43,616 bases of DNA. It comes from Clostridium sp. (GTDB taxonomy: Bacteria > Bacillota > Clostridia > Lachnospirales > Lachnospiraceae). Positions 1 through 43,616 of the stretch are shown piece after piece (position 1 is the stretch's first letter; the number at the start of each line of letters is the position of its first letter). Below the pieces are notes generated by a model that worked only from the letters and a program-made list of their open reading frames with translations, ran no database searches and was not told the DNA's origin. The stretch covers positions 1-43,616 of the forward strand of contig JAMPEW010000025.1 in NCBI GenBank assembly GCA_023664775.1, read 5' to 3'. The position numbers and the translations under genes are program-made.

Positions 1-74
1 TTGGCAAACGATTCTCTATGGTTATACACCTTGCCGAACTCTCTGCTGTTTTTTAAAGTAACGATATTTTTCAT
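1..74 (-). CDS. rnpA: Ribonuclease P protein component, N-terminal part (runs off the window)
   Basis: The minus strand from 74 reads MKNIVTLKNSREFGKVYN and continues past the window edge. This matches the usual RnpA N-terminus, whose protein binds the RNase P RNA and helps mature tRNA 5' ends. Its position directly downstream of rpmH is the classic bacterial arrangement. An AAAGGG ribosome-binding site lies about 10 nt before the ATG. Only about 24 codons are visible, so the call rests on the start sequence and on synteny. Confidence 0.85.
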   Translation of the reverse strand, partial: MKNIVTLKNSREFGKVYNHRESFA

Positions 75-160
75 TTCATCTAATCCCTTTAAATGAAATA
101 CTGTTCTTAATAGGAATAAACTTCCCATAAACGAACGAAAAGGTCACAATAAATTGTGAC

Positions 161-295
161 CTACGCTGACAATCTTTTTCTTCCCTTTGCTCTCCTTGCG
201 GCCAAAACCTTTCTTCCATTCGCTGTGCTCATTCTCTTTCTAAAACCATGAACCTTTGATCTCTGTCTCTTTTTTGGCTGAAATGTCATTTTCAT
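161..295 (-). CDS. rpmH: Large ribosomal subunit protein bL34
   Basis: This 44-residue, Arg/Lys-rich ORF begins [18 protein letters not shown] and ends GRKRLSA, which is diagnostic of bL34 of the large ribosomal subunit. It is too short for many ORF callers. An AGGAG site precedes the ATG. A promoter lies at 354-382, and rnpA follows in the same direction. The neighbouring spacer toward dnaA is where oriC normally sits. Confidence 0.97.
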
Positions 296-353
296 AATGC
301 TTATCTCCTTTCCATAAAAAATTTATTCTCAATATGAGAGAACATCAGACCTT

Positions 354-382
354 ATTATATTGAAAAAGCATTATTCCGTCAA
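354..382 (-). promoter_or_regulatory. rpmH-rnpA promoter
   Basis: On the minus strand, TTGACG (382-377) and TATAAT (359-354) are separated by exactly 17 nt, a near-consensus sigma-A promoter. It starts transcription about 50 nt before rpmH. It lies just outside the left inverted-repeat arm. Confidence 0.8.
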
Positions 383-410
383 GAAGTTTTTTATATTTTA
401 TTTGTCGCTG

Positions 411-669
411 TAAGAATAATTAGCCTATTAACTTATTTCAGTTATCGTTAAATGTAGAACATCGTTACTTCCATATAAAATATAATTTATGTTAAGTAAA
501 TATTATTTAAGGCAGACTTATTAACAAATTGAAAATGACGTATTTATTAATCATTGTGAATAAATAAACATAAAATCGACTAGTTATCCACAGATTAACA
601 ACATTTTGTGGATAAAATTATGTAAAGTAGTTATGTATTAGATATAAACGCACAGCAAATTGTGGATAA
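411..669. repeat. Left arm of a 260-bp inverted repeat carrying DnaA boxes (oriC-like)
   Basis: Reading 411 to 669 rightward gives the same sequence as reading 4590 to 4324 on the minus strand. Six substitutions and one 8-nt indel separate the two, so they are about 98% identical. The arm holds four 9-mer DnaA boxes: TTATCCACA at 584-592 (+) and, as the reverse complement, at 607-615 and 661-669, plus TTATTCACA on the minus strand at 555-563. The rest is very AT-rich. The rpmH-dnaA spacer is the usual oriC site in Firmicutes, so this arm is half of a duplicated origin block. Confidence 0.95.
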
Positions 670-736
670 TTTAATGGGAAGAAACGAAAAAACTATTAAT
701 ATAAGTCTGAACATATGTCTTTTATTTTTCTTCAAC

Positions 737-801
737 TAGTACAAATAGCATAGTACTGGTACAATGAGCTTATTTACATGTATTGTTAAATATATTATAT
801 T
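737..801 (+). promoter_or_regulatory. Promoter with upstream TRGTAC repeats for the secreted-protein gene
   Basis: TTTACA (773-778) and TATATT (796-801) are 17 nt apart and lie 40 nt before the ATG at 841. Just upstream are three hexamers: TAGTAC at 737-742 and 751-756, and TGGTAC at 757-762. Each contains the GTAC palindrome, which would suit an activator or repressor site. The regulator is not identified. Confidence 0.45.
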
Positions 802-840
802 TAATAAGTAACATAAAACATTAAATAGGAGGTAACGATT

Positions 841-1263
841 ATGAAGAAAAAATTAGTAAGCGAAATAGCAATATTATTAATGATGGTATTGATGTACTCA
901 AATTATACTATGGCATCATCTGGTTCAGGTTCGGTTACAGTAGACATTGGATGTACATTTAGAACAGGTGTTTCTGGAGTTTCCAGAACAACCAGCTATA
1001 GTTATGTTCAAGTAAAAGCCAACAGTGTATATCCGACAGGTACTTATAAAGAAGATAATTTTACAAAATGTAAAACTGCATTATACAAGAATGATAGCAC
1101 AAGTACAAGGATATCTAGTATATATACTTTAACAGAAGGCAGCGGTTATACTAATGTAAGAATTAATGAAGGGTATCTTTCCTTAACTAAAGTAAATATT
1201 TGTTTTGCTGGAAATGATCCTTCATATAGCGCCGTAATTGATTTTTCTTATAATGGTAAATAA
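841..1263 (+). CDS. Secreted protein of unknown family, first gene of the oriC cassette
   Basis: This is a 140-residue protein with a clear signal peptide: a KKK n-region, a hydrophobic stretch at about residues 8-22, and an Ala-Ser-Ser cleavage region near 25-27. The mature part is rich in Ser, Thr, Tyr and Gly, looks beta-strand-like, and has three cysteines (near 38, 77 and 121). A strong AGGAGG site lies at 827-832. I do not recognise the family. It is separated by a hairpin from an ABC exporter operon on the same strand, so a secreted effector, bacteriocin-like or signalling role is possible but unproven. Confidence 0.75.
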   Translation: MKKKLVSEIAILLMMVLMYSNYTMASSGSGSVTVDIGCTFRTGVSGVSRTTSYSYVQVKANSVYPTGTYKEDNFTKCKTALYKNDSTSTRISSIYTLTEGSGYTNVRINEGYLSLTKVNICFAGNDPSYSAVIDFSYNGK

Positions 1264-1297
1264 TAAATACCCTTATAAATTACATAATCATGATTAA

Positions 1298-1332
1298 AAC
1301 CTTAGGGCTATTATTTTAATAGACCTAAGGTT
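1298..1332 (+). terminator. Hairpin between the secreted-protein gene and the ABC operon
   Basis: AACCTTAGG (1298-1306) pairs with CCTAAGGTT (1324-1332), and an inner CTATT/AATAG stem extends it. The U-tract is weak (TTAATATTTA). It may act as a leaky terminator or RNA-stabilising element, making the first gene's transcript more abundant than the exporter genes. Confidence 0.6.
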
Positions 1333-1378
1333 AATATTTATACACAATAGTTAAAATACTTATATAAGGAGAAATAAG

Positions 1379-2194
1379 ATGATAAAAAATGTAACAATTA
1401 ATATAAAATACATTTTGAACAGCAGACCTGCAATTATCATATGGTACGTGAATCTTATTTTTTCATTAGGAAATTTTATTAATAATGTAAGGATAAATTA
1501 TAATAGGATTTATATTACGGAAATGTACGAAATCCCTAAACTGCTTTTGTTATCCGATTGGAGTGCATTTGGTTTCTTTTATATGATTGTTTTTCCTATC
1601 ATTGTTGTTTTTCCAACGCATGCCCTCTTTATTAAGGATAAAAAAAGTGGTATGGGTTCTTATATAAAAACCAGAACAGGTCATACAAGCTATTGTATAT
1701 CCAAAATTATCTCCGTATTTATCAGTACATTTATATTATTTGTGTTCCCTTTGGTTATTGAATTGATTTTATCACTTATTTGTCTGGAAGCTAGGGCAAA
1801 TGGCGACCCTTCCAATATTCAATATTATGTAACAGCAAAAGAAGCTTCAACCTATCCTCTGCACGCCCTTTATTTTGAAAATAAATTTTTATATGCATTT
1901 GTCTGGATAATTTTATTTGGCTGTATATGTGGAGCCTTTGCCATAATCAATTTGGCAATCGCAACTGCTTTGAAGCTGAAATACAGCATATTTGCAATGT
2001 TACCGCTTTACGTTATCCTTACTTTTACGAATAGATTAGATACATTTCTAAAAAGCAATTATACATATAATTACAATTATTTATTAAAAATGTTCAGCTT
2101 TGGACAAAAAAATTATTTAGGCTTTTCATTGATTGTAATTGTATCATTAATAATCAGTATCGGATTACTTTTATGGGGTGGTAGAAAACAATGA
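1379..2194 (+). CDS. ABC-2-type membrane permease subunit (first)
   Basis: This 271-residue protein has about six hydrophobic segments, including those near residues 20-35, 60-85, 105-130, 170-195, 200-215 and 245-265. It lacks ATPase motifs. AAGGAG lies 8 nt before the ATG. Its stop overlaps the next start (ATGA at 2191-2194), so it is translationally coupled to a second membrane protein and then to an ABC ATPase. The layout matches two-permease ABC-2 exporters of peptides or self-immunity. The substrate cannot be read from sequence. Confidence 0.7.
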   Translation: MIKNVTINIKYILNSRPAIIIWYVNLIFSLGNFINNVRINYNRIYITEMYEIPKLLLLSDWSAFGFFYMIVFPIIVVFPTHALFIKDKKSGMGSYIKTRTGHTSYCISKIISVFISTFILFVFPLVIELILSLICLEARANGDPSNIQYYVTAKEASTYPLHALYFENKFLYAFVWIILFGCICGAFAIINLAIATALKLKYSIFAMLPLYVILTFTNRLDTFLKSNYTYNYNYLLKMFSFGQKNYLGFSLIVIVSLIISIGLLLWGGRKQ

Positions 2195-2991
2195 ATAGAA
2201 AAAATATAATCATACCTGCTTCCTACAGTGTAATTTTTTTTATGGTTTGCATATTCGTGCATAAAAAAATAAGCATCAGTGAGTTAATATTAGTATTATC
2301 CTTTGGAATTTTTAATAATTATAAGGCTTCTGTCGGAGATGCTTTTTTTCAATATTTACTTATTGTTTTTGCACATGTAGTATTTGGTACCCGATTATAT
2401 AAAAACTTTTGTAATGCCACCGCTTACTTTTATGTCCGAACTGTCAATTTAAAACGGTGGTTTCTTGATGAAGCCGTTAAATTATTTGCAGACATTATTC
2501 AATTTTACTTCATTCATTTATCTGTGCTAATTGGTTTATGCTTTGTTTCAGGCAAATTAACTAAAATAGAGCTTTGTGATATTTTTTTCATACTGTATTT
2601 TATTGCTTTATATTCCATGTTTACATTTATCACGTCTATTCTATTAAATATCATTGCAATATATACAGATAGTGGTATTGCTTTTATGGCAGTGGAGGGC
2701 ATTAATGCTGTTTTCATGGGCTTATATTTAATGACAGGAGAAATTTTTACGCCTGAATATTTGGCGAATCATTCTTACATATTTAAGTTAAATCCAATTT
2801 GTCATTTGATAATACATATTCACAAAAGCAACATAACGATTATGAATGAACATCTGACAAATCCATTAATCCAAACAAGCTTATCTGCATCTTTTGTATT
2901 TTTACTTTTATGTACTATATTTGTAGTAGTTGCAGGCTGTTTTATGATAAATAAAATGGATTTAATTGGAGAGAAGATGGAGGGGGAATAG
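2191..2991 (+). CDS. ABC-2-type membrane permease subunit (second)
   Basis: This 266-residue polytopic protein has about six predicted membrane segments. It starts inside the stop of the preceding permease, and its own stop ends 1 nt before the ATPase start. It shows no nucleotide-binding motifs. By context it is the second half of a heterodimeric exporter membrane domain. The codon usage is strongly AT-biased, like the rest of the cassette. The family assignment rests on topology and operon context rather than a recognised motif. Confidence 0.68.
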   Translation: MNRKNIIIPASYSVIFFMVCIFVHKKISISELILVLSFGIFNNYKASVGDAFFQYLLIVFAHVVFGTRLYKNFCNATAYFYVRTVNLKRWFLDEAVKLFADIIQFYFIHLSVLIGLCFVSGKLTKIELCDIFFILYFIALYSMFTFITSILLNIIAIYTDSGIAFMAVEGINAVFMGLYLMTGEIFTPEYLANHSYIFKLNPICHLIIHIHKSNITIMNEHLTNPLIQTSLSASFVFLLLCTIFVVVAGCFMINKMDLIGEKMEGE

Positions 2992-2992
2992 T

Positions 2993-3622
2993 ATGGTAAT
3001 ATCATTAGAAAACTTATCAAAGGAAATAAAAGGCAAAAAAGTATTAGATAATATTTCAGCAGAGTTTGAAAGTGGTTTTATTTATGGACTGGTTGGAAGA
3101 AATGGCTCTGGAAAAACAATGCTTCTTCGGGCAATATCAGGTCTTATAAAAATTGATGACGGTAACATATTATTTGACGGTGAAACTATCACCAACCGAA
3201 AGAATAAAATAATGGATTTGGGAATTATGATTGAAAATATGGGTCTTTATCCTGAATTAAATGCATATGAGAATTTGAATTACCTGACAGGGCTAAATAA
3301 AAAGGTGTCAAAGGAAACAATCAACAAATACATTGATATGGTTGGTTTGGACAGCAAGGATAAAAGACCGTTCCATAAATATTCATTGGGTATGAAGCAA
3401 CGTCTGGTTTTTGCTCAGGCTATATATGAAAATCCGTCTATACTATTACTGGACGAGCCGACAAATTCACTGGACGAAAATGGGGTTGAAACAATACGAA
3501 ATATCATTAAGGACTTAAAATCAAAAGATAGAATTATTATCATCACAAGTCATATTAAAGAAGATATTGATATTTTAACGGATAAAATATATACCATTTC
3601 AGATGGAAGATTGGAGAAGTGA
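2993..3622 (+). CDS. ABC transporter ATP-binding subunit
   Basis: This 209-residue ATPase shows Walker A GRNGSGKT (about residue 35), a Q-loop region followed by GLYPELNAYENL, the signature YSLGMKQRL (about 130), Walker B ILLLDEPT (about 150) and the H-loop ITSH. The YSLGMKQ form of the signature is typical of ABC-2 exporters in the bacitracin or lantibiotic-immunity group. I chose the ATG at 2993 because GGAGGGGGA precedes it; an in-frame upstream start at 2966 lies inside the previous gene. It would power the two permeases encoded just upstream. Confidence 0.93.
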   Translation: MVISLENLSKEIKGKKVLDNISAEFESGFIYGLVGRNGSGKTMLLRAISGLIKIDDGNILFDGETITNRKNKIMDLGIMIENMGLYPELNAYENLNYLTGLNKKVSKETINKYIDMVGLDSKDKRPFHKYSLGMKQRLVFAQAIYENPSILLLDEPTNSLDENGVETIRNIIKDLKSKDRIIIITSHIKEDIDILTDKIYTISDGRLEK

Positions 3623-3627
3623 TTTAT

Positions 3628-4296
3628 ATGTTTAAAAAGGTTAATTGCTATATTTTTTTAGTATTAATGGTTGTTTGCTTCAGCATTGGTTTGATAACCA
3701 AGCACTCTCATAAAAATATAAAAGATGATATGGATGATTTTTATATTGGACTGATAGATGAAACCCTAGTTGAAAATCAAATAAATTTTATGAAAAATTC
3801 AGAATATTCATTAGATAAAAGTAAATATATTTTACTTGTTACGTGCCAAAGTGAAATTGAATTTGATTTTTCATGTGGAAGCCAAAAGGTTTCTGTAGAA
3901 TCAGTTATAAAGGGGGACACCTCCTTATCCAAAGGTGACGTCATTGATATTCTTACATTAAATGCTACTTTCATTCCTGATTATGTCCAGTTTGGTTCCT
4001 TAAATTTTGGATTTTTGAACCAATTAAAGCCAAATAATCAATATATTATTTTTTTGGATGAATGTGTATCATTAGATAATAAAGATACTATTTTTCTATA
4101 TAATATAGACTATTTAATGAAACCCTACTTTTCTGTCGATGAAATCAATGCTTCTCCGATTGAAAGTGAATTATCGGACGGATATTTTGCTAAATACAGT
4201 AATATTAATAATAATGATGTTTTTATGATGTCCTCTGACTCCATTAATAAGTGGAACGAATTTCGCAAGGAGGTCATAGATACTTATATTCAATAA
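3628..4296 (+). CDS. Membrane-anchored protein of unknown function, last gene of the oriC cassette
   Basis: This protein of about 222 residues has one N-terminal hydrophobic segment (about residues 7-23) followed by a soluble region, probably outside the cell. GGAG at 3613-3616 favours the ATG at 3628; an in-frame GTG at 3619 overlaps the ATPase stop but sits too close to that site. It ends 27 nt before the right inverted-repeat arm. The family is not recognised. Given its position it may be an accessory or immunity component of the ABC exporter. Confidence 0.65.
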   Translation: MFKKVNCYIFLVLMVVCFSIGLITKHSHKNIKDDMDDFYIGLIDETLVENQINFMKNSEYSLDKSKYILLVTCQSEIEFDFSCGSQKVSVESVIKGDTSLSKGDVIDILTLNATFIPDYVQFGSLNFGFLNQLKPNNQYIIFLDECVSLDNKDTIFLYNIDYLMKPYFSVDEINASPIESELSDGYFAKYSNINNNDVFMMSSDSINKWNEFRKEVIDTYIQ

Positions 4297-4323
4297 ATAT
4301 CAATATATAAAATGAAGTATATT

Positions 4324-4590
4324 TTATCCACAATTTGCTGTGCGTTTACATCTAATACATAACTACTTTACATAATTTTATCCACAAAATGTTGTTAATC
4401 TGTGGATAACTAGTCGATTTTATGTTTATTTATTCACAATGATTAATAAATACGTCATTTTTAATTTGTTAATAAGTCTGCCGTAAATAATATTTACTTA
4501 ACATAAATTATATTCTATATTATTATATGGAAGTAACAATGTTCTACATTTAACGATAACTGAAATAAGTTAATAGGTTAATTATTCTTA
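4324..4590. repeat. Right arm of the oriC inverted repeat
   Basis: This is the reverse-complement copy of 411-669, 8 nt longer because of one insertion at about 4516-4523. It carries the same four DnaA boxes in mirror order: TTATCCACA at 4324-4332 and 4378-4386, its reverse complement at 4401-4409, and TTATTCACA at 4430-4438. It directly precedes the dnaA promoter, so this is probably the arm in the ancestral position. Whether one or both arms fire as origin is unknown. Confidence 0.95.
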
Positions 4591-4596
4591 AAATTC

Positions 4597-4625
4597 TTGT
4601 AAAAATCCAAATTTTATAGTATATT
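4597..4625 (+). promoter_or_regulatory. dnaA promoter
   Basis: TTGTAA (4597-4602) and TATATT (4620-4625) are 17 nt apart, starting transcription about 50 nt before dnaA. The promoter abuts the DnaA-box-rich arm. This fits the well-known autorepression of dnaA by DnaA. Confidence 0.7.
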
Positions 4626-4639
4626 ATAGATAGTTATGC

Positions 4640-4662
4640 GCTCATTTTAAAATGAGCTTTTT
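4640..4662 (+). terminator. Attenuator-like palindrome in the dnaA leader
   Basis: GCTCATTTTAAAATGAGC (4640-4657) is a perfect 18-nt palindrome followed by five T residues. It lies between the dnaA promoter and the ribosome-binding site GGAGG (4672-4676). It has the form of an intrinsic terminator inside the 5' leader, or of a residual terminator. The stem is short and AT-rich, so it is probably weak. Confidence 0.45.
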
Positions 4663-4683
4663 GAGATAGTTGGAGGAATGTAA

Positions 4684-6060
4684 ATGAAAGCTTTAATAGA
4701 AAGTAAATGGGAAGATATTTTATCTCTTTTGGAAACTCAATACGACATTTCCTCTATTATGATTAATACATGGATTCGTTCCCTAAAAATATATGAAGTA
4801 AAAGACAATACCATTTATTTTTATGTTGACGAAAAGCTTGGTGAAAATGCCGTCAAATTCTTACGAAGAAAAGAATTTGACTTATTTTTGCTGTCATCTA
4901 TAAGAGAAACCTTAAATGACAGTAATATAGAAATAATAATAGATGAAAAGAAAAATTTTATATCTGAGGATGACAAAAAAAATAAGGAAGAAATCAATTC
5001 AGAGTCTTATAAGGAAGCGATAAGCAGAAGTAACCTAAATCCAAGATATACGTTTGAAACATTTATTGTCGGTGATGGTAATAAACATGCACATGCTACA
5101 TGTCTTGCAGTTGCTGATATGCCGGCTCAGGATAATTTTAATCCTTTATTTTTATATGGAAATTCAGGACTTGGCAAAACACACCTTATGCAGGCAATCG
5201 CCCATTATATACTCCAAAAGGACGACAACATCAATGTTTTGTATGTTCCGTCAGAGGTATTTACAAATGAAATTATAGATGCCATCAGAAATCATACTAC
5301 CACAGAATTTAGGGAGAAATACCGTAAGGTTGATGTTCTTCTTCTTGATGATGTTCAGTTTTTAATAGGTAAGGAAAGTACACAAAATGAGTTTTTTCAC
5401 ACCTTTAATTCCTTATATAATGATAAAAAGCAGATTATTTTATCATCGGACAAGCCACCAAAGGAAATAAAAACTCTTGATCAGCGTATTATTTCCAGAT
5501 TTGAATGTGGAGTTCCCATTGACATACACGAGCCTGATTATGAAACACGTATGGCTATATTAAAAAATAAAGCAGAAATGGATCACCTGAAAGGTATTCC
5601 AGATGAGGTTTTTTCCTACATAGCAGAAAATATTACCACAAACGTACGTGAGCTTGAAGGCGCCCTCAATAAAATAGGAGTATTTGCCAAGCTTATGAAT
5701 GAAAGCGTAACCTTGGAAACTGCAAAGGAATCACTAAAGGACATTATTAATAAGGATAATATTGTTTCTATTACGCCTGAGCTTATTGTAAAAACCGTTT
5801 CTGAGCATATGAACATTTCCGTTGAGGATATATGTTCTAAAAAAAGAAGTCAGGATATTGCTACGGCAAGACAAATTGTTATGTATCTCTGCCGTAAGCA
5901 TACTGTTCTTGCCCTCAAATCAATTGGCAACGCAGTTGGAGGAAAGGATCATGCCACAGTTATAAATGGCATTACAAGAACGGAGGAAAGGGTAGCCTCG
6001 GATCCTGCATTTAAAGCTACCGTTGATACGATTATTAAAAAGCTTAACCCAAAAAATTAA
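4684..6060 (+). CDS. dnaA: Chromosomal replication initiator protein DnaA
   Basis: The protein has 458 residues, normal for the family. Domain I covers about 1-85 and a short acidic/Lys linker domain II about 86-115. The AAA+ domain III starts near LNPRYTFETF, with Walker A GNSGLGKTH (about 159) and Walker B LLLDDVQF (about 219). Domain IV ends with the DNA-binding signature GGKDHATVINGI (about 419). DnaA binds TTATNCACA boxes, opens oriC and loads the replicative helicase. Eight such boxes lie upstream in the duplicated arms. GGAGG precedes the ATG. Confidence 0.99.
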   Translation: MKALIESKWEDILSLLETQYDISSIMINTWIRSLKIYEVKDNTIYFYVDEKLGENAVKFLRRKEFDLFLLSSIRETLNDSNIEIIIDEKKNFISEDDKKNKEEINSESYKEAISRSNLNPRYTFETFIVGDGNKHAHATCLAVADMPAQDNFNPLFLYGNSGLGKTHLMQAIAHYILQKDDNINVLYVPSEVFTNEIIDAIRNHTTTEFREKYRKVDVLLLDDVQFLIGKESTQNEFFHTFNSLYNDKKQIILSSDKPPKEIKTLDQRIISRFECGVPIDIHEPDYETRMAILKNKAEMDHLKGIPDEVFSYIAENITTNVRELEGALNKIGVFAKLMNESVTLETAKESLKDIINKDNIVSITPELIVKTVSEHMNISVEDICSKKRSQDIATARQIVMYLCRKHTVLALKSIGNAVGGKDHATVINGITRTEERVASDPAFKATVDTIIKKLNPKN

Positions 6061-6336
6061 TACATATCAACCTATTGTTAATTACTGTATCAACTCATAT
6101 GTTAATTTGTTGATAAAATATTTTAATTTTAAACCTTTAAATTTGATGCTTTAAATGGATCCATAGTTAATTAACATATATTATTTCAGTTAGGCACATT
6201 ATTTTTATATTGAAAAATCCTTTAACTTTAAGTAATTTAAGGCTTTTCAACATATCAACACCTATTAATAATACTAATATTAATTTATTAAATATATATA
6301 TATTGCATTTATGCAATCGAAAGGAGTTACATAAGA
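6061..6336. other. AT-rich dnaA-dnaN spacer with TATCAAC repeats
   Basis: There is no ORF here. The heptamer TATCAAC occurs at 6065-6071, 6088-6094 and 6253-6259, and inverted at 6109-6115. The first and last are embedded in a longer near-repeat, ACATATCAAC(A)CCTATT. I see no perfect DnaA box. The 3' part is almost pure A/T, and AAAGGAG precedes dnaN. In some Firmicutes the dnaA-dnaN gap forms part of a bipartite origin, so it could hold the unwinding element. Confidence 0.5.
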
Positions 6337-7452
6337 ATGAAGATATCATGTTCAAAAGCTAATCTTCTTGCATCACTCAATATAGTTTCAAAGGCTGTTT
6401 CAACAAAAACAACGATGCCAATATTAGAATGTATCTTGATAGACGTTTATTCTGACAGCATAAAAATGACGGCTAATGATTTGGAACTGGGAATAGAAAC
6501 AGTCCTTGACGGAAAGGTCATTGAAATGGGTCGAATTGCCATTGAAGCTAAAATATTCAATGACATTGTAAGAAAGCTTCCTGACAGTGAGGTTATTATA
6601 GAGTCTACTCCTGATTATAAAACGATTATAAGGTGTGAAAAGGCTAAATTTACGCTTTCTTCAAAATCAGGTGAGGATTTTACGGAGCTTCCTGAAATTG
6701 AAAAGGAAAAGAAGATTACCATATCACAATTTACATTAAAGGAAGTAATCAGACAGACTATTTTTTCAATATCAGATAATGAAAATAACAAGCTTATGAC
6801 AGGTGAGCTGTTTGAAGTAAAAAATGGAAGGCTTACCGTAGTATCTCTTGATGGACACAGAATATCGCTCAGAAATATTAATCTTAAAGAGGGTGGAGAT
6901 AATGTAAGTGTTGTTGTTCCGGGAAAAACATTAGGAGAATTATATAAGATTATAAATGGTGGAGTAGATGATATGGTAAATATTTATTTCACTGATAATC
7001 ATATTTTGTTTGAGTTTGAAAATACGGTTGTTGTTTCCAGGCTTTTTGAGGGCGAATATTATAAGATTGTCAATATGCTTTCAATGGACTATAAAATAAA
7101 GGTTGAGGTTAATAATAAGGAGCTTCTTGACTGTATAGACAGGGCATCCCTTCTCATTAAGGAATCTGATAAGAAGCCTATTATTGTAAGCATCAAGGAT
7201 GACAATAACATGTATCTTAAGGTTGATACCTTTATGGGTTCTATGAATGAAGAAATTGAGATAGATAAGGAAGGTGAAGAAATTATAATAGGCTTTAATC
7301 CTAAATTTGTAATGGATGTGCTTAAGGTAATTGATGATGAAAGAATTACTATGTATATGAAGGATGCAAAATCACCTTGTATTATAAGAGATGTAGAGGA
7401 AAATTATATTTATGTTGTTCTTCCTGTTAATATTAATGCAGGAGCATATTAA
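6337..7452 (+). CDS. dnaN: DNA polymerase III beta subunit (sliding clamp)
   Basis: The 371-residue protein begins MKISCSKANLLASLNIVSKA and contains the expected three consecutive clamp domains (about 1-125, 126-250 and 251-371). Clamp-typical stretches such as TMPILECILID and SLDGHRISLR are visible. It forms the dimeric ring that tethers DNA polymerase III to DNA. It follows dnaA as in most Firmicutes. An AAAGGAG site lies before the ATG. Confidence 0.98.
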   Translation: MKISCSKANLLASLNIVSKAVSTKTTMPILECILIDVYSDSIKMTANDLELGIETVLDGKVIEMGRIAIEAKIFNDIVRKLPDSEVIIESTPDYKTIIRCEKAKFTLSSKSGEDFTELPEIEKEKKITISQFTLKEVIRQTIFSISDNENNKLMTGELFEVKNGRLTVVSLDGHRISLRNINLKEGGDNVSVVVPGKTLGELYKIINGGVDDMVNIYFTDNHILFEFENTVVVSRLFEGEYYKIVNMLSMDYKIKVEVNNKELLDCIDRASLLIKESDKKPIIVSIKDDNNMYLKVDTFMGSMNEEIEIDKEGEEIIIGFNPKFVMDVLKVIDDERITMYMKDAKSPCIIRDVEENYIYVVLPVNINAGAY

Positions 7453-7481
7453 TTTTAATGCTTAAAGAGGGAGATTTTAAA

Positions 7482-7697
7482 ATGCATATTATAAAGCTTA
7501 GAGAGGGAGAAGATTTTATAAAGCTTGGACAAGCGCTTAAGGCAGCAGGGCTTGTTGATTCAGGTATTGATGCGAAAGAGGTTATACAACAGGGGCTTGT
7601 TTTGGTTGACGGCGAGGTTGATACAAGACGTGGAAGAAAGCTTTATGATGGGGCAGAGGTTATATATGATGATGAGAAGATAAGCATTCAGAAATAA
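7482..7697 (+). CDS. yaaA: S4-domain RNA-binding protein, YaaA type
   Basis: This small 71-residue protein consists almost entirely of an S4-like RNA-binding fold: FIKLGQALKAAGLVDSG, then AKEVIQQGLVLVDGE, then RRGRKLYDGAEV. The gene is regularly found between dnaN and recF. AGAGGGAG at about 7466-7473 supports the ATG at 7482 over an in-frame start at 7458. The molecular role of this family is thought to involve ribosome or RNA binding. Confidence 0.92.
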   Translation: MHIIKLREGEDFIKLGQALKAAGLVDSGIDAKEVIQQGLVLVDGEVDTRRGRKLYDGAEVIYDDEKISIQK

Positions 7698-7720
7698 TAT
7701 TATTTTTGGAGGAGACAGGA

Positions 7721-8818
7721 ATGTTTATCGAAAAATTGGCATTAAATAATTTCAGAAATTATGATAAAGAGGAAATTTCTTTTTCTAATGGGATTAACAT
7801 ACTTTACGGCGATAACGCCCAAGGTAAAACAAATGTGTTAGAAGCCATATATATGACAGCAACCACAAAATCCCACAGGGGAAACAGAGATAAGGAAATT
7901 ATACAATTTGGTTTTGATGAAGCCCATATAAGAGCTGATGTTAAAAAACATGATGTAAGCCATCGTATCGACATGCACTTGAGGAAAAATAAAAGCAAGG
8001 GTGTTGCCATAGATATGGTTTCAATCAAAAAAAGTATTCAACTTTTTGGACTTGTAAATATTATTCTTTTTTCTCCTGAGGATTTATCAATTATAAAAGA
8101 AAGTCCTGCTGAAAGAAGAAGATTTATGGATATGGAGCTTTGCCAGCTCAATAAATTATATTATAGTGATTTATCATCGTATAATAAAGTTCTTAATCAA
8201 AGAAATAATCTTCTGAAACAAATTGCCTTTCATGAAAAAAGTAAGGATATGCTTGAGATTTGGGATGAACAATTGGTAAAATATGGTATAAAAATAATCT
8301 CTTTACGGGATAATTTTATAAACATGATGAATGAAATTATGTGTGATATACATAACAGCATTACGTCGGGAAAAGAAAAAATAAAAGCCATATATGAAAA
8401 AAATGTAGAGGAAGAAAGATTTTTAGAGGAATTACAAAATAAAAGATTTGTTGATTTAAAATATCAAACAACATCAGTAGGTCCACACAGAGATGATATT
8501 AAATTTATTGTTAATGATATAGATGTAAAAAAATATGGTTCTCAGGGACAACAAAGAACAGCTGCATTATCTCTTAAGCTTGCAGAAATAGAGCTTGTAA
8601 AAAAAATAATAAATGATAATCCGATACTTCTTTTGGATGATGTTATGTCGGAGCTTGACTCTACAAGGAGAGATGCACTTTTATCATATATCAGTAATAT
8701 TCAAACTATCATTACCTGTACGGGATATGATGATTTTATAAAGGAAAGGCTTAACATAGATAGAATTTACAAGGTTAGCCAGGGCAAAATTAGGGAGGAA
8801 ATTTATGAGTACGAATAA
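7721..8818 (+). CDS. recF: DNA replication and repair protein RecF
   Basis: This 365-residue SMC/ABC-like ATPase has Walker [10 protein letters not shown] near residue 30, the ABC-like signature [17 protein letters not shown] in the C-terminal third, and Walker [13 protein letters not shown]. RecF loads RecA at single-strand gaps together with RecO and RecR. GGAGGAG (7708-7714) favours the ATG at 7721 over an earlier TTG. Its last 14 nt overlap gyrB, indicating translational coupling. Confidence 0.97.
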
Positions 8819-10727
8819 CAGCGAAAATTATGGAGCTGAGCAAATTCAAATATTGGAGGGTCTTGAAGCGGTAAGAAAAAGACCGGGAATGTATATAGGA
8901 AGCACATCTTCAAGAGGTCTTCATCATCTTGTATATGAGATTGTTGATAATGCGGTTGATGAGGCACTTGCAGGCTTTTGTACGGAAATTGATGTAAGCA
9001 TAAATGAGGATAATTCGGTAACAGTTGTGGATAACGGAAGGGGTATTCCAACTGGAATACATGAAAAAGCAGGTATTCCAGCCGTTGAGGTTGTATTTAC
9101 AATCCTTCATGCAGGTGGAAAATTTGGCGGTGGAGGATATAAGGTTTCAGGTGGGCTTCATGGTGTTGGAGCTTCTGTTGTTAATGCGCTTTCAAATTGG
9201 CTTGAGGTAGAAATATCAAGAGATGGAAAAGTATATAAGCAGCGTTATGAGAGAGGACATGTTATATATAAGCTCAAGGAAATAGGAAAGACAGATAAGG
9301 TTGGAACTAAGGTTACATTTATGCCGGATGATACTATTTTTGACGAGGTTATATTTGATTTTGACACGCTGAAAAGAAGACTCAGGGAAATGGCTTTTCT
9401 TACAAAGGGACTTAAAATAAATCTTACTGATAAGAGAGAAGAAAATGAGAAAAGCGAAAGCTATCATTATGAGGGTGGCATAAAGGAATTTGTACAGTAT
9501 CTGAACAGACACAAAACGACGCTTTACGACAAAATTATATATGTTGAAGGAAATAAGGACGACATTTATGTTGAGGTTGCCTTACAGCATAATGATTCCT
9601 ACAACGAAGCAACCTTAAGCTTTGTAAATAATATAACAACGCCTGAGGGTGGTACGCATCTTACAGGCTTTAAGAGTGCCATAACAAAGGTATTTAATGA
9701 TTATGCAAGGACAAATAAGCTTATTAAGGAAAAGGAAGAAAATCTTTCGGGAGATGATTTAAGAGAAGGTCTTACAGCCGTTGTAAGCATAAAAATTTCC
9801 GAGCCACAGTTTGAGGGACAGACAAAGCAGAAGCTTGGAAATGCAGAGGCAAGAACTGCAGTTGAAACGCTTGTGAATGAAAAGCTTACGTATTTTTTGG
9901 AACAAAACCCTCAGATTGCAAAGATAATCATAGGAAAAGCCGCACTTGCGCAAAGAGCTAGAATTGCTGCAAGAAAGGCAAGGGATGTTGCGAGAAAGAG
10001 TACGCTCGAAAATAATATGGCGCTTCCGGGAAAGCTTGCAGACTGCTCAGACAAGGATCCTAAAAACTGTGAAATCTATATCGTTGAGGGAGATTCTGCA
10101 GGAGGCTCTGCAAAAACTGCACGTTCAAGGGCAACGCAGGCGATACTTCCTTTAAGAGGAAAGATATTAAATGTTGAAAAAGCAAGAATAGATAGAATCC
10201 TTGAAAATGCAGAAATAAAAGCAATGATAACTGCTTTCGGAACAGGCATAAGAGAAAATTTCAATATAGAGAAGCTTCGCTATGATAAGATTATCATTAT
10301 GACAGATGCCGATGTTGACGGTGCTCATATTGCAACGCTTATGCTTACATTTTTCTTCCGGTTTATGCCTGACCTGATAAGGCAGGGACATGTTTATCTT
10401 GCACAGCCGCCTCTTTATAAGCTGGAAAAAAACAAAAAGGTATGGTATGCCTACAGTGATGATGAGCTGGCTAAGATACTTGATGATGTTGGAAGGGATA
10501 ATAACAATAAAATCCAGCGTTACAAGGGACTTGGTGAGATGGATGCAGAGCAGCTTTGGGACACGACAATGGATCCTGAAAAGAGAATACTTCTTCGTGT
10601 CGCAATTGACGAGGAAAGTGAGTCTGAGCTTGATATAGTATTTGATACCCTTATGGGTGAAAAGGTAGAGCCAAGACGTGAATTTATAGAGGCAAACGCT
10701 AAGTTTGTTAAAAATCTTGATATTTAA
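8805..10727 (+). CDS. gyrB: DNA gyrase subunit B
   Basis: The protein has 640 residues. The GHKL ATPase region shows [22 protein letters not shown] and [15 protein letters not shown]. The transducer has GQTKQKLG. The Toprim domain has EGDSAGG and DADVDGAHI. It supplies the ATPase of the A2B2 gyrase that introduces negative supercoils. The start overlaps the end of recF, and a GGAGG-like site lies inside recF. gyrA follows after 15 nt. Confidence 0.99.
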
Positions 10728-10742
10728 TAAAGGAGAGAAAAA

Positions 10743-13325
10743 ATGGACGATAGTACAATATTTGATAAAATCCATGAAGTGGATTTGAAAAAAACCATGG
10801 AAACGTCTTATATCGATTATGCCATGAGTGTTATCGCTGCAAGAGCTCTCCCTGATGTAAGAGATGGTCTTAAGCCGGTACAAAGAAGAATACTTCACTC
10901 CATGATGGAGCTTCATAATGGACCTGACAAGCCACACAGAAAATGTGCACGTATTGTCGGTGATACAATGGGTAAATATCACCCACATGGAGATTCCTCT
11001 ATCTATGAGGCATTGGTAAAGCTTGCCCAGGAATGGGCAACAAGATATCCGCTTGTGGATGGTCATGGCAACTTTGGTTCTGTTGACGGTGACGGCGCTG
11101 CTGCAATGAGGTATACAGAGGCAAGGCTTTCCAAGATTTCTATGGAAATGCTTGCCGACATAGACATGGACACAGTTGATTTTGTGCCAAACTTTGATGA
11201 GACAGAGCGTGAACCGGTAGTTTTGCCAAGCCGTTATCCAAATCTTTTGGTAAACGGTACATCGGGTATTGCAGTCGGTATGGCTACAAACATACCACCT
11301 CATAATTTAAATGAGATAGTAAGCGCAGTTGTAAAGATAATAGATAACAGAGTGCTTGAGGATAGAGATACTGATATAGACGAGATAATGGATATTGTTC
11401 AGGGTCCTGATTTTCCTACAGGTGCACAGATACTTGGTACATCAGGTATTAATGAAGCTTACAGAACAGGTAGAGGAAAAATAAAAGTAAGAGCTGTTAC
11501 GGATATTGAGCCTATGTCTAACGGAAAGCAGAGAATCGTTGTTACCGAGCTTCCATACATGGTAAATAAGGCAAAGCTGATACAAAAAATAGCAGAGCTT
11601 GTTAAGGATAAAAAGGTTGACGGCATATCAGACCTTAGAGATGAGTCTTCAAGGGAAGGTATGAGAATTGTTATTGAGCTTAAAAAGGACTGCAATGCAA
11701 ATATCCTTCTGAACCAGCTTTTTAAGCATACCCAGATGCAGGATACATTTGGTGTTATTATGCTTGCCCTTGTAAATAATGAGCCAAAGGTGCTTAATCT
11801 TCTTGAAATGCTTACATATTACCTGAAGCATCAGGAGGAGGTTGTCACAAGAAGAACGAAATATGAGCTTAATAAGGCTGAGACAAGGGCTCATATTGTG
11901 GAAGGACTTTTGATTGCCCTTGATAACATTGATGAGGTTATCAAGCTGATAAGAGCTGCAAAGACAGTTGCCGATGCAAAGCTTGCACTGATAGAAAGAT
12001 TTGGACTTTCAGACGCACAGGCATCTGCAATTGTAGATATGAGACTTCGTGTGCTTACAGGCTTGGAAAGAGAAAAGCTTGAAAATGAGTACAGGGAGCT
12101 TATGGAAAGAATTGCAGAGCTTAAAGCAATACTTGCAGACAAGAAGAAGCTTCTCGGTGTCATTAAAGAGGAAATTCTTATCATTGCAACAAAATATGGA
12201 GACAAGAGAAGAACCTCAATTGGAATAGATGTTGAGGATGATATAACGGTAGAGGATCTTATCAAGAAGGAAAATATTGTTGTTGCCATGACGAAGCTTG
12301 GATATATCAAGAGAATGACGGTAAACAACTTTAAGAGCCAAAACAGAGGCGGTAAGGGCATAAAGGGAATGCAGACCATAGATGAGGACTTTATAGAGGA
12401 TTTATTTATGACTACCACCCACCACTATATTATGTTCTTTACAAATATGGGAAAGGTGTACAGATTGAAGGCTTACGAAATTCCTGAGGCAAGCAGAACT
12501 GCAAGGGGAACTGCAATTATAAATCTCTTACAGCTTCAGCCGGATGAAAAAATAACTGCTGTTATTCCAATCAGGCAGTACGTTGAGGGAAGATACCTTT
12601 TCATGTGTACAAAGCATGGTATTGTTAAAAAGACACGTATCACGGAATATTCAAATGTGAGAAAGTCGGGTCTTGCTGCTATAACCTTAAAGGAAAATGA
12701 CGAGCTGATTGAGGTTAAGGCTACAAATAATACAAAGGATATTATTCTTGTTACAAAGCATGGCATGTGTATAAGGTTTAACGAGAAGGATGTAAGAAGT
12801 ACAGGAAGAACCTCAATGGGTGTTATAGGAATGAATGTTTCCGGTGGTGATGAAATAATCGGAATGCAGCTTGACACGCAGGGAGAGGCACTTTTGCTTG
12901 TGTCTGAGAAGGGTCTTGGAAAGAGAACTCTCATGGAGGAGTTTACGCCTCAAAGACGTGGCGGAAAGGGTGTTAAGTGCTACAAGATTAATGAGCGCTC
13001 AGGCAACGTTGTAGGCTTTAAGGCAGTTAATGATGACAATGAAATTATGATTATCACAAATCAGGGAATTGTCATAAGAATACTTTGCAAGGATATTTCA
13101 ACCCTTGGACGTATCACAACGGGAGTTAAGCTTATCAACATGGACACGGAGCATGATATAAATGTTGCGAGCATAGCAAAGGTAAGACAAAAATCGGCTG
13201 ATGAGTCGGAGTCATTGATTGCAATGGAGCAGGAGATGGAGGAAGCAGATAACGAGGAAACAAATGTTGAAGATACTAATTTCGAGGAATCGGATAGTGA
13301 AGAATCAGGTGCGGACGAAAAATAA
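10743..13325 (+). CDS. gyrA: DNA gyrase subunit A
   Basis: The protein has 860 residues. The winged-helix/tower region includes AMRYTEARL with the catalytic tyrosine near residue 124. The C-terminal beta-pinwheel carries a GyrA-box-like [11 protein letters not shown] and a second related motif [11 protein letters not shown]. The C-terminus ends in an acidic tail (many Glu/Asp in the last 40 residues), a region known to modulate supercoiling in other gyrases. Its position directly after gyrB confirms gyrase rather than ParC. Confidence 0.98.
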
Positions 13326-13379
13326 TGATGAAGTATGCAAACGTTTAATAACATTGATATACAAAAGGAGGAATAAATT

Positions 13380-13583
13380 ATGTCAGGTGAAGAACTAAAA
13401 GAGGGCTTAGAGGGACTAAGCAAAATTGATGGTTTTTCTAATGTGTTGTTTGATGCGGCATATTGGATTGCAGTTATATTTGTTGTCCTTTTTGTGGCAT
13501 ATATTTTTGCTGCGGTTGTGTGTTATGTAAACAGACGTCGGAAAGGAATGCCGAACAATAATGATGATTTCCTTGATGACTAA
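13380..13583 (+). CDS. Small single-pass membrane protein, last gene of the gyrBA run
   Basis: This is a 67-residue protein with an acidic N-terminus, one hydrophobic segment (about residues 26-49), a positively charged NRRRKG stop-transfer and an acidic DDFLDD tail. AAAGGAGGAA precedes the ATG, so it is very likely translated. The family is not recognised. It shares the transcript end with gyrA. Confidence 0.7.
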   Translation: MSGEELKEGLEGLSKIDGFSNVLFDAAYWIAVIFVVLFVAYIFAAVVCYVNRRRKGMPNNNDDFLDD

Positions 13584-13601
13584 AAATTATAGCGAAACGG
13601 G

Positions 13602-13664
13602 GCTGTCACACTAGGAAGTGGCAGCACGTTTAAAACACCTGCGGACATGAGCTGCAGGTGTTTT
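13602..13664 (+). terminator. Tandem hairpins ending the gyrase gene run
   Basis: The first stem-loop pairs GCTGTCAC (13602-13609) with GTGGCAGC (13618-13625). The second pairs AAAACACCTGC (13632-13642) with GCAGGTGTTTT (13654-13664). The second has a T-run in its 3' arm and A-run in its 5' arm, so it could stop transcription in either direction. Confidence 0.8.
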
Positions 13665-13724
13665 ATATATGTGGAACAACAATGTTTGAATAAAATAGGA
13701 TAGGAAGGTTGAGGGTTGTTTATT

Positions 13725-14567
13725 ATGAGAACCTTAAATACAGATGTCATAATCAGTACGGTTAAGGATATGTGCATAAGTGCTAATTTATATCTTGCAG
13801 ATGACATGAAGAAAAAGCTTGCGGAGGCTGAAAGAGAGGAAGATAGTCCCCTCGGAAAGCAGATTTTGGAACAGCTTATGGAAAATCTTAATATAGCGGC
13901 AGAGGATAACATACCGATTTGCCAGGATACGGGCATGGCTGTTTTTTTTGTAAATGTAGGTCAGGATTTGCATATTGAAGGAATGAATTTAACAGATGCA
14001 ATCAATGAAGGAGTGAGACAGGGCTACAAGGAAGGGTATCTTAGAAAGTCTGTTGTGGCAGACCCGCTGCTTAGAACGAATACAGGAGATAATACGCCTG
14101 CAATTATCCATTATGATATTGTGGAGGGGGATAAGCTTGAAATAACAATTGCCCCAAAAGGCTTTGGCAGCGAAAATATGAGCAAGGTATATATGCTGAA
14201 GCCATCAGACGGCGAGGAGGGAATAAAAGCTTCGGTGCTTGATGCTGTTAAAAATGCAGGACCAAATGCATGTCCGCCTCTAGTTGTAGGAGTAGGACTT
14301 GGGGGTGATTTTGAGCTTGCGGCAAAAATGGCAAAAAAAGCGCTTACAAGAGAAGCAGGCTCACATGCAAAGGATGCGCATATTGCAAAAATAGAGGAGG
14401 AGCTGCTGAAAGAAATTAACAGTACGGGAATTGGTCCGGGCGGCTTGGGTGGAAAAATTACTGCGCTTGCAGTAAACATTGAGTCTTACGCAACCCATAT
14501 AGCAGGAATGCCTCTTGCAGTAAATATGTGCTGTCATGTCAACAGGCATTTGACAAGGATTTTATAG
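13725..14567 (+). CDS. Fe-S (class I) fumarate hydratase, alpha subunit
   Basis: The 280-residue protein matches the N-terminal half of class I fumarases and the TtdA/FumA-N family. Cysteines expected to bind the 4Fe-4S cluster appear in ICQDTGMAVF, NACPPLVVGVG and VNMCCHVNRH. It interconverts fumarate and malate with its beta partner encoded 18 nt downstream. GAGG upstream and the MRTLNTD start favour the ATG at 13725 over a TTG at 13716. L(+)-tartrate dehydratase is a paralogous alternative, but in this lineage fumarase is more likely. Confidence 0.9.
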   Translation: MRTLNTDVIISTVKDMCISANLYLADDMKKKLAEAEREEDSPLGKQILEQLMENLNIAAEDNIPICQDTGMAVFFVNVGQDLHIEGMNLTDAINEGVRQGYKEGYLRKSVVADPLLRTNTGDNTPAIIHYDIVEGDKLEITIAPKGFGSENMSKVYMLKPSDGEEGIKASVLDAVKNAGPNACPPLVVGVGLGGDFELAAKMAKKALTREAGSHAKDAHIAKIEEELLKEINSTGIGPGGLGGKITALAVNIESYATHIAGMPLAVNMCCHVNRHLTRIL

Positions 14568-14585
14568 AATATGTGGGAGGTCAAC

Positions 14586-15182
14586 ATGAATAAACATATT
14601 ACAGTACCTTTTTTAAAGGATGCGATTGCAGGTCTTGAGGCGGGAGATTACGTGTACATAAGCGGAACGATATACAGTGCAAGAGATGCAGCACACAAAA
14701 GAATGTATGATGCAATCAATGCATCGGAATTTAAGAATGAGGATGGAAAAGCATTATTTGACAAAAATGTTCTTCCACTCGATTTAACGGATAATGTCAT
14801 ATATTATTTAGGTCCCACGCCAGCGAGGGAGGGGCAGGTAATAGGCTCGGCAGGTCCCACAACAAGCAGCCGCATGGATAAGTATACGCCGCTGCTTCTT
14901 GAAAAGGGCTTAAAGGGCATGATAGGAAAGGGCAAGAGAAGTAAAGAGGTTATAGACGCCATAGTGGAAAATGGGGCAGTATATTTTGCGGCAGTTGGAG
15001 GCGCAGGCGCATTGCTTTCCAAATGCATAAAAAAGGCTGAAGTGATTGCATATGATGATTTGGGAACAGAAGCCATAAGAAAAATGGAGGTTGAGGCATT
15101 TCCTGCCATAGTTGTTGTAGATTCTAAAGGTAATAATTTGTACGATACAGCAGTGGACAATTACTTTCATAGGATAAATTAA
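14586..15182 (+). CDS. Fe-S (class I) fumarate hydratase, beta subunit
   Basis: This 198-residue protein corresponds to the C-terminal half of class I fumarase (FumA-C/TtdB family). Typical segments are YISGTIYSARDAAHKR, YYLGPTPAREGQVIGSAGPTTS and GGAGALLSKCIK. It forms the active enzyme with the alpha subunit upstream. GGGAGG at 14575-14580 supports the ATG at 14586; a longer start at 14571 lacks a site. Confidence 0.9.
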   Translation: MNKHITVPFLKDAIAGLEAGDYVYISGTIYSARDAAHKRMYDAINASEFKNEDGKALFDKNVLPLDLTDNVIYYLGPTPAREGQVIGSAGPTTSSRMDKYTPLLLEKGLKGMIGKGKRSKEVIDAIVENGAVYFAAVGGAGALLSKCIKKAEVIAYDDLGTEAIRKMEVEAFPAIVVVDSKGNNLYDTAVDNYFHRIN

Positions 15183-15266
15183 CTTGATTAATGTTTATAA
15201 GAGAGGTATACTTAATCAGTACGAGTATGGAAAGGTGTTTGACTTTAAATATTAAAGGAGGATTAT

Positions 15267-16334
15267 ATGAGCAAGATATGTTGCGGAGTTACTTATTCAG
15301 ATGAAGACAAGGTATGCCGCGTTTGTGGAAAAAACCTTGTGGATGATGAAGAAAAAACAGTATTGATTAATACAACGCCTGATAATGGGAAGGCAGAGGA
15401 AGAAGAACCTTCTGATTCTACGGAGGAGTTAAAAGGAACAGCAGAGCCTGTAAACCCACAGGAGCCTGAAGCGGCAGAAGAAAAACAAGAGGATAAATCA
15501 ACCTCCGAGGATGAACCAAAGCAGGAAGAAGCTGTAAATACAGAGGAGCCTGCAAAAGCAGAGGAAGGCGAAAAGCAGGAAGCTGAGGAAGATGATGAGC
15601 CAAGTACATCAATACTCACAGCAGATATGATGGGACCTATTAAGCATCCTGAAAATGAAGGAAACGGGCAAAATCCAAATATGGCTAAGCCAATGGGACA
15701 GCCGCCAATACCTCCGATGGGACAGCCGATGGGACCGCAAGGTCAACCGATGATGGGACAGCCGAACCGACCGATGGGACCGCAGGGGCAGCCGATGGGA
15801 CCGCAGGGGCAGCCGATGGGACCACAAGGTCAGCCAATGATGGGACAGCCGAACCGACCGATGGGACCACAGGGACAGCCGATGGGACCGCAAGGTCAGC
15901 CAATGATGGGACAGCCGATGGGACCACAAGGTCAACCGATGATGGGACAGCCGAATCGACCAATGGGACCACAGGGACAGCCGATGGGACCACAAGGTCA
16001 ACCGATGATGGGACAGCCAAACCGACCAATGGGACCACAGGGACAACCGATGGGACCACAAGGTCAGCCAATGATGGGTCAGCAGCCTCCAAAGCCAGCG
16101 AAGCCGCCAAAACCACCAAAGTCACCTGAGGCAAAGGAAAAGACTGCAAAGATTTGTGGTATTACGACTCTTTCTGTTTCAATTGCAGGACTTATAGCAG
16201 TGCTTGTAATGATGTTTATGTTTGTCATAAGCCCAAATTACAAAAAGTTTAAGGGCGAAGCAGGTAAGGGCTTTCATGACCCAAGTACAAATGTATCTAC
16301 AGTGAGCGATGCAGCAGAAGGAGAGGAGGAATAG
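15267..16334 (+). CDS. Zinc-ribbon, Gly-Pro-Gln-repeat membrane protein
   Basis: The protein has 355 residues. The N-terminus carries a short Cys pair motif (ICCG, then CRVCG), likely a zinc ribbon. A Glu/Pro/Ala-rich acidic stretch follows (about 30-120), then tandem repeats of MGQP and MGPQGQP units (about 145-275), a basic PPKPPKSP segment, and one transmembrane helix (about 298-320) close to the C-terminus. GGAGG precedes the ATG. The layout suggests an inside-facing disordered tail with a short outside part. No known family is assigned. The next gene begins 2 nt later. Confidence 0.75.
   Translation: MSKICCGVTYSDEDKVCRVCGKNLVDDEEKTVLINTTPDNGKAEEEEPSDSTEELKGTAEPVNPQEPEAAEEKQEDKSTSEDEPKQEEAVNTEEPAKAEEGEKQEAEEDDEPSTSILTADMMGPIKHPENEGNGQNPNMAKPMGQPPIPPMGQPMGPQGQPMMGQPNRPMGPQGQPMGPQGQPMGPQGQPMMGQPNRPMGPQGQPMGPQGQPMMGQPMGPQGQPMMGQPNRPMGPQGQPMGPQGQPMMGQPNRPMGPQGQPMGPQGQPMMGQQPPKPAKPPKPPKSPEAKEKTAKICGITTLSVSIAGLIAVLVMMFMFVISPNYKKFKGEAGKGFHDPSTNVSTVSDAAEGEEE
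15715..16080 (+). repeat. In-frame tandem repeat encoding MGPQGQP units
   Basis: A stretch of about 365 bp is built of imperfect units reading MGPQGQP and MGQPNRP, sometimes MMGQP, in changing order. Unit lengths are multiples of 3, so gain or loss keeps the frame. Third-position differences between units show the copies are not freshly expanded. The repeat lies wholly within the coding sequence. Confidence 0.9.
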
Positions 16335-16336
16335 AT

Positions 16337-17818
16337 ATGAAAAATAAAAAATGGACAACAGTTACTATTACTTCTCTTGTGGTGATTATCGTTGAAGTAA
16401 TTTTATTATTTGTACTTATTCTTCCGGGAAAGAAGGTTAATGACGTTTTCAAGGAGCTTGAAAATGGAAACGGAAGAAAGGCAGACCGGATATTAGATGA
16501 AATGTCTGACAGTGGCGAGAAAAAGGTAAATGATTATATGAACGATTTTGCCACATATCAGTGTAACCAGTATCTTGACGGCAACATTACATATGAAAAG
16601 CTGGATAAAACTTTAAGTGCAATAGATGAATTAGATGATTATTATGCATTTTCCCAGCCATATTATTCTCATGTTGCCTCAACGGAAATGTTAAGGCTTT
16701 ATGAGCAGGGATATGCGGAATATCAGGCAAATTGGGAATCCGCATTATATGACGACTTAAAAGATCAAAGTAAGGAAGTATATTACAACTTATACTATTC
16801 GGATAAGACGGATGATGATTTGAAGGCGTATTTGCAGGAAAAGTATGACAGCTTTCTAAATGGCAGTCTTTCTTATGATGATATTAAGGATTATGTACGG
16901 GTAGCAGAGGACTTCTTTGGAGGAGATGCACTTTCTTATGCATATGATATAGATTCAGACCTTTATATGATCGAATCTTATCAGGAGGATTATGATACGG
17001 CTAAGGAATATTACGATAACCAGCAGTATTTTGAGACAATTGAGGAATGTGACAGTGTATACATCAGTGATAATGATACTACAGGATTTTATGAGAAATT
17101 CCAAACCCTGAGACAGGATGCATACGATGCGGGAAAAACATATTATGTTCAACAGGCAGAGGATTGTGCAAATGCAGGAGATTACACTACAGCAAAGGAA
17201 ATAATCGCACAGATAAAGGAGGTTTACGGCACAGAGGTAGATACATCTGCGGTTGAAGCGCTTATGAAGGATCCATGGATGGACGCATATGCCGCATATG
17301 TGTCAAATGCAACGGAAAACCTCAAGGCAGATGCAGCTACAGGTGTAAAAATAGGTAATTGTGATGATACATCAACAATAAATGTAGATGAGTATATTCC
17401 AGAGGAAATTTATCTTTATGATTTTGATGGAAATGGAACACCGGAAATGCTTTTGACAGTTGATACATATGCGTGGATCGTTGGATTTGATGGTCAAAAT
17501 GCAGTTCTTACGGGCTTTGTTCATGCAGCAACATTTTGTGATGCCCCATACTTTATAACAATTCCGATGCTTATGCCGGAAGGCTATTCAGGGTATGCAC
17601 TGTTAGAGCTTAGCAATAACGTATGGAATGTTGTTACATACTATTATGCGGCTAACGACGGTAGCAGATTTGAGGTAGACGGCGCAGAGGTATCTTACGA
17701 TGAGTGTTCTGCAAAGCATGACGAAATAGCACAATATGAAAATAAAGACATAAAGGTAAATTATGGCGATGTTATTGAAAATTATGAGGCTGTAATTTAT
17801 AATTACCCGAGCGAATAA
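16337..17818 (+). CDS. Exported membrane-anchored protein with TPR-like helical region, partner of the repeat protein
   Basis: The protein has 493 residues. It has an N-terminal hydrophobic anchor (about 10-30), then an acidic, Tyr-rich helical region with repeated D/E-Y patterns that resembles TPR-like stacking (about 35-310). The C-terminal domain holds YDFDGNGTPEM (about 358-368), which looks like a calcium-binding D-x-D-x-N-x-T loop. It sits 2 nt after the repeat protein and is probably co-translated with it. An envelope role is inferred; no function is recognised. Confidence 0.7.
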   Translation: MKNKKWTTVTITSLVVIIVEVILLFVLILPGKKVNDVFKELENGNGRKADRILDEMSDSGEKKVNDYMNDFATYQCNQYLDGNITYEKLDKTLSAIDELDDYYAFSQPYYSHVASTEMLRLYEQGYAEYQANWESALYDDLKDQSKEVYYNLYYSDKTDDDLKAYLQEKYDSFLNGSLSYDDIKDYVRVAEDFFGGDALSYAYDIDSDLYMIESYQEDYDTAKEYYDNQQYFETIEECDSVYISDNDTTGFYEKFQTLRQDAYDAGKTYYVQQAEDCANAGDYTTAKEIIAQIKEVYGTEVDTSAVEALMKDPWMDAYAAYVSNATENLKADAATGVKIGNCDDTSTINVDEYIPEEIYLYDFDGNGTPEMLLTVDTYAWIVGFDGQNAVLTGFVHAATFCDAPYFITIPMLMPEGYSGYALLELSNNVWNVVTYYYAANDGSRFEVDGAEVSYDECSAKHDEIAQYENKDIKVNYGDVIENYEAVIYNYPSE

Positions 17819-18172
17819 TGAAATGGGTATGATAGGATTTTACAGTTAATAGTATCTTAATATATGCTTAGATAGCGTGGGTTGTAAAAAACAAAAGTAA
17901 AGAGGGCTTGCCGCAGATAAGGGTAAACAATAATGTTCCTTACTGTGACAGCCCTTTTTATTAAATCCATAAAGGCACTGTTAGGTCCGAAATAAACATA
18001 AGTGGATGTTCAGCTACAGTGCAAGCTGTATTATATGGGAAAAATGCCGTCAAATACCAGTAAAAATTCGCTTGTGTTAAAAAGTATGCGGGCTTAGTGC
18101 GGCAGTCTCATATCATGTGCGAAAAATGTATAAATTTAGCAGTAGGTTTCATTGGTAAGTTTGAATATAATA
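17819..18172. other. Spacer between the membrane-protein pair and the tRNA genes
   Basis: The stretch holds the hairpin terminator at 17903-17959 and, at its right end, the tRNA promoter. From about 17960 to 18170 I see no ORF with a ribosome-binding site, no repeat matching elsewhere in the window and no clear RNA structure. Confidence 0.5.
17903..17959 (+). terminator. Terminator after the repeat-protein pair
   Basis: GGGCT and the following CCGCAG and TAAGG segments pair with CCTTA, CTGTGA and AGCCC (17950-17954) to give a long interrupted stem. A T-run follows at 17955-17959. The 3' half TGTGACAGCCC resembles the one near 13602, suggesting a common terminator sequence family in this genome. 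Confidence 0.75.
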
Positions 18173-18201
18173 TTGACAAATAAGGAATAATTTGCTATTA
18201 T
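18173..18201 (+). promoter_or_regulatory. Promoter of tRNA-Ser/tRNA-Asn
   Basis: TTGACA (18173-18178) and TATTAT (18196-18201) are 17 nt apart. The spacer AAATAAGGAATAATTTGC is almost the same as that of the tRNA-Cys promoter at 19371-19399. It is close to the consensus expected for a stable-RNA promoter. Confidence 0.75.
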
Positions 18202-18289
18202 AGTCAAGCGTGTTGACATGGCAAAGGCTACTGTGAATACACATATATGTAAATCAGATTAAAAGTAATTTGATCTAATTTAGGCATTT

Positions 18290-18377
18290 GGAGATGTACT
18301 CAAGTGGCTGAAGAGGCGCCCCTGCTAAGGGTGTAGGTCGTTCACGCGGCGCGAGGGTTCAAATCCCTCCATCTCCG
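18290..18377 (+). tRNA. tRNA-Ser (anticodon GCT)
   Basis: The acceptor stem pairs GGAGATG with CATCTCC and leaves discriminator G. The anticodon loop CTGCTAA gives GCT (reads AGC/AGU). The long variable arm typical of serine tRNAs is present. The T-loop TTCAAAT is canonical. The 3' CCA is not encoded. Confidence 0.97.
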
Positions 18378-18392
18378 TTTATAATTTTATAT

Positions 18393-18464
18393 TCCTCGAT
18401 AGCTCAATGGTAGAGCACTCGGCTGTTAACCGAGTTGTTGTAGGTTCGAGCCCTACTCGGGGAG
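18393..18464 (+). tRNA. tRNA-Asn (anticodon GTT)
   Basis: The acceptor stem pairs TCCTCGA with TCGGGGA (one G-T wobble), with discriminator G. The anticodon loop CTGTTAA gives GTT. The T-loop TTCGAGC is normal. It lies 15 nt after tRNA-Ser, probably on one transcript, and the CCA is not encoded. Confidence 0.97.
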
Positions 18465-18472
18465 CTTATGAA

Positions 18473-18504
18473 AATCCTGTAAACATTGGTTTGCAGGATT
18501 TTTT
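18473..18504 (+). terminator. Terminator after tRNA-Asn
   Basis: AATCCTGTAAAC pairs with GTTTGCAGGATT (18489-18500), with a T-run continuing to 18504. It sits 8 nt after the tRNA and ends the Ser-Asn transcript. Confidence 0.85.
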
Positions 18505-18600
18505 GTAGAAAAGTTTTACAGGCTTCTTATGCGGCAGCTATTGAAAGTCAAAATAAAAAGGGATATACTTTAGAAAAAACATGACAAGGGAGTATTCTAA

Positions 18601-19179
18601 ATGGGGGAACATAATCCTAAATCTGCACCAATTCCGGGACTTGGACAGCGCAGTATAAAAACGGCATTGGTTGCCACGCTTCTTGTACTTATATATGCTT
18701 TTATTCCGAACCGTAATCCTACCTTTGCCTGTATTGGGGCAATTTTTGGAATGGGTACGGATATGCAGGATTCAAAACAGAGCGGAGGAAATCGCTTTGT
18801 TGGAACGGTTATAGGCGGCGTTATGGGAATTTTGCTTTTTTGGATAGAGCACCTGTTTTTTCCTGAGGGAAATTATTGGATAAGGCTGCCCTTAGTTTTT
18901 TTTGGTATTATTTTATTGATTTCGGTGTGTGTGCTTTTTCATTGGCCTAAGGGAGTTCAGCCTGGAGGCGTTGTGCTTTTTATCATTTTGTTTAATACGC
19001 CTGCGCATCAGATTGGTTATGCCATATGGCGTATTGTTGATACAGGCATCGGAGTTGTAATGGCGCTTGCCGTTAATGCATTTTTTACAAGAGAAAGAAT
19101 TGAGAGATGGTTCAAGTGGTATTATAAAAATAAAGTGCCTTCTGTTGAGGAGACTACCCATGGCAGTGATGATAAATGA
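18601..19179 (+). CDS. FUSC-like/aromatic-acid-exporter-family membrane protein
   Basis: The 192-residue protein has several hydrophobic segments (about 22-40, 65-85, 96-118 and 140-160). The segments SIKTALVATL, NRNPTFACIGAIF and RFVGTVIGGVMGILL match the N-terminal membrane half of FUSC/ArAE-type proteins. It ends with a basic cytosolic tail and lacks the long soluble domain of full-size members. GGGAG precedes the ATG. The gene stands alone between two tRNA loci. The transport substrate is unknown. Confidence 0.75.
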   Translation: MGEHNPKSAPIPGLGQRSIKTALVATLLVLIYAFIPNRNPTFACIGAIFGMGTDMQDSKQSGGNRFVGTVIGGVMGILLFWIEHLFFPEGNYWIRLPLVFFGIILLISVCVLFHWPKGVQPGGVVLFIILFNTPAHQIGYAIWRIVDTGIGVVMALAVNAFFTRERIERWFKWYYKNKVPSVEETTHGSDDK

Positions 19180-19370
19180 ATATATGTCAAAATGGCAGCA
19201 TAAAATAATAAATATCTGACAATCAAGAAACGAATTTGATACTGCAATAAAAAAATAACAGATTGAGAAAAACTCGGTGAAAAACCTAAATTGGTAAAAA
19301 TGCCGAAAGCGAAAAAATGCTCAAAAAAAGGTTGAAATTTTTTAACTCGGCAAAAAACTAACAATTTATC

Positions 19371-19399
19371 TTGCCAAATAAGGAATGATATGCTATTAT
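19371..19399 (+). promoter_or_regulatory. Promoter of tRNA-Cys
   Basis: TTGCCA (19371-19376) and TATTAT (19394-19399) are 17 nt apart, with a spacer nearly the same as that of the tRNA-Ser promoter. The tRNA begins about 44 nt downstream. Confidence 0.75.
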
Positions 19400-19442
19400 A
19401 TCATTCGTTGAGGCTGTGGAATGATACAGCTAAATTTAATAT

Positions 19443-19513
19443 GGCGCCATAGCCAAGTGGTAAGGCATCGGTCTGCAACACCGCTATCACCAGTTCAAAT
19501 CTGGTTGGCGCCT
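19443..19513 (+). tRNA. tRNA-Cys (anticodon GCA)
   Basis: The acceptor stem pairs GGCGCCA with TGGCGCC, with discriminator T. The anticodon loop CTGCAAC gives GCA. The T-loop TTCAAAT is canonical. The CCA is not encoded. A hairpin follows closely. Confidence 0.97.
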
Positions 19514-19523
19514 CTTTACAAAA

Positions 19524-19562
19524 ATCCCCAAACGCTTTGTATTAAGTGTTTGGGGACTTATT
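19524..19562 (+). terminator. Terminator after tRNA-Cys
   Basis: TCCCCAAACGC pairs with the 3' arm GTGTTTGGGGA (19546-19556), followed by TTATTTTTATTT. It separates the tRNA from the convergent PPK2 gene and may serve both strands. Confidence 0.8.
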
Positions 19563-19563
19563 T

Positions 19564-21033
19564 TTATTTCAGCTTCTTTTCCAACAGCTCAATCACTGTT
19601 TTCAGCGCCTTAATTCTTGCGTATCTTTTATCGTTTGATTCTAAAATTATCCAAGGGGCATAGGTTGTGTTTGTCTTTTGGAGCATTTCATCAATGGCAG
19701 CCTCATATAAATCCCATTTTTCACGGTTGCGCCAGTCCTCATCGGTAATTTTCCACTGCTTGGAAGGCGTATTTTGACGGTCCGTGAAACGCTCGAGCTG
19801 AACGTCCTTGTCTATCTGCACCCAAAATTTAATTACAACAGCGCCCCAGCTTGCAAGCTCGTACTCAAACTCATTTATTTCATTGTAGGCTCTCTGCCAG
19901 TCATTTTCACTGCAAAAGCCCTCAAGACGCTCCACCATGACACGTCCGTACCATGTTCTGTCAAATATGGCAATGTGCCCGTCCTTTGGCAGCCTGTTCC
20001 AAAATCTCCACAAATAATGACGTGCCTTTTCATGGGGCTCAGGGCTTGCTATAGGATGAACCTCATAGCCCCTAGGGTCAAGGGCACTCGTAATTCGTTT
20101 TATGTTTCCGCCCTTTCCAGCGGCGTCCCAGCCCTCATAAGCAAGAATTACAGGTATTTTTTTTCTGTAAAGCGTATTGTGTAAATCCCGCAGCCTATTT
20201 TGGCAAATGTAAAGCTCCTTTTTGTATTCCTCGCGCTCTATTGTCTTATCAAGAGGAATTTGGGAAAGCTTTGGTATGTCCTCAAGCGGAAAAATATTTT
20301 GCATAATGGGAACGGAAACGGCACCATTCATAAGAGCAGTGTCAATTGCCTTAATCAGTATGTCAAGAGCCTGAAGCTCGGCATATTTTTTTGATTCGGC
20401 ATCAATAATGTACCATGGTGCAGAAGGAAGATTTGTCTCAGACAGATAGCTGTCATAAAGTTCCTGACACTTTCCATAGTGCTTATTCTGCCAAAGGTCG
20501 GTAGGGGACACGCGCCATTTGGTGTTTTTGTCGGAAAGAAGCTTGTCTATTCGTTGTTTTTGCTCGTTCTCGTCTATGTGCAGAAATAATTTTACGACCA
20601 GATAGCCATTGTCCGTAAGCTGACGTTCAAAATGCTTAATGCTTGCAAGGCGGTTTTTGTAGTCGGATGTACTCAGCTCGTCGTGTAGATATTCGGAGGT
20701 AATTTCATCCATCCAGCTTCCGTCAAAAAATGTGTATTTTCCTGCCTCCGGAATCCGAATAAAATGCCGGTACAAAAATGGCTTACGGCTTTCCTCCTCC
20801 GTTTTTACGCTCATGGTTGTTACCTTAAAAAAGCGAGGGTCAATATTTTTGATTATTTTTCCGATAAGGCTTCCTTTTCCTGAAGCACTCCAGCCCTCCA
20901 CAATAACCATCACGGGGCGTTTGTTTTCCCGTAGGGCAGTCTGCTTTGTGGATAAAATTTCACGAAGCTCCTTGAGCTTTACATCAATTTGTTCCGGTTC
21001 CATTTTTTTAGGTTTAATCCAATTTGATAGCAT
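19564..21033 (-). CDS. Two-domain PPK2-type polyphosphate phosphotransferase (polyphosphate:AMP phosphotransferase-like)
   Basis: The 489-residue protein is built of two tandem PPK2 P-loop kinase domains. The N-terminal one has GWSASGKGS (about residue 48). The C-terminal one has GWDAAGKGG (about 300), FDRTWYGRVMVERLEGF and the lid-type segment SKQWKITDEDWRNREKW. Two-domain (class II) PPK2 enzymes phosphorylate nucleoside monophosphates, classically AMP to ADP, with polyphosphate. The N-domain copy is the more divergent and is usually non-catalytic. AGGAGG lies upstream of the ATG. The gene is transcribed against the tRNA-Cys. Confidence 0.92.
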   Translation of the reverse strand: MLSNWIKPKKMEPEQIDVKLKELREILSTKQTALRENKRPVMVIVEGWSASGKGSLIGKIIKNIDPRFFKVTTMSVKTEEESRKPFLYRHFIRIPEAGKYTFFDGSWMDEITSEYLHDELSTSDYKNRLASIKHFERQLTDNGYLVVKLFLHIDENEQKQRIDKLLSDKNTKWRVSPTDLWQNKHYGKCQELYDSYLSETNLPSAPWYIIDAESKKYAELQALDILIKAIDTALMNGAVSVPIMQNIFPLEDIPKLSQIPLDKTIEREEYKKELYICQNRLRDLHNTLYRKKIPVILAYEGWDAAGKGGNIKRITSALDPRGYEVHPIASPEPHEKARHYLWRFWNRLPKDGHIAIFDRTWYGRVMVERLEGFCSENDWQRAYNEINEFEYELASWGAVVIKFWVQIDKDVQLERFTDRQNTPSKQWKITDEDWRNREKWDLYEAAIDEMLQKTNTTYAPWIILESNDKRYARIKALKTVIELLEKKLK

Positions 21034-21090
21034 AGTGACACCTCCTAGTATATAGAATGAGCATTTTTTATGATAACTATGAGTAGATTT

Positions 21091-21216
21091 GTGGATGTTA
21101 TACTATAAGTCCACAGTGCAGCTTGATTTCGCTACGCTTCATCTCGCTCACGGGTCTTTGACCCTATGGAAAAAGTCAAATATACTGCTTTTTACTTTCG
21201 TGGACATTATACCATA
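21091..21216. repeat. Small repeat-bounded element between ppk2 and marR
   Basis: A 17-nt sequence GTGGATGTTATACTATA (21091-21107) recurs as GTGGACATTATACCATA (21200-21216), with 14 of 17 matches. Between them are the hairpin GGGTC-TTT-GACCC (21152-21164) and a segment of higher GC. GTCCAC at 21109-21114 is the reverse complement of GTGGAC at 21200. It may be a short non-coding mobile repeat or its scar. No coding potential is visible. Confidence 0.4.
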
Positions 21217-21279
21217 TTCGATAAATTGTTACCAGTTTATGGGATATGAAAAATAGACAAAAAATTGAAAAATCTCAAG

Positions 21280-21330
21280 TTGACATATGTCTGAAATCAG
21301 ACTATAATATAGCAAGTCTGATTTCGGACA
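21280..21330 (+). promoter_or_regulatory. marR promoter with double-palindrome operator
   Basis: TTGACA (21280-21285) and TATAAT (21303-21308) are 17 nt apart, a perfect consensus. TGTCTGAAATCAGACT (21288-21303) and AGTCTGATTTCGGACA (21315-21330) are inverted copies of each other. Each is also nearly palindromic in itself, so two repressor dimers could bind and cover the spacer, the -10 and the start point. This layout fits autorepression by the MarR protein encoded next. Confidence 0.85.
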
Positions 21331-21349
21331 TTTTAAGGAGGCGCCATTA

Positions 21350-21808
21350 ATGGGAAAAGAAAAGGAACTGCTGACACAATATAACACGTTATATAAAGAA
21401 AATAATGAAATTTATCGGATTGCTGCAAAGACCTTGGGACTTTCAGAGTGTGCATTTTGGATTCTCTATGCTCTGCGTGAGGAGGAGGGTTTGATTCAGA
21501 GTGAGCTTTGCCACACGCTTTGTCTGCCGAAGCAAACCATTCATTCGGCGCTTAAAAAAATGGAACATGATGGATTTATTAAGCTTTCCAATGGAAAAGA
21601 CCGCAGGGCAACGTATTTAAGCCTGACAAAGAAGGGTACAGAGCTTGCGAAAGAGACGGTTGACAGGGTTATACAGTCTGAGATAAATGCGTTTGCAGGC
21701 TTTACGGATTTGGAGCAGCAGGAATTTATCCGCCTGTTTCAAAAATATACCGGGCTATTAAAGGCAGACATGACGAATTTAAACAATGAATCCATTAAAA
21801 TTAAATGA
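21350..21808 (+). CDS. MarR-family transcriptional regulator
   Basis: This 152-residue winged-helix regulator has LIQSELCHTLCLPKQTIHSALKKME as recognition region and the wing DGFIKLSNGKDRRATYLSLTKKG, which carries the DxR motif typical of MarR proteins. AAGGAGG precedes the ATG. It lies 94 nt upstream of a MATE pump on the same strand, and its own promoter has a double-palindrome operator. It probably represses itself and the pump until a ligand binds. Confidence 0.92.
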   Translation: MGKEKELLTQYNTLYKENNEIYRIAAKTLGLSECAFWILYALREEEGLIQSELCHTLCLPKQTIHSALKKMEHDGFIKLSNGKDRRATYLSLTKKGTELAKETVDRVIQSEINAFAGFTDLEQQEFIRLFQKYTGLLKADMTNLNNESIKIK

Positions 21809-21902
21809 AGCAAAAATAAAACGGAAAAGAGTAAAAATAGAAATTAAATAATAAAGTAAATAATTGGAAATTTGATATATAGAAACCAGAGGATTTTTAG
21901 AT

Positions 21903-23237
21903 ATGGAAGCAATTAAGCTGTCGGACCATTTTACTTATAAAAAAATATTTCGCTTTTGCTTATCACCGATTATTATGATGATTTTTACATCCATATACGG
22001 AGTTGTAGATGGGCTGTTTGTTTCTAATGTTGTGGGGAAAACGCCTTTTGCCGCCATTAATTTGGTAATGCCCTTTTTAATGATACTTGGCGGTATCGGG
22101 TTTATGGTGGGTGCAGGGGGAAGTGCGCTCGTTGCAAAAACCATCGGTGAGGGGGAGCGGGAGGATGCAGACAGATATTTTACAATGATGATTGTGTTTA
22201 CTGCTGTACTAGGTGTGATTTCATCTGTTATTGGCATTATTTTCATGCGTCCGATTGCAATATTGCTTCATGCGACGGAGGCAATGCTTGAGGATTGTGT
22301 TGTTTACGGAAGAATCGTTTTATTATTTAATACTGCATTTATGCTGCAAAGCACGTTTCAGACCTTTCTTACAACTGCGGAAAAGCCGAAGCTTGGACTT
22401 GTGGTTACCGTTGCAGCGGGTGTTACAAACATGGCACTTGATGCCCTTTTTATAGGCGTATTTAAGTGGGGTGTTGCAGGAGCGGCGCTTGCTACGGGAG
22501 TAAGCCAGTGCGTAGGCGGCATTATACCACTTCTCTATTTTTTATGTCCAAACGACAGCCTGCTTCGCCTGAGAAGGACAAGGCTGGAGGCAGGCGTGCT
22601 GCTTAAAGCATGTGCCAATGGTTCGTCAGAGCTGATGTCAAATATTTCTACATCCCTTGTAAGTATTGTTTATAATTTTCAGCTTCTGAAATATGCAGGT
22701 GAAAATGGCGTGGCGGCATATGGTGTTTTAATGTACGTGCAGTTTATTTTCATCGCCGTATTTGTCGGATATACAATAGGAACAGCACCTGTAATAAGCT
22801 ATCATTATGGTGCGGGAAATAGTACGGAGTTAAAAAATATGCTCAAAAAGAGCATGATTTTGACGTCGGCAGCGGGAGTTGTTATGCTGGCGCTTGCACA
22901 AGCGCTTGCCGTGTCGCTTGCAAAAATATTTGTTGGATATGATGCGGTTTTGTTTGATATGACGACCCATGCTTTTCGGCTGTTTTCCTTTTCTTTTGTG
23001 GCAGCAGGTGTTAATATTTTTGCGTCCTCGTTTTTTACGGCGCTTAATAATGGAGGCATATCGGCTGTTATTTCGTTTTTGCGTACCCTTGTTTTTCAGG
23101 TATTGTCCGTACTGATTTTGCCGCTCGTTTTTGGGCTTGATGGTATTTGGTGGGCAATTATGGTTGCGGAAGTGCTTGCGCTTGTTCTTTCCGTTTCATT
23201 TTTATTTGCAAAGCGTAAAAGGTATGGGTATATGTGA
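21903..23237 (+). CDS. MATE-family efflux transporter (first)
   Basis: The 444-residue protein has about 12 hydrophobic segments. The two-fold MATE pattern is seen in SPIIMMIFTSIYGVVDGLFVSNVVG and in the second half TGTAPVISYHYGAGN. Members export drugs or metabolites using Na+ or H+ gradients. It follows the MarR regulator and is probably controlled by it. The substrate is not predictable. Confidence 0.92.
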   Translation: MEAIKLSDHFTYKKIFRFCLSPIIMMIFTSIYGVVDGLFVSNVVGKTPFAAINLVMPFLMILGGIGFMVGAGGSALVAKTIGEGEREDADRYFTMMIVFTAVLGVISSVIGIIFMRPIAILLHATEAMLEDCVVYGRIVLLFNTAFMLQSTFQTFLTTAEKPKLGLVVTVAAGVTNMALDALFIGVFKWGVAGAALATGVSQCVGGIIPLLYFLCPNDSLLRLRRTRLEAGVLLKACANGSSELMSNISTSLVSIVYNFQLLKYAGENGVAAYGVLMYVQFIFIAVFVGYTIGTAPVISYHYGAGNSTELKNMLKKSMILTSAAGVVMLALAQALAVSLAKIFVGYDAVLFDMTTHAFRLFSFSFVAAGVNIFASSFFTALNNGGISAVISFLRTLVFQVLSVLILPLVFGLDGIWWAIMVAEVLALVLSVSFLFAKRKRYGYM

Positions 23238-23370
23238 GGGGTAATGGAGAAATGATTTCTGCCGAGGCATAGATGTGCTGTTTTCGGGATGGCTAGGACG
23301 TTTTGTAAGAAAAATGGTGGATATGAGGATAATAGAGGGATAGATAGTAAGTTGCAGAGGGGATTGAAAA

Positions 23371-23883
23371 ATGGTAATTTTAATAGCAGGAAGCTCTCAT
23401 ACGGGAAAGACATTATTGGCACAAAGGTTGTTAGAAAAATATAAATATCCTTATATTTCTATTGACCACTTAAAAATGGGATTAATTAGGAGTAAGAATA
23501 CTAATTTATCAGTAGAAGATGATGATAAATTAACGGAATTTTTATGGAAAATAGTTAAAGAGATAATAAAAACCAATATAGAAAATGGTCAAAATATAAT
23601 TATAGAAGGCTGTTATATACCATTTTATTGGAGGCATGATTTTCATAAAGAATATTTAAAAGAAATACAATATGTCTGCTTAATTATGACTGAAAACTAT
23701 ATTAGAAATAATTATAGGGAAATTATAAAATATGAAAATATAATTGAAAAAAGAAAAGAACCAGATAGCATCAATTTAGAAGATTTAGTTTCAGAAAATT
23801 TGTATAATTTAGAAATGTGTAAAAAGTATAAAAATAAATACATTCTTATTGATGATAACTATGATGTGAATTTTGAGTTATGA
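23371..23883 (+). CDS. P-loop kinase-like protein of unknown substrate
   Basis: The 170-residue protein has an N-terminal Walker A, GSSHTGKTLLAQ (about residues 7-18), then YISIDHLKMG, which resembles the nucleoside or small-molecule kinase fold (zeta-toxin/2-phosphoglycerate kinase-like). IIIEGCYIPF follows as a likely Walker B-type strand. Composition is strikingly AT-rich compared with the GC-richer MATE gene before it, which suggests transfer. GAGGGG precedes the ATG. It is complete in length for a small kinase. The substrate is unknown. Confidence 0.7.
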   Translation: MVILIAGSSHTGKTLLAQRLLEKYKYPYISIDHLKMGLIRSKNTNLSVEDDDKLTEFLWKIVKEIIKTNIENGQNIIIEGCYIPFYWRHDFHKEYLKEIQYVCLIMTENYIRNNYREIIKYENIIEKRKEPDSINLEDLVSENLYNLEMCKKYKNKYILIDDNYDVNFEL

Positions 23884-23919
23884 TTTTATATACAACTTAC
23901 AATTTAGGAGTGTGGGGTT

Positions 23920-24072
23920 ATGGCAGAATATACCTTTGCTACTTCACAAACCGTAAGCCCTGCTTGCAGGAAAGATGCAGCTCTTTTGTTTGGCAGGGCG
24001 TTTCGCCGTCCATATGAAACCACATGGCATCCCTCGTTTTTATCCGAAGATTTTTACAGGTATGCTCCGTAA
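23920..24072 (+). pseudogene. Possible truncated gene start facing the lipid-kinase 3' end
   Basis: An ATG at 23920 with AGGAG 9 nt upstream opens a 50-codon frame (MAEYTFATSQT...) that soon runs antisense into the lipid-kinase gene and stops. The good ribosome-binding site and the abrupt overlap suggest a gene start cut off by a rearrangement. It could equally be chance. Confidence 0.2.
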
Positions 24073-24874
24073 TTTTTTCAAACAGCAAATGCTTTTTGAA
24101 GTATACAAGACACACTGCAAGCAAAAGCTTCCATTTTGGCATGTCCTGAACAAGGCATACATGAAACATTCCATCTGTGGGGTTGGCATGGGGACAAAAG
24201 GGAACTCCGCCGCCCTCTTGGGAATGTACCATGCCTACCGTGAAAAACAGCTTGTCAATTTTTCTAGGCTGCTCATGATCCAGCTGTAAAAATGCTTTCA
24301 CAACCTTTTTTTGAAAAATCTGTTTTACGCCAATACAAACATATACCAGCCTGCCTAAATGAAGCTTGTTAAGAAACGGTTTTAATTTGCTTCGTCCAAC
24401 TTCCTCACAAATTGCCGCATCATAACCGATGCCGGAGCTTATGATAAAGCGTTTGGCGTTTTTTTCTCCTGATGTGGTTATGTATGCAGCCTCGCCATAG
24501 TCAAGCATATATTCCTTTGGGGTATTTAGAAAATGGAGTATATTTTCTTCATAGCTTTTCGGAATGTCCATATTTCTTGCAAAATCATTGCCAGAGCCAA
24601 TGCGAATACAGGATAACAGAGTATGTTCAAAATCCACAATTCCCTGTAAAACGGCATTCATGGTTCCATCGCCGCCTACAACAACAATATGTATATCCTC
24701 ATTTAAGCCATTTGTAAGCCGGGACACTAAAAGGGTGGTATCGCCTGCACTATTCGGCATGTACACCGTATAATCAATTTGCTGCTTCTCGATAAAGGAC
24801 AAAATGCTGCTCCATATGGTTTTGCCTTTATCTGAACCTGAGTGTGTATTAACGATAAAATGATATGTTTTCAT
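23939..24874 (-). CDS. YegS/BmrU-type lipid kinase (diacylglycerol kinase family)
   Basis: The 311-residue protein has the diacylglycerol-kinase catalytic core VVVGGDGTMNAVLQGI, then IRIGSGNDFARNM, then the C-terminal beta-domain with GGGVPFCPHANPTDG and FHMDGETP. It phosphorylates diacylglycerol or a related lipid at the cytoplasmic face. It stands alone on the minus strand. Confidence 0.92.
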   Translation of the reverse strand: MKTYHFIVNTHSGSDKGKTIWSSILSFIEKQQIDYTVYMPNSAGDTTLLVSRLTNGLNEDIHIVVVGGDGTMNAVLQGIVDFEHTLLSCIRIGSGNDFARNMDIPKSYEENILHFLNTPKEYMLDYGEAAYITTSGEKNAKRFIISSGIGYDAAICEEVGRSKLKPFLNKLHLGRLVYVCIGVKQIFQKKVVKAFLQLDHEQPRKIDKLFFTVGMVHSQEGGGVPFCPHANPTDGMFHVCLVQDMPKWKLLLAVCLVYFKKHLLFEKITEHTCKNLRIKTRDAMWFHMDGETPCQTKELHLSCKQGLRFVK

Positions 24875-24985
24875 ATTTCTTCCTTATCTGTTGTATTTTG
24901 ATACAATTTATTATATAAGAATTTTGGCGATATTTCAATAAATGGAGGTCCGTAATTTAAGTTATATATAAAGAAAAGCTTTTTG

Positions 24986-25014
24986 TTGATAATATACATT
25001 TTGTGTGTTAAAAT
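24986..25014 (+). promoter_or_regulatory. Promoter before the two small unknown genes
   Basis: TTGATA (24986-24991) and TAAAAT (25009-25014) are 17 nt apart, about 50 nt before the likely TTG start at 25063. Confidence 0.5.
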
Positions 25015-25062
25015 ATTATGCATAATTGAAAATACATTTTGAGAAAAAGGAAGAAAAATCTG

Positions 25063-25266
25063 TTGAATTTTTTATATGATGCGTTTCCTTTGCCATCAGT
25101 TGAATATGCAAAAATTTTTAGTGAGATAAATACAAACTATGGCAAATATGATAAGAAGCCATTTGCTGTACATATGTCATATGGTATTGACAACAAAGCT
25201 TATTGGTATTATTTTGAAAATCATGGATATAATAATTATAATATTTATATGCGTGTCAAAGTGTAA
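25063..25266 (+). CDS. Small protein of unknown function (first of a pair)
   Basis: The protein has about 67 residues if started at TTG 25063, which has AAGGAAG 9 nt upstream; an in-frame TTG at 25039 would be longer but without a good site. It is rich in Tyr and Asn (AYWYYFENHGYNNYN) and soluble. The family is not recognised. The next small gene follows 14 nt later with a strong site, so the two form a mini-operon under the promoter at 24986. Confidence 0.45.
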   Translation: MNFLYDAFPLPSVEYAKIFSEINTNYGKYDKKPFAVHMSYGIDNKAYWYYFENHGYNNYNIYMRVKV

Positions 25267-25280
25267 GGAGGTTTAAGTTT

Positions 25281-25496
25281 ATGGAAGAATTAACATGTTT
25301 ATTAAACAATATTGAGGATTCATATTATGATTTTATAACAGCGATACTCCATTATGCTGAAAAAACACAAGAGAGGCAGGATACGGTGTTAAAGTATTTA
25401 AAAAATAATCCAAAGGTTAAATCGTATGATGTAATTAAATTTGTGTCAGAACAAAAAGATTTTTTTGAAGATGCCGCATATGTGAAGGTAAGTTAG
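25281..25496 (+). CDS. Small protein of unknown function (second of a pair)
   Basis: This is a 71-residue, mostly helical, acidic protein (LNNIEDSYYDFITAILHYAEK). AAGGAGG is placed 9 nt before the ATG. It is followed by a terminator. The two-gene layout of small adjacent proteins would suit a toxin-antidote or effector-immunity pair, but no family is recognised. Confidence 0.6.
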   Translation: MEELTCLLNNIEDSYYDFITAILHYAEKTQERQDTVLKYLKNNPKVKSYDVIKFVSEQKDFFEDAAYVKVS

Positions 25497-25555
25497 AGGT
25501 TAGGATAATTTAGAAAATGGTTGTATAGTTTTTACTTTAGTGAATATAGCAGTTA

Positions 25556-25593
25556 AAATAACCCAGTTCAAAGTAACGAGCTGAGTTATTTTA
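25556..25593 (+). terminator. Terminator after the small gene pair
   Basis: AAATAAC and the CCAG/TTC segment pair with GAG/CTGA and GTTATTT (25585-25591) to give an AT-closed stem, followed by a T-rich stretch. Confidence 0.6.
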
Positions 25594-25596
25594 TTT

Positions 25597-25683
25597 ATCT
25601 ATTTTTTCTGAATTTATTTACTAAAGGTTCTAGCATTCGGATGTATTTGTCAGATAAATCTGAAATATCAATGTTTTTCTTTG
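25597..25683 (-). pseudogene. Possible C-terminal gene remnant
   Basis: The minus-strand frame reads AKKNIDISDLSDKYIRMLEP, then VNKFRKNR and a stop. It looks like a real protein tail, but a stop codon lies directly upstream and no start is visible. It may be the leftover end of a lost gene. The family is not identified, and the call is tentative. Confidence 0.2.
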
Positions 25684-25807
25684 CTTACCCCAAATAAATA
25701 GTATGTTGACACATAAAATGTGGGCACGACAACAACATTCGTGTAATTTAGTGTTAATTTACAAAAAATATTCGCTGATTTTTACACGAATATTTGCCAA
25801 AAACCCC

Positions 25808-25863
25808 TTGACAAATACAGCAATGGGACTATAATATAATTAAACAAATGAATAATTGTTCAT
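25808..25863 (+). promoter_or_regulatory. Metal-efflux promoter and ArsR/SmtB-type operator
   Basis: TTGACA (25808-25813) and TATAAT (25830-25835) are 16 nt apart. The palindrome ATGAATAATTGTTCAT (25848-25863) lies just after the start point, in the form typical of CadC/CzrA/SmtB operators (imperfect AT-rich 16-mer with ATGAA ends). It should be bound by the ArsR-family repressor encoded at the end of the operon. Confidence 0.8.
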
Positions 25864-25912
25864 ATGAAAGGACGAATTAATGTAAAATTAGTTGAAAGCG
25901 AGGTATACTATT

Positions 25913-26131
25913 ATGAAAAAAACTTACAAAATTGAAGTGGACTGCGCAAACTGTGCAAACAAGATGGAGGAGGCTGCTAAAAAAACGGCAGGGGTGAAGG
26001 ATGCAACCGTTAATTTTATGACACTTAAAATGAATGTGGAATTTGATGAGGGAAGCGACCCGAAGGCAGTTATGAAGGATGTGCTTAAAAACTGCAAAAA
26101 GGTTGAGGACGACTGTGAAATATACATCTAG
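25913..26131 (+). CDS. Free-standing heavy-metal-associated (HMA) domain protein
   Basis: The 72-residue protein is a single ferredoxin-like HMA domain with the metal-binding CANCANKME (CxxC) motif near residue 10, plus a Cys-rich end (KNCKKVEDDCEI). GCGAGG (25899-25904) supports the ATG at 25913. It probably passes metal to the P1B-ATPase encoded 84 nt downstream, which has no N-terminal HMA domain of its own. Confidence 0.9.
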   Translation: MKKTYKIEVDCANCANKMEEAAKKTAGVKDATVNFMTLKMNVEFDEGSDPKAVMKDVLKNCKKVEDDCEIYI

Positions 26132-26215
26132 GCGTATTAAAATTTAGAATATTTATATGTAATTTCCCTAATAAAGTAAAAAAGTATCTAAGTATAATAG
26201 GAGATGATATATGGT

Positions 26216-28102
26216 ATGACTAAAAAGCAGAAAAAAATGCTTATCAGAATTATAATGGCAGCAGTCCTTATGATTGGCTTTTCATTTCTTCCTGTCTCCG
26301 GCTGGCTTGCATTTGGGCTTTATATGATACCCTACATAGTGATTGGTTATGATATATTAAAGAAAGCAGTTAAGGGTATTTTAAACAGGCAGGTTTTTGA
26401 TGAGAATTTTCTTATGGCTGTTGCAACCGTGGGAGCCTTATGCCTTGGCGAATACAAAGAAGGCGTAGCCGTTATGCTGTTTTATCAGATTGGTGAGCTT
26501 TTTCAAAGCTATGCTGTGGGAAAGAGCAGGAAGAATATAAGCGCACTTATGGATATCCGTCCTGATTACGCAAACATTGAAAGAGATGGAGATATAGTGG
26601 CAGTTGACCCTGATGAGGTCGCCATAGGTGAAATAATCATAGTAAAGCCGGGCGAGAAAATTCCGATTGACGGAATCATAGTGGAGGGAAATGCCTCCCT
26701 TAACACAAGCGCGCTCACCGGTGAGAGCGTTCCGAGAGATGCGAAAGCAGGCGACGAGGTTATAAGCGGCTGTATCAATATGTCGGGCGTGCTTAAAATA
26801 AAAACCACGAGGGAATTTGGGGAATCTACGGTTTCAAAGATTTTGGATTTAGTGGAAAACTCAAGCTCCAAAAAATCAAAATCAGAAAATTTTATTTCAA
26901 AATTTGCAAAATATTATACGCCTGCCGTTTGCTACAGTGCTCTTGCCCTTGCAATTTTACCGCCGCTTGCAAGAATGATAGTTATGAGTGCTTCGCCGCA
27001 GTGGGGCGTATGGGTATACAGGGCGCTTACTTTTCTTGTAATCAGCTGTCCGTGTGCGCTTGTAATCAGTATACCGTTAAGCTTTTTTGCAGGCATAGGC
27101 GGTGCCAGCAGACAGGGCGTGCTTGTAAAAGGCTCAAATTATCTTGAAACATTGTCCAAGGTAAAGTATATTGTATTTGATAAGACGGGAACCATGACAA
27201 AGGGTGTTTTTGAGGTTGCGGGAATCCATCATAATGAGCTTGAAAATGAAAAGCTGATTGAGTATGCGGCACTTGCGGAAAGCTATTCCTCCCACCCGAT
27301 TAGTAAAAGTCTGCTTTCGGCTTACGGAAAGCCTGCTGACAAAAACAGGGTAACGGATCTTGAGGAGATAAGCGGTCATGGCGTAACAGCAAAGGTGGAT
27401 GGAATAAGTGTTGCGGCGGGCAACGGTAAGCTTATGCAGAAGCTTGGAATAGAATATAAGGACTGTCATCATGTAGGAACGATCGTGCATGTTGCCGTGG
27501 ATGGAAAATATGCAGGACACATTCTGATTTCTGACATGATAAAGCCAAATGCAAAGGCTGCAATAGAAGGGCTTTACAAGGCAGGCGTCAAAAAGACGGT
27601 TATGCTTACGGGAGATGCAGGTGCTGTTGCAGAAAATGTTGCAGACACCCTTGGCATATCAGAGGTTTACAGTGAGCTTCTTCCTGCCGATAAGGTTTCT
27701 AAGGTCGAGGAGCTTTTGGATAAAAAGGGCGAAAAGGAAAAGCTTGCATTTGTCGGAGACGGAATCAATGATGCGCCCGTGCTTTCAAGAGCAGATATCG
27801 GCATTGCAATGGGGGCGCTTGGCTCTGATGCTGCAATTGAGGCGGCTGACATCGTGCTTATGGATGATGACCCGCTAAAGATACCTGTTGCAATAGGGAT
27901 TGCAAGGAAATGTTTAAGAATAGTATACGAAAACATTTATTTTGCAATCGGCATTAAGCTTATCTGTCTTGTTCTCGGAGCAGTGGGAATTGCGAATATG
28001 TGGCTTGCCATATTTGCCGATGTGGGAGTAATGGTGATTGCGGTTATCAATGCCATAAGAGCGTTGTTTGTACGGACAGGAGCTAACGGAAAGGCTCAAT
28101 AA
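26216..28102 (+). CDS. Heavy-metal P1B-type ATPase (Zn2+/Cd2+/Pb2+ exporter)
   Basis: The protein has about 628 residues. It shows the actuator TGES motif (about 168), CPCAL in the transmembrane metal path (about 278), DKTGTMTKG with the phosphorylated Asp (about 322), the SHPI motif and GDGINDAP (about 514). ADVGVMVIAVINAIRAL in the last helix resembles the Asp-containing site of ZntA-type Zn/Cd/Pb pumps rather than copper pumps. The N-terminal HMA domain is absent and supplied in trans. The ATG at 26216 is preferred because AGGAG directly abuts the other in-frame ATG at 26204. Confidence 0.93.
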   Translation: MTKKQKKMLIRIIMAAVLMIGFSFLPVSGWLAFGLYMIPYIVIGYDILKKAVKGILNRQVFDENFLMAVATVGALCLGEYKEGVAVMLFYQIGELFQSYAVGKSRKNISALMDIRPDYANIERDGDIVAVDPDEVAIGEIIIVKPGEKIPIDGIIVEGNASLNTSALTGESVPRDAKAGDEVISGCINMSGVLKIKTTREFGESTVSKILDLVENSSSKKSKSENFISKFAKYYTPAVCYSALALAILPPLARMIVMSASPQWGVWVYRALTFLVISCPCALVISIPLSFFAGIGGASRQGVLVKGSNYLETLSKVKYIVFDKTGTMTKGVFEVAGIHHNELENEKLIEYAALAESYSSHPISKSLLSAYGKPADKNRVTDLEEISGHGVTAKVDGISVAAGNGKLMQKLGIEYKDCHHVGTIVHVAVDGKYAGHILISDMIKPNAKAAIEGLYKAGVKKTVMLTGDAGAVAENVADTLGISEVYSELLPADKVSKVEELLDKKGEKEKLAFVGDGINDAPVLSRADIGIAMGALGSDAAIEAADIVLMDDDPLKIPVAIGIARKCLRIVYENIYFAIGIKLICLVLGAVGIANMWLAIFADVGVMVIAVINAIRALFVRTGANGKAQ

Positions 28103-28118
28103 ATGAAGGGGTGATTAT

Positions 28119-28487
28119 GTGGAAGAAACAAAGAAAATAGAATGTTGTGATACGGTAGAGGTACATGACCAGCTCTTAAAAATAGTAAATGAAAAAATGC
28201 CTCCTGAAACGGAGCTGTATGATTTGGCAGAGCTTTTTAAGGTTTTTGGGGATTCCACAAGAATACGGATTCTGTTCGTGCTTTTTGAGGCTGAGGTTTG
28301 CGTCTGCGACCTTGCGGCGGCACTTAACATGACCCAGTCGGCAATCTCTCATCAGCTCAAAATTTTAAAGCAGAATAAGCTCGTGAAAAGCCGCAGGGAG
28401 GGGAAATCCATTTTTTATTCCCTTGCGGATAACCATGTACGGACAATCATTGCACAGGGCTGCGAGCATATTGAGGAGGATGATTGA
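28119..28487 (+). CDS. ArsR/SmtB-family metal-responsive repressor
   Basis: This 122-residue winged-helix regulator starts with GTG, with GAAGGGG 7 nt upstream. The N-terminus has Cys-Cys (ECCDTVEVH), and the recognition region includes EVCVCDLAAALNMTQSAISHQL with the CxC that binds Cd/Pb in CadC-type proteins. The last helix has DNHVRTIIAQGCEHIEE, resembling the alpha-5 zinc site. It is the last gene of the efflux operon and likely derepresses it at the operator 25848-25863 when metal binds. Confidence 0.92.
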   Translation: MEETKKIECCDTVEVHDQLLKIVNEKMPPETELYDLAELFKVFGDSTRIRILFVLFEAEVCVCDLAAALNMTQSAISHQLKILKQNKLVKSRREGKSIFYSLADNHVRTIIAQGCEHIEEDD

Positions 28488-28527
28488 GGAAATTTTGTTA
28501 TAAAATTGAATTTTTCCGTTTATTTTC

Positions 28528-28564
28528 ATGGCTAATTGGTGTAAAATTAGCCATGAGCTTTTTT
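28528..28564 (+). terminator. Terminator after the metal-efflux operon
   Basis: CATGGCTAAT (28528-28537) pairs perfectly with ATTAGCCATG (28546-28555). A T-run follows from 28559. Confidence 0.88.
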
Positions 28565-28619
28565 ATTTTAATAGAAGCTTCATTGGATTTCCAAAACAAG
28601 CAGTTTTGTGAGGCGTTAT

Positions 28620-29279
28620 ATGAGAAATATTATTCTTGCATCCCAATCTCCACGGAGACGTGCACTTATGGAGCAGGCGGGGTACACCTTTGAAATTATA
28701 CCTTCATATGCAGACGAGGTAATTGTTGATAAAGAGCCTGAAATGGTTGTGCAAAAGCTTTCCCTGCTCAAAGCATGCGACGTGTATCAGGGGTATGCAA
28801 AGAAAATGTCCCGGCGGACGGACGCAGTAGATGATTGTGCATTGGAATCCATGCTTGTCATAGGTGCTGATACGGTTGTTTCCCTAGATGGAAAAATACT
28901 TGGAAAGCCTGCTTCGGTTTCTGAGGCTGTGGAGATGGTAAAAGGTTTACAGGGAAATACACATGAGGTTTACACAGGGGTTTCTTTTGTGTGGCATGAT
29001 CCGAAAGCTGCTTTGTTACAGGCACAGCGGATGGATGCATTTGAAGATGTATATACACACAGCTTTTACGAGTGCACAAGGGTTACATGCTATCCCATGA
29101 CGGATAAAGAAATAGAGGCTTACGTTGCAAAAGGGGAATGTATGGACAAGGCAGGCGCCTACGGAATACAGGGAAGCTTCGGCATATACATAAAAGAGAT
29201 TTGCGGAGATTATAATAATGTTGTGGGATTGCCGATTGCAAGGCTGTACCATGAGCTTAAAGCATTGAAGCTGCAATAA
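28620..29279 (+). CDS. maf: Maf-type nucleotide pyrophosphatase
   Basis: The 219-residue protein carries the Maf motifs SQSPRR, GADTVV, GNTHEVYTGV, KAGAYGIQG and GDYNNVVGLP. Maf hydrolyses non-canonical nucleoside triphosphates (dTTP/UTP and modified forms). It is longer than the usual 190-200 residues because of two inserts (after YAKKMSRR and in VWHDPKAALLQAQ). The start is the ATG at 28620, with GTGAGG 6 nt upstream, rather than the GTG at 28608. Confidence 0.92.
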   Translation: MRNIILASQSPRRRALMEQAGYTFEIIPSYADEVIVDKEPEMVVQKLSLLKACDVYQGYAKKMSRRTDAVDDCALESMLVIGADTVVSLDGKILGKPASVSEAVEMVKGLQGNTHEVYTGVSFVWHDPKAALLQAQRMDAFEDVYTHSFYECTRVTCYPMTDKEIEAYVAKGECMDKAGAYGIQGSFGIYIKEICGDYNNVVGLPIARLYHELKALKLQ

Positions 29280-29308
29280 TAGATGAAATTATTGATTGGA
29301 GTAAAGAG

Positions 29309-30988
29309 ATGGCATTGGATTTAAAATTTGGATTTAATAAAAAGCCGAAGGTAAAAGTGAAACGGGAAAGCCTTGCCATGTATGACTTATGCTATCGGCG
29401 TGCCGCAAGCATTGGCAGGGCTGAGTATGTCCGCACGGAGGGAAGGGTTGCGCTAGAGGAATCCTACAGGACGGACGTGCTTAATTTTCTCGTTTACCTT
29501 GCATATTCCGACGGCGAGTTATCAATGGATGAGATAATGTACATAAATGAATTTTTTAAAATGCCATACACAGCTAAGGATTTGTCCAAATATGCAGACA
29601 AATGGGATTTAAAAACTGAAAAAATCAAGGAAAGACCACCCATATCGCTTGAGCCGTTTGTAAGGTCAAATGTGGGACCTGAGACGGGAGAAATAAGCAA
29701 CCAATATTACGATTTGATTATGCTGTATGTAACGACCTTCAATTACATCGGCAATGATTTTATTTCATGCAACGATGAAGTAACTGCCAACGAGGTTGCT
29801 GCGCTTTCAGGATATATTATGATGCTCCGTGAAAATATTGATATTATTCAGGGAAAAATTACATCCTTTAAGCCGACAATCGCATTTAGGTCAGGCAGCA
29901 AGGTAAAGCAGGAGGTTGTGAAGTACGGCTATGACGAGAAAGAGTATAACGAGCCTGCATATGATGAAACACAGGATTTTGTAAATGATGACAGGGAGCG
30001 TCTTGATGAGAAGCCGAATAAATTTTTCTTCCGGTCGAACAGGGATATATATGCTCCCGACATTCCTGAAGCGAAGGGTACGCTTGATGCGGATATAACC
30101 CCATCGCAGGAGGCAGAAAGCAATGATGAAAATAAATTTATAGGAAATATCACCGAGGCGGAGGAAGCAGTAAGCCTTGAGGAAATGCTGAGTGAATTAA
30201 ACGAGCTTATCGGCATGATGAGTGTCAAAAAGGAGGTAAACAACCTTGTGAACCTTCTTAAGATATGCAAAATAAGACAGGAAAAGGGCTTGGAGGTTCC
30301 ACCGACAAACAATCATCTTGTATTTCTCGGCAATCCGGGAACAGGCAAGACAACGGTGGCAAGAATCCTTGCAAAAATATATCACTGCCTTGGCGTTTTA
30401 TCCAAGGGGCAGCTTGTTGAGGTGGACCGTTCCGGTCTTGTTGCGGGATATATGGGACAGACAGGCATAAAGGTTATGGAGGTTGTCGAAAAGGCGAAGG
30501 GCGGCATTTTGTTTATTGATGAGGCATATGCCCTTTCCACAGGACAGGAGGGCGACTTCGGAAAGGAAGCCATTGACGTGTTAAATAAGGCGATGGAGGA
30601 TTTCCGTGATGACCTTATTGTAATTGTTGCGGGTTACCATGACGAGATGCAGGATTTCCTCGATGCGAATCCGGGTCTTCGCTCCAGATTTAACAGGACG
30701 ATAGAATTTCCGAATTACAGTGCGTCGGAGCTTATTACGATTATGCGAAACAGGGCGGCAAAGCTTGATTACACGATTACCGATGACGCAGTGGAGCATA
30801 TAGAGGAATATTTTAACGAGGTACTTGCGTATCCGCCTGAAAACTTTGGCAATGCCCGTTCTGCAAGAAACTATCTTGATAATGCCATAAATAATCAGGC
30901 AAACAGGCTTGTAAATATGTCGGATTTCTCAGATGATGAGCTTACGATAATCTCGCTTGCCGACGTGGAGGAGCTTAAGCTGTCGTAG
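29309..30988 (+). CDS. TerB-like plus AAA+ ATPase (CbbX/SpoVK family)
   Basis: The protein has 559 residues. The N-terminal helical region includes FLVYLAYSDGELSMDEI (about 62-78), a TerB-like signature. The C-terminal AAA+ domain has Walker A GNPGTGKTTVARIL (about 341), Walker B GGILFIDEAYAL (about 398) and the CbbX-type segment YMGQTGIKV. A linker of mixed charge joins the two parts. CbbX/SpoVK-like ATPases remodel protein complexes; the partner here is unknown. GGAG precedes the ATG. Confidence 0.85.
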   Translation: MALDLKFGFNKKPKVKVKRESLAMYDLCYRRAASIGRAEYVRTEGRVALEESYRTDVLNFLVYLAYSDGELSMDEIMYINEFFKMPYTAKDLSKYADKWDLKTEKIKERPPISLEPFVRSNVGPETGEISNQYYDLIMLYVTTFNYIGNDFISCNDEVTANEVAALSGYIMMLRENIDIIQGKITSFKPTIAFRSGSKVKQEVVKYGYDEKEYNEPAYDETQDFVNDDRERLDEKPNKFFFRSNRDIYAPDIPEAKGTLDADITPSQEAESNDENKFIGNITEAEEAVSLEEMLSELNELIGMMSVKKEVNNLVNLLKICKIRQEKGLEVPPTNNHLVFLGNPGTGKTTVARILAKIYHCLGVLSKGQLVEVDRSGLVAGYMGQTGIKVMEVVEKAKGGILFIDEAYALSTGQEGDFGKEAIDVLNKAMEDFRDDLIVIVAGYHDEMQDFLDANPGLRSRFNRTIEFPNYSASELITIMRNRAAKLDYTITDDAVEHIEEYFNEVLAYPPENFGNARSARNYLDNAINNQANRLVNMSDFSDDELTIISLADVEELKLS

Positions 30989-31033
30989 GCAGCAGGCAAC
31001 GCTCTGTCAGAGTAATAAAGGAGCATAATTACA

Positions 31034-32428
31034 TTGAAAAAACATATTGTAAATGGCTTACAGGCATATATTGACGGACAAAATTTCCCTTGGCACATGC
31101 CGGGGCACAAAAGAAAAGGGTTTAACCGTAAGGGGAAAAATGTAAATATAACGAAGACGATATCACAGCTTTACGGAATGGATGTAACAGAGGTTTATGG
31201 TCTTGACGACTTACATATGCCTGAGGGGATGATAGACAGGTCGCAGAAGGAGCTTGCAGGGGTGTATCACACATTTGCAAGCTATTATCTTGTTAATGGG
31301 GCTACCTGTGGAATTATGACGGCAATTGCGGCTGTTCATGCAAAAAAGCTTATCGTGGCAAAAAACTGTCACAAATCCGTTATCAATACGATACAGCTTT
31401 TAGGACTTGAGGCTGTGTACATAGAGCCTGAAAGACTTGAAATAAAGGTCGGCGAGGACAGAAAAAGCGAGCTGTATGGTTCAATTGATACAAATAAGCT
31501 GGAAGCAATCTGCAAAAAGCAGGAGGATATTGGGGCAATGGTTATCACAAGTCCTACCTATGAAGGAATGATATCCGATATTTCTGCAATCAGCGAGATA
31601 CTGCACCGTTACAAAATATTGCTGATTGTGGACGAGGCACACGGCGCCCATCTGCCGTTTCTATATAAAAATGATAATTTGAGTGCAATCACAAACGGAG
31701 CCGACCTTGTTATACAGAGCCTTCATAAGACGCTTCCTGCCATGACGCAGACGGCACTGCTGCATGTTATAAATCCGTCGCTTAATCAGGCGGTACAAAA
31801 GTATAAATCCGTATTTATGTCGTCCTCGCCCTCCTATGTTATGCTTTGCAGCATGGAGCTTGCTGTGGACTGGGCTTGTTCTTATGATTACAGGGGCTAT
31901 CTTGAGGCTTTGGAAAGCTTTAGGAGAAGGGCGGCAGAGCTTAAAAATATTGTATTGCTTCCTGAAGCTATGGGAAGCATTAGTCCGACAAATGTAGATG
32001 GAGATACGGTACAGGAAGAAGTCCAAAAAGGTGTTTTTGCCTACGACAGCACACGTATCGTTTTTTGTACGAAGGAGTACGGAGCAGTTGTTGAGGAAAG
32101 GCTTAGAAAGCATGGCATCATATGCGAGATGTCAGGAGTGCACCATATTGTGCTTATATCAACGCCCTTTGACAGTGTGGAGGATTTTGATTATTTATAT
32201 GAAGTATTAAAAGGCTTGGACATGGAGATACAGGCAAAATTCCTATACGGTGAAAGGGAATGGGAACTCGACAAGATAAAGGGACTGCTTGGAACCTTTG
32301 CGGAGGATAACATATATGTGTACCCGCCAGGGAGCTGTGTCGCCGTAAAGGGTGAGATTATAGAGCAGGAGCATATAGACATTTTACTTTCCTACTATGA
32401 AAGTGGTAAGAAAATAAGAGGTCTGTAA
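31034..32428 (+). CDS. PLP-dependent Orn/Lys/Arg decarboxylase
   Basis: The 464-residue protein is preceded by AAAGGAG and starts with TTG. The PLP-binding Lys lies in QSLHKTLPAMTQTA (about 232), and the upstream Asp motif VDEAHGAHLPF is present. The N-terminal FPWHMPGHK is typical of fold-III-like bacterial ornithine/lysine/arginine decarboxylases such as YaaO/SpeA. It yields a polyamine (putrescine, cadaverine or agmatine). Substrate choice cannot be read from the sequence. Confidence 0.9.
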   Translation: MKKHIVNGLQAYIDGQNFPWHMPGHKRKGFNRKGKNVNITKTISQLYGMDVTEVYGLDDLHMPEGMIDRSQKELAGVYHTFASYYLVNGATCGIMTAIAAVHAKKLIVAKNCHKSVINTIQLLGLEAVYIEPERLEIKVGEDRKSELYGSIDTNKLEAICKKQEDIGAMVITSPTYEGMISDISAISEILHRYKILLIVDEAHGAHLPFLYKNDNLSAITNGADLVIQSLHKTLPAMTQTALLHVINPSLNQAVQKYKSVFMSSSPSYVMLCSMELAVDWACSYDYRGYLEALESFRRRAAELKNIVLLPEAMGSISPTNVDGDTVQEEVQKGVFAYDSTRIVFCTKEYGAVVEERLRKHGIICEMSGVHHIVLISTPFDSVEDFDYLYEVLKGLDMEIQAKFLYGEREWELDKIKGLLGTFAEDNIYVYPPGSCVAVKGEIIEQEHIDILLSYYESGKKIRGL

Positions 32429-32463
32429 AATATACAAAGGTTTAGTATACGAGGGCTTTGGCT

Positions 32464-33792
32464 ATGAAGGAATTAACAACGGGAAAACCATGGAAGGTTA
32501 TTTTGCTTTTTGCAATACCGATAATATGCAGGAGCATTTTTCAGCAGCTTTACAATTTTGTGGACAGTAAAATAGTTAGCACATACATAAGCACAAATGC
32601 ATTTGCCGCAGTAGGCGCAACAACTGTCGTGTCAAATACAATCATAGGCTTTTTAAACGGATTTACACAGGGCTTTGCAATTTCCGTTGCAAACAGCTAT
32701 GGGGCAAAGGATTACAAAAAAATGAGAAAATATATTGCAGGCTCAATTGTCCTTGCGTTTTCCATTGCGGTAATCCTTACGGCAGTCAGCCATATCTTTA
32801 TTGACGATTTGTTAAAGCTGCTTGCAACGCCTGCGGATATCATGGAGGATGCCCTTGCATATGTGAAGATAATTTTGTCGGGTATTTTATTTACTGCCGT
32901 TTATAATCTGTGTGCAAACATACTAATGTCGGTGGGGGACAGTAAAACGCCGCTGTACTGCCTGATTGCGGCGCTTCTTATCAACACAGGACTTGACATT
33001 TTATTTGTAAAGGTTTTATCCATGGGAATAAAGGGCGCAGCCTATGCAACCATAATTTCACAGGCAATTGCAGGTGGTCTTTGCGTAATATATATTTTTA
33101 CGAGGTTTAAAATGATTGTGCCTGTTCAAGATGACTGGCGCCTTGAGAAAAAGCAGTACCCTGAGCTTTTTGCAACAGGTCTTTCCATGGGACTGATGGG
33201 CTGTATCGTAAATGTGGGAACCATAGCGCTTCAAAACGCAATCAATAAGCTGGGAACGGCATATGTTGCGGCGCATACGGCGGCAAGAAAGCTTTTTGAC
33301 ATGCTCACAATACTGATTTTCTCAATGGCAGTTGCAATGACTACATATGTAAGCCAAAATATGGGTGCCGGAAAATTCGCACGTGTGCGTCAGGGCATCC
33401 GGCAGGCAATCTATATGGCTACAATTGCAACAACCGTTCTTATATTTGTATGCTATACGTTCGGCGAGGGAATTTTGAGGTGGATTACAAGCACGGATGA
33501 CGCAACCATTATATCGGCGGCAGTTATGTATATGAAAATAAGCATTGTATTTTTCTATGTGCTTGGACCGCTGCTGATACTGCGCTGCTCCCTTCAGGGA
33601 ATGGGACATAAGATAATGCCGCTTTTTTCAAGCGGAATGGAGATGGTTGTCAAAATTGTGTCTGCCAATCTGATTGTTCCTGTGCTTGCATACAAGGGGG
33701 TTGCATTTACGGAGCCTATAAGCTGGGTGCTTATGACAATTATGCTTACTGTGTCCTACATGATAGCAAGACCCAAGGGAGACGGGGAGTAA
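32464..33792 (+). CDS. MATE-family efflux transporter (second)
   Basis: The 442-residue polytopic protein belongs to the MATE family. The start region LTTGKPWKVILLFAIP, then IFQQLYNFVDSKIVS, matches the clostridial MATE group. GAGG (32451-32454) favours the ATG at 32464 over a TTG at 32458. It follows the amino-acid decarboxylase in the same direction, so polyamine or product export is conceivable but unproven. Confidence 0.92.
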   Translation: MKELTTGKPWKVILLFAIPIICRSIFQQLYNFVDSKIVSTYISTNAFAAVGATTVVSNTIIGFLNGFTQGFAISVANSYGAKDYKKMRKYIAGSIVLAFSIAVILTAVSHIFIDDLLKLLATPADIMEDALAYVKIILSGILFTAVYNLCANILMSVGDSKTPLYCLIAALLINTGLDILFVKVLSMGIKGAAYATIISQAIAGGLCVIYIFTRFKMIVPVQDDWRLEKKQYPELFATGLSMGLMGCIVNVGTIALQNAINKLGTAYVAAHTAARKLFDMLTILIFSMAVAMTTYVSQNMGAGKFARVRQGIRQAIYMATIATTVLIFVCYTFGEGILRWITSTDDATIISAAVMYMKISIVFFYVLGPLLILRCSLQGMGHKIMPLFSSGMEMVVKIVSANLIVPVLAYKGVAFTEPISWVLMTIMLTVSYMIARPKGDGE

Positions 33793-33803
33793 GGTTTTCC
33801 ATA

Positions 33804-33833
33804 TTGATAAAACCGGCTGTACTGTGGTATACT
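33804..33833 (+). promoter_or_regulatory. Promoter of the Lys-rich membrane protein gene
   Basis: TTGATA (33804-33809) and TATACT (33828-33833) are 18 nt apart. The leader to the start is about 95 nt. Confidence 0.65.
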
Positions 33834-33900
33834 ATGCCCCAAGGAGACATCTGACGAGGTTGGGACGATACCTTGAGGCAGACCTGTGGGATGCACATAT
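33834..33900 (+). ncRNA. Possible structured leader RNA
   Basis: Several short, mutually exclusive pairings are visible: CCCAA (33838-33842) with TTGGG (33860-33864), CAAGG (33840-33844) with CCTTG (33871-33875), TCTG (33850-33853) with CAGA (33879-33882), and CCCA with TGGG (33887-33890). The arrangement could allow alternative folds or a pseudoknot. It does not match a riboswitch class I can recall, and no U-rich terminator follows. The call is tentative. Confidence 0.25.
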
Positions 33901-33930
33901 GAAATGGAATTAAAAAAAGGGGGTTTTCGC

Positions 33931-34167
33931 TTGGCACAGTCAAAGAAATTAAAGGTGAAAAAAGCAAAAAAGCCGAAAAAGGTAAAGGAACCGAAAAAGG
34001 CAATAAAATATAAGCTTACAAAGGAGCAGAAAAAGCTGCTCAAGGAGGCGGTTAAGCACAGGAAGGACATTCAAAAAAGCATAAATAAGGCAATCGGCGT
34101 GGTTGCCGTGATTTTGTGTATTATATCATCGGGATTGGACGTGCTGATAAGCAAAAAATCACGATGA
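33931..34167 (+). CDS. Lys-rich small membrane protein of unknown function
   Basis: The protein has about 78 residues if started at TTG 33931, which has GGGGG 7 nt upstream (an in-frame ATG at 33886 or 33901 lacks a site). The first 50 residues are extremely Lys-rich (KKLKVKKAKKPKKVK), then one hydrophobic segment (IGVVAVILCIISSGLDVL). This suggests a nucleic-acid- or membrane-associated small protein with a basic cytosolic tail. The family is not recognised. Confidence 0.55.
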   Translation: MAQSKKLKVKKAKKPKKVKEPKKAIKYKLTKEQKKLLKEAVKHRKDIQKSINKAIGVVAVILCIISSGLDVLISKKSR

Positions 34168-34254
34168 ATGTAATAAAAGGGTAATGTTATGCCCTGCCAT
34201 ACATTGAAAGCAGGTGAAGTGCCTGTTAATAAGCGATAGAAAGGAAAATGACAA

Positions 34255-35166
34255 ATGAACAGTTTTGAAGGATTATTGGAAAAGGTAAAATCATGCAGCA
34301 TGAAGAAGCTTGCTGTTGCAGTTGCGCAGGATGACGCAGTGCTTGAGGCAGTTGCCGCAGCGAAGGAAAGAGACATTGCAGATGCCATTTTGGTCGGAGA
34401 TGAGGACAAGATAAAGGAAATAGCTGCAAGCGTTAATATTGATATAAGCAGCTTTGAGATTATCGACGTCAAGGACACAACAGAGGCAGCGCTTACCGCC
34501 GTTAAGCTTGTGCATGACGGCAAGGCGGACATGTACATGAAGGGACTTATCGATACAAAGGGATTTCTCAAGAGCGTGCTTGATAAGGAGGTTGGTCTTA
34601 GGACCGGCAAGCCGCTTTCACACGTGGCTCTTTTTGAGATTGAGGGATACGATAAAATGTTTTTCCTTACGGACGTTGCATTTATTCCTTACCCAACGCT
34701 TGAGGACAAGGTCGGCATCATAAACAATACCGTTGAGGTTGTTCATGCGTGCGGCATCGCCAATCCTAAGGTTGCACCGCTTGCAGCCGTTGAGGTTGTA
34801 AATCCTAAAATGCCTGCTACGGTTGAGGCAGAGCAGCTTACAAAGATGAATGAGGCAGGAGAAATTACAGGCTGTATTATCGATGGTCCGCTTTCCATGG
34901 ATCTTGCCATTGACCCTGAGGCAGCAAGACATAAGGGTGCAACAGGAAGAAAGATAGTCGGAGACGCTGACATTTTACTGTTCCCTGACATACACGCAGG
35001 AAATATTACATATAAGACACTGGTTCATACGACAAACGCAAAGAACGGATGTATTCTTACGGGAACAAAGGCTCCTGTCATACTTACATCACGCTCAGAT
35101 ACATGTGAGACAAAGGTTAATTCCATAGCGCTTGCGGCAGTTGTTGCAGAGGCAATGGCAAAATAA
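34255..35166 (+). CDS. ptb: Phosphate butyryltransferase
   Basis: The 303-residue protein of the phosphate acyltransferase family includes YMKGLIDTKGFLKSVL, FLTDVAFIPYPTLEDKV and IIDGPLSMDLAID. The length and the downstream butyrate kinase favour phosphate butyryltransferase over Pta. It turns butyryl-CoA and phosphate into butyryl phosphate and CoA. The kinase starts 25 nt after its stop. Confidence 0.92.
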   Translation: MNSFEGLLEKVKSCSMKKLAVAVAQDDAVLEAVAAAKERDIADAILVGDEDKIKEIAASVNIDISSFEIIDVKDTTEAALTAVKLVHDGKADMYMKGLIDTKGFLKSVLDKEVGLRTGKPLSHVALFEIEGYDKMFFLTDVAFIPYPTLEDKVGIINNTVEVVHACGIANPKVAPLAAVEVVNPKMPATVEAEQLTKMNEAGEITGCIIDGPLSMDLAIDPEAARHKGATGRKIVGDADILLFPDIHAGNITYKTLVHTTNAKNGCILTGTKAPVILTSRSDTCETKVNSIALAAVVAEAMAK

Positions 35167-35191
35167 ATCATTATAGAAAGGAATTGTAAAA

Positions 35192-36262
35192 ATGGGATAT
35201 AAGTCACTGATTATTAATCCGGGTTCAACATCAACAAAGATTGGCGTGTTTGAGGATGAGACATTACTTTTTGAGGAGACCTTGAGACATGCAACAGAGG
35301 TTATCGCACAGTATGACAGCGTCGTTGCACAAAAGGATTTCCGCAAGGAGGTTATTACAAACGTACTTGCAGAGAAGAATTTTGACATTAAAACCCTTGA
35401 TGTGGTTGTGGGTCGCGGCGGACTTTTAAAGCCGATTCCGGGTGGAACCTATGCGATATCTGATGCGCTTATAAAGGATTTGACAGAGGCAAAGAGAGGA
35501 GAGCATGCATCAAATCTCGGCGGTCTTATTGCAAAGGAAATAGCAGATGAGCTTGGCGTTCCTTCCTTCATTGTAGACCCTGTCGTTGTTGACGAGCTTC
35601 AGGACGTTGCAAGGCTTTCGGGACATCCGGAGCTTCCAAGAACAAGCATATTCCACGCACTTAACCAAAAGGCAGTTGCAAAGAGATATGCTAAGGAGGT
35701 TGGAAAGAAGTATGAGGACCTTAACCTTATCGTTGTTCATATGGGAGGCGGCGTATCTGTAGGCGCACATAAGAACGGAAGGGTTATTGACGTATTTAAT
35801 GCTCTTGATGGTGACGGTGCATTTTCGCCTGAGAGAGTTGGCGGAGTGCCTAATGGCGAGCTTGTAAAGCTTTGTTATTCAGGAAAGTACACAGAGAAGG
35901 AAATGGTTAAGCAGCTTGTAGGAAAAGGCGGTTACAACGCTTACCTTGGAACAAATGACGCAAGGGACGTTGAGGATCTTGCATTTAATAAAAAGGATGA
36001 AAATGCAAAGCTTGTGCTTGATGCATTCTCCTATCAGGTTTGCAAGGATATTGGTGCGCAGGCAGCAGTTCTTGCAGGCAAGGTAGACCAGATTATACTT
36101 ACAGGCGGTATTGCTTATTCAGCATACACTACAGGCAGAATTAAGGAAATGGTATCATTTATTGCAGACGTTACCGTATACGCAGGAGAGGATGAGCTTC
36201 TTGCTCTTGCACAAGGTGCCCTTAGAGTTCTCAATAAGGAGGAGGAAGCTAAGGTTTATTAG
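35192..36262 (+). CDS. buk: Butyrate kinase
   Basis: The 356-residue ASKHA-fold acyl kinase has the acetokinase-type motifs [41 protein letters not shown] and LTGGIAYS. It converts butyryl phosphate and ADP to butyrate and ATP, ending the butyrate pathway fed by the upstream Ptb. A GAAAGGAA site lies before the ATG. Confidence 0.95.
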
Positions 36263-36276
36263 AAGGAGAGAAAAGC

Positions 36277-38892
36277 ATGGATAATAATTTTAATAATGGT
36301 ATGCCGGAACAGATAACTCCAAATCCCACAATGCCGCAGGCTGATACAGTGCAGCCACAGCCATATGGGATGCCACAGCCTGAAATGAACCAGCAGATGC
36401 AGGCTGATACAGTGCAGCCACAGCCGTATGGGATGCCACAGCCTGATATGAATCAGCAGATGCAGGCTGACACAGTGCAGTCGCAGCCATACGGGGTGCC
36501 GCAGCCTGAAATGAACCAGCAGATGCAGGCTGACACAGTGCAGTCGCAGCCGTATGGGATGCCGCAGCCTGAAATGAACCAACAAATGTATGGACAGCAG
36601 GCACAGCCGAATACAAACCAGCAGATGTATGGGCAGCAGGCACAGCCAAATACAAATCAGCAGATGTATGGACAGCAGGCACAGCCGAATATGAATCAGC
36701 CTCAGGCACAGCCTGTAAATGCAGGTGGAGGAAATGGAAGCAAAAAGCCGCCGAAACCTCCAAAGGTTAAAAAGCCGATGACAGGCGGGAAGCTTGCAGG
36801 AATTATATGTGGTGGAATTGCTGCTGTTGTCGCAATTGTATGTGGCGTTATATTTATACCGAAGCTTTTTAGAACGGATAAAGAGGTCGTGATAGACGCC
36901 TTTGAAGCCACATTAGTTACTGATACTGAAAATGTTTATATGGAAGATACGTTAGGACTCTCGGAAATTCAAAGTAAGCTTCAGGAGAGCGGCGGAACGA
37001 TTCGTATGAATTTCGGCATTGACGATGTAGAGGATGTGAATATCGACTTGGGCTTTGCAATTGAGGAGGTTTATAACCCTGTCGATAAGCTGATTGAATA
37101 TTCCATAGAGGCGCTTGGCGATGGTGATAGCCTCATTAAGCTCAACTGCTTTGGTGATGAAACAAATACCTATGTTGAGTTTGAGAATATCATTGACGGC
37201 TATTTTATGATTCCGAATGACGATCCAATAGGCGCGCTTGCCAGCTCGTGCTTTGGCGACGAGATGGATGCTGCGGAGTTAGCGGAACTAAGCAGTGTAT
37301 TTCAGCTTGATTATTTTGGCACTGATTCCTCCGATGGAACTACGGTGGATATTAATTCAGGATATGTCAGTGCCGTTGAGGAGCTTTGGGATAAGGCAGA
37401 GTTTGAAAAACAGGGAAACGCCAAGATTGATGTAAATGGAAAAACAGTTACTGCAAAGGAATATACGGTTACCTTAAGGGAAGAAAACATTGAAAATGCC
37501 TTTGTTTCTATTTTTGACGGTGTAAAGGAGACATACGAAAATGATCCTGACCTTCTTGATAGTACAGGAATGGATTATGCAACCTTTGAAGCTACGATAG
37601 CACAGGCACAGCAAATGATACCTTCCCTTATAAGCGGAGATTTCGTTGTAAAGGTGTATATAAAGGATAAAGAGGTAGTTAAGATTACCTCAGCAGACGA
37701 CATTTCACTTTACGGAGTGAGTATGTCATATGACTTTTTCCTTGATATAGATGACAACGATATTCAGGGCGCAATGACCTTTGATATTATGGGCGAGGCA
37801 ATGAATATTTCTTTTGAAGCCCATGATTTACAGGGAAATGCAAATGGAAGGGCTGTAATGTCCATAGATGGAGATTCGGTAGAGCTTGTATACAACTCAA
37901 CGGTCGATGATACGGATGCTGCCTCAAATGTTAAGTATAATTGTGATGTCCTTGAGAATGGGGATGTTATATTTTCAATTGATGGCGAAAAAAGCTTTAA
38001 TAAAGTGGATAATTCATTTCATGCAAGCATGACAATGGGCGATGAATTCGATGAGGTTGCAATTAACATTTCAGGAAAGCTTACGGATATTAATAAGGGA
38101 GTATCCTTTAGGCTTGTTATTGATGAACTCACGCTTGACTTTGATGAAGACATTGTCGTAAAAATGAATATGGAATATGCAGTTGATACATCTGCAAATA
38201 CGGCAAGAAAATATGACAGCAGCAAGAAGGTGTATGAGCTTGCAACACTTACGGAAACAGAATATGAGAATATGCTAGATGAAAATACCGACCTCATTAT
38301 GAATTGGCTGGAGAAGCTGATGGATAATGCATTTATAAATACATTAGTTGATGCAGCGTTTGATGCATATACGGTATATCCTGACCAAGATTTTGATAAT
38401 CCGGACCCTAACGAGTCTGTAGTGACAAATACTGTGGATGACATGATAATAGAGGATGGCGGTATTAGAATTCGTGTTCTTGAAAGCCTGCCGGGGCTTA
38501 CATGTACGTACGATGGAATTACTTATATAATCTTTAATGATGATAATTATAACTATAACGTAAATAATTATGACTATGACGTAACTTACATGATATTTGC
38601 GGATATGGAGCCAAGAGAGCTTGTAGATTTGTATTTTGAAGAGATAGATGATGCAGAAGATGCTGTGGTTGAGCTTGATTCTGAGCTTACGCTATCAGAT
38701 GGCTCTACAGTTTACTATTCATTTCAAAAAATGGGAACAAATGAGTTCGATTATGGCAGTCAGGGTGTGTATGCCAAGGATTTAGGCAATGGTGCATGTG
38801 TCGTGGCCGCAATATTTGTAATTGGACGTGATACAACCTCCGCAGAGCTTGGAGAGGCACTGTTAGACAAGAATTTTGAGCTGCTTCAGTAA
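36277..38892 (+). CDS. Gln/Pro-repeat membrane protein with large extracellular region
   Basis: The protein has 871 residues. An N-terminal low-complexity tail is made of QPYGMPQPEMNQQM-type units and YGQQAQPN units (about 20-145). It is followed by KKPPKPPKVKKP, a transmembrane helix (about 172-195) and a long acidic, beta-rich outer domain. The C-terminal region (about 730-871) has many Tyr/Asn/Asp. It resembles the 15267/16337 pair in plan, with tail, PPKPPK, one membrane helix and an outer part, here fused into one chain. AGAAGGAGAG precedes the ATG, 14 nt after buk. The function is unknown. Confidence 0.72.
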   Translation: MDNNFNNGMPEQITPNPTMPQADTVQPQPYGMPQPEMNQQMQADTVQPQPYGMPQPDMNQQMQADTVQSQPYGVPQPEMNQQMQADTVQSQPYGMPQPEMNQQMYGQQAQPNTNQQMYGQQAQPNTNQQMYGQQAQPNMNQPQAQPVNAGGGNGSKKPPKPPKVKKPMTGGKLAGIICGGIAAVVAIVCGVIFIPKLFRTDKEVVIDAFEATLVTDTENVYMEDTLGLSEIQSKLQESGGTIRMNFGIDDVEDVNIDLGFAIEEVYNPVDKLIEYSIEALGDGDSLIKLNCFGDETNTYVEFENIIDGYFMIPNDDPIGALASSCFGDEMDAAELAELSSVFQLDYFGTDSSDGTTVDINSGYVSAVEELWDKAEFEKQGNAKIDVNGKTVTAKEYTVTLREENIENAFVSIFDGVKETYENDPDLLDSTGMDYATFEATIAQAQQMIPSLISGDFVVKVYIKDKEVVKITSADDISLYGVSMSYDFFLDIDDNDIQGAMTFDIMGEAMNISFEAHDLQGNANGRAVMSIDGDSVELVYNSTVDDTDAASNVKYNCDVLENGDVIFSIDGEKSFNKVDNSFHASMTMGDEFDEVAINISGKLTDINKGVSFRLVIDELTLDFDEDIVVKMNMEYAVDTSANTARKYDSSKKVYELATLTETEYENMLDENTDLIMNWLEKLMDNAFINTLVDAAFDAYTVYPDQDFDNPDPNESVVTNTVDDMIIEDGGIRIRVLESLPGLTCTYDGITYIIFNDDNYNYNVNNYDYDVTYMIFADMEPRELVDLYFEEIDDAEDAVVELDSELTLSDGSTVYYSFQKMGTNEFDYGSQGVYAKDLGNGACVVAAIFVIGRDTTSAELGEALLDKNFELLQ
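36331..36700 (+). repeat. In-frame repeat encoding QPYGMPQPEMNQQM units
   Basis: There are four imperfect copies of a roughly 69-nt unit (ADTVQPQPYGMPQPEMNQQMQ), then three copies of a 39-nt unit (MYGQQAQPNTNQQ). All copies keep the frame. Variation between copies is mostly at synonymous or conservative positions (P/S, E/D, M/V). Confidence 0.88.
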
Positions 38893-38904
38893 GGGTTAAT
38901 TGCC

Positions 38905-39672
38905 ATGAGTTTTGTTGAGATAAAAGGAAAAAAAATCGGCGTGGGAAGTCCAAAAATCTGTGTGTCTGTTATGGGACAAACGGAGGAAGAACTATTACGG
39001 CAAATAAATACCCTGCAAAATAATCAAATGATTGACATAGTTGAAATAAGAGCTGATTATTTTCAGGGGCTTGGGCGTCCCGACGAGGTAGAACGGCTTA
39101 TGACGGCAGTACAGAGCGGGCTGTCGGAAAAAATCGTACTATTTACTATGAGAAGTGAAAAGGAGGGCGGGCAAAGACTGCCCTCTGACATTATGGATAT
39201 TGACGGAATAAACAGACTGGTTATATCAAGCAAGCTTGCGGATATTGTGGATATCGAGCTATCTGATGGAGCTTCGTCAAAAAGGGAGCTTGTAGAGCTG
39301 GCACATGCGAATGCCGTTAAAATCATTATGTCATACCATAATTTTGACACAACCCCTGAATCGGAATTTATGACAGGGAAGCTTGAAGCCATGAAAAATA
39401 TGGGCGCTGATATAATAAAAATAGCCGTTATGCCGAAAACCATACATGATGTATACAGATTGATGGAAGCGGCCACAGATACAAAAGAAAGGTTTAATGT
39501 ACCCCTTGTTGCAATTTCCATGGGAGCATTTGGTGCAATCACAAGAATATCGGGAGCGCTTTATGGAAGTGACATAACCTTTGGGGCATTGGAACGGGCT
39601 TCTGCGCCGGGGCAAATTCCCGTGTCAGACTTAAAAAGAATGATGGACGACATTGAAAGATATTGCATGTAA
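38905..39672 (+). CDS. aroD: Type I 3-dehydroquinate dehydratase
   Basis: The 255-residue TIM-barrel protein carries EIRADYF, MRSEKEGG, MSYHNFDTTPE with the catalytic His, and the Schiff-base Lys in IIKIAVMP. It ends with the family segment RISGALYGSDITFGA and APGQIPV. It dehydrates 3-dehydroquinate in the shikimate pathway. The ribosome-binding site is weak (AAGGGT). Its TAA stop lies within a long hairpin shared with the convergent oxidoreductase gene. Confidence 0.95.
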   Translation: MSFVEIKGKKIGVGSPKICVSVMGQTEEELLRQINTLQNNQMIDIVEIRADYFQGLGRPDEVERLMTAVQSGLSEKIVLFTMRSEKEGGQRLPSDIMDIDGINRLVISSKLADIVDIELSDGASSKRELVELAHANAVKIIMSYHNFDTTPESEFMTGKLEAMKNMGADIIKIAVMPKTIHDVYRLMEAATDTKERFNVPLVAISMGAFGAITRISGALYGSDITFGALERASAPGQIPVSDLKRMMDDIERYCM

Positions 39673-39780
39673 AATACGGGACTGCCGTACTTACAGACAA
39701 TCCCGACTGTTATATGTCCGAGGCGAATTACGCACATATAGCAGTCGGTGTGTCTGCAAATATGGCAGTCCCGTATTTTA
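39670..39780. terminator. 111-nt bidirectional hairpin containing both convergent stop codons
   Basis: TAAAATACGGGACTGCC (39670-39686) is exactly complementary to 39764-39780. Inner blocks continue the match: TTACAGACA with TGTCTGCAA, CCGACTG with CAGTCGG, and TATATGT with ACATATA. The outermost TAA on each strand is the stop codon of aroD (+) and of the oxidoreductase (-). It is a strong bidirectional terminator, or a palindromic repeat settled between the two genes. Confidence 0.9.
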
Positions 39781-40758
39781 CTCCATCGGAAATTTTATCT
39801 TCCACGTATTTCTTAGGTAATCAAGAAATTTCATTGTATTTATCAAAAGCTCCTGCGGCTGGTAAGGGTCCTCATTTTTTCCTATAATGATATTGTCTCT
39901 GGCAGTCAAAAATTCAAACTCATAGCCTGATATTTGTTTCTCAGGTAATTTGGTATCATCAATAAGCTGTCCGTCACCATTATAAATACGGTAGCCTGTC
40001 GGACAGTTTATATTGTCAAGCAGGACATAACCACGTTCCCCATATATAACTGCATTATTGTCAGCGTTGTACATGACGGTTAAAAAAACGGAAGCTGTCT
40101 GTCCCGCTCCAAACCGTAGCTGTAAAACCTCCTGTGCATCCACGTCAGTCGGCAGCTTGGCACATTCTGAAATAACCGAGGTTGGAAGCGTGCCGTAAAT
40201 CATTTGCAGCATATTGATAGGGTATACACCCAAATCAAGCAGGGCGCCACCGCCAAGGGAAGGCTCCTTGATGCGTTCCTTATCAAAAACCTTGTAGCCG
40301 AGGCTGCATGTAACATGATGAATGTCTCCGATTACACCCAGCTTTAAATTGTAAATCAGCCGGAGATATATCGGCAGGGAACGAATCCACATAGCTTCCG
40401 CCGCATATAAATTTTTTTCCTTTGCAAGAGCTAAAATTTCTTCTGTTGTTTTTGTATTGTAGGAAAACGGCTTTTCAACCAAAACGGGCTTGCCTGCATT
40501 CAGGGCAAGACGGGCATGCTCTGCATGAAGCGAGTTTGGGGTTGCAACGTAAATAAGCTCAACCTCAGGGTCATTTACAAGCTCCTCGTATGAACCATAT
40601 CGTTTAAATATATTATACTTTTCACCGAAAGCGTCTGCCTTTTCCATTGTTCTTGACGCTACGGCATATGCCTCCACGCCGTCTAATTTTTCTAATGTAT
40701 CTGCAACCTTGCCGGCGATGTTGCCCGCGCCTAAGATACCAACCTTAAATCTAATCAT
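39778..40758 (-). CDS. Gfo/Idh/MocA-family NAD(P)-dependent oxidoreductase
   Basis: The 326-residue protein has the N-terminal Rossmann motif GILGAGNIAGK (about 7-17), then VLVEKPFSYN (EKP motif, about 96) and a C-terminal beta-sheet substrate domain. AAAGGACG at 40765-40772 (minus strand) supports the ATG at 40758; a longer frame to 40821 lacks a site. Family members act on sugars, inositols or related dehydrogenase substrates. The specific substrate is unknown. Its stop lies in the 111-nt hairpin. Confidence 0.9.
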   Translation of the reverse strand: MIRFKVGILGAGNIAGKVADTLEKLDGVEAYAVASRTMEKADAFGEKYNIFKRYGSYEELVNDPEVELIYVATPNSLHAEHARLALNAGKPVLVEKPFSYNTKTTEEILALAKEKNLYAAEAMWIRSLPIYLRLIYNLKLGVIGDIHHVTCSLGYKVFDKERIKEPSLGGGALLDLGVYPINMLQMIYGTLPTSVISECAKLPTDVDAQEVLQLRFGAGQTASVFLTVMYNADNNAVIYGERGYVLLDNINCPTGYRIYNGDGQLIDDTKLPEKQISGYEFEFLTARDNIIIGKNEDPYQPQELLINTMKFLDYLRNTWKIKFPME

Positions 40759-40893
40759 AAAAAACGTCCTTTCAATCACGATAATATCATACATTATACT
40801 TGAAAAAAAAATAATATTCAACTCATGTAATGCAAAAATAAAACAGGAATGGTATGGCTGAAAAACCCCAAAAAGGCTGCCTATAACAAGACA

Positions 40894-42321
40894 TTATTTT
40901 ACAATTTCCCAATGCCCTGACTTATCCGAGCCGACACGAATAATAGCACCTTTGTCTTTCAAAGATTTGATTGCTCGGTCAATAGTACGGGCAGAGATAT
41001 CGAGAGCTTCAATAAGGTCTGTTCTTGTTGTGGTTGGATTATTAGCAATAGCTTCGTAAACAAGTAATTCATTTTTGCTAAAATCATCGAAATTTACTTC
41101 GCCATTTACTTTGCCAGCTTCGCCATTTACTTCGCCATTTCTTTCGCCGATTTCTTTGCCATTGCGAATTGTCACGTTTAGCATAAAGGCGTTATCAACA
41201 TATTCAGGAGCAGGAAGTCCGGCGTTTTCCATTTCATTAAACATACGGTCTACACCTTCGCCAAACTCTTTTACATACTCATACTGATGTAAAAATTCTG
41301 CAATCTTAGGATTGCGGGAGAAGTGGACGGTGCGGAGATTGTTCAGGCGAACAATTCCCGGCAATGTTCCCGGACTTTCAACAGTAATGCGATCATCGAA
41401 CATTTTGATTTGAATGTCTGTTCCCTTGATACTGTAATCACGATGGGCAACGGCATTTATGATGATTTCTTTCCAAGCAAACTCAGGATATTCAGACGTG
41501 GTTACAAATCTACCGTCACTACCAAGTCGGGTATGTTCCTTGATTTGGTCACGCACAAAATCCAATGTCTGACGAACTATATCAAGAATACGACCGTTGA
41601 ACACCTTGTCCTTAATGACATTCATTTCTGTGCCGACTTTGGCATCCGTTCCTTCATAGCGAATAAAACGGACTCTTGCTCTTTGGAAGAACTGTTGAGG
41701 GTTTTTGCCGAAAAGAAGTAATGCAGCACCACTCATTTCTTCTCTGCCATCGTGTTGCACAATGTAATTATTATTTTGACGGATATATTCTTCGGCGGAT
41801 TTTCTGTAGCCAATCTTCTCGCAGTACTCTGATACAAAATCTAAATCAATATCTTCGATAGAGGAACGGAACACAGGTTCATCTTCATAATACCGAGAAC
41901 CCTTTGCATACATAAGCTGCAAGCGTTCATCAAAGTTCAGTTTCTTTGATTTATCGCCCATACGATAATACGCATCATCCTGCTGATTAGCGTGTAGCTC
42001 CGAACTTTGCGGAATAGTAATAACAAGTAGATGGTTCGGCTTACCGTCTTTGTCTACACAGTCAACGGTTTCCGTCAGTACACGGATAGAAGGCTTGCAG
42101 TAATCAAATGGCACTCTCAAAATGTCATTGACATTGTTTTGATAGTCGTCTATTCCAGTTACGGTAAAATCATCTTCGATACCAATGACGAGAGTACCAC
42201 CGTCGGCATTGGCAAATGCTACGATATGGTTGGATAAGCCTTTAGGATCTTTCCTTGCACTTTTGCGGTCGTAGGTCTGATCCTCTTTCTTTGTATATAG
42301 TTCTTCAAGCGTGTATTGCAT
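40894..42321 (-). CDS. AlbA_2-domain (Schlafen-like) putative ATP-dependent DNA-binding protein
   Basis: The 475-residue protein begins with the AlbA_2 domain (EDQTYDRKSARKDPKGLSNHIVAFANADGGTLVIGIEDD). It continues with a GHKL-like ATP-binding region (EIIINAVAHRDYS, then ITVESPGTLPG) and a C-terminal winged helix (NPTTTRTDLIEALDISARTIDRAIKSLK). A low-complexity NGEVNGEAGKVNGEVN linker lies before the last domain. GGAGG supports the ATG at 42321. Such proteins are common in accessory and mobile regions and act as regulators or possible defence factors. The actual role is unknown. Confidence 0.88.
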   Translation of the reverse strand: MQYTLEELYTKKEDQTYDRKSARKDPKGLSNHIVAFANADGGTLVIGIEDDFTVTGIDDYQNNVNDILRVPFDYCKPSIRVLTETVDCVDKDGKPNHLLVITIPQSSELHANQQDDAYYRMGDKSKKLNFDERLQLMYAKGSRYYEDEPVFRSSIEDIDLDFVSEYCEKIGYRKSAEEYIRQNNNYIVQHDGREEMSGAALLLFGKNPQQFFQRARVRFIRYEGTDAKVGTEMNVIKDKVFNGRILDIVRQTLDFVRDQIKEHTRLGSDGRFVTTSEYPEFAWKEIIINAVAHRDYSIKGTDIQIKMFDDRITVESPGTLPGIVRLNNLRTVHFSRNPKIAEFLHQYEYVKEFGEGVDRMFNEMENAGLPAPEYVDNAFMLNVTIRNGKEIGERNGEVNGEAGKVNGEVNFDDFSKNELLVYEAIANNPTTTRTDLIEALDISARTIDRAIKSLKDKGAIIRVGSDKSGHWEIVK

Positions 42322-42498
42322 ACACTTTACCTCCAATGTTTGGATATTCTTATTTCAAAAATTCTCTGTGGTATTCCTGCGGTCTAAACCTATGCCCTTA
42401 ACTGATAAGTGCATTGGCTCTTATAATCAAACCGACTGCCCTTTTCTATAAATCTTCCTACTAATTCTATCATATGTGTGTCCCCAATATGGTACTTA

Positions 42499-42912
42499 TC
42501 ATTGACCGCTCTGAAGATATTTCTTTGGGGTGTATTTTTTATTTCTTTTTTTCGCATCTATATAGGCTTCTTGAATGGCAAGCATAAACTCATCCATATC
42601 TTCTTCAGCCATTTCGCCGCTTGAGAACAGTCCAGTTACTTCGGACATTAGTTTTTCAGCACTCTTTTTGCCACGATAGCCGAAGTTCTCTTTTGCTCCA
42701 AGGACGAACGCTTCGTCATCGGAAAGCAGATAATTGACATTGATACCAAGTGCATCTGCTATTCTCTTATAAGCATCCCTTGTACGAGGAAAAGACTTTC
42801 CGGTTTCATAAGATGTAATAACACGGTTTGTTACGCCAATTTTGTCGGCAAGCTCCTTCTGTGTTAGATTTTGTTTTCTTCGTTCCTCTCTTATTTTTTC
42901 TCCGAAAGTCAT
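42499..42912 (-). CDS. Xre-family helix-turn-helix regulator
   Basis: This 137-residue protein has an N-terminal HTH (LTQKELADKIGVTNRVITSYETGKSFPRTRD) and an acidic C-terminal part. TAGGAGAA precedes the ATG. Upstream lie six GAAGTT hexamers and a minus-strand promoter, suggesting autoregulation. It is transcribed in the same direction as the AlbA_2 gene 177 nt downstream, with which it may form an operon of accessory type. Confidence 0.9.
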   Translation of the reverse strand: MTFGEKIREERRKQNLTQKELADKIGVTNRVITSYETGKSFPRTRDAYKRIADALGINVNYLLSDDEAFVLGAKENFGYRGKKSAEKLMSEVTGLFSSGEMAEEDMDEFMLAIQEAYIDAKKRNKKYTPKKYLQSGQ

Positions 42913-42947
42913 AATATGGTTCTCCTATTTGTGTATTTTTGATGTTA

Positions 42948-43090
42948 AACTTCTAAAAATTATTGACAAGCGAAGTTCAAATGTGTATAATAATAAATAC
43001 GAAGTTAAACTACTATTATCTTACGCATAACTTCCTTGAATGTCAAGAGGTTTCGTAAAAAAGTAGAAGTTAATTTGCAAATTTGAAGTT
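42948..43090. promoter_or_regulatory. Face-to-face promoters with six GAAGTT operator-like sites
   Basis: GAAGTT occurs at 42972-42977, 43001-43006, 43066-43071 and 43085-43090, and inverted at 42948-42953 and 43029-43034. A consensus plus-strand promoter is TTGACA (42963-42968), 17 nt, TATAAT (42986-42991). A minus-strand one is TTGACA (43046-43041), 17 nt, TAAGAT (43023-43018). Both have GAAGTT in the spacer and point at each other, so their first transcripts overlap. The Xre protein is the likely binder. Confidence 0.6.
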
Positions 43091-43147
43091 GAAAATCATT
43101 TCAGTATGTACATATAGTATATCCACTTTCAGATAAAGGAGCATAAA

Positions 43148-43189
43148 ATGGGCGGAAATGATACAAAGGCAATTAAATATCTTAGGTAA
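43148..43189 (+). CDS. Thirteen-codon ORF, truncated gene or leader peptide
   Basis: AAAGGAG (43135-43141) is followed 6 nt later by ATG and MGGNDTKAIKYLR, then TAA. The site is strong and lies downstream of the plus-strand promoter at 42963. MGGNDTK-like starts are known from some mobile-element recombinases, so this could be the surviving start of a lost element gene. A regulatory leader peptide is the alternative. Confidence 0.35.
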   Translation: MGGNDTKAIKYLR

Positions 43190-43194
43190 ATACG

Positions 43195-43224
43195 TTGACA
43201 TATAACGGTAAATTAGTTTATACT
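43195..43224 (+). promoter_or_regulatory. ileS promoter
   Basis: TTGACA (43195-43200) and TATACT (43219-43224) are 18 nt apart. The leader to the ileS ATG is about 40 nt and shows no T-box features. Confidence 0.7.
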
Positions 43225-43270
43225 TAAATGTTAGTGAATGCTAGGTTTTAACAAGAAAGGAAATACAAAT

Positions 43271-43616
43271 ATGTATGAAAAGGTTTCTGCTAAGCTGAAT
43301 TTTGTTGAGCACGAGGATAAGGTGCTTTCCTTTTGGAAGGAAAATAAGATATTTGAAAAAAGTATCGAGGAAAAAAAGGATTTGCCTACCTATACATTTT
43401 ATGACGGGCCTCCTACGGCAAACGGAAAGCCGCACATCGGCCATGTGCTTACCCGTGTCATTAAGGACATGATTCCGAGATACCAGACGATGAAGGGTCA
43501 TAAGATTATAAGAAAAGCAGGCTGGGACACACATGGGCTTCCTGTGGAGCTTGAGGTTGAGAAGCTTCTTGGCATAGACGGTAAGGAGCAGATAGAGGAA
43601 TACGGTCTTGACCCAT
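43271..43616 (+). CDS. ileS: Isoleucyl-tRNA synthetase, N-terminal part (runs off the window)
   Basis: The visible 115 residues include the class I signature region [23 protein letters not shown] (HIGH) followed by [14 protein letters not shown]. The [11 protein letters not shown] start and [11 protein letters not shown] fit the IleRS type with eukaryote-like features common in clostridia. It charges tRNA-Ile. AAAGGAAAT precedes the ATG. The gene is cut by the window end and its C-terminal part cannot be judged. Confidence 0.93.

What the first reader, a model, noticed from the sequence alone, without database searches (positions are those of the whole stretch)
411..4590. Presumed oriC duplicated as inverted arms around a five-gene cassette
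The 411-669 block and the reverse complement of 4324-4590 align over 259 nt, with six substitutions and one 8-nt indel. Each carries four DnaA boxes. The rpmH-dnaA spacer in Firmicutes normally holds one origin and no cargo. Here a 3.65-kb secreted-protein/ABC-exporter cassette sits between two origin-like blocks. The divergence between arms argues against an assembly artefact and for an old duplication, possibly with both arms still binding DnaA. I know of no standard element that looks like this.
Basis: partly seen in the sequence, partly recalled or inferred. Interest (0 to 1): 0.88.

Follow-up and report, generated by a model that had tools for sequence, protein, structure and literature searches.

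The report
Half an origin, duplicated and inverted
In a gut bacterium of the Lachnospiraceae, the DnaA-binding half of the two-part replication origin exists as two near-identical copies facing opposite ways on either side of a small exporter gene cluster, and a sister species appears to live on an inverted copy alone.

Summary
The repeat is real. Window 411-669 and the reverse complement of 4324-4590 match at 254 of 259 positions plus one 8-nt indel. Each copy holds three exact DnaA boxes and one with a single mismatch.

The arms are probably not two whole origins. A DnaA-trio-like unwinding motif lies between dnaA and dnaN (window 6244-6282), in the window and in the 20 relatives examined. 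It is single and outside the finding. The arms therefore correspond to oriC1, the upstream DnaA-box half of a clostridial bipartite origin.

Of 36 same-genus relatives, 29 could be read. In 27, one normally oriented oriC1 was seen; four of these carry exporter cargo beside it, so cargo insertion and oriC1 duplication are separate events. The closest relative, G014, breaks inside two arms. The next, G034, has one oriC1, inverted, without cargo.

Best reading: oriC1 was copied in inverted orientation across a cargo insert in the ancestor of these three species, and recombination kept the copies alike. The inverted copy appears sufficient in G034, as expected if oriC1 is an orientation-tolerant enhancer. 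Function of the second arm is inferred; the six closest relatives are metagenome assemblies.

The parts
161..295 (-). rpmH (ribosomal protein L34)
   Evidence: ORF; name recalled from sequence, no family search; homologue near oriC1 in relatives
354..382 (-). possible rpmH promoter, TTGACG-17-TATAAT
   Evidence: consensus scan, 11 of 12 (the scan as a whole found 28 sites, shuffles 36.1)
411..669 (+). armL: inverted second copy of oriC1, beside rpmH
   Evidence: orientation opposite to oriC1 of most relatives
555..669 (.). four DnaA boxes of armL (555-563 -, 584-592 +, 607-615 -, 661-669 -)
752..780 (+). upstream element AGTACTGGTACAATGAGCTTATTTACATG, shared with the different cargo of G028 and G021
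841..1263 (+). g1: 140-aa protein, probably secreted, no known family
   Evidence: the hydropathy scan did not reach its threshold, so a signal sequence is judged by eye
1379..2194 (+). g2: membrane protein, probable ABC permease
   Evidence: 4 hydrophobic segments; no family hit; role inferred from place
2191..2991 (+). g3: membrane protein, probable ABC permease
   Evidence: 6 hydrophobic segments; no family hit; role inferred from place
2993..3622 (+). g4: ABC transporter ATPase
   Evidence: PF00005, E 3.5e-30; best NCBIfam model TIGR03740, below its cut-off
3628..4296 (+). g5: protein with one N-terminal hydrophobic segment, unknown family
4324..4590 (-). armR: oriC1 in the usual place and orientation, beside dnaA
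4324..4438 (.). four DnaA boxes of armR (4324-4332 +, 4378-4386 +, 4401-4409 -, 4430-4438 +)
4597..4625 (+). possible dnaA promoter, TTGTAA-17-TATATT
   Evidence: consensus scan, 9 of 12 (no more sites than shuffles); stretch kept in the close relatives
4684..6060 (+). dnaA
   Evidence: PF00308 and PF08299
6061..6336 (+). oriC2: dnaA-dnaN spacer; weak DnaA boxes at 6244 and 6252, then the DnaA-trio-like run 6262-6282
   Evidence: compared with the C. difficile motif

Best explanation
The locus is a clostridial bipartite origin whose upstream half, oriC1, has been duplicated in inverted orientation on the far side of a cargo operon. Shown: two near-identical inverted blocks that match the oriC1 of relatives, a single DnaA-trio-like motif between dnaA and dnaN, one normal oriC1 in 27 of 29 readable relatives, and one inverted oriC1 in the near relative G034. 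Inferred: in the ancestor of G000, G014 and G034 an exporter operon already sat between rpmH and oriC1, and oriC1 was copied, inverted, to the rpmH side. The copies have since been kept alike by recombination between them. G034 later lost the cargo and the dnaA-side copy and now uses the inverted one. Mechanism proposed: both arms bind DnaA, and DnaA on either arm can loop to oriC2, where strands open. oriC1 would thus act as an orientation-tolerant enhancer, giving redundancy and extra local DnaA binding, not two firing sites.
For: Arms and boxes. No third copy. Trio-like motif in the 21 dnaA-dnaN spacers examined and, by eye, in the dnaA-less loci of G007, G023 and G024. The only NTA run of 7 in the window is at 6262; two runs of 5 lie elsewhere. 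Bipartite origin with melting at oriC2: PMC7561715 (passages). oriC1 as possible enhancer, with looping: PMC13220808 (passages). Inverted single oriC1 in G034 on one contig with rpmH, dnaA and dnaN. ((G000,G014)100,G034)100 in a five-gene tree. Recombination: of 101 ungapped columns, 3 are alike within G000 and within G014 but differ between them, and 0 show the opposite pattern; the two G014 arms share an identical 55-nt run up to both contig ends. Cargo perhaps older than the duplication: G036 and G010 hold the same operon beside a normal oriC1.
Against: No functional data. The middle of the G014 locus is absent from its assembly, so its twin arms are inferred from two contig ends. In G014, g3 and g5 had no match, g1 only a 31-residue fragment, and the other cargo's permease only 25% paralogues. 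Concerted sites number only 3 of 101, and 9 columns are changed in the G014 rpmH-side arm alone. Fourfold-site skew did not show that a fork from armL crosses the cassette (Fisher p 0.53 and 0.26 for G/C). oriC2 boxes are weak: one with 1 mismatch and three with 2; the NTA run reads equally long on the other strand. In G034 a simple in-place inversion would leave the same structure. Support for the three-species clade is 70 with dnaA+dnaN and 50 with dnaN alone. G036's dnaA region looks partly exchanged, so exchange could mimic descent.
Confidence: 0.57

Rival explanations
1. The second arm is a neutral relic of a repair or template-switch accident. It is kept alike by recombination only because it is near, and only the dnaA-side arm matters.
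For: Seen only in G000 and probably G014, with G034 inverted. Outer ends of the G014 arms have diverged (95 of 109 identical over the ungapped part). No skew signal.
Against: In G034 the only oriC1 found is the inverted one, so an inverted block can probably serve. None of the 5 substitutions between the window arms falls in a DnaA box, but with 36 of 259 positions in boxes this is expected often by chance.
Confidence: 0.2
2. Two complete, independently firing origins 3.65 kb apart.
For: Each arm holds a dense DnaA-box cluster and AT-rich DNA.
Against: The trio-like motif is single and lies in dnaA-dnaN in the 21 spacers examined; the arms contain only runs of 2-3 NTA triplets. In C. difficile neither half alone was unwound (PMC7561715 passages).
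Confidence: 0.1
3. Same parts and same mechanism, other history: the lineage first flipped its single oriC1 (as in G034), then regained cargo plus a normal oriC1 from a relative by recombination, and gene conversion made the arms alike. (Overlaps the best explanation in mechanism, so the odds are not exclusive.)
For: G036's dnaA-dnaN region looks exchanged between lineages; cargo types differ between species at this spot.
Against: The two arms are 98% alike, whereas armL matches the oriC1 of G036 at 82% over 74 nt only, so nearly full conversion is needed.
Confidence: 0.15
4. Assembly artefact or strain mixture.
For: The six closest relatives are metagenome assemblies (titles), and the G014 contigs end inside the arms.
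Against: Arms differ at five sites and an indel; the longest exact repeat is 112 nt. Three assemblies place the inverted block beside rpmH, G034 on one continuous contig.
Confidence: 0.06
5. A mobile element with the arms as its inverted ends.
For: Inverted ends around cargo; cargo differs between species at this site.
Against: No recombinase or transposase family hit above cut-off in the five cassette proteins. No third arm in the genome, and the arms match the relatives' own oriC1. G036 has the same cargo without armL. Target-site duplications were not tested.
Confidence: 0.02

Closest known systems
Clostridioides difficile bipartite origin (PMC7561715; passages seen)
   Same: rpmH-[oriC1]-dnaA-[oriC2]-dnaN order; DnaA boxes upstream; DnaA-trio in dnaA-dnaN
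   Different: There oriC1 is one region; here it is present twice, inverted, with an exporter operon between the copies
Bacillus subtilis bipartite oriC and basal unwinding system (PMC13220808 and PMC6669920; passages seen)
   Same: Upstream oriC1 proposed to act as enhancer through a loop to oriC2. Within the downstream part (incC) a distal box works at several distances
   Different: The box shifts were engineered, inside incC and over up to 462 bp; here a natural second oriC1 lies 3.65 kb from the first in the other orientation
Mycobacterium bovis BCG Pasteur DU1 (PMC2448323, abstract seen) and Acidaminococcus fermentans (PMC4403523, part 1 of 2 read)
   Same: Natural chromosomes with extra origin sequence at dnaA
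   Different: Those copies include dnaA (a tandem duplication in BCG); here only oriC1, inverted, without dnaA or oriC2
Lantibiotic protection ABC exporters (TIGR03740)
   Same: Best NCBIfam model of g4; two membrane proteins plus one ATPase
   Different: 177.6 bits against a cut-off of 309.75; g1, g2, g3 and g5 match no NCBIfam or Pfam family above cut-off

Membership tests
Clostridial bipartite oriC | rpmH-dnaA-dnaN gene order around the origin | tested here: met
   (with cargo between rpmH and dnaA in the window); in other genera of the family rpmH lies within 1.5 kb of dnaA in 22 of 23 loci, the other cut by a contig end
Clostridial bipartite oriC | DnaA-box cluster upstream of dnaA (oriC1) | tested here: met
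   3 exact + 1 one-mismatch box in each arm
Clostridial bipartite oriC | DnaA-box cluster in dnaA-dnaN (oriC2) | tested here: inconclusive
   one box with 1 mismatch and three with 2
Clostridial bipartite oriC | DnaA-trio next to a box in dnaA-dnaN | tested here: met
   7 NTA triplets after ATATCAACA at 6262; similar in the 21 spacers examined, uninterrupted runs of 3 to 7, likeness judged by eye
Clostridial bipartite oriC | DnaA-dependent melting at oriC2 needing oriC1 | not testable with these tools
   needs biochemistry
Whole-origin duplication (BCG type) | dnaA and the unwinding region also duplicated | tested here: not met
   one full-length dnaA in G000, the other match being a 29% part; one trio-like run of 7 in the window
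Composite transposon or other inverted-repeat mobile element | recombinase gene inside, or copies elsewhere | tested here: not met
   no such family hit above cut-off in the cassette; no third arm
Composite transposon or other inverted-repeat mobile element | target-site duplication | not tested
   no empty twin of the site in the same species
Lantibiotic protection exporter | ATPase above the curated family cut-off | tested here: not met
   177.6 of 309.75 bits

The most novel reading that the evidence does not exclude
oriC1 of a bipartite bacterial origin is a module free in orientation and copy number. Natural lineages flip it, double it and put cargo beside it, while others remove dnaA from between oriC1 and oriC2. 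In the window species, DnaA bridging the two arms could hold the exporter operon in a loop at the first-replicated spot and tie its expression to initiation.
Probability: 0.15. Interest if true: 0.78.

Novelty: new variant of a known kind. Interest (0 to 1): 0.6.

Why it matters
Whether the upstream half of a bipartite origin must sit in a fixed orientation and number is, as far as I know, open. This genus offers a natural series: one normal oriC1 in 27 readable relatives (among them 4 with cargo beside it and 3 with dnaA gone from the locus), one inverted oriC1 in G034, and two opposed copies in G000 and probably G014. That makes the enhancer model of oriC1 directly testable. It also shows that the space beside oriC1, too short for such cargo in 22 of 23 loci of other genera (the last is cut by a contig end), accepts different operons in one clade. 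In the listings of nine literature searches I saw no title or abstract start that described an inverted oriC1 copy around cargo; the library holds open-licence PMC papers only.

Tried and rejected
Skew test: if armL fires, the cassette should show a leading-strand shift compared with G036 and G010. Fourfold G/C skew was -0.12, -0.23 and -0.30, in the expected direction but not significant (p 0.53 and 0.26; T/A p 0.14 and 0.19). G010 lacks g1 and the start of g2. Left as inconclusive.

Finding what lies between the G014 arms: the inner arm (nothing below E 0.3 in G014), g3 and g5 (none), g1 (a 31-residue fragment) and the cargo-2 permease (two 25% paralogues). Unresolved.

Filing the cassette under a known exporter family: Pfam, NCBIfam and PDB sequence searches gave generic ABC ATPase hits for g4 and nothing convincing for the other proteins. 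Related genes lie elsewhere too (G000 C54, G028 C29), so the operon type is not specific to the origin.

Hairpin in the dnaA leader: folding was no better than shuffles in 3 of 3 sequences. Dropped.

Rows and cases dropped or not looked at: one search scored at most 20 candidates per genome, so 'one copy' in relatives rests on those and on the fetched stretches; one search hid ABC hits under 90 bits and showed a second, 36-nt arm-like hit in L090 (E 0.006), which I took as chance; one search printed only + strand ORFs or those over 120 aa; one search skipped codons with N (23 N in the G036 cassette genes); one search skipped gapped columns; G009 gyrA is partial; the dnaA-dnaN spacers of G008, G011, G013, G018, G025 and G031 were not.
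Full report
What is there. The window is contig C17 of a 60-contig assembly. The contig begins 160 nt beyond the 3' end of rpmH (161-295, -). Then come a 259-nt block at 411-669, five ORFs at 841-4296, a 267-nt inverted copy of the block at 4324-4590, and dnaA, dnaN, recF, gyrB and gyrA (names other than dnaA recalled from sequence and order). Each holds four DnaA boxes, three exact. Six of the eight exact TTATCCACA in the window are in the arms; the shuffled mean for the whole window is 0.66.

What the block is. In C. difficile the origin is bipartite: oriC1 between rpmH and dnaA, oriC2 between dnaA and dnaN, with melting at oriC2 beside a DnaA-trio (PMC7561715, passages). Here the dnaA-dnaN spacer carries CAACACC and then seven NTA triplets at 6262-6282. 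It is the only run of seven in the window; two runs of five lie at 2284 and 4199, and the run reads equally long on the other strand. A similar motif stands at that place in the 21 dnaA-dnaN spacers examined, G000 and 20 relatives, with uninterrupted runs of 3 to 7 (likeness judged by eye). The arms have runs of two or three. So the duplicated block is oriC1, and the probable melting site is single and outside the finding's coordinates. Its own boxes are weak, and no melting was tested.

Relatives. Of 36 same-genus genomes, 30 have a dnaA orthologue; one of these (G029) starts at dnaA and cannot be read. The other 29: 18 have rpmH, one oriC1 in the usual orientation, and dnaA, without cargo. 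Two more (G018, G025) show a normal oriC1 but end before rpmH. Three (G007, G023, G024) have rpmH, oriC1 and dnaN, with dnaA on another contig. Four (G036, G010, G028, G021) have cargo on the rpmH side of one normal oriC1. G034 has one inverted oriC1 without cargo. G014 has contig ends inside two arms, one beside rpmH and one beside dnaA. That is 27 of 29 with one normally oriented oriC1 seen. G024 also has a 46-nt arm-like hit beside a second, 42% identical DnaA, not counted. Of 30 genomes of other genera of the family, 23 gave a DnaA; rpmH lies within the fetched 1.5 kb in 22, and the last is cut by a contig end.

Cargo. G036 has the same five genes (60-87% aa) with no left arm, on one contig. 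G010 has g5 to most of g2 and then ends. G028 and G021 have a different operon: small secreted-type proteins (by eye), 432-433-aa proteins, an ABC ATPase and a 723-724-aa membrane protein. An element upstream of the window cassette, AGTACTRGKACAATGNNCTTATTTACATG, is shared with that other cargo. I built the pattern from these places, so they match by construction. In seven genomes with up to 3 mismatches it occurs once in G000, three times in G028 (0, 1 and 3 mismatches), three times in G021 (0, 3 and 3), and not in G014, G034, G036 or G010; the reversed control had none. So the rpmH side of oriC1 holds different exporter operons in this clade. Cassette identity between G000 and G036 or G010 (0.70-0.86 nt by gene) is mostly a little below that of the core genes (0.84-0.87), which fits an insert older than the split but does not prove it.

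History. Five genes give ((G000,G014)100,G034)100. For the larger clade, recF, gyrB and gyrA give 100, dnaA 94, dnaN 50, and dnaA+dnaN with more taxa 70. Thus the inverted rpmH-side block is seen in the three species of one clade and in none of the other 27 readable relatives. The simplest course is cargo first, then inverted copying of oriC1 across it, then loss of cargo and the dnaA-side copy in G034. An in-place flip first, followed by regain of cargo and a normal oriC1, is not excluded. Of 101 ungapped columns, 83 are invariant, 3 are alike within G000 and within G014 but differ between them, none shows the pattern of independent arms, and 15 are changes in one arm or mixed, 9 of them in the G014 rpmH-side arm alone. 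The two G014 arms are identical for 55 nt up to the contig ends. That indicates recombination between arms, on few sites.

How it may work. By the enhancer model of oriC1 (PMC13220808, passages), DnaA on the upstream region contacts oriC2 by looping. In B. subtilis, a distal box inside the downstream part works at several distances, and both halves of the origin are described as essential in vivo (PMC6669920, passages). If G034 lives on an inverted oriC1, orientation is not critical. The window species then has two enhancer copies. Gain could be redundancy, extra local DnaA binding, or none. The skew test for forks crossing the cassette from the left was inconclusive.

Known kinds. Natural extra origins are on record: BCG Pasteur (PMC2448323, abstract) and, by prediction, A. 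fermentans (PMC4403523, part 1 of 2). They include dnaA, unlike this. The listings of nine literature searches showed no inverted oriC1 copy around cargo; only open-licence PMC papers are held, and I saw titles and abstract starts.

Limits. The nature of the window's own assembly is not given. No reads were available. G014's middle is missing. One search scored at most 20 candidates per genome. No structure prediction was possible.

Noticed in passing
L090, L091, L092 (origin loci) and L073, L074, L076 (dnaA loci) of G023, G007, G024: dnaA has left the origin: rpmH-oriC1-oriC2-dnaN are contiguous, and in G024 (ORFs listed), and by the flanks in the other two, dnaA sits after an amylase-like gene and before a uvrB-like gene (names recalled from sequence). 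A natural change from a bipartite to a continuous origin.
   Followed up: partly
window 752-780; L065 and L066 cargo: A 29-nt upstream element is shared by two unlike cargo operons at the same locus; two further sites with 3 mismatches lie on G021 C4.
   Followed up: partly
L067 about 3168-3337 (G010, between g5 and oriC1): A hairpin-like insert with terminal inverted repeats (ATTATCACACCAAGAGTATTTATAC), like a small non-autonomous element, lies beside oriC1 (seen by eye).
   Followed up: no
window 4640-4657: A terminator-like hairpin with a T run lies between the possible dnaA promoter and dnaA; folding is no better than shuffles.
   Followed up: yes
window 15719-16073 and 36336-36691: Tandem repeats with raised G+C; the first lies in a proline/glutamine/methionine-rich ORF (15267-16334). 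The second was not read as an ORF.
   Followed up: no
L093 (G024 C125): A second, 42% identical DnaA with its own rpmH and a DnaA-box stretch; possibly a contaminating contig.
   Followed up: no
G000 C54 (L125, L134, L192), G028 C29 (L119, L131, L191), G000 C32 (L133): Relatives of g3 and g5 with a g1 fragment lie together away from the origin on G000 C54 and G028 C29, and a 48% relative of g1 lies on G000 C32.
   Followed up: no
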